Source: Phycisphaerae bacterium (GTDB lineage: Bacteria; Planctomycetota; Phycisphaerae; JAAYCJ01). Taken from it: DNA of 38,136 nucleotides. The notes under the pieces were generated by a model, which was given only the letters and a program-made list of their open reading frames with translations, had not been told where the DNA came from and ran no database searches. The stretch spans positions 1 to 38,136 of the forward strand of contig JAAYCJ010000278.1 in assembly GCA_012729815.1 (NCBI GenBank), written 5' to 3'. Position numbers and translations under genes: made by a program. This document shows, one piece after another, positions 1-38,136 of the stretch. Within the stretch, counting starts at the first letter, position 1. Each line of letters opens with the position of its first letter.

Positions 1-23
1 AAAAAAGGTAAAGAGAAACTACC

Positions 24-65
24 ATGAACGACGATACCAAGACACAGATTGACAAGTTAACCTAA
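24..65 (+). other. possible 13-codon leader ORF
   Basis: A short open frame (ATG at 24, TAA at 63-65) ends 38 bases before the start of the B12-binding protein gene. Its predicted peptide is 13 residues and polar, and no good Shine-Dalgarno sequence precedes it. It could be a leader peptide, or chance. The left window edge prevents seeing any promoter. Confidence 0.15.
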
Positions 66-103
66 ATTACCCAAACCAACAGACAGGCGATAAGGAGACG
101 GTG

Positions 104-823
104 ATGCGGCTTGAGATGATCCTTCCGAAGTATGTTGACTCCCTTCTTGAAGGCAACCGCAACGGGGCCCGCGAGATGGTGCGTAAGGCGATCTGCACCG
201 GCGTGAAGGCTGAGCAGATATACAAGGAACTGCTGGTGCCGGCGATGACGCGGGTTCAGCAGCTTTACCGGGAGGACAAGATCACCACGCTGGTCGAGCA
301 CATGGCCTCGCGGATCAACCGCTTCATCACCGATCAGGTCCAGGCCCAGCTGATGCCGAGCGAGCCGAACGGCCGCACCGCCGTGGTCGTTTGTGCCGAG
401 ACACAGTGCGAGGAACTCGGCGGTCAGGTGTGTGCCGACGTGCTGGAGGCCAGCGGCTGGCAGACGCTCTTCCTGGGCGGCGGCGTTCCCGAGGATGAAC
501 TGGTGGGTCTGGTGGGCAAAATGCGGCCGGAACTGCTGGTGGTCTACGGCAGCAGCCCTTCGGGCGTGCCGCAGATCCGCGAGACGATCATCCGGATCCG
601 CGACATCGGGGCCTCGCCGACCATGAACGTGATCGCAACCGGCGGGATCTTCGATCGGGTCGAGGGCCTCTGGAAGGAAATCCAGGCCGATTTGTACGCC
701 TCGGACCCGGTCGCGGTGGCGGAAGTGGCTGAGGAGGCTCCGCAGCGGATGCATCTGCCGCGCGACCCAATGGCCCCGAAGCGTCGCCGCAAGCTGGTGG
801 GCGCGGCCTCTGCTCTGAATTGA
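104..823 (+). CDS. B12-binding-fold protein (CarH / corrinoid-protein-like, no HTH)
   Basis: The product (239 aa) has the two-part layout of cobalamin-binding modules: a helical cap at about residues 1-85 and a Rossmann-like B12-binding domain at about 88-220. The cap ends in a Glu-His pair (E65-H66), as in CarH/LitR and methionine synthase caps, but the aromatic residue eleven positions before the His is Tyr55 rather than the usual Trp. In the second domain the D-x-H-x-x-G signature reads Q101-C-E103-E-L-G106, so the lower-ligand histidine appears to be Glu. The later Ser-rich loop (GSSPSG) and the ATGG turn of the fold are kept. There is no DNA-binding domain. ATG 104 is preferred over GTG 101 because AAGGAG at 92-97 then sits six bases upstream. 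It is probably a sensor or corrinoid carrier; what it binds is uncertain. Confidence 0.75.
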   Translation: MRLEMILPKYVDSLLEGNRNGAREMVRKAICTGVKAEQIYKELLVPAMTRVQQLYREDKITTLVEHMASRINRFITDQVQAQLMPSEPNGRTAVVVCAETQCEELGGQVCADVLEASGWQTLFLGGGVPEDELVGLVGKMRPELLVVYGSSPSGVPQIRETIIRIRDIGASPTMNVIATGGIFDRVEGLWKEIQADLYASDPVAVAEVAEEAPQRMHLPRDPMAPKRRRKLVGAASALN

Positions 824-1141
824 GCATCGTCAACCGATTTACCGTAGTGCCACATGCCGAAGCCAGGGAGGGCCTGAGTTGTAGTAAACTCGGCACGGAT
901 GCCGGGTGAGCACGGATGCCAGTGGCGAAACTTTCCCGGCCTGGCTGGACGGATCCAGCCAGGCCCGGGCCGTTTTGGTCAAGGGCGGCGATTGGCCGCA
1001 TGTATTCCCCACCCACCGCGATCACACTGTCAGTCTCCTTTTCCATGACGGCAACCCCACTTTCGCCCATGCTGAACGCAGTTGAACCGGGGGGGCCGGA
1101 TGGGTAGGATTGTGGCTCATGCGGCAGGTGACGGTGAAAGC
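824..1141. other. intergenic region without a convincing gene
   Basis: About 318 bases separate the B12-binding gene from the kinase gene. The region holds a strong hairpin (935-969, listed separately) and two copies of CACGGATGCC (894-903 and 911-920) spaced 17 bases apart. Short open frames here have no coding character. No riboswitch class was recognised. Confidence 0.5.
935..969 (+). terminator. GC-rich hairpin, possible terminator
   Basis: GGCCTGGCTGG (938-948) pairs perfectly with CCAGCCAGGCC (955-965) around a six-base loop, and three outer C's (935-937) can pair with GGG (967-969). It is followed by CCGTTTTGG, a short T-tract. The position 3' of the B12-binding gene fits an intrinsic terminator with a weak U-run. 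Confidence 0.5.
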
Positions 1142-1654
1142 ATGACGGTGGTTCGACTGGCCCGGAACGGCTTGGTGGTATTGATGGGACCGGCGGGAAG
1201 CGGCAAGAGCTTCTTCGCCCGCCGGTTCTTTCGCCGGTCGCAGGCCGTCAGTTCGGATCGCTGCCGCGAGATGATTATCGACGATCCGCGGGTCCAGCGG
1301 GTCTCGGGTGACGCGTTCGAGTTGTTCTACACGATTGTCGAGATGCGGGCCAAGTACGGACGGCTGACCGTGGCGGACGCGACGCACCTGGCGGCTGAGT
1401 ACCGAGCGCGCCACCTGAAGATCGCGGAACGGTACAGCCGGCCGGTGTACCTGATCGTGTTCGAGGCGCCGCTGGAGACGTGTCTCGAACGCAATCGCGG
1501 TCGCCGGCGGCGGGTTGAAGAGGAAGTTATCCGTACGCAGTACGCGAAATTCGAGAATCAACGGGACGTGATCGAGGCGGAGAAGAGCCGGTATACCGAG
1601 CGGTTCGTGATCCGGCCGGGCGAACTGGAACGAACCACGGTGGAGCGGTTCTGA
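1142..1654 (+). CDS. stand-alone Pnkp-type polynucleotide kinase-like P-loop protein
   Basis: This 170-residue protein looks like the 5'-kinase domain of bacterial Pnkp, an RNA/DNA end-repair enzyme, without the phosphatase and ligase domains. The P-loop is G16-P-A-G-S-G-K22-S23. It is followed by S-S-D39-x-x-R42, matching the general-base Asp and the Arg of Pnkp kinases, then VADATH (the second strand Asp) and the lid arginines CLERNRGRRRR. Expected activity is phosphoryl transfer from ATP to a 5'-OH polynucleotide or another small hydroxylated substrate; the family is broad. ATG 1142 is chosen because the P-loop then lies at the usual distance from the N-terminus; TTG 1082 would add a tail without family character. 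It is first in an apparent operon, 16 bases before the DHS-like gene. No Hen1 or ligase partner is visible. Confidence 0.75.
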   Translation: MTVVRLARNGLVVLMGPAGSGKSFFARRFFRRSQAVSSDRCREMIIDDPRVQRVSGDAFELFYTIVEMRAKYGRLTVADATHLAAEYRARHLKIAERYSRPVYLIVFEAPLETCLERNRGRRRRVEEEVIRTQYAKFENQRDVIEAEKSRYTERFVIRPGELERTTVERF

Positions 1655-1670
1655 CAGGTAAGGGCAAACG

Positions 1671-2696
1671 ATGGAATACGCAGGACGATACCCTATTTTC
1701 GATTCGCGGCGGATCAGCACGTATCCGGTCTCGCAGCGGCAGAACAAGGTGCAACTGGCGGATCTGTCGCGGCCGGACGCGGTGATGGCAGCGCACTATG
1801 ACGTGTGCGAACAGGCGGAGAATATCGCAGCCCTGGCCGAGGCGATGGTGGCGGCGCGGCGTGCCGGTCGGGCGGTGATGTGGCTGACCGGGGCGCATCT
1901 GGTCAAGAACGGGATGGGGCCGCTGGTGGCGGACCTGGTGCGGCGCGGGCTGTTGACGCTGGCGGCGACCAACGGGGCGGGCGTGATCCACGACTTTGAG
2001 TTGGCTTTGTTCGGCGCGACCAGCGAATACGTGCCCAACGCCCTGCCGGAAGGCAAGTTCGGCATGGCGTACGAGCTTTCGTACATCAACGCTGCGCTGG
2101 CAGAGGCGGACGAGCGGAAGCTTGGCTACGGGGAAGGGGTCGGTCGGATGATCTGCGACGCGGAGTTTCGCCAGGCGGCGGCGAAGCGTCTTGGCCTCAA
2201 TTCGCCCATTCGTTTTCAGCATCCGGAGGTCTCGATTCTGGCCGCCTGCTACGAGACGGGCACGCCGCTGACCGTGCACGTGGGGATCGGGACGGACGTG
2301 ATCGACCAGCACGCGAACTTCGACGGCCGGGCCAAGGGCGGATGCTCGGGCCGCGACTTTCTGATTTTCACGCAACAGACGCCCGACCTGGGCGAGGGCG
2401 GCGTGTTTTTGAACGTCGGCTGCGCGGTGACCGGGCCGGAGGTGCTGCTCAAGGCGGTCTCGGTGGTCGGCAGCACGGGCCAGCCGCCGTACGGCCTGAT
2501 CACCGCCGACCTCGATTTGAAGGACTACCGCCACGAGGCGATGACCGACGAATCCAGCGCCAACTACTACTATCGCCATCACAAGAGCGTGGTGACCCGG
2601 ATTCCCGAGGCGTTCAGCGGCCGCGGGTTCTATATCCGCGGCGACCAGCGTCGGACCGTCCCGCGTCTCTACCAGGAAATCATTCGACGAGCCTGA
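1671..2696 (+). CDS. deoxyhypusine-synthase-fold protein, probably not a true DHS
   Basis: The 341-residue product has the landmarks of the deoxyhypusine synthase superfamily, an NAD-dependent Rossmann-like fold: a TGAHLVKNGMGPLVADL stretch near residue 72, then LAATNGAGVIHDFEL near residue 100 (the TTAGGVEEDL region of eukaryotic DHS), and HVGIGTD near residue 205. Aligned by eye, the catalytic His region (GGGVVKHH in human DHS) reads GCAVTGPE, and the lysine that forms the covalent imine (WGKI) reads VTRI. The spermidine-transfer chemistry is therefore unlikely, and the substrate is unknown. Bacteria have no eIF5A, so hypusination is not expected anyway. The gene lies between the Pnkp-like kinase and the PfkB-HAD gene with gaps of 16 and 13 bases, which argues for joint transcription and a shared pathway. 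Confidence 0.7.
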   Translation: MEYAGRYPIFDSRRISTYPVSQRQNKVQLADLSRPDAVMAAHYDVCEQAENIAALAEAMVAARRAGRAVMWLTGAHLVKNGMGPLVADLVRRGLLTLAATNGAGVIHDFELALFGATSEYVPNALPEGKFGMAYELSYINAALAEADERKLGYGEGVGRMICDAEFRQAAAKRLGLNSPIRFQHPEVSILAACYETGTPLTVHVGIGTDVIDQHANFDGRAKGGCSGRDFLIFTQQTPDLGEGGVFLNVGCAVTGPEVLLKAVSVVGSTGQPPYGLITADLDLKDYRHEAMTDESSANYYYRHHKSVVTRIPEAFSGRGFYIRGDQRRTVPRLYQEIIRRA

Positions 2697-2709
2697 GAAG
2701 GGGCAATGT

Positions 2710-4644
2710 ATGCAGGAATCGCGTCTTCGGGAAATCCTCGGCCACATGAGCAACGTCAGGATCGGCGTCATCGGCGACTTCTGCATCGACGCCTACTGGC
2801 GGTTTGACGAGAACGAAGTGGAACTGTCGGTGGAGACGGGTAAGCCGACCCACGCCATCGCGAAGCAGTACTATTCGCTGGGCGGAGCGGGCAACGTGGC
2901 CAAGAACCTGGCGGATCTGGGAGTCGGGCAGGTCTGGGCGTTCTGCGTGACCGGCCCCGACGTCTTCGGCCAGGCGATGCTGAACCTGATGCGAACCAAC
3001 GGCGTCCGGACGGACGACGCGGTGGTGCAGGAGAGGGACTGGGACACCAACGTCTACGCCAAACCGCACGTCGGGCCCGAGGAGCAGGAGCGGATCGACT
3101 TCGGGCGGTTCAACCGGATCGCGTCAGCCACCGTCGACCGGCTGCTGGCGAATTTGGAAAAGCGTCTGCCCGAATTGGACGGCCTGATCGTCAACCAGCA
3201 GCTCGCGCGCGGGCTGCACAGCGAGGCGATGATCGAGCGGCTTGGCGGGTTGCTCAAGCGATTCGGCGAGAAGGTGATCCTGCTGGACGCGAGGGACGTG
3301 CTTGGGCGATACGACGGGGTGATACTCAAGATCAATGCGGGCGAGGCGGCAAGGCTGTGCGGCCAGCCGATCGAGATACAGGACCGGCTGCCCATGGACA
3401 CGCTGGTGGACTTCGCCCGGCAGATTCACAGCCGCACTAATCGCGAGGTGATCATCACGCAGTCCGAGCGCGGCATCGTCGCGTTCGACGGCAAGGAGGT
3501 CAGCCAGGTGCCCGGAATCCTGATTCTGGGCGAGATCGATCCGTGCGGAGCGGGCGATACGACGGCGGCGGCGGTGACCGGAGCTCTGGCGGCCGGAACG
3601 ACGCTGCGTGAGGCGATCGAGTTGGGCAACATGGCCGCAGCGGTGGTCTGCCAGAAGCTGATGACCACCGGCACGGCGTCGCCCGAGGAGATCACAGCCC
3701 TGGTCCGCGACTGCGATCACGTCTACCGGGTGGAACTGGCTGAGGACGTGCGGCGTTCGCGGTACTGGGAAGACAGCGAGATCGAGGTGGCCAACCCGCA
3801 GGTGGAGTTGGGCCAGATACGACACGCGATCTTTGACCATGACGGCACCATCTCGACGCTGCGGCAGGGCTGGGAGCAGATCATGGAGCCGGTGATGGTC
3901 CGCTCGATCCTCGGGCCGCAGTACCTCGAGGCGCCGGAGGAGCTGTACCACCGCGTGCTCGAGCAGGTCCGCGACTACATCGACCAGTCGACCGGAATTG
4001 AGACGATCGTGCAGATGGAGACGCTGGTCGAGATGGTGCGGAAGTTCGGATTGGTGCCGGCCGACCAGGTGCTCGACGCGATGGGCTATAAGGCGATTTA
4101 CAACCAGGCACTGCTGGACATGGTCAACGCGCGGCTGGCCAAGCTCGAACGGGGCGAGTTGGACCCGGGCGACTATACGATCAAGGGGGCGGTGTGCTTT
4201 TTGCGGGCGCTGGCGGGTCGAGGGGTCAAGCTGTACCTGGCCAGCGGCACCGATCACGACAACGTGGTCCACGAAGCGGGGACGCTGGGCTACGCGGATC
4301 TGTTTGAGGGCCGGATCTACGGCTGGGCCGGACAGGGAACCGGGTCGGCCAAAAAGATGGTGATCGAGCGGATCATCCGCGAGCACAACCTCAAGGGCGC
4401 ACAACTCGCGTGCATCGGCGACGGGCCGGTGGAACTGCGGCTGTGCAAACGGGTGGACGGGGTGGCGGTGGGCGTGGCTTCGGACGAGGTCCGACGTTAC
4501 GGGCTCAGCGCGGTCAAGCGGAATCGGCTTATCAAGGCGGGGGCCGATCTGCTGACCGGCGACTTCTCGCAGTACGCCCGGCTGGAGGCGCTGCTGTTCG
4601 AGCAGCATACGATTGGGGCCGATCGCCTGCGTCTGGCCGAGTGA
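2710..4644 (+). CDS. PfkB-family sugar kinase fused to a HAD phosphatase
   Basis: A 644-residue bifunctional protein. Residues about 15-330 form a PfkB/ribokinase domain closest in style to the kinase half of HldE/RfaE: an IGDFCIDAYW start, a GGAGNVAKNLADLG substrate loop, and the anion-hole motif D277-P-C-G-A-G-D283, D283 being the catalytic base. Residues about 370-640 form a HAD hydrolase with nucleophile D376 and D378 in FDHDGT, a long helical cap, a TD pair in LASGTDHD, and IGDGPVE (D571, E575) for Mg2+. The expected chemistry is sugar phosphorylation followed by removal of a phosphate. In ADP-heptose synthesis HldE-type kinase and GmhB act in just that order, but this HAD has a large cap and resembles phosphoglycolate phosphatases, so that pathway is only a possibility. 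A purine-rich stretch (2695-2704) precedes the ATG. It is the last gene of the three-gene operon. Confidence 0.8.
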   Translation: MQESRLREILGHMSNVRIGVIGDFCIDAYWRFDENEVELSVETGKPTHAIAKQYYSLGGAGNVAKNLADLGVGQVWAFCVTGPDVFGQAMLNLMRTNGVRTDDAVVQERDWDTNVYAKPHVGPEEQERIDFGRFNRIASATVDRLLANLEKRLPELDGLIVNQQLARGLHSEAMIERLGGLLKRFGEKVILLDARDVLGRYDGVILKINAGEAARLCGQPIEIQDRLPMDTLVDFARQIHSRTNREVIITQSERGIVAFDGKEVSQVPGILILGEIDPCGAGDTTAAAVTGALAAGTTLREAIELGNMAAAVVCQKLMTTGTASPEEITALVRDCDHVYRVELAEDVRRSRYWEDSEIEVANPQVELGQIRHAIFDHDGTISTLRQGWEQIMEPVMVRSILGPQYLEAPEELYHRVLEQVRDYIDQSTGIETIVQMETLVEMVRKFGLVPADQVLDAMGYKAIYNQALLDMVNARLAKLERGELDPGDYTIKGAVCFLRALAGRGVKLYLASGTDHDNVVHEAGTLGYADLFEGRIYGWAGQGTGSAKKMVIERIIREHNLKGAQLACIGDGPVELRLCKRVDGVAVGVASDEVRRYGLSAVKRNRLIKAGADLLTGDFSQYARLEALLFEQHTIGADRLRLAE

Positions 4645-4651
4645 CCGGAAG

Positions 4652-4777
4652 GGCAAAAAAAAGAGCGATCCCGTTGGCCTGAGGTACCTGACCCAATCCT
4701 TTGGAACCGCAAGGCGCAACGGCCGTCAGGCCGCTGCCGTTTGCCCGGTACCTGCGCCAACCGGATCGCTCCCGGTT
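4652..4777 (-). ncRNA. long-stem structured RNA with U8 tract, 3' of nrdR
   Basis: Positions 4663-4688 and 4747-4771 form an almost perfect inverted repeat (about 24 pairs). Read on the minus strand its 3' arm runs straight into eight T's (4662-4655), the hallmark of an intrinsic terminator but far longer than one needs. Inside the 58-base loop a second hairpin is formed (AACGGC at 4718-4723 with GCCGTT at 4736-4741, plus a GGCC...GGCC core at 4721-4732). The 5' arm has a competing fold: AACCGG (4759-4764) pairs with CCGGTT (4772-4777), which would disrupt the long stem. The bases between nrdR and this element are also hairpin-rich. It may be the terminator of nrdR, a stable 3'-derived RNA, or an independent ncRNA. 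It matched no RNA family I know. Confidence 0.55.
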
Positions 4778-4899
4778 CGGACACCAACCAGCCGTGGCAA
4801 CTTCCGATCAATGCCGGTCGGTGCTCACCCGCGCGGCCGAGACCGCGCTCCGCACTCGTGCCTCCCTGCACCAGGCAATCCATCCGTGTATTGTGGCTG

Positions 4900-5403
4900 T
4901 CAGTCCTCCTGATCAAAGAGCCGCTTCTGACCCGGTTGGTCCTTGCCGTGGCGTTCCATGACCTGCCGGGCCTCGTCGATGAACTCGCCGACGTCGCGAA
5001 ATTCGCGGTAAACGCTGGCGAACCGGACGTAGGCGACCTCATCGAGCGTCCGCAAGCCTTCCGCCGCCCGCTGTCCGATGAAGCGGGAGGGAACCTCGCG
5101 GTCGAATTCGGAGAACAATTGCTCTTCCAGTTTGTCAACGAGCGATTCGAGCTGCTTTTCGCTCACCGGTCTCTTGTAGCACGCCTTCTGGAGGCCGACC
5201 AGGATCCGGCTTCGGTCATAGGGGACTCGTGAACCATCCTTCTTGACCACCACCAGGCGAACGGCGGCTTCGGCTTTTTCGTAGGTCGTGAACCGCTTGC
5301 CGCATTCCTGGCACTGACGGCGACGACGGATTACCGCCCCACCGTCCGTCTCGCGGGAGTCGATGACCCTCGCATTGTTGACCTTGCAGAACGGACATTG
5401 CAT
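4900..5403 (-). CDS. nrdR: NrdR, transcriptional repressor of ribonucleotide reductase genes
   Basis: This 167-residue protein has the complete NrdR layout: an N-terminal zinc ribbon with C3-P-F-C6 and C31-Q-E-C34, the DSRETD and IRRRRQC blocks around it, the RFTTYE motif, and an ATP-cone domain from about residue 48 to 138. NrdR senses ATP and dATP through the cone and represses nrd operons by binding tandem NrdR boxes. The length is slightly above the usual 150-160 because of a charged tail. No nrd gene is in the window, so it acts in trans, but its own promoter carries two box-like sites (5446-5493). It is transcribed towards the PfkB-HAD gene and ends 255 bases from it. Confidence 0.97.
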   Translation of the reverse strand: MQCPFCKVNNARVIDSRETDGGAVIRRRRQCQECGKRFTTYEKAEAAVRLVVVKKDGSRVPYDRSRILVGLQKACYKRPVSEKQLESLVDKLEEQLFSEFDREVPSRFIGQRAAEGLRTLDEVAYVRFASVYREFRDVGEFIDEARQVMERHGKDQPGQKRLFDQED

Positions 5404-5445
5404 CGGCGATTCTGATCTGCAACGGACACCCGACCGGTCTGAGCA

Positions 5446-5500
5446 TCACTACATGTGCTACTCTGGTAGGGATTAAACCACTAGATATTGAGTGCGTCAA
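5446..5500 (-). promoter_or_regulatory. nrdR promoter with two NrdR-box-like sites
   Basis: On the minus strand a sigma70-type promoter reads TTGACG (5500-5495), a 17-base spacer, then TTTAAT (5477-5472). The spacer is filled by CCACTAGATATTGAGT (5478-5493), which matches the published NrdR-box consensus ACACWATATATWGTGT at about 13 of 16 positions. A weaker match, TCACTACATGTGCTAC (5446-5461), lies exactly 32 bases away, which is three helical turns and a spacing known for NrdR box pairs. This indicates autorepression. Confidence 0.75.
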
Positions 5501-5617
5501 GAAAAACATTAATCCTTTTCGCACAAAAAGTGAAAAAAGTTAAAAAAGGCAGATCGGGAAGCTAAGATGGATTTGCGAACGCAGGAAATCGGCACCGATC
5601 GATGCGGGAGAACAGCC

Positions 5618-6856
5618 ATGACCTCTCGACAGCGCGTGATGGCGGCGTTGAATCATCGGGAACCCGATCGGGTGGCGGTCGATCTGGGAGCGATGCGATC
5701 GACGGGAATCCAGGCCGTCGCCTACAACCGCCTGAAGGCGTATCTTGGCCAGGCGGGCGGACAGACCCGCGTCTACGATCTGATCCAACAGTTGGCCGAG
5801 CCGGAGGCGTGGGCCCTGGAGCGGTTCGGGATCGACGCGATGGACGTCGGCTGGGATTGGCCGGGCGAGGTGTGGAAGGACTGGGCGCTGCCGGACGGTT
5901 CGATCGGCCAGGTGCCCGGGTGGTTCAACCTGGTCCGGCCGACGGGTCCGTGGCAGATCACGGCCGATGACGGCACGCTGATCGCCGAGATGCCGGAAGG
6001 CTGCTTCTACTTCACACAGAAGCACTGGCCGCTGGAGCGGAACGGGATAACCGATGAGAACCTGCGGCGGCTGCCGGAACTGATGCCCAAGGTCATGTGG
6101 GCGGTTCCTTCGCCGATCTGGAAAGAAGGGCTGAGCGACGCCAATCTCGACGCGATCGCCCGACGCGCCCGGCACTTGCACGAGACGACCGATCGGGCGT
6201 TGATGATCGGGTTTGGCGGCAACCTCTTTGAGTGGGGCACGTTTCTGCTGGGGCTGGCGCGGTTCCTCGAAGACCTGATGCTGGAGCGGGCGAAGGTCGA
6301 ACGGCTGCTGGATCGGCTGGTGGAGATTCACCTGTCGAATCTCGATCGGCTCCTGCCGCGAATCGCCGGCACGGTGGACATCATCCAACTCGGCGACGAC
6401 CTGGGCACCGAGTCCGGGCCGTTCTTCTCGCCGCAGATCTACCGCGAGGTGTTTCGGCCTCGCCACGCGACGATCATCAACCACATCAAGAAGCACAGCG
6501 GCCTGAAGGTCTTCCTGCACAGTTGCGGGTCGATCTACAAGCTGCTGCCGGATCTGATCGAGGCGGGTTTCGAGGTGGTCAACCCCGTGCAGACCTCAGC
6601 GGCGGACATGGACCCGGTGCGTCTGAAGCGCGAGTTCGGGCGCGAGATCGCCTTCTGGGGCGGCGGCTGCGATACGCAGCGTGTGTTGCCCAGAGGCACA
6701 CCGCAGCAGGTCTACGACGACGTGAAGCGGCGGGTCGAGATTCTGGCTCCCGGCGGCGGCTTTGTCTTCACGCAGGTTCACAACATCCTGGCCGAGGTTC
6801 CGCCGGCCAACGTCGAGGCGATGTTCAAGGCCCTGGATGACCTGCGCGGCCGCTGA
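5618..6856 (+). CDS. UroD/MtaA-family methyltransferase-like protein
   Basis: The 412-residue protein belongs to the uroporphyrinogen decarboxylase superfamily, in the branch with MtaA/CmuA-type corrinoid methyltransferases rather than haem-pathway HemE. It starts with the branch signature MTSRQRVMAALNHREPDRV. A zinc-binding motif H301-S-C303-G is followed by AGFEVVNPVQ and then GGGC351DTQ; the HxC plus a downstream Cys is the zinc set of methylcobamide:thiol methyltransferases, although the 48-residue spacing is shorter than in MtaA. HemE's N-terminal arginine pattern is absent. ATG 5618 is chosen from the family start and the GGGAG before it; ATG 5567 would add 17 unconserved residues. The gene stands alone, divergent from nrdR and convergent with the next gene (11 bases apart). 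The substrate is unknown. A functional link with the B12-binding protein is possible but not shown. Confidence 0.8.
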   Translation: MTSRQRVMAALNHREPDRVAVDLGAMRSTGIQAVAYNRLKAYLGQAGGQTRVYDLIQQLAEPEAWALERFGIDAMDVGWDWPGEVWKDWALPDGSIGQVPGWFNLVRPTGPWQITADDGTLIAEMPEGCFYFTQKHWPLERNGITDENLRRLPELMPKVMWAVPSPIWKEGLSDANLDAIARRARHLHETTDRALMIGFGGNLFEWGTFLLGLARFLEDLMLERAKVERLLDRLVEIHLSNLDRLLPRIAGTVDIIQLGDDLGTESGPFFSPQIYREVFRPRHATIINHIKKHSGLKVFLHSCGSIYKLLPDLIEAGFEVVNPVQTSAADMDPVRLKREFGREIAFWGGGCDTQRVLPRGTPQQVYDDVKRRVEILAPGGGFVFTQVHNILAEVPPANVEAMFKALDDLRGR

Positions 6857-6867
6857 GCCGCTGCGAT

Positions 6868-8367
6868 CTACGGTTTGCGGGTCACCCGCGGATACTTGGC
6901 CTTCGCCTCGGGCTCGACGATCTTCTCGAACTTGACCTTGAATTCGAGCCAGTCGCCGAAGTCGTAGACGTACTTGATCGTATCCGCCGGCTCGATGGCC
7001 AGTTCGGCTATCTTCAGGTTCGCTCCCGGTCCGCCGCCCAGCGGGTCGATGTGCCCGTAGCCGCGGCTCTTTCGCGTGAAGCCTTCGTAGAATTCGCTGA
7101 GGTGATCGGAAGCATCCAGCCGCATCGTCTCGCGGATCGCCAGGTCGAGCTCGGCCAATTCGTTGCCGCCCAAAACCTCGATACGGCACCAGCGTTTGCC
7201 CTGCCAGACCTTGAACACGAACACCTGGTTCATGCGGGAGCGGGCTTGCCGCTTGCTCAGCAGCGGAGGCGCCTCGGGCTCCAGCATATTGGCCAGGGTC
7301 TCGGCCATCTCACCGAGGGTAGCGTCAAGTTCGTCGGCGTCCGCTTCCTCCTCAGGAGACTCGCAGGCCTCCATCAACCAGTCGTCGTCCTCGTCCAGAA
7401 CCGGCTCCTTCAGTTCGTGCAGGCCGGGCCAAAACTTCGGGACCACGCGTTCGACGGCTGCGGCCCGTATCGCCCCGTCCTCGACGTCCCGCATCAGTTC
7501 CGCCACGACAAACCATCCCGGTTTGAGCAGCCCGGCCAGCGTGGGCGGGACCCAGATCGGAAAGACGGCGCCGGCCTCCGCGCTGAGGCCTTCGAGAAAG
7601 ACCGTCGGACCGTCCATCTTTCGGACCGTAAAGTAAGACTCCTCCACGACTTCCTCGAAGTCGTCCCCGTCCCCCTCGTGTTCATCCGCCTCCTCATCCT
7701 CGTAGAGAAGGTCGTCGTCGGCTTCCTCTTCCTCGAACTCCTCAGCCAGCAGGTCCTCGGCATCGATCACCGTGCCGTCCTCGCGGTGGACCCGCAGGTC
7801 GATCATCGCCTGATCATCCTCCTCGACCGGCTCGAGTTCCGCAGCCTCATCCCAAGCCGCGAGTTCCTCTTCCGCCGCCCGGCGGATCAGGTCGCGCTGC
7901 CTGTCCTCAAGGAAAGACTTCTTGAGCACCGTATCGAGGATGCCCAGATCCAGCAGGGAAGGCAGTTCGTAGCCGGCCAGAGACCAGAAACTCAGGAGGC
8001 ACGCCGCATCGTAGGCCTGCTGGAACTCCGGCAGGATCCGGTCGATCGCGGCCAGGTACGCTTCCTGTTGGGACTCGGTCCAAAGCCCCCGGCCGCAAAG
8101 CCACGCGCCGAATTCGCGCAGCACGGGATCGACCCTCGCCGCCTGGGCAGGCAGCAGCACTTCGTTTCTCGGGAAGTGTCCGCCCAGCAGGTCATCGACC
8201 CTCTGGGCCAGGACCGACCACGGGTCGGGCGTCAGGCGGCCCTCAGCCCGCTCGGCCCACAGGAACCGGTAGACGCCGTGAACGATCGCCTCGGCGACCT
8301 CGCGTTCGGAGCGTTTGCCCTTGCGTTCCGTCAGAAACTCAGAGCAGATCGCTTTGATCTTGTCCAT
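6868..8367 (-). CDS. pRiA4b ORF-3-like C-terminal domain with long acidic N-terminal region
   Basis: The last 125 or so residues of this 499-residue protein match the plasmid pRiA4b ORF-3-like domain: QVFVFKVWQGKRWCRIEV at the start, a paired-helix segment ending LSEFYEGF, and the typical YVYDFGDWLEFKVKFEKI near the end. The domain is common in mobile-element passenger genes and in stand-alone chromosomal genes, and its function is not established. Residues 1-170 are helical (SEC-C/UPF-like in appearance, but no motif is certain). Residues about 175-260 are very acidic, with runs of E and D, and a further acidic stretch lies near 330-355. GGAGG on the minus strand precedes the ATG. No transposase is nearby, so a mobile origin is not supported here. 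Confidence 0.65.
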   Translation of the reverse strand: MDKIKAICSEFLTERKGKRSEREVAEAIVHGVYRFLWAERAEGRLTPDPWSVLAQRVDDLLGGHFPRNEVLLPAQAARVDPVLREFGAWLCGRGLWTESQQEAYLAAIDRILPEFQQAYDAACLLSFWSLAGYELPSLLDLGILDTVLKKSFLEDRQRDLIRRAAEEELAAWDEAAELEPVEEDDQAMIDLRVHREDGTVIDAEDLLAEEFEEEEADDDLLYEDEEADEHEGDGDDFEEVVEESYFTVRKMDGPTVFLEGLSAEAGAVFPIWVPPTLAGLLKPGWFVVAELMRDVEDGAIRAAAVERVVPKFWPGLHELKEPVLDEDDDWLMEACESPEEEADADELDATLGEMAETLANMLEPEAPPLLSKRQARSRMNQVFVFKVWQGKRWCRIEVLGGNELAELDLAIRETMRLDASDHLSEFYEGFTRKSRGYGHIDPLGGGPGANLKIAELAIEPADTIKYVYDFGDWLEFKVKFEKIVEPEAKAKYPRVTRKP

Positions 8368-8494
8368 CAGCCACCTCCGCCGGTTGCCACATAGCCGCAG
8401 TTCATTGGAAATCCCTCACCCACCAAGTCATAATATGGCCTTGGCGGGCGGGCGTCAACCGCCGTTGTTTGGAGTGCAAGCAAGAGCTGTGGAG

Positions 8495-9385
8495 ATGGAG
8501 AGTCAACCGCAAACAGGATCGACCGCGCCTCGACGCCGCTCCCGCGCAGCGGGCCTGGGCCGGCTGGCCCTGCTGACCGCCCTGGCGGTGGCGATGGCGG
8601 CGCCGTTCCTGTGGATGGTGATGACCTCGCTGAAGCCCCTTTCGGAGGTCGAGCGAGGGAGTTTCGCCCCGCAGAGCTGGCAGTGGGAAAACTACGCGGT
8701 CGTACTGGGATTGCAGCCGCCGCGGACCGGCGCGGGACGGGTCCTGGACCTGGCGTTCGGCAAATGGTACTTCAACAGCCTGCTGGTGGCCGGCTGGGTC
8801 ACGTTTCTGCAACTGCTGACCAGTTCGATGGCCGGCTACGCCTTCAGCCGCCTGCGGTGGCGGGGACGAGACGCGGTATTCGCCCTCTATATCGCCACCA
8901 TGATGATTCCTGGAGTGGTGCTGATCGTCCCCAACTACTTCCTGATGGTCAAGCTGCACCTGGTCAACACCTACCTGGGTCTGATCCTGCCCGCGTCGTT
9001 TGGAGCGTTCGGCACGTTCCTGATGCGTCAGTACATGCTGTCGCTGCCCCGGAGCCTGGATGAGGCGGCGGCGCTGGACGGGGCGTCGAAGTGGCACGTG
9101 TTCGTCGACGTGATCCTGCCCCAGTGCGGGCCCGCGCTGATCACGCTGGCCATTTTCATCTTTCTGGGCAACTATGCCTCGTTCTTCTGGCCACTGATTA
9201 TGATTAAGGATTCGTGGCTCCAGACTCTCCCGATCGGCATGCTGTATTTCGAGGAGCTTTACGGACGGCAGACCAACCTTTTGATGGCCGCTTCGATGCT
9301 CAACGTCGTGCCCCCGATCGTGGTCTTTATTGCCTTGCAGAAGTTTTTGGTCCGTGGTATACAGTTGGGCGCTTTTAGAGGCTGA
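8495..9385 (+). CDS. ABC sugar-transporter permease, MalG type (orphan)
   Basis: This 296-residue inner-membrane protein is a carbohydrate ABC permease of the MalG/CUT1 kind. It has a first membrane helix at about 25-45 ending MVMTSLKPLSEVE (typical of MalG-like subunits), five further helices, and the cytoplasmic EAA loop (EAAALDGASKWHVFVDVILP), the contact site for the ATPase. It ends KFLVRGIQLGAFRG, close to the usual VQGLTAGAVKG of the family. Normally a MalF partner, a solute-binding protein and often an ATPase are adjacent; none is in the window. The start is uncertain: ATG 8495 gives the usual length, ATG 8435 would add 20 residues. A strong terminator follows at once. Confidence 0.85.
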   Translation: MESQPQTGSTAPRRRSRAAGLGRLALLTALAVAMAAPFLWMVMTSLKPLSEVERGSFAPQSWQWENYAVVLGLQPPRTGAGRVLDLAFGKWYFNSLLVAGWVTFLQLLTSSMAGYAFSRLRWRGRDAVFALYIATMMIPGVVLIVPNYFLMVKLHLVNTYLGLILPASFGAFGTFLMRQYMLSLPRSLDEAAALDGASKWHVFVDVILPQCGPALITLAIFIFLGNYASFFWPLIMIKDSWLQTLPIGMLYFEELYGRQTNLLMAASMLNVVPPIVVFIALQKFLVRGIQLGAFRG

Positions 9386-9391
9386 TTGGCG

Positions 9392-9422
9392 AAGGCAGAC
9401 CTTCCGAGACGAGGTCTGCCTT
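9392..9422 (+). terminator. intrinsic terminator after the permease gene
   Basis: AAGGCAGACCT (9392-9402) pairs perfectly with AGGTCTGCCTT (9412-9422) across a nine-base loop, followed by TCTGTTGT. It lies 6 bases after the permease stop codon and separates it from the following glycosidase, which therefore probably has its own promoter or relies on read-through. Confidence 0.85.
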
Positions 9423-9453
9423 TCTGTTGTAATTGGAACTCGAGGTGGAAAAG

Positions 9454-12400
9454 ATGCATGCATCAGAGTTGCTCAAGGAATTCGGCGATCCGTCGGTGGC
9501 CTATCGGGCCAAGCCGTTCTGGGCCTGGAACGCGGCCCTGACGGGCGATGAGCTTCGCCGGCAGATCCGGCTGTTCGCGCAGATGGGGATGGGCGGCTAC
9601 TTCATGCACTCCCGGGTCGGGCTCAATACCGCCTATCTGAGCGACGAGTGGTTCGACCTGGTCAATCAGTGCATCGACGAGGCGGAGAAGACCGGGACGC
9701 AGGCGTGGCTCTACGACGAGGACCGCTGGCCGTCCGGGGCGGCGGGCAGCCTCGTCACCCGGGACGAGCGGTATCGAGCCCGGCGTCTGGCGGTTTCGCG
9801 CCATGCGCCCGAGGGTTTCGACTGGCCCGCCGATCCGTCGCGGAACTTCGTGTTCGGCGCGGTCTTCGAGGACGAACGGATCGGCTGGTATAAGAAGCTC
9901 GAGCAGAAGCCGGACATCACCATTCTGCCGCAGTACGCCGAGGTGCTCAAGTTCTCGATCGAGCTTCAGCCCAACAGTCCGTGGTACAACGGGTATGCCT
10001 ATCTGGACACGATGAATCCCGAGGCCGTTGCGCGGTTCATGGAGGTAACGCACGAGGCCTATTTGCGACACTGCGGCGAAAAATTCGGCAAGAGTGTGCC
10101 CGGATTTTTCACCGACGAGCCGAACTGCGGCGAGCCATGGCGGAACGAAGGTGTGGTCCAGTGGACCGAGGCGCTGCCGCACCGGTTCCAGGAAATGTTC
10201 GGCTATGACCTGCTCCAACATCTTCCGGAGCTGTTTTTTGACACAACGGGCGCCGACGAGAGCCGCGCCCGCTATCATTACCATCGCTGCAGGACCCGCC
10301 TGTTCGTCGAGTCGTTCGCCAAGCCGATCGGCGAGTGGTGCAGCCGCAACAACCTGTTGTTCACCGGCCACGTCCTCTGCGAAGACCCGCTGAGTCACCA
10401 AGTCAGCGCCGTAGGGGCGGCCATGCAGTTCTACCCGTACATGCAGGCCCCCGGAATCGACATCCTGACCCAGTACCGGATCGAGTACCTCGCGGCCAAA
10501 CAGGTGGCCTCGGTCGCCCGTCAGACCGGCCGCAAGTGGGTGCTCTCGGAGCTCTACGGATGCACCGGCTGGGAGACCACATTCGAGGCGTACAAGCACA
10601 GCGGGGACTGGCAGGCGGCTTTGGGCATCACGCTGCGCTGCCCGCACCTTTCGTGGTATTCGATGGCCGGCGAGGCCAAGCGCGACTACCCGGCGTCGAT
10701 CCATTTCCAGTCGCCCTGGTGGAAACAATTCAAGACGGTCGAGGACTACTTCTCGCGGGTGAACGTGCTCCTGAGCGACGGCGAGGCGGTCTGCGATCTG
10801 GCGGTGATCCATCCCATCGAGAGCTACTACCTGTACATGAAGACCTTTGACAGCAAGGAGCCGCGCTTCATGCGGATGGATCAGGACTACCACCAGTTCG
10901 CCGCCGGGCTGCTGGGCGCGCACCTGGACTTCGATTTCGCCGACGAGCACCTGCTGACGGAACTGGCGGCCAGTGTCGAGCGCGATCAGGCCGGGCCGCA
11001 CCTGCAAATCGGGCAGGGCAAATACCGCGCCGTGCTCGTTCCGCCGGTGGCCACGCTGCGGCGGACCACGCTCGATCTGCTGCGGCGGTTCAGCGACGCC
11101 GGCGGCAAGGTGGTCTTCGCCGGATCGGCCGCCGGATTCGTCGAGGGCGAGTCGAACGGGGACGTCAAGGCGTTCGCCGAGGGCAAGACCGTCGAGAACA
11201 ACGCCGATGCGATCGCCGCCTCGCTGCAGGACAAGGTCCGCCGCGTGTCGATCCGCGACGCCGCCGGGCGCGAAGCCGCCGACGTGCTGCACCAGTTCCG
11301 CCGGATCGGCGACGACTGGGTGCTGTTCCTGGTCAATACCAACCGCAAGGAAGCCCACGAACAACTGACGGTCCGTCTGCAACTTGACCTGCCGCGCGGC
11401 GGGCAGATCCAGCTCTGGGACACCCTGGCCGCCAGGCAGTACAAACTGGCCGGCGAACTGACGTACAAGACCGCGACGTTCAAGATCGACATTCCGCCCA
11501 GCGGATCGCGACTGATCGTCGTCTCGAGCCAGCCGAAAGAACTGCCACCGCTGCCGAAGCCTCAGCCGACCGGCAATCAGGTCAAGCTCGATCCGGGCGG
11601 ATGGAGCTTCCTGCTGGACGACCACAACGTCCTGGTGCTCGACCGGGCCGACGCCAAGGCGGACGTCGGCGACAAGAAGCCGTTCTCGCGAACGCAGATG
11701 GAAATCCTGCGGCTGGACAACGAGCTGCGCGACGCCCTGGACCTCTCGCCTCGCGCGGGCCACATGGTTCAGCCGTGGATGACCAAGGACGAGCCGCTGG
11801 GCCCGACCGCTCCGCTCAAGCTGGCTTACAAATTCAACGTCAAAACCCTGCCTTCCGGTCCGGTGCTGCTGGCGTTGGAGCAGCCGGAGCGATGGCGGAT
11901 CGAATTGAACGGCCGGTACGTCACCTCGGACATGGCCAGCGGCTGGTGGGTGGACCCGGCGATCCGGACCATCCGGCTCGATCCGGAGCTGCTTAAGCGC
12001 GGGCGGAACGTTCTGACCCTTGAAGGCCAGTTCGACCGCAAAGCCGACCTGGAAATCGTCTACCTGCTCGGGCAATTCGGCGTCGATACCGACGGCAAGA
12101 ACGTGGCGATCAGCCGCATGCCGTCCAAGCTGGACTTCGGCAAATGGCAGGACCAGTCGCTGCCCTTCTACAGCGGCAACATGATCTACCGCATGCCGTT
12201 CGAGCTCGAACCGGCCGAGGGCGCTCGATACATCCTGAGCATTCCGTCGTTCGGGGCCGCGGCCGTCGAAGTCGCGGTCAACACGGCCGAACCGGTCGTG
12301 CTGCCCTGGCCGGACTACCGGCTCGATATCACCGAGACGCTCCAGAAGGGCAAGAACGTCATCGACATCAAGCTGCTCGGCTCCCGGCGCAACGCCTTCG

Positions 12401-12543
12401 GGCCGCTGCACATGGTCAACACCCCCAACTGGATCGGGCCCGGCGAGTTTCAGTACAATCCGGACAATTGGCAGGACGAGTACAATCTGGTGGCCTATGG
12501 CCTTTACGAGGCGCCGGTGATCAGCGAGTGCCGATCGGCCTAG
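9454..12543 (+). CDS. large glycoside hydrolase, GH106-like (alpha-L-rhamnosidase type)
   Basis: This 1029-residue protein resembles the GH106-related family. Near the N-terminus it has FWAWNAALTGDELRRQI, then GGYFMHSRVGL and WLYDEDRWPSG, the signatures of the catalytic TIM-barrel. The conserved block LSELYGCTGW (Glu366, a likely catalytic acid) is followed by a Lys-His-x-x-Asp-Trp segment and the PHLSWYSMAGEAKRDYP block. Residues about 480-620 look like a glutamine-amidotransferase-like domain found in such enzymes. The C-terminal third contains beta-sandwich, galactose-binding-like modules (for example near WRIELNGRYV). No signal peptide is present, so the enzyme should act on imported oligosaccharides in the cytoplasm. 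ATG 9454 has GAGGTGG in front; TTG 9433 is less likely. Substrate assignment to rhamnosides is family-level inference only. Confidence 0.8.
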   Translation: MHASELLKEFGDPSVAYRAKPFWAWNAALTGDELRRQIRLFAQMGMGGYFMHSRVGLNTAYLSDEWFDLVNQCIDEAEKTGTQAWLYDEDRWPSGAAGSLVTRDERYRARRLAVSRHAPEGFDWPADPSRNFVFGAVFEDERIGWYKKLEQKPDITILPQYAEVLKFSIELQPNSPWYNGYAYLDTMNPEAVARFMEVTHEAYLRHCGEKFGKSVPGFFTDEPNCGEPWRNEGVVQWTEALPHRFQEMFGYDLLQHLPELFFDTTGADESRARYHYHRCRTRLFVESFAKPIGEWCSRNNLLFTGHVLCEDPLSHQVSAVGAAMQFYPYMQAPGIDILTQYRIEYLAAKQVASVARQTGRKWVLSELYGCTGWETTFEAYKHSGDWQAALGITLRCPHLSWYSMAGEAKRDYPASIHFQSPWWKQFKTVEDYFSRVNVLLSDGEAVCDLAVIHPIESYYLYMKTFDSKEPRFMRMDQDYHQFAAGLLGAHLDFDFADEHLLTELAASVERDQAGPHLQIGQGKYRAVLVPPVATLRRTTLDLLRRFSDAGGKVVFAGSAAGFVEGESNGDVKAFAEGKTVENNADAIAASLQDKVRRVSIRDAAGREAADVLHQFRRIGDDWVLFLVNTNRKEAHEQLTVRLQLDLPRGGQIQLWDTLAARQYKLAGELTYKTATFKIDIPPSGSRLIVVSSQPKELPPLPKPQPTGNQVKLDPGGWSFLLDDHNVLVLDRADAKADVGDKKPFSRTQMEILRLDNELRDALDLSPRAGHMVQPWMTKDEPLGPTAPLKLAYKFNVKTLPSGPVLLALEQPERWRIELNGRYVTSDMASGWWVDPAIRTIRLDPELLKRGRNVLTLEGQFDRKADLEIVYLLGQFGVDTDGKNVAISRMPSKLDFGKWQDQSLPFYSGNMIYRMPFELEPAEGARYILSIPSFGAAAVEVAVNTAEPVVLPWPDYRLDITETLQKGKNVIDIKLLGSRRNAFGPLHMVNTPNWIGPGEFQYNPDNWQDEYNLVAYGLYEAPVISECRSA

Positions 12544-12590
12544 AAAACGGCTGGAGGATTGCGGGCCGGACCTTTCGGCAAGTGACGCGT

Positions 12591-13379
12591 CTAGCCCTTG
12601 TTGCGCAGCAGATACTCGCGTTCCATTCGGGCCAGGAACTTGCCGAGGGCCGAGGACTTTTCGCGCATCTGGACCACGTCGGGCCAGCGCAGGAACTGGA
12701 AGCCCAGCCGCTTGGCTGAATCCTTGTGGATGTCGCGCATGTGCCGAAGCTCGGCCAGGAAGGTCATCTCGCGGCCGTCCTCCGGCAGGGCAAACGAGAG
12801 AAAGTACTTCCTGCCGTGGCGCAGCAGGAACCGGTCCTCGTTGGCGATGATGACGGCCATGCCGCCGCGAGAGAGGTCCGCCGCCTGACCGACAAACCGC
12901 CGGACGTCGACCGGGCAGAGATTGGGATCCTCAGCCGACGTCTCGTGCAGGTCCACCGTCAGCGGTCCCGGCAGGGAGGCCAACGAGATCCGGTGGTCTT
13001 CGCGGCGCTGGCCCGACCGGATCAGGTTGGGCATCGCCAGGCACATGCCCACCACCTTCATCACCGAGTTCAGTTCCACTGTGCACCGCAACCGCGTCAC
13101 CTGGGATCGGAACGTGTAGATCCGGTTCTGGACCACGAAATAGGCTTCGACGTCCCGGCCGACCCGCAGGCGCACGTCCTTGCCGATGCTCTGCGGACTG
13201 TCCAGGTAGATCGCCTGCTCGTCCAGGCCCAGCATTCGCGTCTGGGCGTAGAGCATGTCCGGCTCCACCCGCGACGACGAGACACTGGCGTTCACATAGT
13301 GCAACTCGATTGGAACGTTTCGGTCACAGGCGTACCGGAGGATCTCCATGCACGGATTCGCCACGTCTGCCGTTGTCAT
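12591..13379 (-). CDS. PilZ-domain protein (c-di-GMP receptor, YcgR-like)
   Basis: The 262-residue protein has a C-terminal PilZ domain with both c-di-GMP-binding motifs: R126-E-D-H-R130 (the RxxxR arginines) and D168-L-S-R-G-G173 (the D/NxSxxG loop). The N-terminal part, about residues 15-115, resembles the PilZN/YcgR-N beta domain that precedes PilZ in flagellar-brake proteins. No membrane segment is visible. It is therefore expected to be a cytoplasmic c-di-GMP effector acting by protein contact; the target is unknown, and no GGDEF or EAL gene is in the window. It ends 47 bases from the convergent glycosidase gene and lies downstream of the ROK regulator on the same strand, with a 148-base gap that includes no clear terminator. 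Confidence 0.85.
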   Translation of the reverse strand: MTTADVANPCMEILRYACDRNVPIELHYVNASVSSSRVEPDMLYAQTRMLGLDEQAIYLDSPQSIGKDVRLRVGRDVEAYFVVQNRIYTFRSQVTRLRCTVELNSVMKVVGMCLAMPNLIRSGQRREDHRISLASLPGPLTVDLHETSAEDPNLCPVDVRRFVGQAADLSRGGMAVIIANEDRFLLRHGRKYFLSFALPEDGREMTFLAELRHMRDIHKDSAKRLGFQFLRWPDVVQMREKSSALGKFLARMEREYLLRNKG

Positions 13380-13527
13380 TTGTCAGCCCCGCCAAATTGC
13401 CCACACTCAGCATCCGCTGCTCGATCAATGGTTGCACTACTTAATTCGGCAGACTTGGTTGCCCGGTTGAGTTACGTGAGGTAAGAAGTCAGGTCCGATA
13501 AACGCCGACGACGCCGGACGCCGGCGG

Positions 13528-14742
13528 CTACAGGCCCGAGAGCAGCAGATGCGATTCGATGATGGGCAGGGCGTAGAAATCGTCCAGGGCTCGGCCAATC
13601 CCCCCCATCGTCACCGCCTGGTCCGCCAACTGCGACCACTCGACCCGCACCTTGTTGGTCGGCGGCGCGGTGCGGTCGGCGATCATGTCCAGCAGCGTCA
13701 CCAGGAACAACTCCCCCGCCAGCGAGATCTGGCCGGCCAGAACGATCGTCTCGGGATTGAACAGGTTGGCCAGGCTCGCCAGAGCCAGTCCCAACCATCG
13801 CGCCGCCTGCTCGAGGGCGTACTTGGCTGCGGTCTGACCCGACCGCGCCTCATTGACGATGTCCTCGACCGTGATCGATCCCTTGTCCCGCCCGATCAGC
13901 TTCTGATAGAAATCGACCAGCGCGTAGTTCGAGGCAAGCGTGTTGAGGCAGCCGCGATTGCCGCAGCCGCACAACGGGCCGTCCGGGTCGAGGCACACGT
14001 GGCCCAGCTTGCCCGCCACCGCCTCGGCGCCGGCGTAAATCTTGCCGTCCAGCACCATTCCCAACTGGATTTCCGATCCCACGTTCACGTACAGAAAGCT
14101 CTTGATGTCCTTGCAGACGCCGAACCGCGCCTCGGCCAGCGTGGCCAGGCGGATGTCGTTTTCCACCCAGACCCGGCAGCCGAACTGGCTGCGGATGTAC
14201 CGGCCCAGTTCCATCCCCTTCCACCACGTTCCCAGCCGCGTCTCGGTCAGCGTCTGCTCCTTGACGTCCAGCCGGCCCGGCACGCCCAGCGAAATGCCGA
14301 GGATATCCTCACGCCGACAGCGGTCCTCGATCAGACGGATCAGCCCGCGGCCCAGCGACAGCAGCAGGTGGTTGCGATCCTCCAGGACCGTTGGCTCCTC
14401 CACTTGATGGGCCACCACCGTGCCCAGCAGGTTCGACAGCGTCAGTTGAACCTGGTTCGGCATCAGGTAGCCGCCGACGATCATGTACCGTTTCGGGTTG
14501 ATCTGCAAGAGCTTGGGCCGGCGGCCCGCTTTGGACCGGCCCGGGCCCTTTTCCTGCAGGATGCCTTCCTTCAGCAGCGACTCGACGTGGACCTGCATGG
14601 TGCCCTGCCGCATCCCGGTCAACGCCACGATGTCCCGCCGGGCCAGGGTCTTGCCGCCCTTGAACAGGCTCAGGATGAGCTGGCGGTTGTACTGGTTGAT
14701 CTTGTCCCGCCCGACCAGCGGTACATCGAGATTCTTGGCCAT
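13528..14742 (-). CDS. ROK-family transcriptional regulator (NagC/XylR/Mlc-like)
   Basis: The product (404 aa) has an N-terminal winged helix (about residues 15-80; INQYNRQLILSLF then ARRDIVALTGM) and a sugar-kinase-like ROK domain. The zinc-binding ROK signature is present as GHVCLDPDGPLCGCGNRGC, with the CGCGxxGC cysteines complete. VENDIRLATLAE corresponds to the END motif. The Glu of the usual E-x-G-H sugar-binding motif is Lys (AGKLGH), and the residue after GC-L is Asn rather than Glu, so sugar recognition may differ or be lost. ATG 14742 is preferred over 14799 because GAGGAGG sits just upstream and the first 19 extra residues are not conserved-looking. It probably controls carbohydrate genes, perhaps the neighbouring glycosidase, but this is inference. 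Confidence 0.9.
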   Translation of the reverse strand: MAKNLDVPLVGRDKINQYNRQLILSLFKGGKTLARRDIVALTGMRQGTMQVHVESLLKEGILQEKGPGRSKAGRRPKLLQINPKRYMIVGGYLMPNQVQLTLSNLLGTVVAHQVEEPTVLEDRNHLLLSLGRGLIRLIEDRCRREDILGISLGVPGRLDVKEQTLTETRLGTWWKGMELGRYIRSQFGCRVWVENDIRLATLAEARFGVCKDIKSFLYVNVGSEIQLGMVLDGKIYAGAEAVAGKLGHVCLDPDGPLCGCGNRGCLNTLASNYALVDFYQKLIGRDKGSITVEDIVNEARSGQTAAKYALEQAARWLGLALASLANLFNPETIVLAGQISLAGELFLVTLLDMIADRTAPPTNKVRVEWSQLADQAVTMGGIGRALDDFYALPIIESHLLLSGL

Positions 14743-14770
14743 CTGCGCCTCCTCGCCGACGTGAAAGTAT

Positions 14771-14807
14771 ATTGTAGCTAATTCCAGCGGCCGCACCAAT
14801 GGAATTA
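14771..14807 (-). promoter_or_regulatory. putative promoter and inverted repeat of the ROK gene
   Basis: On the minus strand TTGGTG (14799-14794), a 17-base spacer and TACAAT (14776-14771) make a reasonable sigma70 promoter ending about 30 bases before the ATG at 14742. A seven-base inverted repeat, TAATTCC (14779-14785) and GGAATTA (14801-14807), flanks the -35 and would suit an autoregulatory operator. The rest of the AT-rich region up to 15006 holds other TATA-like sequences, and the promoter of hisH on the plus strand was not resolved. Confidence 0.45.
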
Positions 14808-15006
14808 TAGATTTCTAGTATTACACAACCCTTTATGTTGCAATGGCTTATATAACACCGTCAAACATGTAAGCGGATTTGGGTGGGCCAATTATATCCA
14901 TATCGTATTTTTGGCTTCTTCGGCATGTGGCGGACGGGGGCTTGTGATATGATTGGGGTTTGGGTAAAAGTGACGCCTTTGATGCGACAGCCTTGCGAGA
15001 ATCGCT

Positions 15007-15621
15007 GTGATTACCATTGTCGATTACAAAGCGGGTAACCTGACGAGCGTGCAACTGGCCTTCGAGCACTTCGGGGCGCGGGTGCGGATCACCGACGACC
15101 CGAAGGACGTGCTGGCGGGTTCGCGGGTGGTGTTTCCGGGCGTCGGCGCGGCTGGGGCGGCGATGGAGCAGCTTGCCGGACTGGGATTGCTCGACGCGCT
15201 GCGGACGGTAATCGGGCGCGGCACGCCGTTTCTGGGCATCTGCATTGGAATGCAGGTGCTGTTGGAGTTCTCCGAGGAAGGCGAAACCACGTGCATGGGC
15301 GTGCTGCCCGGCCGGGTCCGGCGGTTTCGGCCCAGGGATCCGCTCTGCAAGATCCCGCAGATCGGCTGGAACGCGGTGAACATCGCCAAGCCGCACCCGC
15401 TGTTCGCCGGTATCGAGGACGCCAGCGAGTTTTACTTCGTTCACAGCTACTATCCGGCGCCGGCCGACCAGGTTCTGATCGCGGGCCGGACGGACTATGC
15501 CGACGCGGTGTTCGCCTCCGCCGTGGCCAGAGACAACCTTTTCGCCACGCAGTTTCACCCGGAGCGTTCCGGGCGGATCGGGTTGCGACTGCTCGAGAAT
15601 TTCGCCGACTGGAATCCCTGA
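15007..15621 (+). CDS. hisH: HisH, glutaminase subunit of imidazole glycerol phosphate synthase
   Basis: A class I glutamine amidotransferase of 204 residues. The catalytic triad is readable: Cys79 in GICIGMQ, His184 and Glu186 in QFHPE. The start VITIVDYKAGNL is the usual HisH N-terminus, and GTG 15007 is the first codon that gives it. HisH releases ammonia from glutamine and channels it to HisF for IGP and AICAR formation in histidine synthesis. The stop codon overlaps the HisF start (TGATG), which indicates translational coupling of a complex with 1:1 stoichiometry. No other his genes are in the window. Confidence 0.96.
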   Translation: MITIVDYKAGNLTSVQLAFEHFGARVRITDDPKDVLAGSRVVFPGVGAAGAAMEQLAGLGLLDALRTVIGRGTPFLGICIGMQVLLEFSEEGETTCMGVLPGRVRRFRPRDPLCKIPQIGWNAVNIAKPHPLFAGIEDASEFYFVHSYYPAPADQVLIAGRTDYADAVFASAVARDNLFATQFHPERSGRIGLRLLENFADWNP

Positions 15622-16400
15622 TGCTGACCAAACGGATCATTCCCTGCCTCGACGTCCGCGACAAGAAGGTGACCAAGGGCGTGAGGTTTCAGAACAACGT
15701 CGATCTGGGCGACCCGGTCGAGATGGCGGTGGCCTACAGCGACGGCGGCTGCGATGAGCTGGTGTTTTACGACATCACCGCCTCAGCCGAGCGGCGTCCG
15801 ATCGATATCGAGATGGTCCGCCAGGTCGCACGGGCCGTGCATATCCCCTTCGCGGTCGGCGGCGGGATTCAGAATCTCGACGACATGCGGCGGGTGTTGC
15901 TGGCGGGGGCGGAGAAGGTCTCGGTCAATTCGCTGGCCGTCGAGAATCCCGGGATCATCGCGGAAGGGGCGCGGCAGTTCGGCGCCCAGTGCATCGTGTT
16001 GGGCATGGACCCGGCCAAGACCGATGACCTGGCGCGATTCCCCAGCGGCTATGAGATCACCACGCGCGGTTTCCGCCATCGCACCGGGTTGGACGCACTG
16101 GCCTGGGCCAAGCGGGCGGAGCAGCTCGGCGCGGGCGAGATCGTGGTCAATTCGGTGGACGCCGACGGCACGCGCGAAGGCTACGAGCTGAACCTGACGC
16201 GGCTGATCGCGACGAACGTGGGCGTTCCGGTGGTCGCCTCGGGCGGCGCGGGCGTGCCGCGACACCTGACGGACGTGTTCAAAGAGGCCTTCGCCGACGC
16301 GGCGATCATCGCCAGCATGACGCACAGCGGCGAGTATTCGATCAAAGCGATCAAGGACGAGTTGATCGCCGCCGGTGTGCCGATCCGCCGGAAGTGGTAG
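15621..16400 (+). CDS. hisF: HisF, cyclase subunit of imidazole glycerol phosphate synthase
   Basis: A 259-residue (beta-alpha)8 barrel with both catalytic aspartates at the canonical positions: D11 in IIPCLDV and D130 in VLGMDPAK. The phosphate-binding turns are AVGGGI (about 78-83) and VDADGT, with ASGGAG near the end. It condenses PRFAR with ammonia from HisH to give IGP and AICAR. The segment after D130 (TTRGFRHRTGLDALAWAKRAE) is typical. The only oddity is that hisHF stands apart from other histidine genes, which is common in planctomycete-like genomes. A weak hairpin (16468-16482) follows the stop codon. Confidence 0.97.
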   Translation: MLTKRIIPCLDVRDKKVTKGVRFQNNVDLGDPVEMAVAYSDGGCDELVFYDITASAERRPIDIEMVRQVARAVHIPFAVGGGIQNLDDMRRVLLAGAEKVSVNSLAVENPGIIAEGARQFGAQCIVLGMDPAKTDDLARFPSGYEITTRGFRHRTGLDALAWAKRAEQLGAGEIVVNSVDADGTREGYELNLTRLIATNVGVPVVASGGAGVPRHLTDVFKEAFADAAIIASMTHSGEYSIKAIKDELIAAGVPIRRKW

Positions 16401-16491
16401 AACTGCCCTTTCCAGAACGGCGCGGAACACGCGGATGCGGATCAAGATGGGGATTCGGGTTGGCGAGGCGTCGAAACGACGCGCCGTGCGG

Positions 16492-17340
16492 TCACTCGTC
16501 GGTGGAGTGGATGTTGTCTGCGACCCGGGTGGCGTTGAAGGGCTCGTCGCGGTCGCCCCACCAGCCAAAAAGCTCGTCCGGGCCGGCGGATTCGATGAAG
16601 AATCCCCAATTGGCCGCTTGGAGTTTCTCGGCGAGATGCCGCTGGGTCTCTGTCGGCCATGCCGGATCTCCTGGACCTATGCGCTTGGCCCACTTCATGA
16701 TGTCGCCCGACCAATACCGAAGCGGGATTCCCCAGGCGTCCTGGACCTGGCGGACCTGGCGGTACGTCCCATCGGCGTCCAGCGGATGGCCCAATTGGCA
16801 AAGCCCCGACGCCTCCTGCCACTGACCGGAGGCATCGGGCCTGCGGCTCGTCTCGGCCGGAGCGGCCGTCCTGATCTGCTCCAGGATGGAATTGGACTGC
16901 GGCACCTGCTCAAGCTGGAATACCAGAAAGTCATTGTTGGTGGGAGCAACGCCGCCCAGCCCATCCGAGAACTCGGTCACCCCTTCCCAATTCATCGCCG
17001 GTGCGTCCGATGATGTGTCCCGAAAGAAGTAGTCGTCCCAGTCGGGAGGATCGCCACCGGCCCTCCAGCCCATACGGTCGTCACGCACGAATCGATCCCA
17101 CTGTTCACGGTCGCATGCGTCGATGGGCACGGCCAGGGGGTAGTAGCCGGTGGCGTTTTTGAAGGCGGTGACGGCTTCGGAGAGCATGGCGATGGTCTGG
17201 CGGGTCCGGGTGACCTGCGACTGCTTGTGAGCCGCCGCGGTGGCGGTGATGATCACGGCGATCAGGATCCCGATGATGGCTGTGGCCACCATGATCTCGA
17301 TCAGCGTGAAGCCTCGCATTGTCCGGGCCGTCGTCGTCAT
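16492..17340 (-). CDS. prepilin-type (type IV pilin-like / pseudopilin) protein
   Basis: The 282-residue product begins with a class III signal: a short basic leader ending RG, then FTLIEIMVATAIIGILIAVI, a single hydrophobic helix with Glu at +5. Prepilin peptidase should cut after that Gly. The rest is a hydrophilic globular domain with aromatic-rich loops and no recognisable enzyme motif; near the end, IESAGPDELFGWWG resembles the calcium-binding loop of GspG-type major pseudopilins. It lies 17 bases after the preceding prepilin gene on the same strand, so the two form an operon. It is probably a minor pseudopilin of a type II secretion- or pilus-like system whose assembly genes are elsewhere. 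Confidence 0.85.
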   Translation of the reverse strand: MTTTARTMRGFTLIEIMVATAIIGILIAVIITATAAAHKQSQVTRTRQTIAMLSEAVTAFKNATGYYPLAVPIDACDREQWDRFVRDDRMGWRAGGDPPDWDDYFFRDTSSDAPAMNWEGVTEFSDGLGGVAPTNNDFLVFQLEQVPQSNSILEQIRTAAPAETSRRPDASGQWQEASGLCQLGHPLDADGTYRQVRQVQDAWGIPLRYWSGDIMKWAKRIGPGDPAWPTETQRHLAEKLQAANWGFFIESAGPDELFGWWGDRDEPFNATRVADNIHSTDE

Positions 17341-17357
17341 CGTGGACCCGTCAAAGA

Positions 17358-18305
17358 CTATTCCACCGTCCAGTTGAAGATGTCATCCTCGGTGCCGAAG
17401 ATCAAGTCATTGCCGGCGGAGAGGAGGATGAAACCCTCGGGATTGTGCGGGCGGAAGAGCGGCGTGGCACTTGGTGTCCCGTCGGCAGGGACATCCGTCA
17501 AGCTACCACCAACGGTTGCGCTCGCGTCTTGGATGAACCGCCAGAAATCGACGGAATTGACGCTACTATTGCCGGAGATGTCTCTGAAGTTCCCGTCGGT
17601 AATGTTCCGGTTGTCCTCGTAGTAGTAAATGTCGTCCTTGGCATTGGGACGGGAAATGCCCTTGCCGCGCTCATTGGCGGCGTAGTAGAGGATCGGCGAG
17701 TAGTCCAAATAATTGGTCGCCCCACTGGGAACCGGATCCCTAGTGCGATTATACTTGTCACAGAGCAGCCAGACATAGCCGTCGGTTGTGACGCTTTGGT
17801 CTTCGATCGTCTGGTAGCCTTCCGGGCTAATGTACGGCCCGCGTCGGGCAACCTTCATATCGGGATTACCCCAGTCTGGATCAGTGGGACCAACGACCGT
17901 GCCTGTGTTGGTGCGATAGTAGGTTGTGCTGATGCTATCCGCGCCAGCACCGGCCGGGCAGCCGAGTTTGTCGCGACCCATGAGGGCGAACGCGAGCCGG
18001 TGCGCCCCTTGGACTACGTGGGTAGCATCAACGACTTGGTCACGTAGATCCCCGTCGTCGTTGGTGTCGGTCGGCTCAGCACCATCAGCGTCTTGCGGCA
18101 GGGACGACGGATAGTAGTGATAATCGCCTTTGAACATCTCAAGTCCCTGGCTGAGCGAATAATGCTGGGCCCGGATACTGGCTTCGAGGGCGTTTCGTCG
18201 GGCGCGGTTGACCGCGGGGACGAGGATGCTGATCAGAAGGGTGATGATGGCCACCACGGTGAGCAGTTCGACGAGGGTGAAGCCGGGGTTACGCGTGCGC
18301 TTCAT
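17358..18305 (-). CDS. prepilin-type (pseudopilin) protein with C-terminal calcium-site motif
   Basis: A 315-residue prepilin: leader MKRTRNPG, cleavage before FTLVELLTVVAIITLLISILVP, Glu at +5. The C-terminal LLSAGNDLIFGTEDDI matches the pseudopilin loop S-x-G-x-D-x-x-F-G-T-x-D-D that binds calcium in GspG-like proteins. Many Thr, Asn, Asp and Tyr residues in between suggest an extracellular domain. AAGGAG (rc of 18314-18319) sits at an ideal distance from the ATG. Base composition is visibly less GC-rich than its neighbours across 17500-18050, which may reflect relaxed selection or a different origin. First gene of the two-gene prepilin operon. Confidence 0.88.
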   Translation of the reverse strand: MKRTRNPGFTLVELLTVVAIITLLISILVPAVNRARRNALEASIRAQHYSLSQGLEMFKGDYHYYPSSLPQDADGAEPTDTNDDGDLRDQVVDATHVVQGAHRLAFALMGRDKLGCPAGAGADSISTTYYRTNTGTVVGPTDPDWGNPDMKVARRGPYISPEGYQTIEDQSVTTDGYVWLLCDKYNRTRDPVPSGATNYLDYSPILYYAANERGKGISRPNAKDDIYYYEDNRNITDGNFRDISGNSSVNSVDFWRFIQDASATVGGSLTDVPADGTPSATPLFRPHNPEGFILLSAGNDLIFGTEDDIFNWTVE

Positions 18306-18878
18306 AGTCCTATCTCCTTAGCTATGAGACCGTTAGTAGTCTGGCTTATATCCGCACAGTAATACCTGCAGCTCGGTTGGCCCGCCGCCTTCCGGTTCCG
18401 GGGGCCGGTCACGCATATTCTAACCGCCGCCGGAAATACGGGCCAGCAAAATTCGAGTTTTCAAGCCTTTGCACCAATCGCGCGGCCTCCAGCCGCCTCT
18501 GGAGGATTATAGGGGCGAGGGCAAGGGGGTGGAGAGGCTCTAGGCTCTAGGCTCTAGGCTTTAGGCTTTAGGCTTTAGGCTTTAGGCTTTAGGGGCCGCC
18601 TTCGGCGGAGGGTGTGGGCATACCGCACCGTGCAGAGTGACGGGGGCACGTTGGCTTGTGTCGGTTCCGGGTTTTGCATTTTGATATTTGGTATTCTCAA
18701 TTTTCATTTCCCCCTTCTCCGCGCGCTCCGTGCCGTCTGATAGGGTCTCGCCAACGAGGACCGAAGCCCTTCAGCGGGTTGGCGGATTTGGTTGCGGATG
18801 CGGTAACGGGGCGGTAAGCTGGGCGGTCTGGTTTTTTCGCACTAGAAGGCGGCTTTTTGCGTCTTGAAGGAGCAGGAG
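18306..18878. other. 573-base intergenic region with repeats, no gene seen
   Basis: Between the divergent prepilin and GH2-like genes no coding frame is supported. It contains a hairpin of CCTCCAG (18486-18492) with CTGGAGG (18499-18505), a heptamer tandem repeat (18535-18590) and, at 18714-18735, a CTCCGCGCGCTCCGTGCC-type motif also seen at 25658-25688. The prepilin leader region on the minus strand (18320-18420) was checked for a c-di-GMP-I riboswitch and does not show its conserved core. Confidence 0.5.
18535..18590. repeat. eight-unit heptamer tandem repeat
   Basis: Three units of AGGCTCT are followed without a break by five units of AGGCTTT, then AGGGG. The change of one base between the two blocks indicates expansion of each variant by slippage. 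It is intergenic and lies about 290 bases before the GH2-like gene start. Confidence 0.9.
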
Positions 18879-21104
18879 ATGGCGGTGTCGGCGAGTATCG
18901 GCAGGCAGATTGTGGACCTGAACGCGGACTGGGTGTTTTTCCGGAAGAACATGCCAGCCGCCCGGGTGTTCGCGGCGGCGGCCAAGGACGGCGAGAAGGT
19001 GACCATTCCGCACAGCAGCCTGCTGCTGCCGCACCACAACTTCGATGAGAAAAGCTACCAGTTTGTCAGTTGGTACCGCCGGGAGTTTGAGCTGCCCAAG
19101 ACGGCTGAGGGGCGAAAGAAGGTATTCATCGAGTTCGACGGCGTGATGCTGGCGGCGAAGGTGTACGTCAACGGCAAGCTCGCGGGCGAGCACAAGGGCG
19201 GCTATACGCCGTTTGCGTTCGATATCACCAGCCTGGCGCGGTTCGGGCCGGGCAAGGGCAACCGAAACGTGGTGGCGGTGCAGGTCGATTCGCGCGAGCG
19301 GCCGGACATCGCGCCGTTCGGCGGGACGGTGGACTACCTGGCGTTCGGCGGGTTGTACCGCGAGGCGCGGGTGGTGCTGACCGAGCGGGCGTGGATCGCC
19401 GACGCGTTCCCGTTCGCGACCGACGTGCTGTCGGACGGCCGGACGCTGCGGGTCAAGACAACGGTCGCCGGCGACGGGGCGGGCGGCGAGTTCGTCGTCG
19501 CAGCCACGCTGCTGGACTCCCGCGGGCGGAAGGCCGCACGCGCCGAGCAGGCGATCGAGGCGCCCGTCAAGGGCGAAGCCCACGTCGAGCTGGCAGTCGA
19601 CGGGCTCGAGAAGGTCGAGCTGTGGGATATCGACCGGCCGACGATGTACAAGGTGCGGGTCGAGCTGCTCGAAGGCGGAAAGACGGTGGACGCGGTGGAG
19701 AAGCCGTTCGGTTTCCGCGAAGCCCGGTTCGACAAGGACGGACGGTTCCGCCTGAACGGGCGAGTGGTCAAGCTGATTGGGCTGGACCGTCACCAGACCT
19801 ATCCGTACATCGGCTGCGCCGCTCCGGCGCGTCTGCAGCGGCGTGACGCGGAAGTTTTGCGGGAGGAACTGGGCCTGAACATCGTGCGGACCTCGCACTA
19901 TCCGCAGTCGGTGCACTTCCTGGACCGCTGCGATGAGTTGGGGCTGCTGGTGTTCGAGGAGCTGCCCGGCTGGCAGCACATCGGCGACGCGGCGTGGAAG
20001 GCCAACGCGATCGAGCAGATGAAGGAGATGATCGTCCGCGACCGGCACCATCCGAGCATCGTGCTGTGGGGCGTGCGGATCAACGAGTCGCAGGACGATC
20101 ACGACTTCTACGTCGAGAGCAACCGCGTGTCCCGCGAGCTGGACCCGACCCGCCAGACCGGCGGCGTGCGGTGCTTCCGCGAGAGCGAGTTTCTGGAGGA
20201 CGTGTTCACGTTCAATGAATTCTCGAGCAACGTGCGGGAGCCGAACCACGTGCCGTACCTGATCACCGAGTTCGCCGGCCACACCTTCCCGACCAAGACG
20301 TTCGACCGGGTGGAACGGCAGATCGAGCACGCCCTGCTGCACACGCGGATTCAGGACAAGCAGATGGGCATGCCGGAGATCGCCGGGGCGATCGGCTGGT
20401 GCGCGTTCGACTACAACACGCACATCGATTTCGGCTCGGGCGACCGGATCTGCTATCACGGCGTGTCGGACATTTTCCGATTCCCGAAGTTCGCAGCGTA
20501 CCTGTACATGAGCCAGAAGGACCCGGCCAAACAGGTCGTGATGGAACTGGCGGATTTTTGGGCCCGCGGCGACTGGAATCACTGCACCAAGTTCCTGCTG
20601 ATCTACTCGAACTGCGACGAGGTCCTGATCAACGGGCAACTCAACGGCCGGGCCGAGCCGATGCGGGAGGAGTTTCCGAACCTGGCGCATCCGCCCTTCC
20701 GGTTCGACAAGATGAAGGACGTGTGGGGACACGGCTGGAATGACCTGGAACTGGTCGGCCTGATCGGCGGCAAGGTGGCCATCCGCAGACGCTGGCCGGC
20801 GGACAAGCTGCCATCGAAACTGGCGGCGTGGACCGACAGCACGGTTCTGGACGCCGACGGAAGCGATATGACGCAGCTTTCGTTCATGATGGTCGACCGG
20901 TTCGGCAACGTCTGCCCGTACGCGACGGGCGCGGTAACGGCGAAGGCGTCGGGTCCGGTCCGGATCATCGGCGAGAACCCGTTCGCCCTGGTGGGCGGGC
21001 GCGGCGCCCTTTACGTTCGCAGCGACGGCCGCAAGGGCGCAGCGAGCATAGAATTGACGTGCACCAGCGGGCACAAAGCCCAGGTGAAGGTCAAGGTCGG
21101 CTGA
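18879..21104 (+). CDS. glycoside hydrolase family 2-like enzyme (beta-galactosidase type)
   Basis: This 741-residue protein has the GH2 domain order: a jelly-roll sugar-binding domain (about 10-170, with YRREFELP and VFIEFDGVMLAAKVYVNGKLAGEHKGGYTPF), an immunoglobulin-like domain (about 180-280), and a TIM barrel starting FRLNGRVVKLIGLDRHQ. The likely acid/base is Glu403 in WGVRINES and the nucleophile Glu464 in YLITEFAGH. A C-terminal beta domain (about 560-741) includes VLINGQLNGR. No signal peptide is visible, so it should act in the cytoplasm. ATG 18879 is chosen over TTG 18864 because AAGGAG (18867-18872) lies six bases before it. The catalytic spacing of 61 residues is short compared with LacZ. 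Substrate is not determinable. Confidence 0.85.
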   Translation: MAVSASIGRQIVDLNADWVFFRKNMPAARVFAAAAKDGEKVTIPHSSLLLPHHNFDEKSYQFVSWYRREFELPKTAEGRKKVFIEFDGVMLAAKVYVNGKLAGEHKGGYTPFAFDITSLARFGPGKGNRNVVAVQVDSRERPDIAPFGGTVDYLAFGGLYREARVVLTERAWIADAFPFATDVLSDGRTLRVKTTVAGDGAGGEFVVAATLLDSRGRKAARAEQAIEAPVKGEAHVELAVDGLEKVELWDIDRPTMYKVRVELLEGGKTVDAVEKPFGFREARFDKDGRFRLNGRVVKLIGLDRHQTYPYIGCAAPARLQRRDAEVLREELGLNIVRTSHYPQSVHFLDRCDELGLLVFEELPGWQHIGDAAWKANAIEQMKEMIVRDRHHPSIVLWGVRINESQDDHDFYVESNRVSRELDPTRQTGGVRCFRESEFLEDVFTFNEFSSNVREPNHVPYLITEFAGHTFPTKTFDRVERQIEHALLHTRIQDKQMGMPEIAGAIGWCAFDYNTHIDFGSGDRICYHGVSDIFRFPKFAAYLYMSQKDPAKQVVMELADFWARGDWNHCTKFLLIYSNCDEVLINGQLNGRAEPMREEFPNLAHPPFRFDKMKDVWGHGWNDLELVGLIGGKVAIRRRWPADKLPSKLAAWTDSTVLDADGSDMTQLSFMMVDRFGNVCPYATGAVTAKASGPVRIIGENPFALVGGRGALYVRSDGRKGAASIELTCTSGHKAQVKVKVG

Positions 21105-21158
21105 CGGTTACAGCCGAGAGCAAACCGATGATGCCGGCGGAGATCCGTCGGCGATGAA

Positions 21159-23327
21159 GTGGCGGCCTGGATGAAATGGACTGACAACAGAGCGGCGCGG
21201 ACGGCGGCGGTGGCGTTGGGCCCGGTGTGGCTGCCGGTCTACTGGCTGGTGCAACTGGCGATCGCGTTCGTGGGGATCTGCTACTACCTGGTGGTCGAGC
21301 GGACGCTGGGCCTGGTGTTCGCGCGGACGATCAACCGGACGCGGGTGCGGGTGCGGTGGTACACGGTGCCGCTGCTGATCGTCGCGGCGCCGCTGGCGCT
21401 GGCGGTGCAGTTGGCGATCGGGCTGTGGAAGTTTTTGGTCTGGTGGCACCGGTGGCTGGCGCGGTGGCAGTGGGGACGCGACAACTGGTGGGGAATCGCG
21501 GCAGCGATCGTCTTTGAGGCGGTGGCGGTGCTCGTGTTCATCGGGAGCTACTACCATCCGCTGCCGTGGCGGCTGATCGGCTATGAGATGGTGCCGGCCC
21601 GGTGGTATCGGTACGGTTTTGAGACGCCGGTGCGGGTGCTGCTGAGCGGCCCGGCGCTGTTCGGCGCGGTGGTGCTGCTGGTAGCGCCGACGCTGATCGG
21701 ACGGCTGCGAAAGGTCCGGCGGCTTCAGGAGGTGGTGTTCCTGCCGCGTCAGGGTCTGGCGCTGCTGGCGTTATACACGACGCTGCTGGCCCAGGAGCCG
21801 CTGCGCGGCGTGTGGATCAACAAGGCGTGGCTGCAGGCGGCGTTGGGACTTCTGGCGGCGATCGTGGCGGCGGGACTGATGGTTCTGAGCTGGCGAACGC
21901 TGCAAGGGCGCTCGAGCTGGCGGCAGTTCGTGTGGTTCTCAGCCGTGCGGCTGTTGGAGAAGAAGCGCATCGCGCTATTCTCATTGGCGGCGGTGACGCT
22001 GTGCACGGCGATGCTGTTGATTATCATCAGCATTATGGGCGGGTTCGCGGAGAACATCCGTCGGGCGACGCACGGCTTGATGGGCGATATCATCCTCGAA
22101 GGCGACGGGATGCGGGGCTTCCCGCACTACGCGGAGTTCATCAGAGTGCTCCAGAGCGATGCGCTCAGCGAGTACGTCGAGGTGGCCACGCCGGTGATTT
22201 ACACCTATGGGCTGCTGAACGTCTCGGGCACATACACGCAGAGCGGGACGATCACGGCCGGCGTCAGCGCGGTGGGCATCGACCTGGCGGGCAAGATCGC
22301 GGTGAGCGACTTTGCCAAGGGGTTGACGCAATACAAGATGGACCCGTCGCGGGTGAAGCTGGACCAGGAGGTGCGTCCGCCGGGCGACCCGAACGCCCAG
22401 GAGCTTCCGGGACTGATCTACGGCTTGGACATTCTGGCGTGGCGCGATCCGGACGGCAATTACCATCGGCTGGTGGACTACTGGTCGACCTGCACGCTGA
22501 CCGTCGTTCCGGTCAGCCCCAGGGGCAATGTGATGCGGGCGACGAACCCGTCGGTGGTCCGCAAGTTCTACATCATCGACGATGCCCGGACCGGCGTGTT
22601 CGATATCGACGAGCGGAGCGTGTACGTCGATTTCAACACGCTCCAGAAGATGCTGTACATGGAAGAGCAGGAGTTGGAGGACGGCGGGACAGTTCCCGCG
22701 CGGGCCCACCAGATCCAGATCCGGCTGAAGGAAGGGGTCAACCTCGAAGAGCTGCGCAACGGCATCTGGTACCTCTGGGAGACCTACCAAGCGGAGTTCG
22801 AGGACCCGTACAACCTGCTGAGTCGCGTCGAGGTCTACACGTGGGAAAGCTACAACCGCAAGCGGATCGCCGCGGTCGAGACGGAAAAGCAGCTCATGAT
22901 GATCCTGTTCGGGATCATCAGCATCGTGACCGTGTTCATGGTGCTGTGCGTGTTCTACATGATCGTGGTGGAAAAGACGCGGGACATCGGGATCCTCAAG
23001 AGCATCGGGGCGTCGGCGACGCAGATCGCGCTGGTGTTTCTGGCGTACGCGGGCGTGATCGGGCTGGTCGGTTCGCTGGTCGGTTCGGTGCTGGGCTGGC
23101 GGGTGGTGCGGAGCATCAACGAGATTCACGATTGGGTGGTGCAGGTGTTCGGCTGGCGGGTGTGGGATCGCGAGGTCTACGTGTTCGACCTGATCCCGGA
23201 CCAGGTGAAATTCGAGGACGCGGTGAACATCGTGATCGTGGCGACGGCGGCGTCGGTGGTCGGGGCGATCATCCCAGCCATCCGCGCGGCGAGGATGAAC
23301 CCGGTCGAGGCTTTGCGCTATGAGTAA
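21159..23327 (+). CDS. LolC/MacB-type FtsX-domain ABC permease with extra N-terminal membrane helices
   Basis: The product (722 aa from GTG 21159; ATG 21171 is also possible) has the four-helix FtsX arrangement in its last two thirds: a helix near 275-297 (RIALFSLAAVTLCTAMLLIIISI), a periplasmic domain of about 280 residues, then three helices, ending with the family tail AIRAARMNPVEALRYE. Before it are about 250 residues with four to five additional hydrophobic helices and basic linkers, which are not part of the standard LolC/E or MacB permease. The protein partners the ATPase encoded by the next gene, whose start codon lies inside its last codons (eight-base overlap). Such pairs export lipoproteins, toxins or peptides, or drive wall enzymes. 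It may be co-transcribed with the upstream GH2-like gene (54-66 bases). Confidence 0.85.
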   Translation: MAAWMKWTDNRAARTAAVALGPVWLPVYWLVQLAIAFVGICYYLVVERTLGLVFARTINRTRVRVRWYTVPLLIVAAPLALAVQLAIGLWKFLVWWHRWLARWQWGRDNWWGIAAAIVFEAVAVLVFIGSYYHPLPWRLIGYEMVPARWYRYGFETPVRVLLSGPALFGAVVLLVAPTLIGRLRKVRRLQEVVFLPRQGLALLALYTTLLAQEPLRGVWINKAWLQAALGLLAAIVAAGLMVLSWRTLQGRSSWRQFVWFSAVRLLEKKRIALFSLAAVTLCTAMLLIIISIMGGFAENIRRATHGLMGDIILEGDGMRGFPHYAEFIRVLQSDALSEYVEVATPVIYTYGLLNVSGTYTQSGTITAGVSAVGIDLAGKIAVSDFAKGLTQYKMDPSRVKLDQEVRPPGDPNAQELPGLIYGLDILAWRDPDGNYHRLVDYWSTCTLTVVPVSPRGNVMRATNPSVVRKFYIIDDARTGVFDIDERSVYVDFNTLQKMLYMEEQELEDGGTVPARAHQIQIRLKEGVNLEELRNGIWYLWETYQAEFEDPYNLLSRVEVYTWESYNRKRIAAVETEKQLMMILFGIISIVTVFMVLCVFYMIVVEKTRDIGILKSIGASATQIALVFLAYAGVIGLVGSLVGSVLGWRVVRSINEIHDWVVQVFGWRVWDREVYVFDLIPDQVKFEDAVNIVIVATAASVVGAIIPAIRAARMNPVEALRYE

Positions 23328-24027
23328 GCACGCGAACGTCATCCTTGAGGCCCGCGATATCCACAAGAGCTATTGGCTCGGGCAGATCGAGGTGCCCGTG
23401 CTCAAGGGGGTGGATCTGGAGGTGGTCGAGGGCGAGTTTCTGGCGGTGGTCGGGGCTTCGGGCAGCGGCAAGAGCACGCTGCTGCACGTGCTCGGCGCGC
23501 TGGATACGCTGGATCAGGGGCAGGTGACCTTCGAGGGCGTGGACGTCTTCGCCGCCGATGAGTCCTATCGCAATCAGCTTCGCAACCGCCGGTTCGGCTT
23601 CGTGTTCCAGTTCTACCACCTGCTGCCGGAACTGACGGTGCTGGAGAACGTGCTGATGCCGGAACTGGTGGGTTCCAGCGTGGTCGCCTGGCTCTCGAAG
23701 GCCGACCGGTCGGAAGAGACGGGCATGGCTTTGCTCGAGCAGTTCGGGTTGGCCCATCGGGCCCATCATCTGCCCAGCCAGCTTTCCGGCGGCGAGCGCC
23801 AGCGGGCGGCGATCGTCCGGGCGGTGATGAACCAGCCGGTGGTGCTGTTCGCCGACGAACCGACCGGCAACCTCGACGCGACCACCGGACGGCAGATCAT
23901 CCAGGTGCTGATGAACCTGCACCGCGGCGGACAGACGATCGTGATGGTCACTCACGACCAGGAGATCGCGAGGACCGCGGATCGGACGATCCGGCTGACC
24001 GACGGACGGACCCGCAGGGAGGGGTAG
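23320..24027 (+). CDS. LolD/MacB-type ABC transporter ATPase
   Basis: A complete 235-residue ATPase: Walker A GASGSGKST (45-53), Q-loop in FVFQFYHLLPELTVLENV (the type VII/LolD-like signature), ABC signature LSGGERQRAAIVRA, Walker B VVLFADEPTGNLD and H-loop MVTHDQE. It energises the preceding FtsX-domain permease; start and stop overlap indicates coupling. In LolD-type systems the ATPase drives mechanical movement of the permease's periplasmic domain rather than transmembrane transport. No LolA or LolB gene is adjacent, so the exact cargo is open. Confidence 0.93.
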   Translation: MSKHANVILEARDIHKSYWLGQIEVPVLKGVDLEVVEGEFLAVVGASGSGKSTLLHVLGALDTLDQGQVTFEGVDVFAADESYRNQLRNRRFGFVFQFYHLLPELTVLENVLMPELVGSSVVAWLSKADRSEETGMALLEQFGLAHRAHHLPSQLSGGERQRAAIVRAVMNQPVVLFADEPTGNLDATTGRQIIQVLMNLHRGGQTIVMVTHDQEIARTADRTIRLTDGRTRREG

Positions 24028-24029
24028 CG

Positions 24030-24518
24030 ATGGGCCTTTCGCCACAGCGAATCGAGTATCTTATGCGCCTTGCCGTCGAAGAGGCGCAGCGGTCGATGCG
24101 GGCCGGACACGGCGGACCGTTCGGCGCGTGCGTGATCCGCGGCGATGAGTTGATCGCCGTCGGAACCAACACAGTAATCCGCGACAACGATCCGACCGCC
24201 CACGCCGAGGTCAACGCGATCCGCGCCGCATGCGCCAAACTGGGCACGTTCTGGCTGGAGGGCTGCTGCCTGCTGGCGACGGCTGAGCCGTGCCCGATGT
24301 GCATGTCGGCGATCTACTGGGCTCGGATTGAGAAAGTCTACTTCGGCTGCCGGAGGCAGGAGGCGGCGAAGATCGGCTTCGCCGATGAGGATATCTACCG
24401 CGAGCTGGAAAAGAACCTGCCGGACCGGCGGGTGCAATTCGTTCCGGACGTAGCCGCCGACGCCTGCCGCGAACTGATGGAATCCTATCTCACCCTGCCC
24501 GACCGCCGGAAGTATTGA
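24030..24518 (+). CDS. nucleoside/guanine deaminase of the cytidine deaminase fold
   Basis: A 162-residue zinc deaminase. The zinc motif is H58-A-E60 (TAHAEVNAIR) and P87-C88-P-M-C91 (EPCPMCMSAIYWARI). The pattern GGPFGACVIR near the start, NDPTAHAE, and the tail IGFADEDIYREL match the guanine-deaminase (GuaD) subgroup better than tRNA-adenosine deaminase TadA, which is usually followed by GA..S..NLL. GuaD converts guanine to xanthine. The ATG is two bases after the ATPase stop codon, so it is the third gene of that operon, with no obvious functional link to the transporter. Confidence 0.85.
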   Translation: MGLSPQRIEYLMRLAVEEAQRSMRAGHGGPFGACVIRGDELIAVGTNTVIRDNDPTAHAEVNAIRAACAKLGTFWLEGCCLLATAEPCPMCMSAIYWARIEKVYFGCRRQEAAKIGFADEDIYRELEKNLPDRRVQFVPDVAADACRELMESYLTLPDRRKY

Positions 24519-24558
24519 CGGCTAACGCGACAGCCGCCCGTGCGGCACGCGATGAGGC

Positions 24559-24597
24559 AATCATTCCAGTTGACATTAAAGGGCGAATGATTATTAT
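24559..24597 (+). promoter_or_regulatory. hicBA promoter flanked by an inverted repeat
   Basis: TTGACA (24570-24575), a 16-base spacer and TATTAT (24592-24597) form a strong sigma70 promoter. A perfect eight-base inverted repeat, AATCATTC (24559-24566) and GAATGATT (24585-24592), brackets the -35 and touches the -10. This suits an operator for autoregulation, although the HicB here is short and lacks an obvious DNA-binding extension. Confidence 0.6.
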
Positions 24598-24645
24598 TGA
24601 ATGAGGACCGGCACAATATCAGGTGAGCGGTGGGAGTGAGATAGC

Positions 24646-24852
24646 ATGAGGAAATTCAGCGTTATCGTGGAAAAGGATGAAGACGGCTACTTCGTCGCCA
24701 CCGTCCCCGCGTTGCGCGGCTGTCATACCCAGGCCAAGTCGCTCGATGTCTTGATGAAGCGGGTAAAGGAAGCCATCGAGTTGTGCCTTGAGGTCGAGCA
24801 GCCCGCTGCGAACGAGTTCATCGGCGTTCAGTGGGTGGCGGTGGAGAATTGA
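24646..24852 (+). CDS. hicB: HicB-type antitoxin
   Basis: A 68-residue protein with the HicB partial RNase H-like fold: FSVIVEKDEDGYFVATVPALRGCHTQAKSLDVLMKRVKEAIELCLE. HicB antitoxins bind and neutralise the HicA mRNA interferase. The C-terminal helix-turn-helix or ribbon-helix-helix found in many HicB proteins is absent; only about 20 residues follow the core. GGGAG lies before the ATG. The stop codon overlaps the HicA start, and the order antitoxin-toxin is opposite to the E. coli hicAB order but common elsewhere. Confidence 0.85.
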   Translation: MRKFSVIVEKDEDGYFVATVPALRGCHTQAKSLDVLMKRVKEAIELCLEVEQPAANEFIGVQWVAVEN

Positions 24853-25073
24853 GCAGCTTGCCGGCCGTTACGGGCATTCAACTCATTCGGGCGCTTCGCC
24901 GGCTCGGCTTCGACGTCGTCCGGGTGAGGGGCAGCCATCATTTCTTGAAACACGCCGATGGTCGCTGTACGGTCGTTCCGGTACATCGCGGAGAGACGAT
25001 CGGCCGAGGGTTATTCGCTCAGATCCTGAAAGACTGCGATTTGACTCGGGAAGAGCTTATCGAGAAGCTATGA
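24849..25073 (+). CDS. hicA: HicA-type mRNA interferase toxin
   Basis: A 74-residue HicA with a double-stranded-RNA-binding-like fold: LPAVTGIQLIRALRRLGFDVVRVRGSHHFLKH. The G-S-H-H motif carries the catalytic His. It continues with VVPVHRGETIGRGLFAQILKDCDLTREELIEKL, the complete C-terminal family pattern, so the toxin looks intact. TTG 24849 is chosen as start because it overlaps the hicB stop (TTGA) and gives the family length; GTG 24831 would lie inside hicB. HicA cleaves mRNA independently of ribosomes. It ends only 8 bases from the end of the degenerate hicA copy on the other strand. Confidence 0.85.
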   Translation: MSSLPAVTGIQLIRALRRLGFDVVRVRGSHHFLKHADGRCTVVPVHRGETIGRGLFAQILKDCDLTREELIEKL

Positions 25074-25081
25074 AGCCGCGG

Positions 25082-25246
25082 TCACTCCTGGAGGAGCGTT
25101 CTGAACCACTTACTGCTGCGAACAAGATGCACCCTTTGCTTCACAGCAATACTCCTTTTCCCACGTTCTTGCCCCGAATACTGCCACCCTGCCTTTTGAA
25201 AGGCCTTGACCGCTGTCTTGCCCGAAATGTTCCCAAGAGGTCCCAC
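25082..25246 (-). pseudogene. hicA: degenerate HicA toxin remnant
   Basis: Downstream of the minus-strand hicB, a 54-codon frame from GTG 25246 reads GPLGNISGKTAVKAFQKAGW, a good HicA N-terminus (L-x-x-I-S-G-K-x-x-V-K-A-F-x-K-A-G-W). After QYSGQERG the expected G-S-H catalytic motif and the VPxHxE and GTLRxIIRxA blocks are missing; the frame continues with unrelated sequence and stops early. Other frames do not recover the motif. It is therefore most likely an inactivated toxin, leaving its antitoxin as an orphan. Confidence 0.6.
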
Positions 25247-25250
25247 GAAG

Positions 25251-25466
25251 CTACACCGCCACGACGATGGGTTGAGCGTCCGATGATCGCGACAGCTCGG
25301 CGGCTGCCTTCTGATCCTCGGCCCAGAGCCATGCGGTGATGGCTTCGCGAATGTTCTCCAGCGCCTCCTTTTCGTCCTTGCCCTGCGACACGCATCCCGG
25401 CAAGGCCGGACACTCGATAACGAACCAACCGTCTTCGGCCTGCTCCATCTTGACGTGAAAGATCAT
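25251..25466 (-). CDS. hicB: HicB-type antitoxin, second module
   Basis: A 71-residue HicB core: FHVKMEQAEDGWFVIECPALPGCVSQGKDEKEALENIREAITAWL, followed by a short tail. Start ATG 25466 is supported by GAGAGGG upstream and the family N-terminus; the longer frame from 25589 is rejected. A perfect TATAAT lies on the minus strand at 25500-25495, about 30 bases before the start, though its -35 is weak. It precedes the degenerate hicA on the same strand, and it differs clearly in sequence from the HicB at 24646, so this is not a recent duplication. Confidence 0.8.
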   Translation of the reverse strand: MIFHVKMEQAEDGWFVIECPALPGCVSQGKDEKEALENIREAITAWLWAEDQKAAAELSRSSDAQPIVVAV

Positions 25467-25657
25467 TGGCGACCCTCTCAAAAAGGCTATCTTTATTATA
25501 GCGGATTGCATCCGGCCTGCATAGCCGAAACACACCGTCTCTGTTGGCGCAAGTCCCCGATGTTGTTTGCACCTGGATGGCCACGTCAAACTGGCCCTGC
25601 AAGAAGGCCGGGGCCGTTGATCAATTCAGCTTCCGAGATGCTACTCAGCCTTGACGC

Positions 25658-25688
25658 CTTCTCCGCGTGCTCCGCGTGCTCCGTGCCG
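25658..25688. repeat. short dispersed CTCCGCGTG-type repeat
   Basis: The block repeats CTCCGCGTG as two partial units and ends CTCCGTGCCG. A shorter version lies at 18714-18735. Both are intergenic and close to the end of a transcription unit. It looks like a low-complexity dispersed motif. Confidence 0.4.
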
Positions 25689-25712
25689 CTCCGAAAGAGA
25701 CTGTCAGCGGCT

Positions 25713-26117
25713 CTACTCGATGGCCTTGGCTCCCGCCTCAGCCACCGCGTGGTCGTTCTCCACCACGCTGCCCGAGACGCCGATCGCCCCGATCACGGTG
25801 CCGTCCTTGTCCCTGATCGGCAGCCCGCCGGGAAACGTGATCAACCCGCCGTTGGAGTGCTCGATGTTGTACAGCGACCCGCCCGGCTGGGAGAGCTTGC
25901 CGATCTCGCCGGTCGGCATGTCGAAGAACCGGGCAGTTTTGGCCTTCTTGATCGCAATGTCGATGCTGCCCAGCCACGCCCCGTCCATCCGGATGAACGC
26001 CCTGAGGTTCGCCCCCGCGTCCACCACCGCGATGTTCATCTTCACGCCCATCCCCTCCGCCTTCGCCAACGCCGCCTTCACCACGTTCTGCGCCTGCCTG
26101 GTCGTAATGTCCGACAT
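25713..26117 (-). CDS. GlcG/HbpS-family haem-binding-like protein
   Basis: The 134-residue protein matches the GlcG/HbpS family: an N-terminal helix ([42 protein letters not shown]), then the [15 protein letters not shown] and [23 protein letters not shown] blocks, ending in a helix. HbpS-like members bind haem or act as cytosolic sensors; GlcG is of unknown role in glycolate loci. Start ATG 26117 is supported by GGAGG upstream; the frame from 26192 runs through a palindrome and is unlikely. It is a single gene between the second hicB and the SPFH gene. No signal peptide. Confidence 0.88.
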
Positions 26118-26161
26118 GGTCAGTGCCTCCAATGTCTGATGTTGACGGTTCCGAGTTGAAT

Positions 26162-26182
26162 GGTGCGTCAAGACGACGCACC
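26162..26182. repeat. palindrome between the SPFH and GlcG-like genes
   Basis: GGTGCGTC (26162-26169) and GACGCACC (26175-26182) form an eight-pair hairpin with a five-base loop, followed by CTACG. It lies just after the SPFH stop codon on the minus strand but has no T-tract, so it looks more like a REP-type palindrome than an intrinsic terminator. Confidence 0.6.
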
Positions 26183-26188
26183 CTACGC

Positions 26189-27082
26189 TCACGCCTTCGC
26201 TTCGTTTGATTTCGCTGCGTAGTCGGCGAAGGGGCGGACGAGGTTCATGAATTCCATCGGCACCACGAATTTGGTCGAGGGGCTGGCGCCGAGGGCCTTG
26301 AACGCATCGAGGTACTGGATGGCCATCGTCTTTTCATCGACCTTGCTGACCTGGTCGAAAATCTGTTTGATCGCCAGGGCCAACCCCTCGGCGTTGAGGA
26401 GCTGGGCCTGACGATAGCCTTCGGCCTGCAGAATGGCCGCCTGCTTTTCGCCCTCAGCCACCGTGATCCGGGCCTCGCGGGTGCCCAGGGCCTCGGTGAC
26501 CACCGCGCGGCGGTTCCGCTCGGCCGACATCTGCCGCGTCATCGCCTCCTGAATCTCGCGCGGCGGCAGAATCTCGCGAATCTCGACGCTGGTGACCTTC
26601 ACGCCCCACCGCTCGGTCACCTCGTCCATCTTCGTCCGCAATATCTGGTTGATCTGCTCGCGCTTGGCCAGCACCTCGTCCAGCGTGATATCACCCACCA
26701 CCGCCCGCAGCGTGGTCGTCGCGATTCCCTGCGAAGCGCCGGCAAAATTCGCCACCTCGACCACCGACTTGACCGAATCGGTCACCTTCCAATAGATCAG
26801 AAAGTCGATGCTGATCGACGCGTTGTCCTCGGTGATGCACGTCTGCCGCGGGATCTCGAGGAACTGCTCCCGCAAATCCACCCGCACCGGACGATCGACC
26901 ACCGGGATGATCCAGACCAGTCCGGGCCCGCGATAGCCGATGCACCGGCCCAGACGAAAGATCACCAGCCGCTCGTACTCAGCCACGATCTTGATCGCCA
27001 TCGCCAGCAGAATGATCAGGAAAATGACCACGAACGCCAGGATCAGCACCCAGTTGAACTCCAGTTCCTGCGCCAACAGCAT
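26189..27082 (-). CDS. SPFH/Band 7 (stomatin-like) membrane protein
   Basis: A 297-residue stomatin/QmcA-type protein: one N-terminal membrane helix (about 11-32, [20 protein letters not shown]), then the SPFH domain beginning [15 protein letters not shown] and [12 protein letters not shown], with [13 protein letters not shown], and a coiled-coil rich in Ala and Glu (about 185-235, [36 protein letters not shown]). SPFH proteins oligomerise into membrane rings or microdomains. It is encoded 61 bases downstream of nfeD on the same strand, the well-known NfeD-SPFH pairing, in which NfeD-type protease cleaves or anchors the stomatin partner. AAGGAG precedes the ATG. Confidence 0.95.
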
Positions 27083-27143
27083 CGTCGGTCTCCTTCAAAA
27101 CGCCCGTCGTTGACGGTTTGCCAAACCACTCCGACCCAATGGG

Positions 27144-28508
27144 TCAGGCCTCGCGACGCGACCCCTGAGCCCGACGCACCTTCAGCTTCAACCCGTCCAC
27201 CGCCACCACCTCGACCGGCTCGCCCGCTTGCACCGGCCCATCCACACTCTGGGCCGTCCACTGCTCGCCCTCGACCAGCACCACGCCTCCCGGCGTCAGC
27301 GCCGACTGGGCCACCCCTTGCATGCCCGCCAACCGCTCGACGCCCATCACCACCCGCCGCCGCTGCGCCTTGATGACCAGAACCATCACCAGCAGGAAGA
27401 ATCCCGCCGTCATCACCGTAGTGACCAGGATCAGATCCCACGGCACCCGCCCGAACGGCGACTGGGCTGGGAACAGCATAAATGATCCCAGCACGAACGC
27501 TGCGATCCCCCCTACCGTCAGGATGCCGTTGGTCGTGGTCTTGAGTTCCGCGATAAACAGCACCACCGCCAGGATAATCAGCAGGATGCCCGCCAGGTTC
27601 GTCGGCAGAATGTACAATCCGTACATCCCCAAAATCAGGCACACCCCGCCGACCACGCCCGGGAAGATCATCCCCGGACTCGCCAGCTCGAAGTACAACC
27701 CCCACACCCCCAGCATCAGCAGGATGTACGCCACCTCCGGGTTGCTGATCGCGTGAAGGAACTCCTGCACCCACGTCGGCTCCAGACGCACAATCTCGGC
27801 CCCTTGCGTGCTCAGCCGCACGTTGCGACCGGAGACCTCCACCACCTTTCCGTCGATCTGCGTCAGCAGGTCGGTCAGGCTCGTCGCCATCAGGTCCACC
27901 ACGTTTTTGGCCGCCGCCACGCTCGCCGGAAGCGACTCGCCGCTGCGCACCGCCTCCTCGGCCCATTCGACATTGCGTCCGCGAAGCTCAGCCAGCGAAC
28001 GGGCGTAGGCAATCGCGTCATTGAGCAGCTTGGTGCCCATCGCTCCTTCCGGCGTCTGCCCGCCCACGCCCACCGGCGTCGCCGCCCCGATCCGCGTACC
28101 CGGCGCCATCGCCGCAACGTGCGAGGCGATCGTGACGAACGTGCCCGCCGAACCGGCGCCCGCGCCTTCCGGCCAGACGAACGTGACCACCGGCACCTCG
28201 CTGCCCAGGATCGCCTTGATGATCTCCTGCATCGAGGTCACCAGCCCGCCCGGCGTGTCCAACTCGATCACCACCGCTTGGTACTGCTCCGGATCGGCCC
28301 GCTCGATGCCCTCCGCCAGGTAATCAGCCACTGCCGGGTCGATCGTCCCGGTAACCCGCAGCACCAGCACCTTGCCCGCCAGCGTCAACGGTTCCGGCTG
28401 GGTTGAAGGCTGGGTCGCGGGCCCCTGGCCGACCGCGCAAACCGCCAGCGCGATAGCCATGAGGATCATCGTTATGCGGTCCACCCAGCCCGGGCCGTGC
28501 GTTCTCAT
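27144..28508 (-). CDS. nfeD: NfeD long form: ClpP-like serine protease, membrane helices, OB domain
   Basis: A 454-residue protein with an N-terminal signal or anchor (about 10-28, ending near VGQGPATQ), a ClpP-class protease domain (about 45-225), four to five membrane helices (about 245-395) and a C-terminal OB-fold (NfeD) domain (about 400-450). The catalytic dyad of the 1510-N type is readable: Ser120 in GAGSAGTFV and Lys160 in GTKLLNDA, 40 residues apart. In archaeal homologues this protease cuts the C-terminus of stomatin. It is first in the nfeD-SPFH operon and has a strong promoter at 28532-28560. Confidence 0.93.
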   Translation of the reverse strand: MRTHGPGWVDRITMILMAIALAVCAVGQGPATQPSTQPEPLTLAGKVLVLRVTGTIDPAVADYLAEGIERADPEQYQAVVIELDTPGGLVTSMQEIIKAILGSEVPVVTFVWPEGAGAGSAGTFVTIASHVAAMAPGTRIGAATPVGVGGQTPEGAMGTKLLNDAIAYARSLAELRGRNVEWAEEAVRSGESLPASVAAAKNVVDLMATSLTDLLTQIDGKVVEVSGRNVRLSTQGAEIVRLEPTWVQEFLHAISNPEVAYILLMLGVWGLYFELASPGMIFPGVVGGVCLILGMYGLYILPTNLAGILLIILAVVLFIAELKTTTNGILTVGGIAAFVLGSFMLFPAQSPFGRVPWDLILVTTVMTAGFFLLVMVLVIKAQRRRVVMGVERLAGMQGVAQSALTPGGVVLVEGEQWTAQSVDGPVQAGEPVEVVAVDGLKLKVRRAQGSRREA

Positions 28509-28531
28509 GCCTCACCCCTGATTTGAGGCCC

Positions 28532-28560
28532 ATTATCCGACCAGCCTTTGCATATGTCAA
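28532..28560 (-). promoter_or_regulatory. nfeD promoter
   Basis: On the minus strand TTGACA (28560-28555), a 17-base spacer and GATAAT (28537-28532) make a near-consensus sigma70 promoter, placing the transcript start about 20 bases before the nfeD ATG. This means nfeD does not depend on transcription through the upstream RNA element. Confidence 0.7.
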
Positions 28561-28589
28561 TCAACCGCCGACGGCACTTGACAAACCGT

Positions 28590-28731
28590 AAAAATAAAAA
28601 AATGCGACCGCGGGGTGATACAGTGCGGGGGGGACACTGTACCGGAAGAGGGGAGGAACTACCCACGGCCGCATTATTAGGCCAAATTCAATTCCGTTGC
28701 GTATTCGTTTGTCAACCGCTCAACCACTACA
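28590..28731 (-). ncRNA. putative stand-alone small RNA, about 140 nt
   Basis: The 3' end is a strong intrinsic terminator: AAUGCGGCCGUGG (28675-28663) pairs over all 13 positions, including two G-U pairs, with CCGCGGUCGCAUU (28613-28601), followed on the minus strand by a run of T's with one A (28602-28590). Inside lies a second hairpin, TACAGTG (28619-28625) with CACTGTA (28635-28641), around a seven-C loop. A consensus promoter precedes it, and the next gene has its own promoter, so the unit appears independent. There is no coding frame. An inverted repeat, TTGACAAAC (28578-28586) and GTTTGTCAA (28707-28715), brackets most of the unit. The class is unknown; a MITE-like element is the main alternative. 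Confidence 0.55.
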
Positions 28732-28737
28732 CACCGA

Positions 28738-28766
28738 ATTATACGGTTTCTTCCACAGCCCGTCAA
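28738..28766 (-). promoter_or_regulatory. promoter of the small RNA
   Basis: On the minus strand TTGACG (28766-28761), a 17-base spacer and a perfect TATAAT (28743-28738) are present. The predicted start, near 28731, is 78 bases after the end of the macro-domain gene, so this is a genuine intergenic promoter rather than an internal one. Confidence 0.7.
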
Positions 28767-28807
28767 CCCATCTTTTTCAGAAAAATCCCCGGAATTTCTG
28801 GTCCGCG

Positions 28808-29317
28808 TTACCGCTCATATTTATCATAGACACTTTCGAATTTCTCGTAGGCCTGCTGGTCAAAGAGCACAAAATACACATCCTTTAACGCCGTCTTGCC
28901 CTCCAGATGCTCCCGCACCACCCCCAGCATGATCTCCGCACAGCGGTCCAGCGGAAAACCCGCGATTCCCGTCCCGATCGCCGGAAATGCAATCGAATGC
29001 AAGCGGTGCTCTTCCGCGATCGCCAGGCACGCCCGCACCGTGCTTTCCAGCGCCTCAGCCGTCGTCCGGCCGCCCAGACGCATGCTTGCCGCATGAATGA
29101 TGTACCGCGCCGGCAGATCGCCCGCCCCCGTCAGCGCCGCCTCCCCCACCCGAACCGGCCCGTGGCGGCGGCATTCCTCCTGGATCCGTGGCCCGCCCCG
29201 GCGGGCGATCGCCCCCGCCAGCCCGCCGCCCAGGATAAGGTCGTTGTTGGCAGCATTGACGATGGCGTCTACGGCGTATGTCGTAATATCTCCTTGTTCA
29301 ATGTGGATGTCCGCCAT
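28808..29317 (-). CDS. macro-domain protein (ADP-ribose / O-acetyl-ADP-ribose hydrolase-like)
   Basis: A 169-residue single macro domain. The ADP-ribose-binding motifs are IVNAANNDLILGGGLAGAI (residues 19-37, with N21 and N24) and IGTGIAGFPLDRCAEIM near residue 115. The protein is of the YmdB/MacroD kind, which remove ADP-ribose from proteins or deacetylate O-acetyl-ADP-ribose. ATG 29317 is chosen because AAGGAA lies six bases upstream and the domain begins at once; the frame to 29356 adds unconserved residues. It is a single gene, divergent from the small hypothetical gene at 29407. Confidence 0.93.
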   Translation of the reverse strand: MADIHIEQGDITTYAVDAIVNAANNDLILGGGLAGAIARRGGPRIQEECRRHGPVRVGEAALTGAGDLPARYIIHAASMRLGGRTTAEALESTVRACLAIAEEHRLHSIAFPAIGTGIAGFPLDRCAEIMLGVVREHLEGKTALKDVYFVLFDQQAYEKFESVYDKYER

Positions 29318-29406
29318 AAAGTATTCCTTTACAATGAGATTCACCTTGATCGGCATCTTAAGCGGCTGCCTGCAATTGCCGATTCTTGAACTGTTCCGTA
29401 GTTTTT

Positions 29407-29643
29407 ATGAGCAAAAAAAGAACCAAACATCGGAACCAACCCAACATGCAAAACGCCGTCATGCCCCAATTGACCGAACTAGCCGAACTGGACCGACGCG
29501 ACCTCATCGACCGCCTCCTCCATTTCCCTGGCACGTTCAAATTCGATTTTACTCCCGAGTACGTCGAGGGCCTGTCCACGGACGAACTCCGGCACATTCT
29601 CATGGCGGCGTATCTGCATGCCTACCAGAAGGACCGGCGTTAA
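29407..29643 (+). CDS. small hypothetical protein, 78 aa
   Basis: The frame encodes a basic N-terminus (MSKKRTKHRNQ) followed by an amphipathic helical part (LTELAELDRRDLIDRLLHFP, then YVEGLSTDELRHILMAAYLHAYQ). Codon choice in the second half and the hydrophobic periodicity look like a real protein, but no family is recognised and the Shine-Dalgarno is poor. It is divergent from the macro-domain gene, 89 bases away. A role as a small regulatory or structural protein cannot be assigned. Confidence 0.5.
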   Translation: MSKKRTKHRNQPNMQNAVMPQLTELAELDRRDLIDRLLHFPGTFKFDFTPEYVEGLSTDELRHILMAAYLHAYQKDRR

Positions 29644-30310
29644 GCGGCAGCCGCCCGATCGATCGTAAGCCTTTTTCGGTCAAGGACTTATACTGGCCTG
29701 AGCCCCGCATCTTCCGGGATGCAGCGTTCCGCCGCCATGTCGTCCCCGGCAGACACCGTCATTCGAGACCTCCCTTTTGGGCCGACCGTGAAGCAGCCAA
29801 GTGCGAACGTCCGATAAAACCGCAGCGGCTGACCGACAGTGACCATTGTCCGCCCAACGGGATGGTAGTCTCGTTCATCACGCTCTCGTGGCCAAGTCAC
29901 TTCGGCTGCGACCAGAACGGGCGTTCTCCATCCGAATCCTCGCAGCCGACCACCCAAGCGCCGCACCCGCCATCCACCGCCCTTCGCTCCTTTCGCACCG
30001 ATCATGGCATGCGTCATTAGAACCTTGTCCTTGTCTCACTTCAATCCGCAGCCGGTCTGTCAAAGAGACAGCACGGCACACGTGGCTGGTACGTGAAACG
30101 CGATGGTGGGTGTGGCGCGATCTTCTGGACCACGATTCGCGTACGTGGACAAGGATTTGGAGACAAGGAAACACACCATGACGGTCGTATCATGATGATC
30201 CAGCCGCATCGCGCCCCGCTTTAGGCCTGAATCGCACTTGTTTGCCACCCTCGACACGCTTATAATCTTCCAAGGGTGTTTCGCGAAGGCTCTGCTTCTG
30301 GAAGATCACT
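29644..30310. other. 667-base region without a supported gene
   Basis: Frames of up to 109 codons exist on both strands (for example 29688-30017 minus), but they are basic, low-complexity and show no family motif. The region has small hairpins (for example CTGTC-AAAGA-GACAG near 30056) and ends with the Nudix gene promoter. It could be decayed coding DNA; no transposase or phage similarity was noticed. Confidence 0.45.
30238..30266 (+). promoter_or_regulatory. promoter of the Nudix-rhomboid-thrC unit
   Basis: TTGTTT (30238-30243), a 17-base spacer and a perfect TATAAT (30261-30266) lie 45 bases before the Nudix gene ATG. The -10 is consensus; the -35 matches in its first three positions. Confidence 0.6.
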
Positions 30311-30823
30311 ATGGATGAACTTCTGCTGAAGACAAGCAAATTCAAGATTGTCCGCCGGATGATCGAAGCTGGGGGCGACGAACCGGTCACCAAGGAGTTG
30401 ATGGTCCATCCGGGCGGCGCGGTCATCCTGCCCATCACCAACGACGGGCGCATTGTGATGGTCTACAACTACCGGTGGTCAGTGAATCGTGAGCTTCTGG
30501 AGCTACCAGCCGGCACGCTGGAACCGCTGGAAGAGCCGGAAGAGTGCGCCTGCCGCGAACTCGAGGAGGAGACCGGATATGCCGCTGGGACGTTGCGGCC
30601 GCTTTGCCGCTTTTACACCTCGCCGGGTGTGACCAACGAGCTGATGCACGGGTTTGTCGCGACCGACCTGACCCAGCACGAGCAACACCTTTCCAGTGAC
30701 GAGAAGATCAAGGTCGAGATCATGAGCTTTGAGCAGGTCGAACACGCCATGCGCACCGGCAGGATCATGGACGGCAAGACCCTTGCTCTGTTGCTCTACC
30801 ACCAGATGCTGGAGCGGTCATGA
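30311..30823 (+). CDS. Nudix hydrolase, ADP-ribose pyrophosphatase-like
   Basis: A 170-residue Nudix enzyme. The box is complete: G68-x5-E74-x7-R82-E83-L-x-E86-E87-x-G89, in GTLEPLEEPEECACRELEEETGY. The flanking ELPAGTLE before it and FYTSPGVTNELMHGFVA after it are typical of the ADP-ribose pyrophosphatase (NudF) group, which splits ADP-ribose into AMP and ribose 5-phosphate; the Pro about 15 residues after the box supports this. The stop overlaps the next start (ATGA), showing coupling with the rhomboid gene. It may clear ADP-ribose released by the macro-domain protein encoded about 1 kb away, although the two are not co-transcribed. Confidence 0.9.
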   Translation: MDELLLKTSKFKIVRRMIEAGGDEPVTKELMVHPGGAVILPITNDGRIVMVYNYRWSVNRELLELPAGTLEPLEEPEECACRELEEETGYAAGTLRPLCRFYTSPGVTNELMHGFVATDLTQHEQHLSSDEKIKVEIMSFEQVEHAMRTGRIMDGKTLALLLYHQMLERS

Positions 30824-31680
30824 GCTGGTACGATCGCGACTATTCCCGCGAGGAGCCCGGCCACTTCGGCGGCGGAGGCGGCGCGCTGAACTTCGCGTTT
30901 CCGCCGTTGACGCCGATCGTCAAGTACTTCCTGATGGCCAACGTCGGCCTGCTCATTCTGACCGCCCTGACCGGCGGCAACCGGAGCTGGATATACGACG
31001 CCTTCGCGTTGCGCGATTTCACCGGCGTCCGCCTTCTGGAGCTCTGGCGGCTGGTGACTTACCAGTTTCTCCACGGCGATCCGTGGCACCTGTTCGTCAA
31101 CATGATCGGGTTGTATTTTTTCGGGACTCAGTTGGAGCGGCTTTGGGGATCGAGGCAATTCGTCATATTCTACCTGGTCTGCGGCGTGGCCGGAGGCATC
31201 GCGTTCCTGATTCTCGGGCCGCTGATCGCCGGCGAGGACATGCTGGTCGGGGCCAGCGGGGCGATTCTCGGCCTGCTCGCGGCCTGCGCGATCCTGTTTC
31301 CGCGGATGATCGTCCTGTTCCTGTTTTTCCCCGTGCCCATCCGCTGGCTGGCGATCGGATTGGGCGTGCTGTACGTATTGAACATCATCTGGTCCGGCAG
31401 CCTCTCCGACGTCTGCCACCTGGGCGGCATGCTCACCGGAGTCGTTTTCATCGCGTTTCAGCCGTTCTGGCGGCAGTTTCGCACCGAAGCCCGGCGCGGC
31501 CAGTGGCAGCAGCGCGTGCAACAGGAGCAGACCGAGCAGGAAGAGGTGGATCGGATTCTCGACAAGGTTCATCGCGAGGGCATCGGCAGTCTTTCTCGCC
31601 ATGAGAAGAAGGTTCTGCGGCAGGCCACGGAACACCAGCGAAATCGTGACGAACGCATTCGCCGCGATTTGAGACGATAG
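30820..31680 (+). CDS. rhomboid-family intramembrane serine protease
   Basis: The 286-residue protein has six predicted membrane helices and the rhomboid catalytic dyad: Ser146 in VGASGAILG (the GxSG motif) and His200 in [10 protein letters not shown]. Asn94 in HLFVNMIGL is the usual oxyanion residue, and the L1 loop motif ends [11 protein letters not shown] glycine-rich cytosolic N-terminus precedes helix 1. After the membrane part is a soluble tail (about 220-286) ending [28 protein letters not shown], the short helical DUF6576-type domain often found on bacterial rhomboids. It is translationally coupled to the Nudix gene and lies 43 bases before thrC. Substrates are unknown. Confidence 0.95.
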
Positions 31681-31723
31681 TGCACAGACGGCAGATCAGG
31701 TAGTACAGTTCAGGAGACGGACG

Positions 31724-33178
31724 GTGGCGGAACTCGTTTTCCAGCAGTGCATCAACCCGCAATGCGGTTCGACCTTCGGGGTCGACGAGGTCATTTTCAG
31801 TTGCCCGCGATGCGGCGAACTGCTCGACACGAAATACGATTGGGACAGGCTGGCGCCGCCCCGGACGCTGCGCGACTTCGAGGGCCGCTGGTGCACCAAG
31901 GCCAGCCCGTACGACTTTTCCGGCGTCTGGCGGTTCCGCGAGTTGCTTCCGTTCGTCGAGCCGGAGAACATCATCACCGTCGGCGAAGGCCGCACGCTGC
32001 TCCAGCGGGCCGACCTGCTCGCCCGGTACATCGGCCATCAGCCGGGCAAGCTCTTCCTCCAGTACGAGGGGCTCAACCCCTCCGGCAGCTTCAAGGACAA
32101 CGGGATGACCGCTGCGTTCAGCCTGGCCCGCAAGCTTGGCATGCGGCGGGTGGCCTGCGCCTCGACGGGCAACACCTCGGCCTCGCTGGCGATGTACGCC
32201 GGCATGTCCGGCACGATGCAGGGGATCGTGTTCATCGGGTCGGGCAAGATCGCCTACGGCAAGCTTTCGCAGGCTCTCGAGTACGGGGCGTTGACGCTCC
32301 AGGTTCAGGGCGACTTCGACACGTGCCTCAAGCAGGTCCGCGCCGCCTCCGATCGGCTGGGCCTCTATCTGATGAACTCGGTCAACCCGTTCCGCCTCGA
32401 AGGGCAGAAGACCATCATGTACCGCATTCTGGAGGCCCGCGACTGGCAGCCGCCGGACTGGATCATCGTTCCGGGCGGCAACCTGGGCAACAGCAGCGCG
32501 TTCGGCAAGGCCTTCGCCGAACTCCACGAATTCGGCCTGATCGACCGCATTCCGCGGCTGGCGATCATCAACGCGACCGGGGCCAACACCCTCTACGACC
32601 TCTACGAACGCCAGGGCGTCCGATGGAACCAGGGGCACATCGACCGGGCCAAGATCGACGCCCACTACGCCAAACTGGACGCGGAGAACTACAAGGCCCA
32701 CACGATCGCCTCAGCCATCGAGATCGGCCGGCCCGTCAACCTCAAGAAGGCGATCCGGGCGCTAGAGATCTGCAGCGGCGTGGTCCGCGAGGTCTCCGAC
32801 GAGGACATCATGGAGCACAAGGCGATGGTCGGCCGGTTCGGCTTCGGCTGCGAACCCGCCTCCGCCGCCTCGGTCGCCGGGCTGCACCTGTTGTTGAAGG
32901 AAGGCGTGATCGCGCCCTCCGAGAGCGTGGCGTGCGTGCTGACCGGGCACCTGCTCAAGGATCCGGACGCCACCGTGGCCTACCACACGGGCATCAACAT
33001 GAAGAAGGCGACGCCGCCGCCGGTCGAAGAGCCGAAGGGCGAACTGGCGAACCGGCCCATCCAGGTCGCCGACAATCTCGATTCGATCTGCCGCGTGCTG
33101 GAATCCCATACGCCGACGGTCGCCCGCGACCAGGCGCCGGCGTTTCCGTCGATCGCGCCGCTGGTCATCGAGCATTGA
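31724..33178 (+). CDS. thrC: threonine synthase with N-terminal zinc ribbon
   Basis: A 484-residue PLP enzyme of the fold-type II class that converts O-phosphohomoserine to threonine. The PLP lysine is K124 in [10 protein letters not shown]; the phosphate-binding glycine loop is [21 protein letters not shown] is the substrate-binding block. The N-terminus has a zinc ribbon (C9, C14, C27, C30), common in the longer threonine synthases. [14 protein letters not shown] precedes the PLP site as expected. GTG 31724 is supported by AGGAG (31712-31716) seven bases upstream. The last about 60 residues (after GINMKK) are a family-specific tail. It probably shares the transcript that starts before the Nudix gene. 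Confidence 0.95.
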
Positions 33179-33239
33179 GTGGGCACGGCCGCCGTATAGG
33201 CAGTATCGACAAACGTGGCTGGCGACTAACGGCGAAGAC

Positions 33240-35429
33240 GTGATTCATGAAATGACACCACAGAACTTGACGGAACGATCCCTCGACCTGCTCGACCGCT
33301 GGATCGACGCGTCCGAGCAATACTGGTACACCTGTCCCGACCGACGCGAACTCGGCTGCTACGGCACCGGCTACAATTCGTGGGGCGTCCAGACCAACCA
33401 GAAGTACATCGCCGCGGCGGCCACGCTGGGCGCGATGCGAAACCGCGACCGCGCCACCGCCCGCGCCCTGGCCGCTTTGCGGTTCAGTCTGGCCAGCCAC
33501 GTCAGCGGCGACTACCACTGCACCGACAAGACGACGTGGGGCCGAACGTGGATCAGCGGCCTCGGCATCGAACGGATGATGTTCGCGATCAGGCTACTCG
33601 ACCCGCACCTGACCGGCGACGACCGTCGGGCCCTGCGGCGGGTCCTGATCGACGAAGCCGAGTGGATACTGGACGGCTATCATCGTCACAACCAAAGCAC
33701 CATCGGCGGCCACCGCTGGGCCAGCCAAGGGCTCAACGTGCCCGAATCCAACATCTGGAACGGGGCGATCCTCTGGCGGGCCGCCTCCATGTACGGCGAT
33801 CATCCGCGGGCAGATGAGTTCCGCGAGCGGGCCCACCTGTTCCTGGTCAACAGCGTCAGCGTTCCCGGCGACGCCGAAAACGAGACCGTTCTTGCCGGCA
33901 AGACCGTGCGTGAACGTCATCTGGGCGACAATTTCTTTCCTCACTACGCCCTCGATCACCACGGGTACTGTAACGTCGGCTACATGGCCATCTGCGTCAG
34001 CAACGCCGCCATGCTCCACTTCGACGCCATAGGGTTCGGCTGGCCAGCGCCCGAGACGCTCTACCACCACCAAGCCGATCTGTGGGCTGTGCTTCGCCGC
34101 ATGGTCTTCGCCGACGGCCGACTTGCCCGTATCGGCGGCGACACGCGCCTGCGATACACCTACTGCCAGGAGTACCTGCTGCCCAGCCTCATCTTCGCCG
34201 CCGACCGCTTCGGCGACCATCACGCCCTGAGCCTGGCCGACCGCCAACTGGCCATGATCGAGCGCGAAGCCGAGTTCTGCGGCGACGGCTCCTTCTACAG
34301 CCAGCGGCTTGAAAAGCTCGCCTCGCACACACCCTACTACTACACCCGTGTCGAATCCGACCGCTCGTGCTCGCTGGCCCAGCTCTGCGTCCATCTGGCC
34401 CTGACCGAATTGCCCGAACCGGCTGACGAACCGTTTGAGGCCAGCGTCTCGGGCGGCTGGCACGAACCGGAGTACGGGGCGATCCTGCATCGGACCGCTA
34501 GACGCCTGGTTTCGGTCGCCTGGCGTGGTTTCCACGGCCCGATCGCGTTTTGCCAGAGTCCGAGCGACGGCCACACCGCCGAGTGGGAGCGCAACCTCTC
34601 CGGCTGGGTTGAGGTCCTTAACCACCGCTACCGGGAAGCGCCTCGACCGCCGGCGATCCGCATCGAGAAGACCGCCGGTGAGCCCATCGACGGCGGCTTC
34701 GTCGCCACCGGGGTCTTCCGGGAGAGCGCGCACGTCGAACTGGCGGAGGGATGGAGCAGCGAGGACTGCATCCGCCACGCCATCGCCTACGCCGCGCTGC
34801 CTGACGGGCGGACGCTGGTCGGCCTTCAGCACGCGGTGACCGCCGACCGGCGGCTGTTCCTCGGCCGCATCGAAGGCATGGGCCTGAACCTGCCCAACGA
34901 CCTCTACAACGACTTTCGCCGCCGGATCGTCACCGCCAAGGGTGAGACGATGATCGAGTCGCCGCCCAGCCGCGACGAGCTTGTGCCGCTCGAGACCGCG
35001 TGGATCAACATCGAGGGCACAATCGGGGCCATCGGGCTCTACGGCGCCGATCAGATGTTCCTTCGCCGCTCCGCCGACCGGCTCGGCGGCCCGGCCCATC
35101 CATCCCTCTACGTCGAGCGTTTCTGCTTCGGCGCCCGTCAAGGCGTCTTTGATACGCCGCCTTGCACCGTCGTGCTCGATGTCGGCTGGGCCGTCCTCGC
35201 CGACGCCGACCCGGCGACCACCCAACGTTTCCACGACTCCAACCGCACGGCCCTACTGCCCATATCCGGCGACCGCGTCCGCGCCGTCCGCATCCGCGGA
35301 ACCGATGACAACCTCTACACCGTGATCGCGAACTTCTCCGACGCCGACCAAGTGATCGACCACGACGGCCAACCCATCCGCATCCCCTCCTGCCAGACCG
35401 TCATCATCCCCACCGAACCGGCACCATAG
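33240..35429 (+). CDS. large unassigned protein, possible alpha/alpha-toroid carbohydrate enzyme
   Basis: I do not recognise the family with certainty. The 729-residue product (ATG 33252 would make it 725) has a helical first half rich in Trp, Tyr and His (about 10-390) with segments such as TIGGHRWASQGLNVPESNIWNGAILWRA and DNFFPHYALDHHGYCNVGYMA, which have the look of an (alpha/alpha)6 toroid of polysaccharide lyases or heparinase-like enzymes. The second half (about 400-725) is beta-strand-like and resembles the sandwich that follows such toroids. Candidate catalytic residues are the conserved-looking Asn, His and Tyr in the quoted blocks, but this is conjecture. There is no signal peptide. 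It starts 61 bases after thrC and may be read from the same transcript. Confidence 0.65.
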   Translation: MIHEMTPQNLTERSLDLLDRWIDASEQYWYTCPDRRELGCYGTGYNSWGVQTNQKYIAAAATLGAMRNRDRATARALAALRFSLASHVSGDYHCTDKTTWGRTWISGLGIERMMFAIRLLDPHLTGDDRRALRRVLIDEAEWILDGYHRHNQSTIGGHRWASQGLNVPESNIWNGAILWRAASMYGDHPRADEFRERAHLFLVNSVSVPGDAENETVLAGKTVRERHLGDNFFPHYALDHHGYCNVGYMAICVSNAAMLHFDAIGFGWPAPETLYHHQADLWAVLRRMVFADGRLARIGGDTRLRYTYCQEYLLPSLIFAADRFGDHHALSLADRQLAMIEREAEFCGDGSFYSQRLEKLASHTPYYYTRVESDRSCSLAQLCVHLALTELPEPADEPFEASVSGGWHEPEYGAILHRTARRLVSVAWRGFHGPIAFCQSPSDGHTAEWERNLSGWVEVLNHRYREAPRPPAIRIEKTAGEPIDGGFVATGVFRESAHVELAEGWSSEDCIRHAIAYAALPDGRTLVGLQHAVTADRRLFLGRIEGMGLNLPNDLYNDFRRRIVTAKGETMIESPPSRDELVPLETAWINIEGTIGAIGLYGADQMFLRRSADRLGGPAHPSLYVERFCFGARQGVFDTPPCTVVLDVGWAVLADADPATTQRFHDSNRTALLPISGDRVRAVRIRGTDDNLYTVIANFSDADQVIDHDGQPIRIPSCQTVIIPTEPAP

Positions 35430-35460
35430 CGCCCTCGGCGCCCGCGTTAACTTAATACTC

Positions 35461-35488
35461 AAGACCTGACCCCATCGGATCAGGTCTT
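35461..35488. repeat. AAGACCTGA palindrome (REP-like or weak terminator)
   Basis: AAGACCTGA (35461-35469) and TCAGGTCTT (35480-35488) form a perfect nine-pair hairpin with a ten-base loop, 31 bases after the preceding stop codon. No U-tract follows on either strand. It lies between convergent genes. Similar CAGGTC sequence occurs at 13490-13496, so it may be part of a dispersed palindrome family. Confidence 0.6.
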
Positions 35489-35560
35489 GGAAGTCTGGTC
35501 GGATTGGACCGACGATGCCGCAGATTGCCGACCGGAGGTTCTACTCCGGTATCTGTTCGG

Positions 35561-36256
35561 CTACCTGTCCATCGTCGCCAAATAGATGGTCACGCGGCGG
35601 TTCCTGGCCTTGCCCTCGGGTGTGCGGTTCTCGGCGATCGGCTGGGTTTGCCCCACACCCCTGGTGGTCATGCGACCCGCGTCAATCCCGCCGCCGCGAA
35701 GCACCTCAGCCACCGCCTCGGCGCGGGCCTCGCTGAGCCCCTGATTGTCGGCGGACTTGCCAAGCTGCCGCAGATTGGCGATGGTGGCCGACTTTGCGAC
35801 CCGATCGGTGTCTGTGTGGCCTACGATCGTCAGGGCCCGATCCCTCACCTGATCGTTGTTAAGTATCTCGGCAAGCTTCTCGAGGGCGGCCCTGGCCCGC
35901 GGCTTGACGACGGTGGAACCCGAGTCGAAGGTGGTGTCGGACCGGAACTGGAACATGCCCTTATCCCGGTCGAATTCGAAGAGATTCGGGTACCTCTGGT
36001 CGAGATCTTCCACGGCCGCGACCACCGCTGGCGGAACCGGCGGCGGTTCGGGCGCCGGGGTGACCACAGGCTCGGGCTCAACCACGGGAGCCGGGGCGGG
36101 AGTCGGGGTCGGTCTGGGCGGCGCTGTGACCGGCTCCACCATCACCGTTTCCGGAAAGGGCTTGGGCCTCGGCCGGCAGCACGCGCAGCCAGTAAGCCCC
36201 CCGCAGACCAGCAGAACCGTCAGCACTACCGTCACAACTTCCCTAATCCGGTACAT
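35561..36256 (-). CDS. OmpA-family peptidoglycan-binding lipoprotein
   Basis: The 231-residue protein starts with a type II signal: hydrophobic stretch VVTVVLTVLLVCGG and lipobox L-T-G-C24. A proline-rich spacer (about 32-80, with PTPTPAPAP and EPPPVPP) is followed by an OmpA/MotB C-terminal domain (about 105-231): TFDSGSTVVKP, IVGHTDTDR (Asp of the peptidoglycan site), NQGLSEARAEAVAEVL (Arg) and the RRVTIYL ending. It should be anchored in the outer membrane and tie it to the wall, as Pal does. ATG 36256 is chosen because AAGGAG lies six bases before it; the frame from 36280 is less likely. Single gene. Confidence 0.92.
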   Translation of the reverse strand: MYRIREVVTVVLTVLLVCGGLTGCACCRPRPKPFPETVMVEPVTAPPRPTPTPAPAPVVEPEPVVTPAPEPPPVPPAVVAAVEDLDQRYPNLFEFDRDKGMFQFRSDTTFDSGSTVVKPRARAALEKLAEILNNDQVRDRALTIVGHTDTDRVAKSATIANLRQLGKSADNQGLSEARAEAVAEVLRGGGIDAGRMTTRGVGQTQPIAENRTPEGKARNRRVTIYLATMDR

Positions 36257-36583
36257 CACCATCTCCTTTGCTCGATCCAAGGGTCAGAGGCCGAACGCAA
36301 AGCCATCTGCGAAACCGCCGGCCGCTTCTCGCCCAGCCCACTATACCCCATACATGGAATACCAGCGGACGCCCCACGGGGCTTCCACCAATAATATCTA
36401 TCATTAGTTTGCCGGCCGAAACGGGAAAAGCAAGCGCATTTCTCCTCAACGACCCCGATTCCGCCGGGAGAGCGGGGGCGAGGCCGGCCCTGTCGCAGCC
36501 CGGTTCTGAACACCGCCTTGACCCGGGTTGCGAATTCGGCAACAATGGAGCACCGCTTGGGTGAGCGCGGAAGGGAGGCACTG
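36257..36583. other. 327-base divergent intergenic region
   Basis: The region separates the OmpA-like and radical SAM genes, which diverge. On the plus strand TTGACC (36518-36523) with a 17-base spacer and AACAAT (36541-36546) is a possible promoter for the radical SAM gene. On the minus strand TATAGT (36345-36340) could be a -10 for the lipoprotein gene without a clear -35. No gene or RNA family was seen. Confidence 0.35.
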
Positions 36584-38136
36584 ATGACGGTCAACTTAAC
36601 GGCAGTATGTGGGCACTGCCGTCAGCGTGTGGCGGCGAGGCACGAAGTCCGCGACGGCAAAGTGTTCCTGGTCAAGCAGTGCCCGCGCTGCGGCGGGAGC
36701 GAGGCCCTGGTGAGCACGGACGCCGCGGCCTGGCAGCACAAGCGCGACATCTGGGGCTATGACCCGACCGAGCCGACCGGCTGCAGCCTGCACTGCGACA
36801 CCTGTCGGATCGACCATACGCCGACGATTGTCTTTGTCGAAGTGACAAATCGCTGCAACATGAGCTGTCCGATCTGCATCGCGACCGTTCAGAGCGTCGG
36901 GTTCGACTATCATCCGCCCCTGGAATACTTCGCGAAGCTGTTCGTTCAGTTGGGCCGTCTGAAGCCTAAGCCGTTCGTCGAGCTGTATGGCGGCGAGCCG
37001 ACCCTGCGGGAGGACCTGGTGGAGATCGTGCGTCTGGCACGCCGCCAGGGCCTTCGTCCCCGGGTGGTGACCAACGCCATCCGCCTCGCCGACGAAGACT
37101 ACTGCCGCAGCTTGTGCGAGGCGAAGGTGCCCCTGCGGATATCCTACGACGGGCCCGATCCGGAGACGTACCAGCGGCTGCGAGGCGACCCGCACGTGGG
37201 CGAACTGAAACGGCGGGCACTGGCAAACCTCCGCAAGTACAACCCGCGAAAACACGCGATGCTCTGCTGCCTCGGATTGAAGGTTAACGACAAGCACGTC
37301 GGCGACATCCTCGCCACGTGTCACGAATACCGCGACGTCATCGAACAGGTGGGCTTCATCCCTCTCAAGGAGGACTGGCAGGGCGACGGCGTTCAGCCGC
37401 CCCACCATACCACGCAGGAAGACGCCGAGCGGGCGATCCGCGAGGGTGTTGTGGACGGCCGGGTGGATTTCATTCCCGCCGGTTTCGTCCACTGGCTTGC
37501 CCCGTCGAGGCGGTTTTTCACGGAGAATCCGCGGTCCAAGAACTTCATGTTCAGCGGCTCTCATCCCAACTGCGAGTCGGTCACCTTCCTCGTCTCCGAC
37601 GGCACGAACTACCGCAGCATCAACCACTACCTTAAGATGCCCCTGGACCGCCTCGCCGAAGAGGTGTTTCGCCGGGCAAGGGTCCTCAACGACCGGCTCG
37701 CCCGCCTGGACCCGCACAAGTTCCTTCAACGATGGCGCGGACGATGGCTGGTCGCCAGAACGTTCGTTCCCCTGATGTGCCGGGCGGCGGACCTGCGCGC
37801 CGTATTTAGGGGGCATCCGTTCCGCGCCGCGGCGAGAATCCTCGCCGGCGCGGTGCGTGGCGAACGGATTTGGGATGCCTTGCGCCGCGTGACCGGACTG
37901 CCAAGTCTCCTGCGGGTCGGGACCTTGCCGTTCGAGGAGTATCTCACCGTGGAATCCCAGCGGCTGGCCAAGTGCAGAGGCGTTTTCGCGTATGAGGACG
38001 CTCGCGACGGCTCGTTGCAGTCCATCCCCGTCTGCACCTGGTTTCTCTACCGCAAGGAGGTTCTCCGAACCATCAGCGAGAAGTACGGCGTGGCTCGATC
38101 GACTCGCGAAACCAGTCCGAGCCCGGCGGCGCCGTC
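36584..38136 (+). CDS. radical SAM protein of the Tes/MJ0619 (tetraether lipid synthase-like) family, 3' end cut by window
   Basis: The frame from ATG 36584 (GGGAGG at 36573-36578 ahead) stays open for 517 codons to the window end. The radical SAM motif is C91-N-M-S-C95-P-I-C98 in EVTNRCNMSCPICIA, followed by VELYGGEPTLREDL (the GGE motif) and RVVTNAIRLA. Before it are a four-cysteine rubredoxin or zinc-ribbon pair (C9-x2-C12, C33-x2-C36) and a second C67-x3-C71-x2-C74. This order of cysteine sets is that of the MJ0619/Tes group, which includes archaeal tetraether synthase, an sp3-carbon coupling enzyme with several Fe-S clusters. The C-terminal half (after about 330) is divergent and helical. 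In a bacterium a lipid-chain or methylation role can be proposed, not proven. Partial gene. Confidence 0.8.
   Translation, partial: MTVNLTAVCGHCRQRVAARHEVRDGKVFLVKQCPRCGGSEALVSTDAAAWQHKRDIWGYDPTEPTGCSLHCDTCRIDHTPTIVFVEVTNRCNMSCPICIATVQSVGFDYHPPLEYFAKLFVQLGRLKPKPFVELYGGEPTLREDLVEIVRLARRQGLRPRVVTNAIRLADEDYCRSLCEAKVPLRISYDGPDPETYQRLRGDPHVGELKRRALANLRKYNPRKHAMLCCLGLKVNDKHVGDILATCHEYRDVIEQVGFIPLKEDWQGDGVQPPHHTTQEDAERAIREGVVDGRVDFIPAGFVHWLAPSRRFFTENPRSKNFMFSGSHPNCESVTFLVSDGTNYRSINHYLKMPLDRLAEEVFRRARVLNDRLARLDPHKFLQRWRGRWLVARTFVPLMCRAADLRAVFRGHPFRAAARILAGAVRGERIWDALRRVTGLPSLLRVGTLPFEEYLTVESQRLAKCRGVFAYEDARDGSLQSIPVCTWFLYRKEVLRTISEKYGVARSTRETSPSPAAP

Follow-up and report, generated by a model that had tools for sequence, protein, structure and literature searches.

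ADP-heptose 6-epimerase (HldD) epimerizes C6 at the ADP-heptose stage and uses an NADP cofactor. Amongst enzymes linked to the nickel-pincer nucleotide (NPN), the TIGR00300 family is named by NCBIfam as an NPN-dependent ornithine cyclodeaminase; no literature on such an enzyme was found, and the NPN dependence of TIGR00300 is thus taken from its NCBIfam name. In about 15% of the genomes analyzed in a 2024 study, larB, larC and larE were present without larA (PMC11796402), and therefore further NPN enzymes must exist.

The window, i.e., the whole 38,136-nucleotide stretch of DNA analyzed here, carries three genes on the plus strand at 1142-1654, 1671-2696 and 2710-4644, and their close spacing, with intergenic gaps of 16 and 13 bases, was confirmed as initially annotated. 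Third-position G+C was 0.79-0.87 in all three ORFs, which is the codon-position pattern of real genes, and the motifs read from the sequence were intact (Walker A GPAGSGKS, PfkB GAGD, and the HAD motifs DHDGT and GDGPVE). With a probability that we place at roughly 0.6, the middle gene encodes an NPN-dependent heptose-phosphate epimerase that replaces HldD and feeds the HldA-like kinase and phosphatase fused in the third gene product. On the same reading, its family would add a third class of NPN enzymes to the two formed by LarA and the TIGR00300 cyclodeaminases, and would be the missing, phosphosugar-acting heptose epimerase of HldD-less ADP-heptose makers in both bacteria and archaea.

The middle protein (1671-2696, plus strand, 341 aa), a predicted NPN-dependent sugar-phosphate epimerase, belongs to the NCBIfam family GSU2086 (NF052581), with 310 bits against a cut-off of 250 over positions 2-300 of 301. 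NCBIfam assigns no function to this family, whose founder is GSU2086 of Geobacter sulfurreducens. The AlphaFold2 model (pLDDT 96.7) predicted a fold of the deoxyhypusine synthase (DHS) type, and its best Foldseek match was the DHS structure 8put (TM 0.53/0.57), which supports the fold originally proposed for this protein. By profile, the closest relatives were ArgZ/AgrE and TIGR00300; the best PDB match was ArgZ (6juy, 5.8e-6), with DHS at just 0.043, and hhalign aligned the GSU2086 family to TIGR00300 at an E value of 1.2e-7. This kinship was seen by profile-profile comparison alone, as the middle protein itself had no match to TIGR00300 (cut-off 410.8 bits) at E<=0.001. Residues invariant across 61 aligned homologs include H76, H107, E110, D209, K261, D282 and R302. 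The deoxyhypusine synthase equivalog NF002630 reached 21 bits against 364, over positions 46-100 only, and deoxyhypusine or homospermidine synthesis was ruled out by scores far under the cut-off together with the sugar-type gene context. No Lar_N (PF09861) match was present in the middle protein, which is therefore not a LarA member; LarA homologs are encoded elsewhere in the genome.

The third gene (2710-4644) encodes a PfkB-HAD fusion of 644 aa, as its domain matches bear out. The PfkB domain (2710-3744, residues ~1-345), with an intact catalytic GAGD, is predicted to have the HldA-type heptose-7-phosphate kinase fold. By structural comparison this half is nearest to HldA, as the top seven Foldseek matches were all Burkholderia cenocepacia HldA (4e-25, target TM 0.85), followed by ribokinase at 7.5e-18; against the HldA equivalog rfaE_dom_I it scored 130 bits (1.4e-37), below the cut-off of 345. 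The fused HAD phosphatase domain (3796-4644, residues ~363-644; PF00702, 8.3e-10) contains the motifs DHDGT, SGT, K and GDGPVE and had a weak PDB match to 2p9j (7e-4). GmhB/HAD-IIIA models did not match the fusion, although they did match GmhB neighbors in other loci, and a GmhB identity for this half was ruled out. The initial annotation had remarked that the gene order recalls ADP-heptose synthesis and that the HAD domain is not GmhB-like, and both observations held. PfkB and HAD were fused in 13 of 80 loci, and the window copy of the GSU2086 gene falls in the PfkB-HAD-fused clade of the tree, not in the LPS-operon clade.

In homologous loci, where genes were called by codon-position G+C, the conserved unit consists of GSU2086 and a PfkB sugar kinase, often with a HAD protein, and is found across many bacterial and archaeal phyla; a composition first described as unusual is thus widely kept. 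Other GSU2086 genes lie within gmhA-hldA/E-gmhB-hldC heptose operons. A Woesearchaeota locus has the order GmhA-GSU2086-HldA-GmhB-HldC, with HldA and HldC above curated cut-offs (L125), planctomycete relatives have the order LpxK-GSU2086-HldE-SIS-GmhB-GT9, and GSU2086-SIS fusion proteins were also found. The genome containing the window encodes HldE, GmhA, GmhB, LpxK, heptosyltransferases and LarA/B/C, and HldD was not found in it. Amongst 150 genomes, HldD was present in 3 of 55 with GSU2086, one of the three being a partial match, versus 69 of 95 without it (p 5e-17; permutation within families, 1e-5). When the comparison was confined to the 57 genomes encoding a heptose-1-phosphate adenylyltransferase, HldD occurred in 0/26 GSU2086 carriers versus 28/31 non-carriers (p 3e-13). 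Genomes lacking HldD might instead use D,D-heptose.

By locus number, GSU2086 of Geobacter lies between hldE and gmhA. The Geobacter larB- and larE-type identities referred to below are probable and were taken by us from product names. Literature searches on the heptose configuration of Geobacter LPS and on an alternative HldD returned nothing useful. In a 39-gene list from Geobacter Tn-Seq, GSU2086 (-3.2), hldE (-3.1) and gmhA (-3.7) share an electrode-growth defect, and the same list includes the nikMN nickel transporter (-2.0), a LarB-type protein (-2.2) and its neighbor (-2.3), and a LarE-type protein (-2.6) (PMC5585712). GSU0140, GSU0141 and GSU0536 were encountered in the literature in this Tn-Seq paper alone (PMC5585712).

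Many loci carry ROK kinase, SIS, GlcNAc-2-epimerase-like or GFO/IDH genes instead of LPS genes, and therefore some members may act on a substrate other than heptose. These loci also favor a possible, though clearly less probable, alternative in which the enzyme depends on NPN and catalyzes another reaction (isomerization, elimination, or epimerization at another carbon) leading to a different heptose or a rare sugar, with the absence of HldD reflecting no need for L-glycero-heptose; the TIGR00300 relatives, by their family name, eliminate ammonia and do not epimerize. Against it stand the near-perfect exclusion of HldD amongst adenylyltransferase-encoding genomes, the ordered placement of GSU2086 within complete heptose operons, and a kinase that is HldA-like even in the trio form.

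NPN genes larB, larC and larE flank GSU2086 in Flavobacteriia and Paenibacillaceae. Two Flavobacteriia loci (L073, L074) have the order larE-larB-alkaline phosphatase-larC-GSU2086-PfkB/HAD-ROK-SIS, with the lar genes assigned by model (larE, TIGR00268, 287 bits; larB, NF033503, 263; larC, PF01969, 383), and clustering shows that a third locus (L075) keeps this order, with larE-larB-larC-GSU2086. In Cohnella (L119), larE, larC1 and larC2, assigned by model, and larB, assigned by clustering, surround HAD-GSU2086x2-PfkB-SIS, and clustering placed the same lar genes in two Paenibacillus loci (L103, L114). Cross-genome counts of NPN genes cover larB and larC. Amongst 61 class relatives, larB or larC was found in 28/28 genomes with GSU2086 versus 12/33 without, and larC in 27/28 versus 8/33 (p 3e-9). 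Where LarA and TIGR00300 were both absent, larB and larC were present together in 6/6 GSU2086 carriers versus 2/23 non-carriers (p 6e-5). The larB association was not significant within families (p 0.15), and co-occurrence, clear in the class, was weaker in other phyla, where about 11 of 40 GSU2086 genomes yielded neither larC nor a full or partial larB. Most of these were MAGs; three are 4-9 Mb in size, and NPN may therefore not be needed by every member. NPN as the cofactor of the GSU2086 family is well supported, and we infer that the protein binds it.

The NAD binding first attributed to the middle protein is probably wrong, as the evidence favors NPN. A phosphosugar enzyme that is NAD-dependent, DHS-like and free of nickel, with the larBCE association being lineage noise or due to LarA, would agree with DHS as the nearest Foldseek fold, with the crystallization of AgrE with NAD+ (title of 6lrg), and with the GSU2086 genomes in which larB and larC were not found. 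We regard it as unlikely, since larB, larC and larE adjoin GSU2086 in at least two phyla, all six carriers without LarA and TIGR00300 retain larB and larC, and Tn-Seq groups GSU2086 with nickel uptake and LarB/LarE-type genes.

The first gene (1142-1654, plus strand, 170 aa from ATG) encodes a stand-alone Pnkp-type P-loop kinase domain; a TTG at 1082 is a possible alternative start giving a longer protein. It matched only positions 4-151 of the 851 in TIGR04075, the N-terminal kinase of Pnkp (3e-35), its top PDB match was 4gp6 (1e-27), and with 121 bits against 750 it falls outside bacterial Pnkp, the full 851-position protein. By spacing it belongs to the same transcription unit, but it is an incidental neighbor outside the conserved system: in the neighborhood search suggested in the initial annotation, the PfkB partner (often with HAD) proved conserved, whereas a Pnkp-like relative was absent from 109/109 other GSU2086 neighborhoods fetched, even at E<=1, which removes this kinase as a system member. 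Pnkp-based RNA repair was ruled out, as the conserved association is absent. Because the kinase lies outside the unit, the nucleotide or RNA-end part of the short pathway once suggested is unsupported, and its phosphorylated-sugar part stands. A three-gene pathway that includes the Pnkp-like kinase and acts on nucleic-acid ends or nucleotides would fit the shared strand and close spacing, but is already largely refuted and highly improbable given those 109 neighborhoods and the ties of the other two genes to sugar, not nucleic-acid, genes wherever examined.

For the favored NPN-dependent epimerase, a hydride would leave a hydroxyl-bearing carbon of heptose phosphate, or of a close phosphosugar, for the NPN of the 1671-2696 enzyme and return on the other face, the net result being an epimerization in place of HldD in heptose biosynthesis; we infer C6 as the position and the sugar phosphate as the stage of action. 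The epimerized product would then be phosphorylated at C1 by the fused HldA-like kinase, and the HAD phosphatase would take off the original (C7) phosphate, giving a sugar 1-phosphate for the HldC/HldE adenylyltransferases, whose genes lie at other sites in the genome.

GSU2086 is thus a widespread candidate family for a missing NPN enzyme, to which a pathway and a phenotype can be linked and whose substrate class can be tested. If this is true, NPN chemistry reaches phosphosugars, and a possible route to L-glycero-heptose in organisms without HldD would be explained. The Geobacter Tn-Seq result, so far unexplained, in which a nickel transporter and larB/larE-like genes score together with heptose genes, can also be read in this light. 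Compared with known systems, the window protein resembles TIGR00300 and the C-terminal domain of ArgZ-AgrE in kind of fold and in the HD..E motif, but differs in conserved residues and in its sugar-type gene context. LarA racemases/epimerases likewise co-occur with larB and larC and share the predicted hidden-hydride epimerization of a carbinol carbon, although the Lar_N search detected no sequence similarity. Deoxyhypusine synthase is alike in overall fold (TM about 0.5-0.57), and differs in score and context as described above. The fusion shares with HldA/HldE plus GmhB the HldA fold and the kinase-then-phosphatase logic, whereas its HAD domain is of a separate subfamily from GmhB/HAD-IIIA and is joined to the kinase. 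HldD has the same proposed role as GSU2086 and a nearly mutually exclusive distribution, but is an unrelated, NADP-dependent enzyme of the short-chain-dehydrogenase type.

All three open reading frames lie on the forward strand, at 1142-1654, 1671-2696 and 2710-4644, with intergenic gaps of 16 and 13 bases and a codon-position composition equal to that of genes of their own genome, as the initial annotation had it. Domain searches agreed with its naming of the first product as a Pnkp-like kinase, here a stand-alone Pnkp-type kinase domain, and of the third as a PfkB-HAD fusion. The second protein had been described as DHS-like, which holds for its fold but not for its sequence: it scored 21 bits against the DHS model, far under the cut-off of 364, and 310 bits against NCBIfam NF052581 'GSU2086 family' (cut-off 250). 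Its membership in this family is certain, and the gene is the only one of its kind in its genome. Downstream, on the opposite strand, lies an NrdR regulator gene (4900-5403; TIGR00244, 182 bits), and corrinoid-protein and URO-D/MtaA-like methyltransferase genes occur on either side of the operon (101-823 and 5567-6856). A URO-D gene also separates GSU2086 from PfkB-HAD at neighbourhood L062 (3494-4624), and a probable one, judged by position and sequence start only, is found in the LPS cluster of the own genome (L145, 9971-11080).

Neighbourhoods came from class relatives and from a single pass over GTDB species genomes; the 80 loci of the latter belong to Planctomycetota, Bacteroidota, Armatimonadota, Chloroflexota, Bacillota, Poribacteria, Acidobacteriota, Pseudomonadota, Bathy-, Brock- and Woesearchaeota, among other groups. 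On the same strand and within 3 kb of GSU2086, a PfkB relative was present in 52/80 loci and a relative of the window's HAD in 43/80, with the two fused in 13; a Pnkp-like gene was found in none of the 80, even at E<=1. Thus, the idea of a three-gene system gives way to a two-gene module, GSU2086 plus PfkB (plus HAD), with the Pnkp-like gene as a local neighbour outside it.

Two kinds of gene row were observed. In one, the trio HAD-GSU2086-PfkB frequently has a ROK kinase and a SIS isomerase behind it; the other is an LPS or heptose operon with GSU2086 inside. Planctomycete relatives show the latter as LpxK-GSU2086-HldE-SIS-GmhB-GT9. A Lachnospiraceae genome has GSU2086-HldE together with divergent GmhA and GmhB genes; GmhB, GmhA and HldE were each the best model for these products, yet under equivalog cut-offs. 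The row is complete in a Woesearchaeote, as a GmhA-GSU2086-HldA-GmhB-HldC operon whose HldA and HldC exceed curated cut-offs. In the family tree, heptose-type rows are scattered over several separate positions, and the window copy falls within a PfkB-HAD-fused clade of Phycisphaerae and Bacteroidota. In structure, Foldseek places the window kinase much closer to HldA (4e-25, target TM 0.85) than to the next family (7.5e-18), although its sequence score is well below the HldA equivalog cut-off. Altogether, a heptose-phosphate or close phosphosugar is quite probably the GSU2086 substrate. Three Woesearchaeota (L124-L126) have genomes of 1.0-1.3 Mb with ADP-heptose genes and a heptosyltransferase-like GT9; the complete operon is that of L125, and larC occurs in two of the three. 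At L119, positions 9980-11968 encode a protein of 662 residues with two GSU2086 domains in tandem (NF052581, 694 bits over two stretches), and ORFs of similar length occur at L103 and L114.

HldD, the ADP-heptose 6-epimerase, epimerises a carbinol carbon using NADP. Searched in 150 genomes, it was present in 3/55 carriers of GSU2086 versus 69/95 non-carriers (p 5e-17; p 1e-5 when labels were permuted within taxonomic families) and, among the 57 genomes with heptose-1-phosphate adenylyltransferase, in 0/26 carriers versus 28/31 non-carriers (p 3e-13). Several families (f3, f7, f10 and f20) contain both states in alternation. In the own genome, one contig carries LpxK-HldE-GmhA-GmhB together with heptosyltransferases and a second carries HldA-HldC; LarA, LarB and LarC are present as well, and HldD was not found. 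A distribution of this kind is typical of one enzyme substituting for another, and we consider it likely, at a probability of roughly 0.6, that GSU2086 replaces HldD.

The fold relatives of GSU2086 are DHS and the ArgZ/AgrE/LOR-SDH group, and by sequence profile the ArgZ group (5.8e-6) came ahead of DHS (0.043). Profile-profile comparison matched it to TIGR00300 (E 1.2e-7), whose dependence on the nickel-pincer nucleotide (NPN) is stated in its NCBIfam name ('nickel-pincer nucleotide-dependent'), no paper behind it having been found. As a separate line of evidence, NPN biosynthesis genes adjoin GSU2086 in Flavobacteriia (larE, larB and larC directly upstream) and surround its unit in Cohnella and Paenibacillus (larE, larB, larC1 and larC2). 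Among 61 class relatives, larB or larC occurred in 28/28 carriers versus 12/33 non-carriers. All six of these carriers that lack both LarA and TIGR00300 (G022, G030, G054, G057, G058 and G059) retain larB and larC, so that GSU2086 is the only known candidate client there. Across the 150 genomes, larB was found in 51/55 carriers versus 41/95 others (p 3e-10); within families the association lost significance (p 0.15), since larB is close to saturation in the mixed ones. Of 40 carrier genomes from other phyla, 26 have larC and 3 more have larB, whole or partial; the remainder are a real weakness of the NPN link, unless their assemblies are incomplete. Overall, we regard this link as strong and highly likely. 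The Flavobacteriia row encloses an alkaline phosphatase gene (L074, 7406-8833; L073, 4278-5705). In Cohnella and Paenibacillus, some 7 kb separate larC1 from larC2, which are on opposite strands and flank the GSU2086 unit; the split is seen at L119 (5521-6519, reverse; 13685-14233, forward), L103 and L114. Two class relatives of one genus (G004 and G037) have LarB and LarC and lack LarA, TIGR00300 and GSU2086, and may hold a further unknown NPN client.

Table 1 of a Geobacter study (PMC5585712) lists 39 genes required for growth on an electrode, including hldE (-3.1), GSU2086 (-3.2), gmhA (-3.7), nikMN for nickel uptake (-2.0), the 'phosphoribosylaminoimidazole carboxylase-like' GSU0140 (-2.2), the adjoining GSU0141 (-2.3) and the 'adenosine nucleotide alpha-hydrolase superfamily' GSU0536 (-2.6). 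LarB carries an AIR-carboxylase domain. Going by these product names, GSU0140 fits LarB and GSU0536 fits LarE, and GSU0141 is possibly LarC. In the sections examined, the authors of that study do not draw this connection.

Among the residues invariant in an alignment of 61 sequences, His76, His107, Glu110, Asp209, Lys261, Asp282 and Arg302 may serve in cofactor binding, acid-base catalysis or phosphate binding. Epimerisation could take place at the stage of sedoheptulose, heptose-7-phosphate, bisphosphate or 1-phosphate; an early stage is favoured by the fusion of GSU2086 to a SIS domain, identified by model in an archaeon (L084) and probably shared by equal-length ORFs in Chloroflexota and other archaea (L079, L083, L085 and L086). 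The HldA-like domain would then phosphorylate C1, and the HAD domain would take off the other phosphate. In LarA-type NPN enzymes, a hydride is shuttled between the substrate carbon and the cofactor by proton-coupled hydride transfer (PMC12611868). A LarA-like hydride transfer on a phosphosugar would epimerise a carbinol carbon, which is the same chemistry as that of HldD.

Follow-up and report, generated by a model that had tools for sequence, protein, structure and literature searches.

A bacterial radical SAM family related to tetraether lipid synthase, with a possible role on lipids of the cell envelope

The last gene of this contig raises the question of whether the organism carries a bacterial tetraether lipid synthase (Tes) or a relative with a different job. 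The window analysed here is the entire contig C278, a stretch of 38136 bases from a metagenome-type assembly of 367 contigs, and it ends inside a radical SAM gene whose product is nearly complete at 517 codons (Table 1). The start codon at 36584 was judged reasonable and the reading frame real. Alignments of relatives reach residues 506-517 of the query and their conserved part stops earlier, so the missing tail should be short and non-conserved. The intergenic region shared with the divergent OmpA-family lipoprotein gene holds one sigma-70-like match at 36518-36546 on the forward strand, a candidate promoter element by consensus match only. The protein and its relatives are called family A here. 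Compared with the other copies of its class, the one in the window shows 42-51% identity, so among the sequences compared it stands without a close relative.

Table 1. Positions of the features discussed, in the window or, where a locus or contig is named, elsewhere
Feature	Position	Strand	Remarks
OmpA-family lipoprotein gene, divergent	35561..36280	-	PF00691, 73.5 bits; lipobox LTGC
Intergenic region common to the OmpA lipoprotein and family A genes	36281..36583	.	303 bases
Family A radical SAM gene	36584..38134	+	517 codons; open at contig end, stop codon outside the assembly
Zinc-ribbon/rubredoxin-type domain, C9-x2-C12 and C33-x2-C36	36599..36715	+	PF23545
N-terminal auxiliary [Fe4S4] motif C67-x3-C71-x2-C74, then H78	36782..36805	+	Aligned with MJ0619 C73, C77, C80
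Radical SAM core with C91-x3-C95-x2-C98	36836..37315	+	PF04055
C330 (HPNCES motif), first putative C-terminal cluster ligand	37571..37573	+	50/50 family A rows; aligned with MJ0619 C338
Helical cap, residues 354-437	37643..37894	+	AlphaFold2 model and structural alignment to 7TOL/7TOM; putative role
C464 to C484, remaining two putative C-terminal cluster ligands	37973..38035	+	50/50 family A rows
Tes-type gene, contig C23	L053:5356-7278		Overlaps second radical SAM gene at 7271-8848
Second Tes-type gene, contig C229	L054:10149-11813		517 bits; 41% identity to MJ0619
Natural fusion of family A and SufS-like desulfurase	L062:1-3000 (same gene as L219:6282-9365)	- (L062)	
T2 genes (second Tes-like radical SAM gene)	L080:2267-3784 and L206:10259-11713		Omnitrophota and Verrucomicrobiota

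The domains and cysteines of the family A protein predict all four metal sites of tetraether synthase, with ligand roles assigned by alignment. The zinc ribbon (Zn_ribbon_HMPTM) scored 38.9 bits in hmmscan against a cut-off of 27, and 44.6 bits in the genome scan, while the Radical_SAM domain scored 63.9 bits against 29.5. With both Pfam domains above their gathering scores, the protein falls in the HMPTM zinc-ribbon superfamily. A sequence-only reading of this DNA had described the cysteine motifs of the ribbon, the N-terminal cluster and the radical SAM core, and all are present as it described them. They are invariant in the 20-row alignment A1, as are C330, C464, and C484, which that reading had left out. 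In the larger set of 50 family A sequences used for the tree, C9, C12, C33, C67, C74, C91, C95, C98, C330, C464, and C484 are found in every row and C71 in 49. The assignment of the MJ0619 cysteines to the N-terminal cluster is taken from the account of that enzyme in PMC9433317. His78 lies one place later than the Tes histidine, in a column that varies within family A. C464 and C484 align with C455 and C470 of MJ0619, which together with C338 are, judged by position, the cysteines of the C-terminal [Fe4S4] cluster. In Tes this cluster is described as carrying a substrate-sulfur (carbon-sulfur) intermediate (PMC9433317).

The predicted fold is that of tetraether synthase over its full length. 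An AlphaFold2 model of the protein built from 40 sequences has a pLDDT of 90.2 and a pTM of 0.90. Its top Foldseek matches are the Tes structures 7TOL and 7TOM (TM 0.75/0.78), and alignment to 7TOL with VIA-align gives a Z of 42.6 over 437 residues with an rmsd of 2.9 A. The next structural entry after Tes in VIA-align is MoaA, with a Z of 19.6, and the RiPP maturases SuiB and SkfB are far below tetraether synthase. By sequence, 7TOL is also the best solved relative (phmmer E 1.8e-33, residues 6-299), and the A1 profile matches it over its full length with 207 bits. Tes binds lipids beneath a helical cap, according to the structural account in PMC9433317. Native mass spectrometry of purified MJ0619 has also revealed bound lipid. 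The cap over the lipid pockets is present in the family A model as the helices of residues 354-437, which in the model would lie where Tes has its second lipid pocket. Amphipathic character of the cap helices was considered as evidence of lipid binding and was rejected, because a helix outside the cap (278-288) scored equally high. The hydrophobic moment of helix 380-401 is at the level of chance, and the cap helices are inseparable from ordinary helices of the same protein.

Despite the shared fold, the score, the tree, and the replaced residues together indicate that the family A protein is not Tes. The window's protein scored 149.4 bits on the NCBIfam Tes model NF045702, well below the cut-off of 450. 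The sequence-only reading had proposed a phylogeny with archaeal Tes as a check, and this placed the protein in a bacterial clade apart from MJ0619. The tree is a quick IQ-TREE run with a midpoint root and 111 rows, thinned by hand from 161 among the archaeal and planctomycete Tes-clade entries, with seven partial, duplicate, or fragment rows of family A and T2 dropped. The 50 family A rows form one clade with an SH-aLRT of 100, and the branches separating it from the MJ0619 clade have values of 99-100. The opposite clade has 57 rows, comprising MJ0619, archaeal Tes, Tes-type proteins of Chloroflexota and planctomycetes, and a few short proteins of Bacillota and Thermoplasmata. Four rows of a second bacterial radical SAM group, T2, lie on the family A side. 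A row from the window's class is placed beside a named Phycisphaerae row, and the host is taken to be a planctomycete, probably one of the Phycisphaerae. By this tree, family A is a separate, coherent bacterial branch of the Tes superfamily. Membership in the MJ0619/Tes group therefore holds for the superfamily, the whole predicted fold, and the metal-site cysteines, but not for identity as Tes. These three shared features made lipid-tail chemistry a fair first guess.

The two clades differ at four positions, given here in MJ0619 numbering. Position 36 is Cys in 49 of the 50 family A rows, but His in 16/16 planctomycete and 33/34 archaeal and Chloroflexota rows of the Tes clade. At the place of Gln268, family A has Ile, Met, or Leu in 49/50, versus Gln in 16/16 and 34/34. 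Met439 is kept in 16/16 planctomycete and 33/34 archaeal and Chloroflexota rows, and its place is taken by Leu (Leu448) in 49 of the family A rows and in all four T2 proteins. Tyr459 is kept in 16/16 and 32/34, and is replaced by Phe (Phe468) in 46 of 50. The T2 proteins have His at the last of these places in 4/4, and three of the four keep His36. In the description of Tes in PMC9433317, Met439 is a labile ligand, Tyr459 belongs to the active site, and both are strictly conserved in archaea. The M439A and Y459F/L variants of MJ0619 stay active (PMC9433317), so the changes in family A point to another task rather than to an inactive enzyme. With Gln268, Met439, and Tyr459 gone, the substrate could be a changed, non-lipid one. 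The product of family A is probably not an archaeal-type tetraether lipid.

The better Tes-type candidates of this genome lie on other contigs. A genome search found two further full-length homologues, on contigs C23 and C229, with about 30% identity to the window's protein. They scored 508.6 and 517.1 bits on NF045702, above the cut-off, and lie inside the Tes clade with about 41% identity to MJ0619. Both retain His36, Gln268, Met439, and Tyr459. On these grounds the real Tes-type candidates of the genome are the C23 and C229 genes, not the gene in the window, and the question of tail-coupled lipids in this organism starts with them. Tes and GrsA homologues have already been reported in Phycisphaerae, from Black Sea genomes (PMC11868695). 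The C23 protein has an extra, sub-threshold zinc ribbon ahead of the first, and the radical SAM gene that overlaps the C23 gene resembles NirJ2/AhbD-type SPASM enzymes, below the cut-off. Similar tandems are found in L055 and L058.

Family A is patchily spread over several bacterial phyla. With presence defined as a match at E < 1e-60, it was found in 18 of 397 genomes of the window's class and in 8 of 392 genomes drawn from its phylum. Elsewhere it was found in 7/40 genomes from the phylum of the Sumerlaeota record, 4/193 from that of the Omnitrophota record, and 2/240 from that of the Verrucomicrobiia record. Seven of the first 101 relatives have it, counting strong matches, and it is absent from the two same-family genomes that were searched. 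Overall the family occurs in Planctomycetota, Sumerlaeota, Omnitrophota, Verrucomicrobiota, Lentisphaerota, and one deltaproteobacterial genome. Some organisms have multiple copies, with 5-6 in two Sumerlaeota genomes and 7 matches in one planctomycete. Among open-licence PMC papers, none was found that describes family A as a group.

The neighbours of family A differ between lineages. No conserved neighbour was seen in the first six relatives, and a pattern emerged only with more loci. The full set has 65 loci, 64 of them distinct (L081 is the same as L226). Outside the window's class there are 53 loci (52 distinct) with 57 family A genes, and the class set has 20, namely 19 of the class and L078. 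Outside the class, a SufS-like cysteine desulfurase is adjacent or fused in 10 of the 53 loci. In nine it lies on the same strand within 160 bases, and in one (L219) it is fused to the C-terminus of the family A protein. The desulfurase has its best NCBIfam score with the SufS family, below the model cut-off, and keeps a lysine and a cysteine at what we take to be the places of the SufS active site. This pairing is confined to some clades. A desulfurase of this type was not found in the window's genome at E 1e-60, and the best match in the 101 relatives, at 270 bits, was read as an ordinary SufS-like protein.

An orphan lipoprotein of about 190 residues (LP) is found near family A in 13 of the 53 loci outside the class, often directly upstream. 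It has no Pfam match, and in NCBIfam only a weak match to a Leptospira lipoprotein model (36.1 bits against 150). Its alignment, A2, covers L082, L083, L193, L195, L196, L200, L202, L213, L214, L219, L220, and L222. LP was considered as a universal partner and rejected, since the window's genome has none and the 101 relatives have a single weak match (22 bits over 32 residues, in a genome that is not among the family A carriers of that set). Because both LP and the family A-type desulfurase are absent in the window's class, family A has no universal partner. T2 lies directly downstream of family A in 4 of the 53 loci (L080, L206, L207, and L208). In L213 a lipoprotein gene is flanked by two family A genes. 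An open frame of 1241 residues in L118 ends in a Tes-like protein and may be a fusion.

Within the window's class the recurrent neighbours are other lipoproteins. A homologue of the OmpA lipoprotein is near family A in 6 of the 65 loci and in 6 of the 20 of the class set, the window included. A thioredoxin-fold lipoprotein is directly upstream in 6/65 as well, and in 6/20 of the class set, and in three loci (L268-L270) a rhodanese lipoprotein precedes it. Overall, 16 of 109 immediate neighbours are lipoprotein-like, compared to 10 of 269 genes at least three genes away (odds ratio 4.5, Fisher p 4e-4), in a count made with a crude gene caller and a lipobox regex on loci that are non-independent and include the same-genus pairs L268 with L270 and L262 with L263. 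The OmpA, thioredoxin, rhodanese, and orphan lipoproteins are mutually unrelated, and the only evident common feature is the lipobox. Genes of lipid A synthesis are also found nearby. In L080, family A is followed by T2 and then by an LpxL-like acyltransferase, and the frames overlap. In L262 and L263 the genes for OmpH/Skp, LpxD, LpxC-FabZ, and LpxA follow family A, and L051 has an LpxL-like gene on the opposite strand, two genes upstream. The three lipid A settings were picked out post hoc, and for many of the 65 loci no neighbour is informative. Taken from gene context, the link of family A to the cell envelope is treated here as real but not proven.

The fold and the gene neighbourhoods are consistent with a Tes-like enzyme of the bacterial envelope. 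The main reading, given a probability of about 0.4, is that family A carries out Tes-like radical chemistry on a hydrophobic chain, likely an acyl chain of a cell-envelope lipid and not an archaeal-type diether. SAM would be cleaved to give a 5'-deoxyadenosyl radical. The helical cap would hold the chain while this radical removes a hydrogen from one of its unactivated carbons. As in Tes, a C-terminal cluster sulfide would then trap the resulting carbon radical. The trapped chain could be joined to a second chain through a carbon-carbon bond or released with other chemistry. By comparison with Tes, the 5'-deoxyadenosyl radical would be expected to abstract hydrogen twice. The candidate substrates are phospholipid, lipid A, or the lipid used for lipoprotein anchors.

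A sulfur-containing product is a further possibility, and a speculative one. With limiting SAM, Tes is reported to form a lipid that contains sulfur (PMC9433317). Together with the desulfurase fusion, this makes a carbon-sulfur outcome worth testing. Family A may conceivably halt the Tes reaction half way, so that it thiolates or sulfur-cross-links the acyl chain of an envelope lipid or lipoprotein anchor and consumes its C-terminal cluster, which the adjacent or fused SufS-like desulfurase would rebuild. This version is a long shot. If it were true, the Tes fold would in family A serve an enzyme that inserts sulfur into lipids, and a new kind of envelope lipid would result. The desulfurase may simply serve cluster assembly.

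The lipoproteins next to family A allow other explanations. Other radical SAM enzymes pair with target proteins, and family A could similarly be a maturase that modifies the chain of the neighbouring lipoprotein before export. The enrichment of adjacent lipoprotein genes, which are often in the same operon and sometimes overlap family A, points in this direction, and NCBIfam has a model whose name offers a precedent (TIGR04133, 'rSAM_w_lipo'), to which the match is weak at 40.6 bits against 425. We nevertheless consider a maturase unlikely, since the partner proteins share so little, the protein has no peptide-recognition domain by Pfam, and its nearest fold is a lipid enzyme rather than SuiB or SkfB. 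It is also conceivable that family A is a general envelope or redox enzyme, with the desulfurase, thioredoxin, and rhodanese building or protecting Fe-S sites and the lipoproteins as bystanders. A protein with three [Fe4S4] clusters needs sulfur, which fits the presence of the desulfurase. However, the thioredoxin and rhodanese neighbours carry lipoboxes and so should be outside the cytoplasm, and the desulfurase is paired with family A only in some clades, making this explanation decidedly unlikely.

The remaining alternatives are those that the sequence-only reading had set against each other. A functional bacterial Tes, joining fatty-acyl or alkyl tails to give membrane-spanning lipids as that reading proposed, would agree with the superfamily, the fold, and the cysteine sets, and the active MJ0619 variants indicate that loss of the Met and Tyr is not fatal (PMC9433317). 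This is very unlikely for the window's gene, however, because it falls below the model cut-off and outside the MJ0619 clade, its family has replaced His36, Gln268, Met439, and Tyr459 in 46-50 of 50 rows, and the same genome has two better candidates. The opposite idea, a small-molecule enzyme such as a methylase of pterin or another cofactor, is suggested by the name of the Pfam ribbon, HMPTM. Placement in a branch of pterin or small-molecule methylases, which the sequence-only reading gave as its refuting outcome, is not supported either. It is the least probable of the explanations considered, as the account of MJ0619 in PMC9433317 rejects the pterin assignment on structural grounds and no cofactor gene adjoins family A in the annotated neighbourhoods, in which part of the neighbours were scanned. 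Tes-like chemistry on an envelope lipid is thus the reading preferred here.

Separating family A from Tes has practical consequences. Tes homologues are counted in bacterial genomes in order to guess the producers of branched tetraethers, lipids that are used in the study of past climate. Family A shares the cysteine layout of Tes. With a Methanothermococcus Tes as stand-in, criteria like those applied to the Black Sea (30% identity, E < 1e-30) admitted 10 of its 50 members, so counts of tetraether producers can be inflated. For enzymology, family A offers a Tes-like scaffold with changed surroundings of the C-terminal cluster and, in some phyla, a desulfurase of its own. The combination of a changed cluster and a partner desulfurase means that the role of cluster sulfur becomes testable.

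Family A can be compared with several known radical SAM systems. Mss, the bacterial membrane-spanning lipid synthase, probably lacks the zinc ribbon, an indirect conclusion from the genome of Thermotoga maritima, which we take to be an Mss organism and which has no match to PF23545. An AlphaFold similarity of Mss to Tes has been reported (PMC13274423). Gms, the GMGT synthase, carries out radical SAM carbon-carbon coupling of lipid chains. Its published description gives it a SPASM domain and a helical domain at the N-terminus (PMC11186832), and Pfam finds neither in family A. The TrsS radical SAM (seleno)protein (NF045646) shares the N-terminal half of the window's protein, with 132.8 bits over residues 6-261, but the cut-off is 490 and the C-terminal part has no match. 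Tes/GDGT-MAS (MJ0619, 7TOL, 7TOM, NF045702) shares the full-length fold and the cysteines of the zinc ribbon and the N-terminal, SAM, and C-terminal clusters. In the window's protein, by contrast, His36 is replaced by Cys, Gln268 by Ile, Met439 by Leu, and Tyr459 by Phe, and Arg275 is absent. The planctomycete Tes-clade proteins, including those of C23 and C229, have the same superfamily and cysteine order as the window's protein, but Arg275 and the other four residues are kept in 16/16. Positions 36, 268, 439, and 459 of MJ0619 thus provide a simple filter between family A and Tes.
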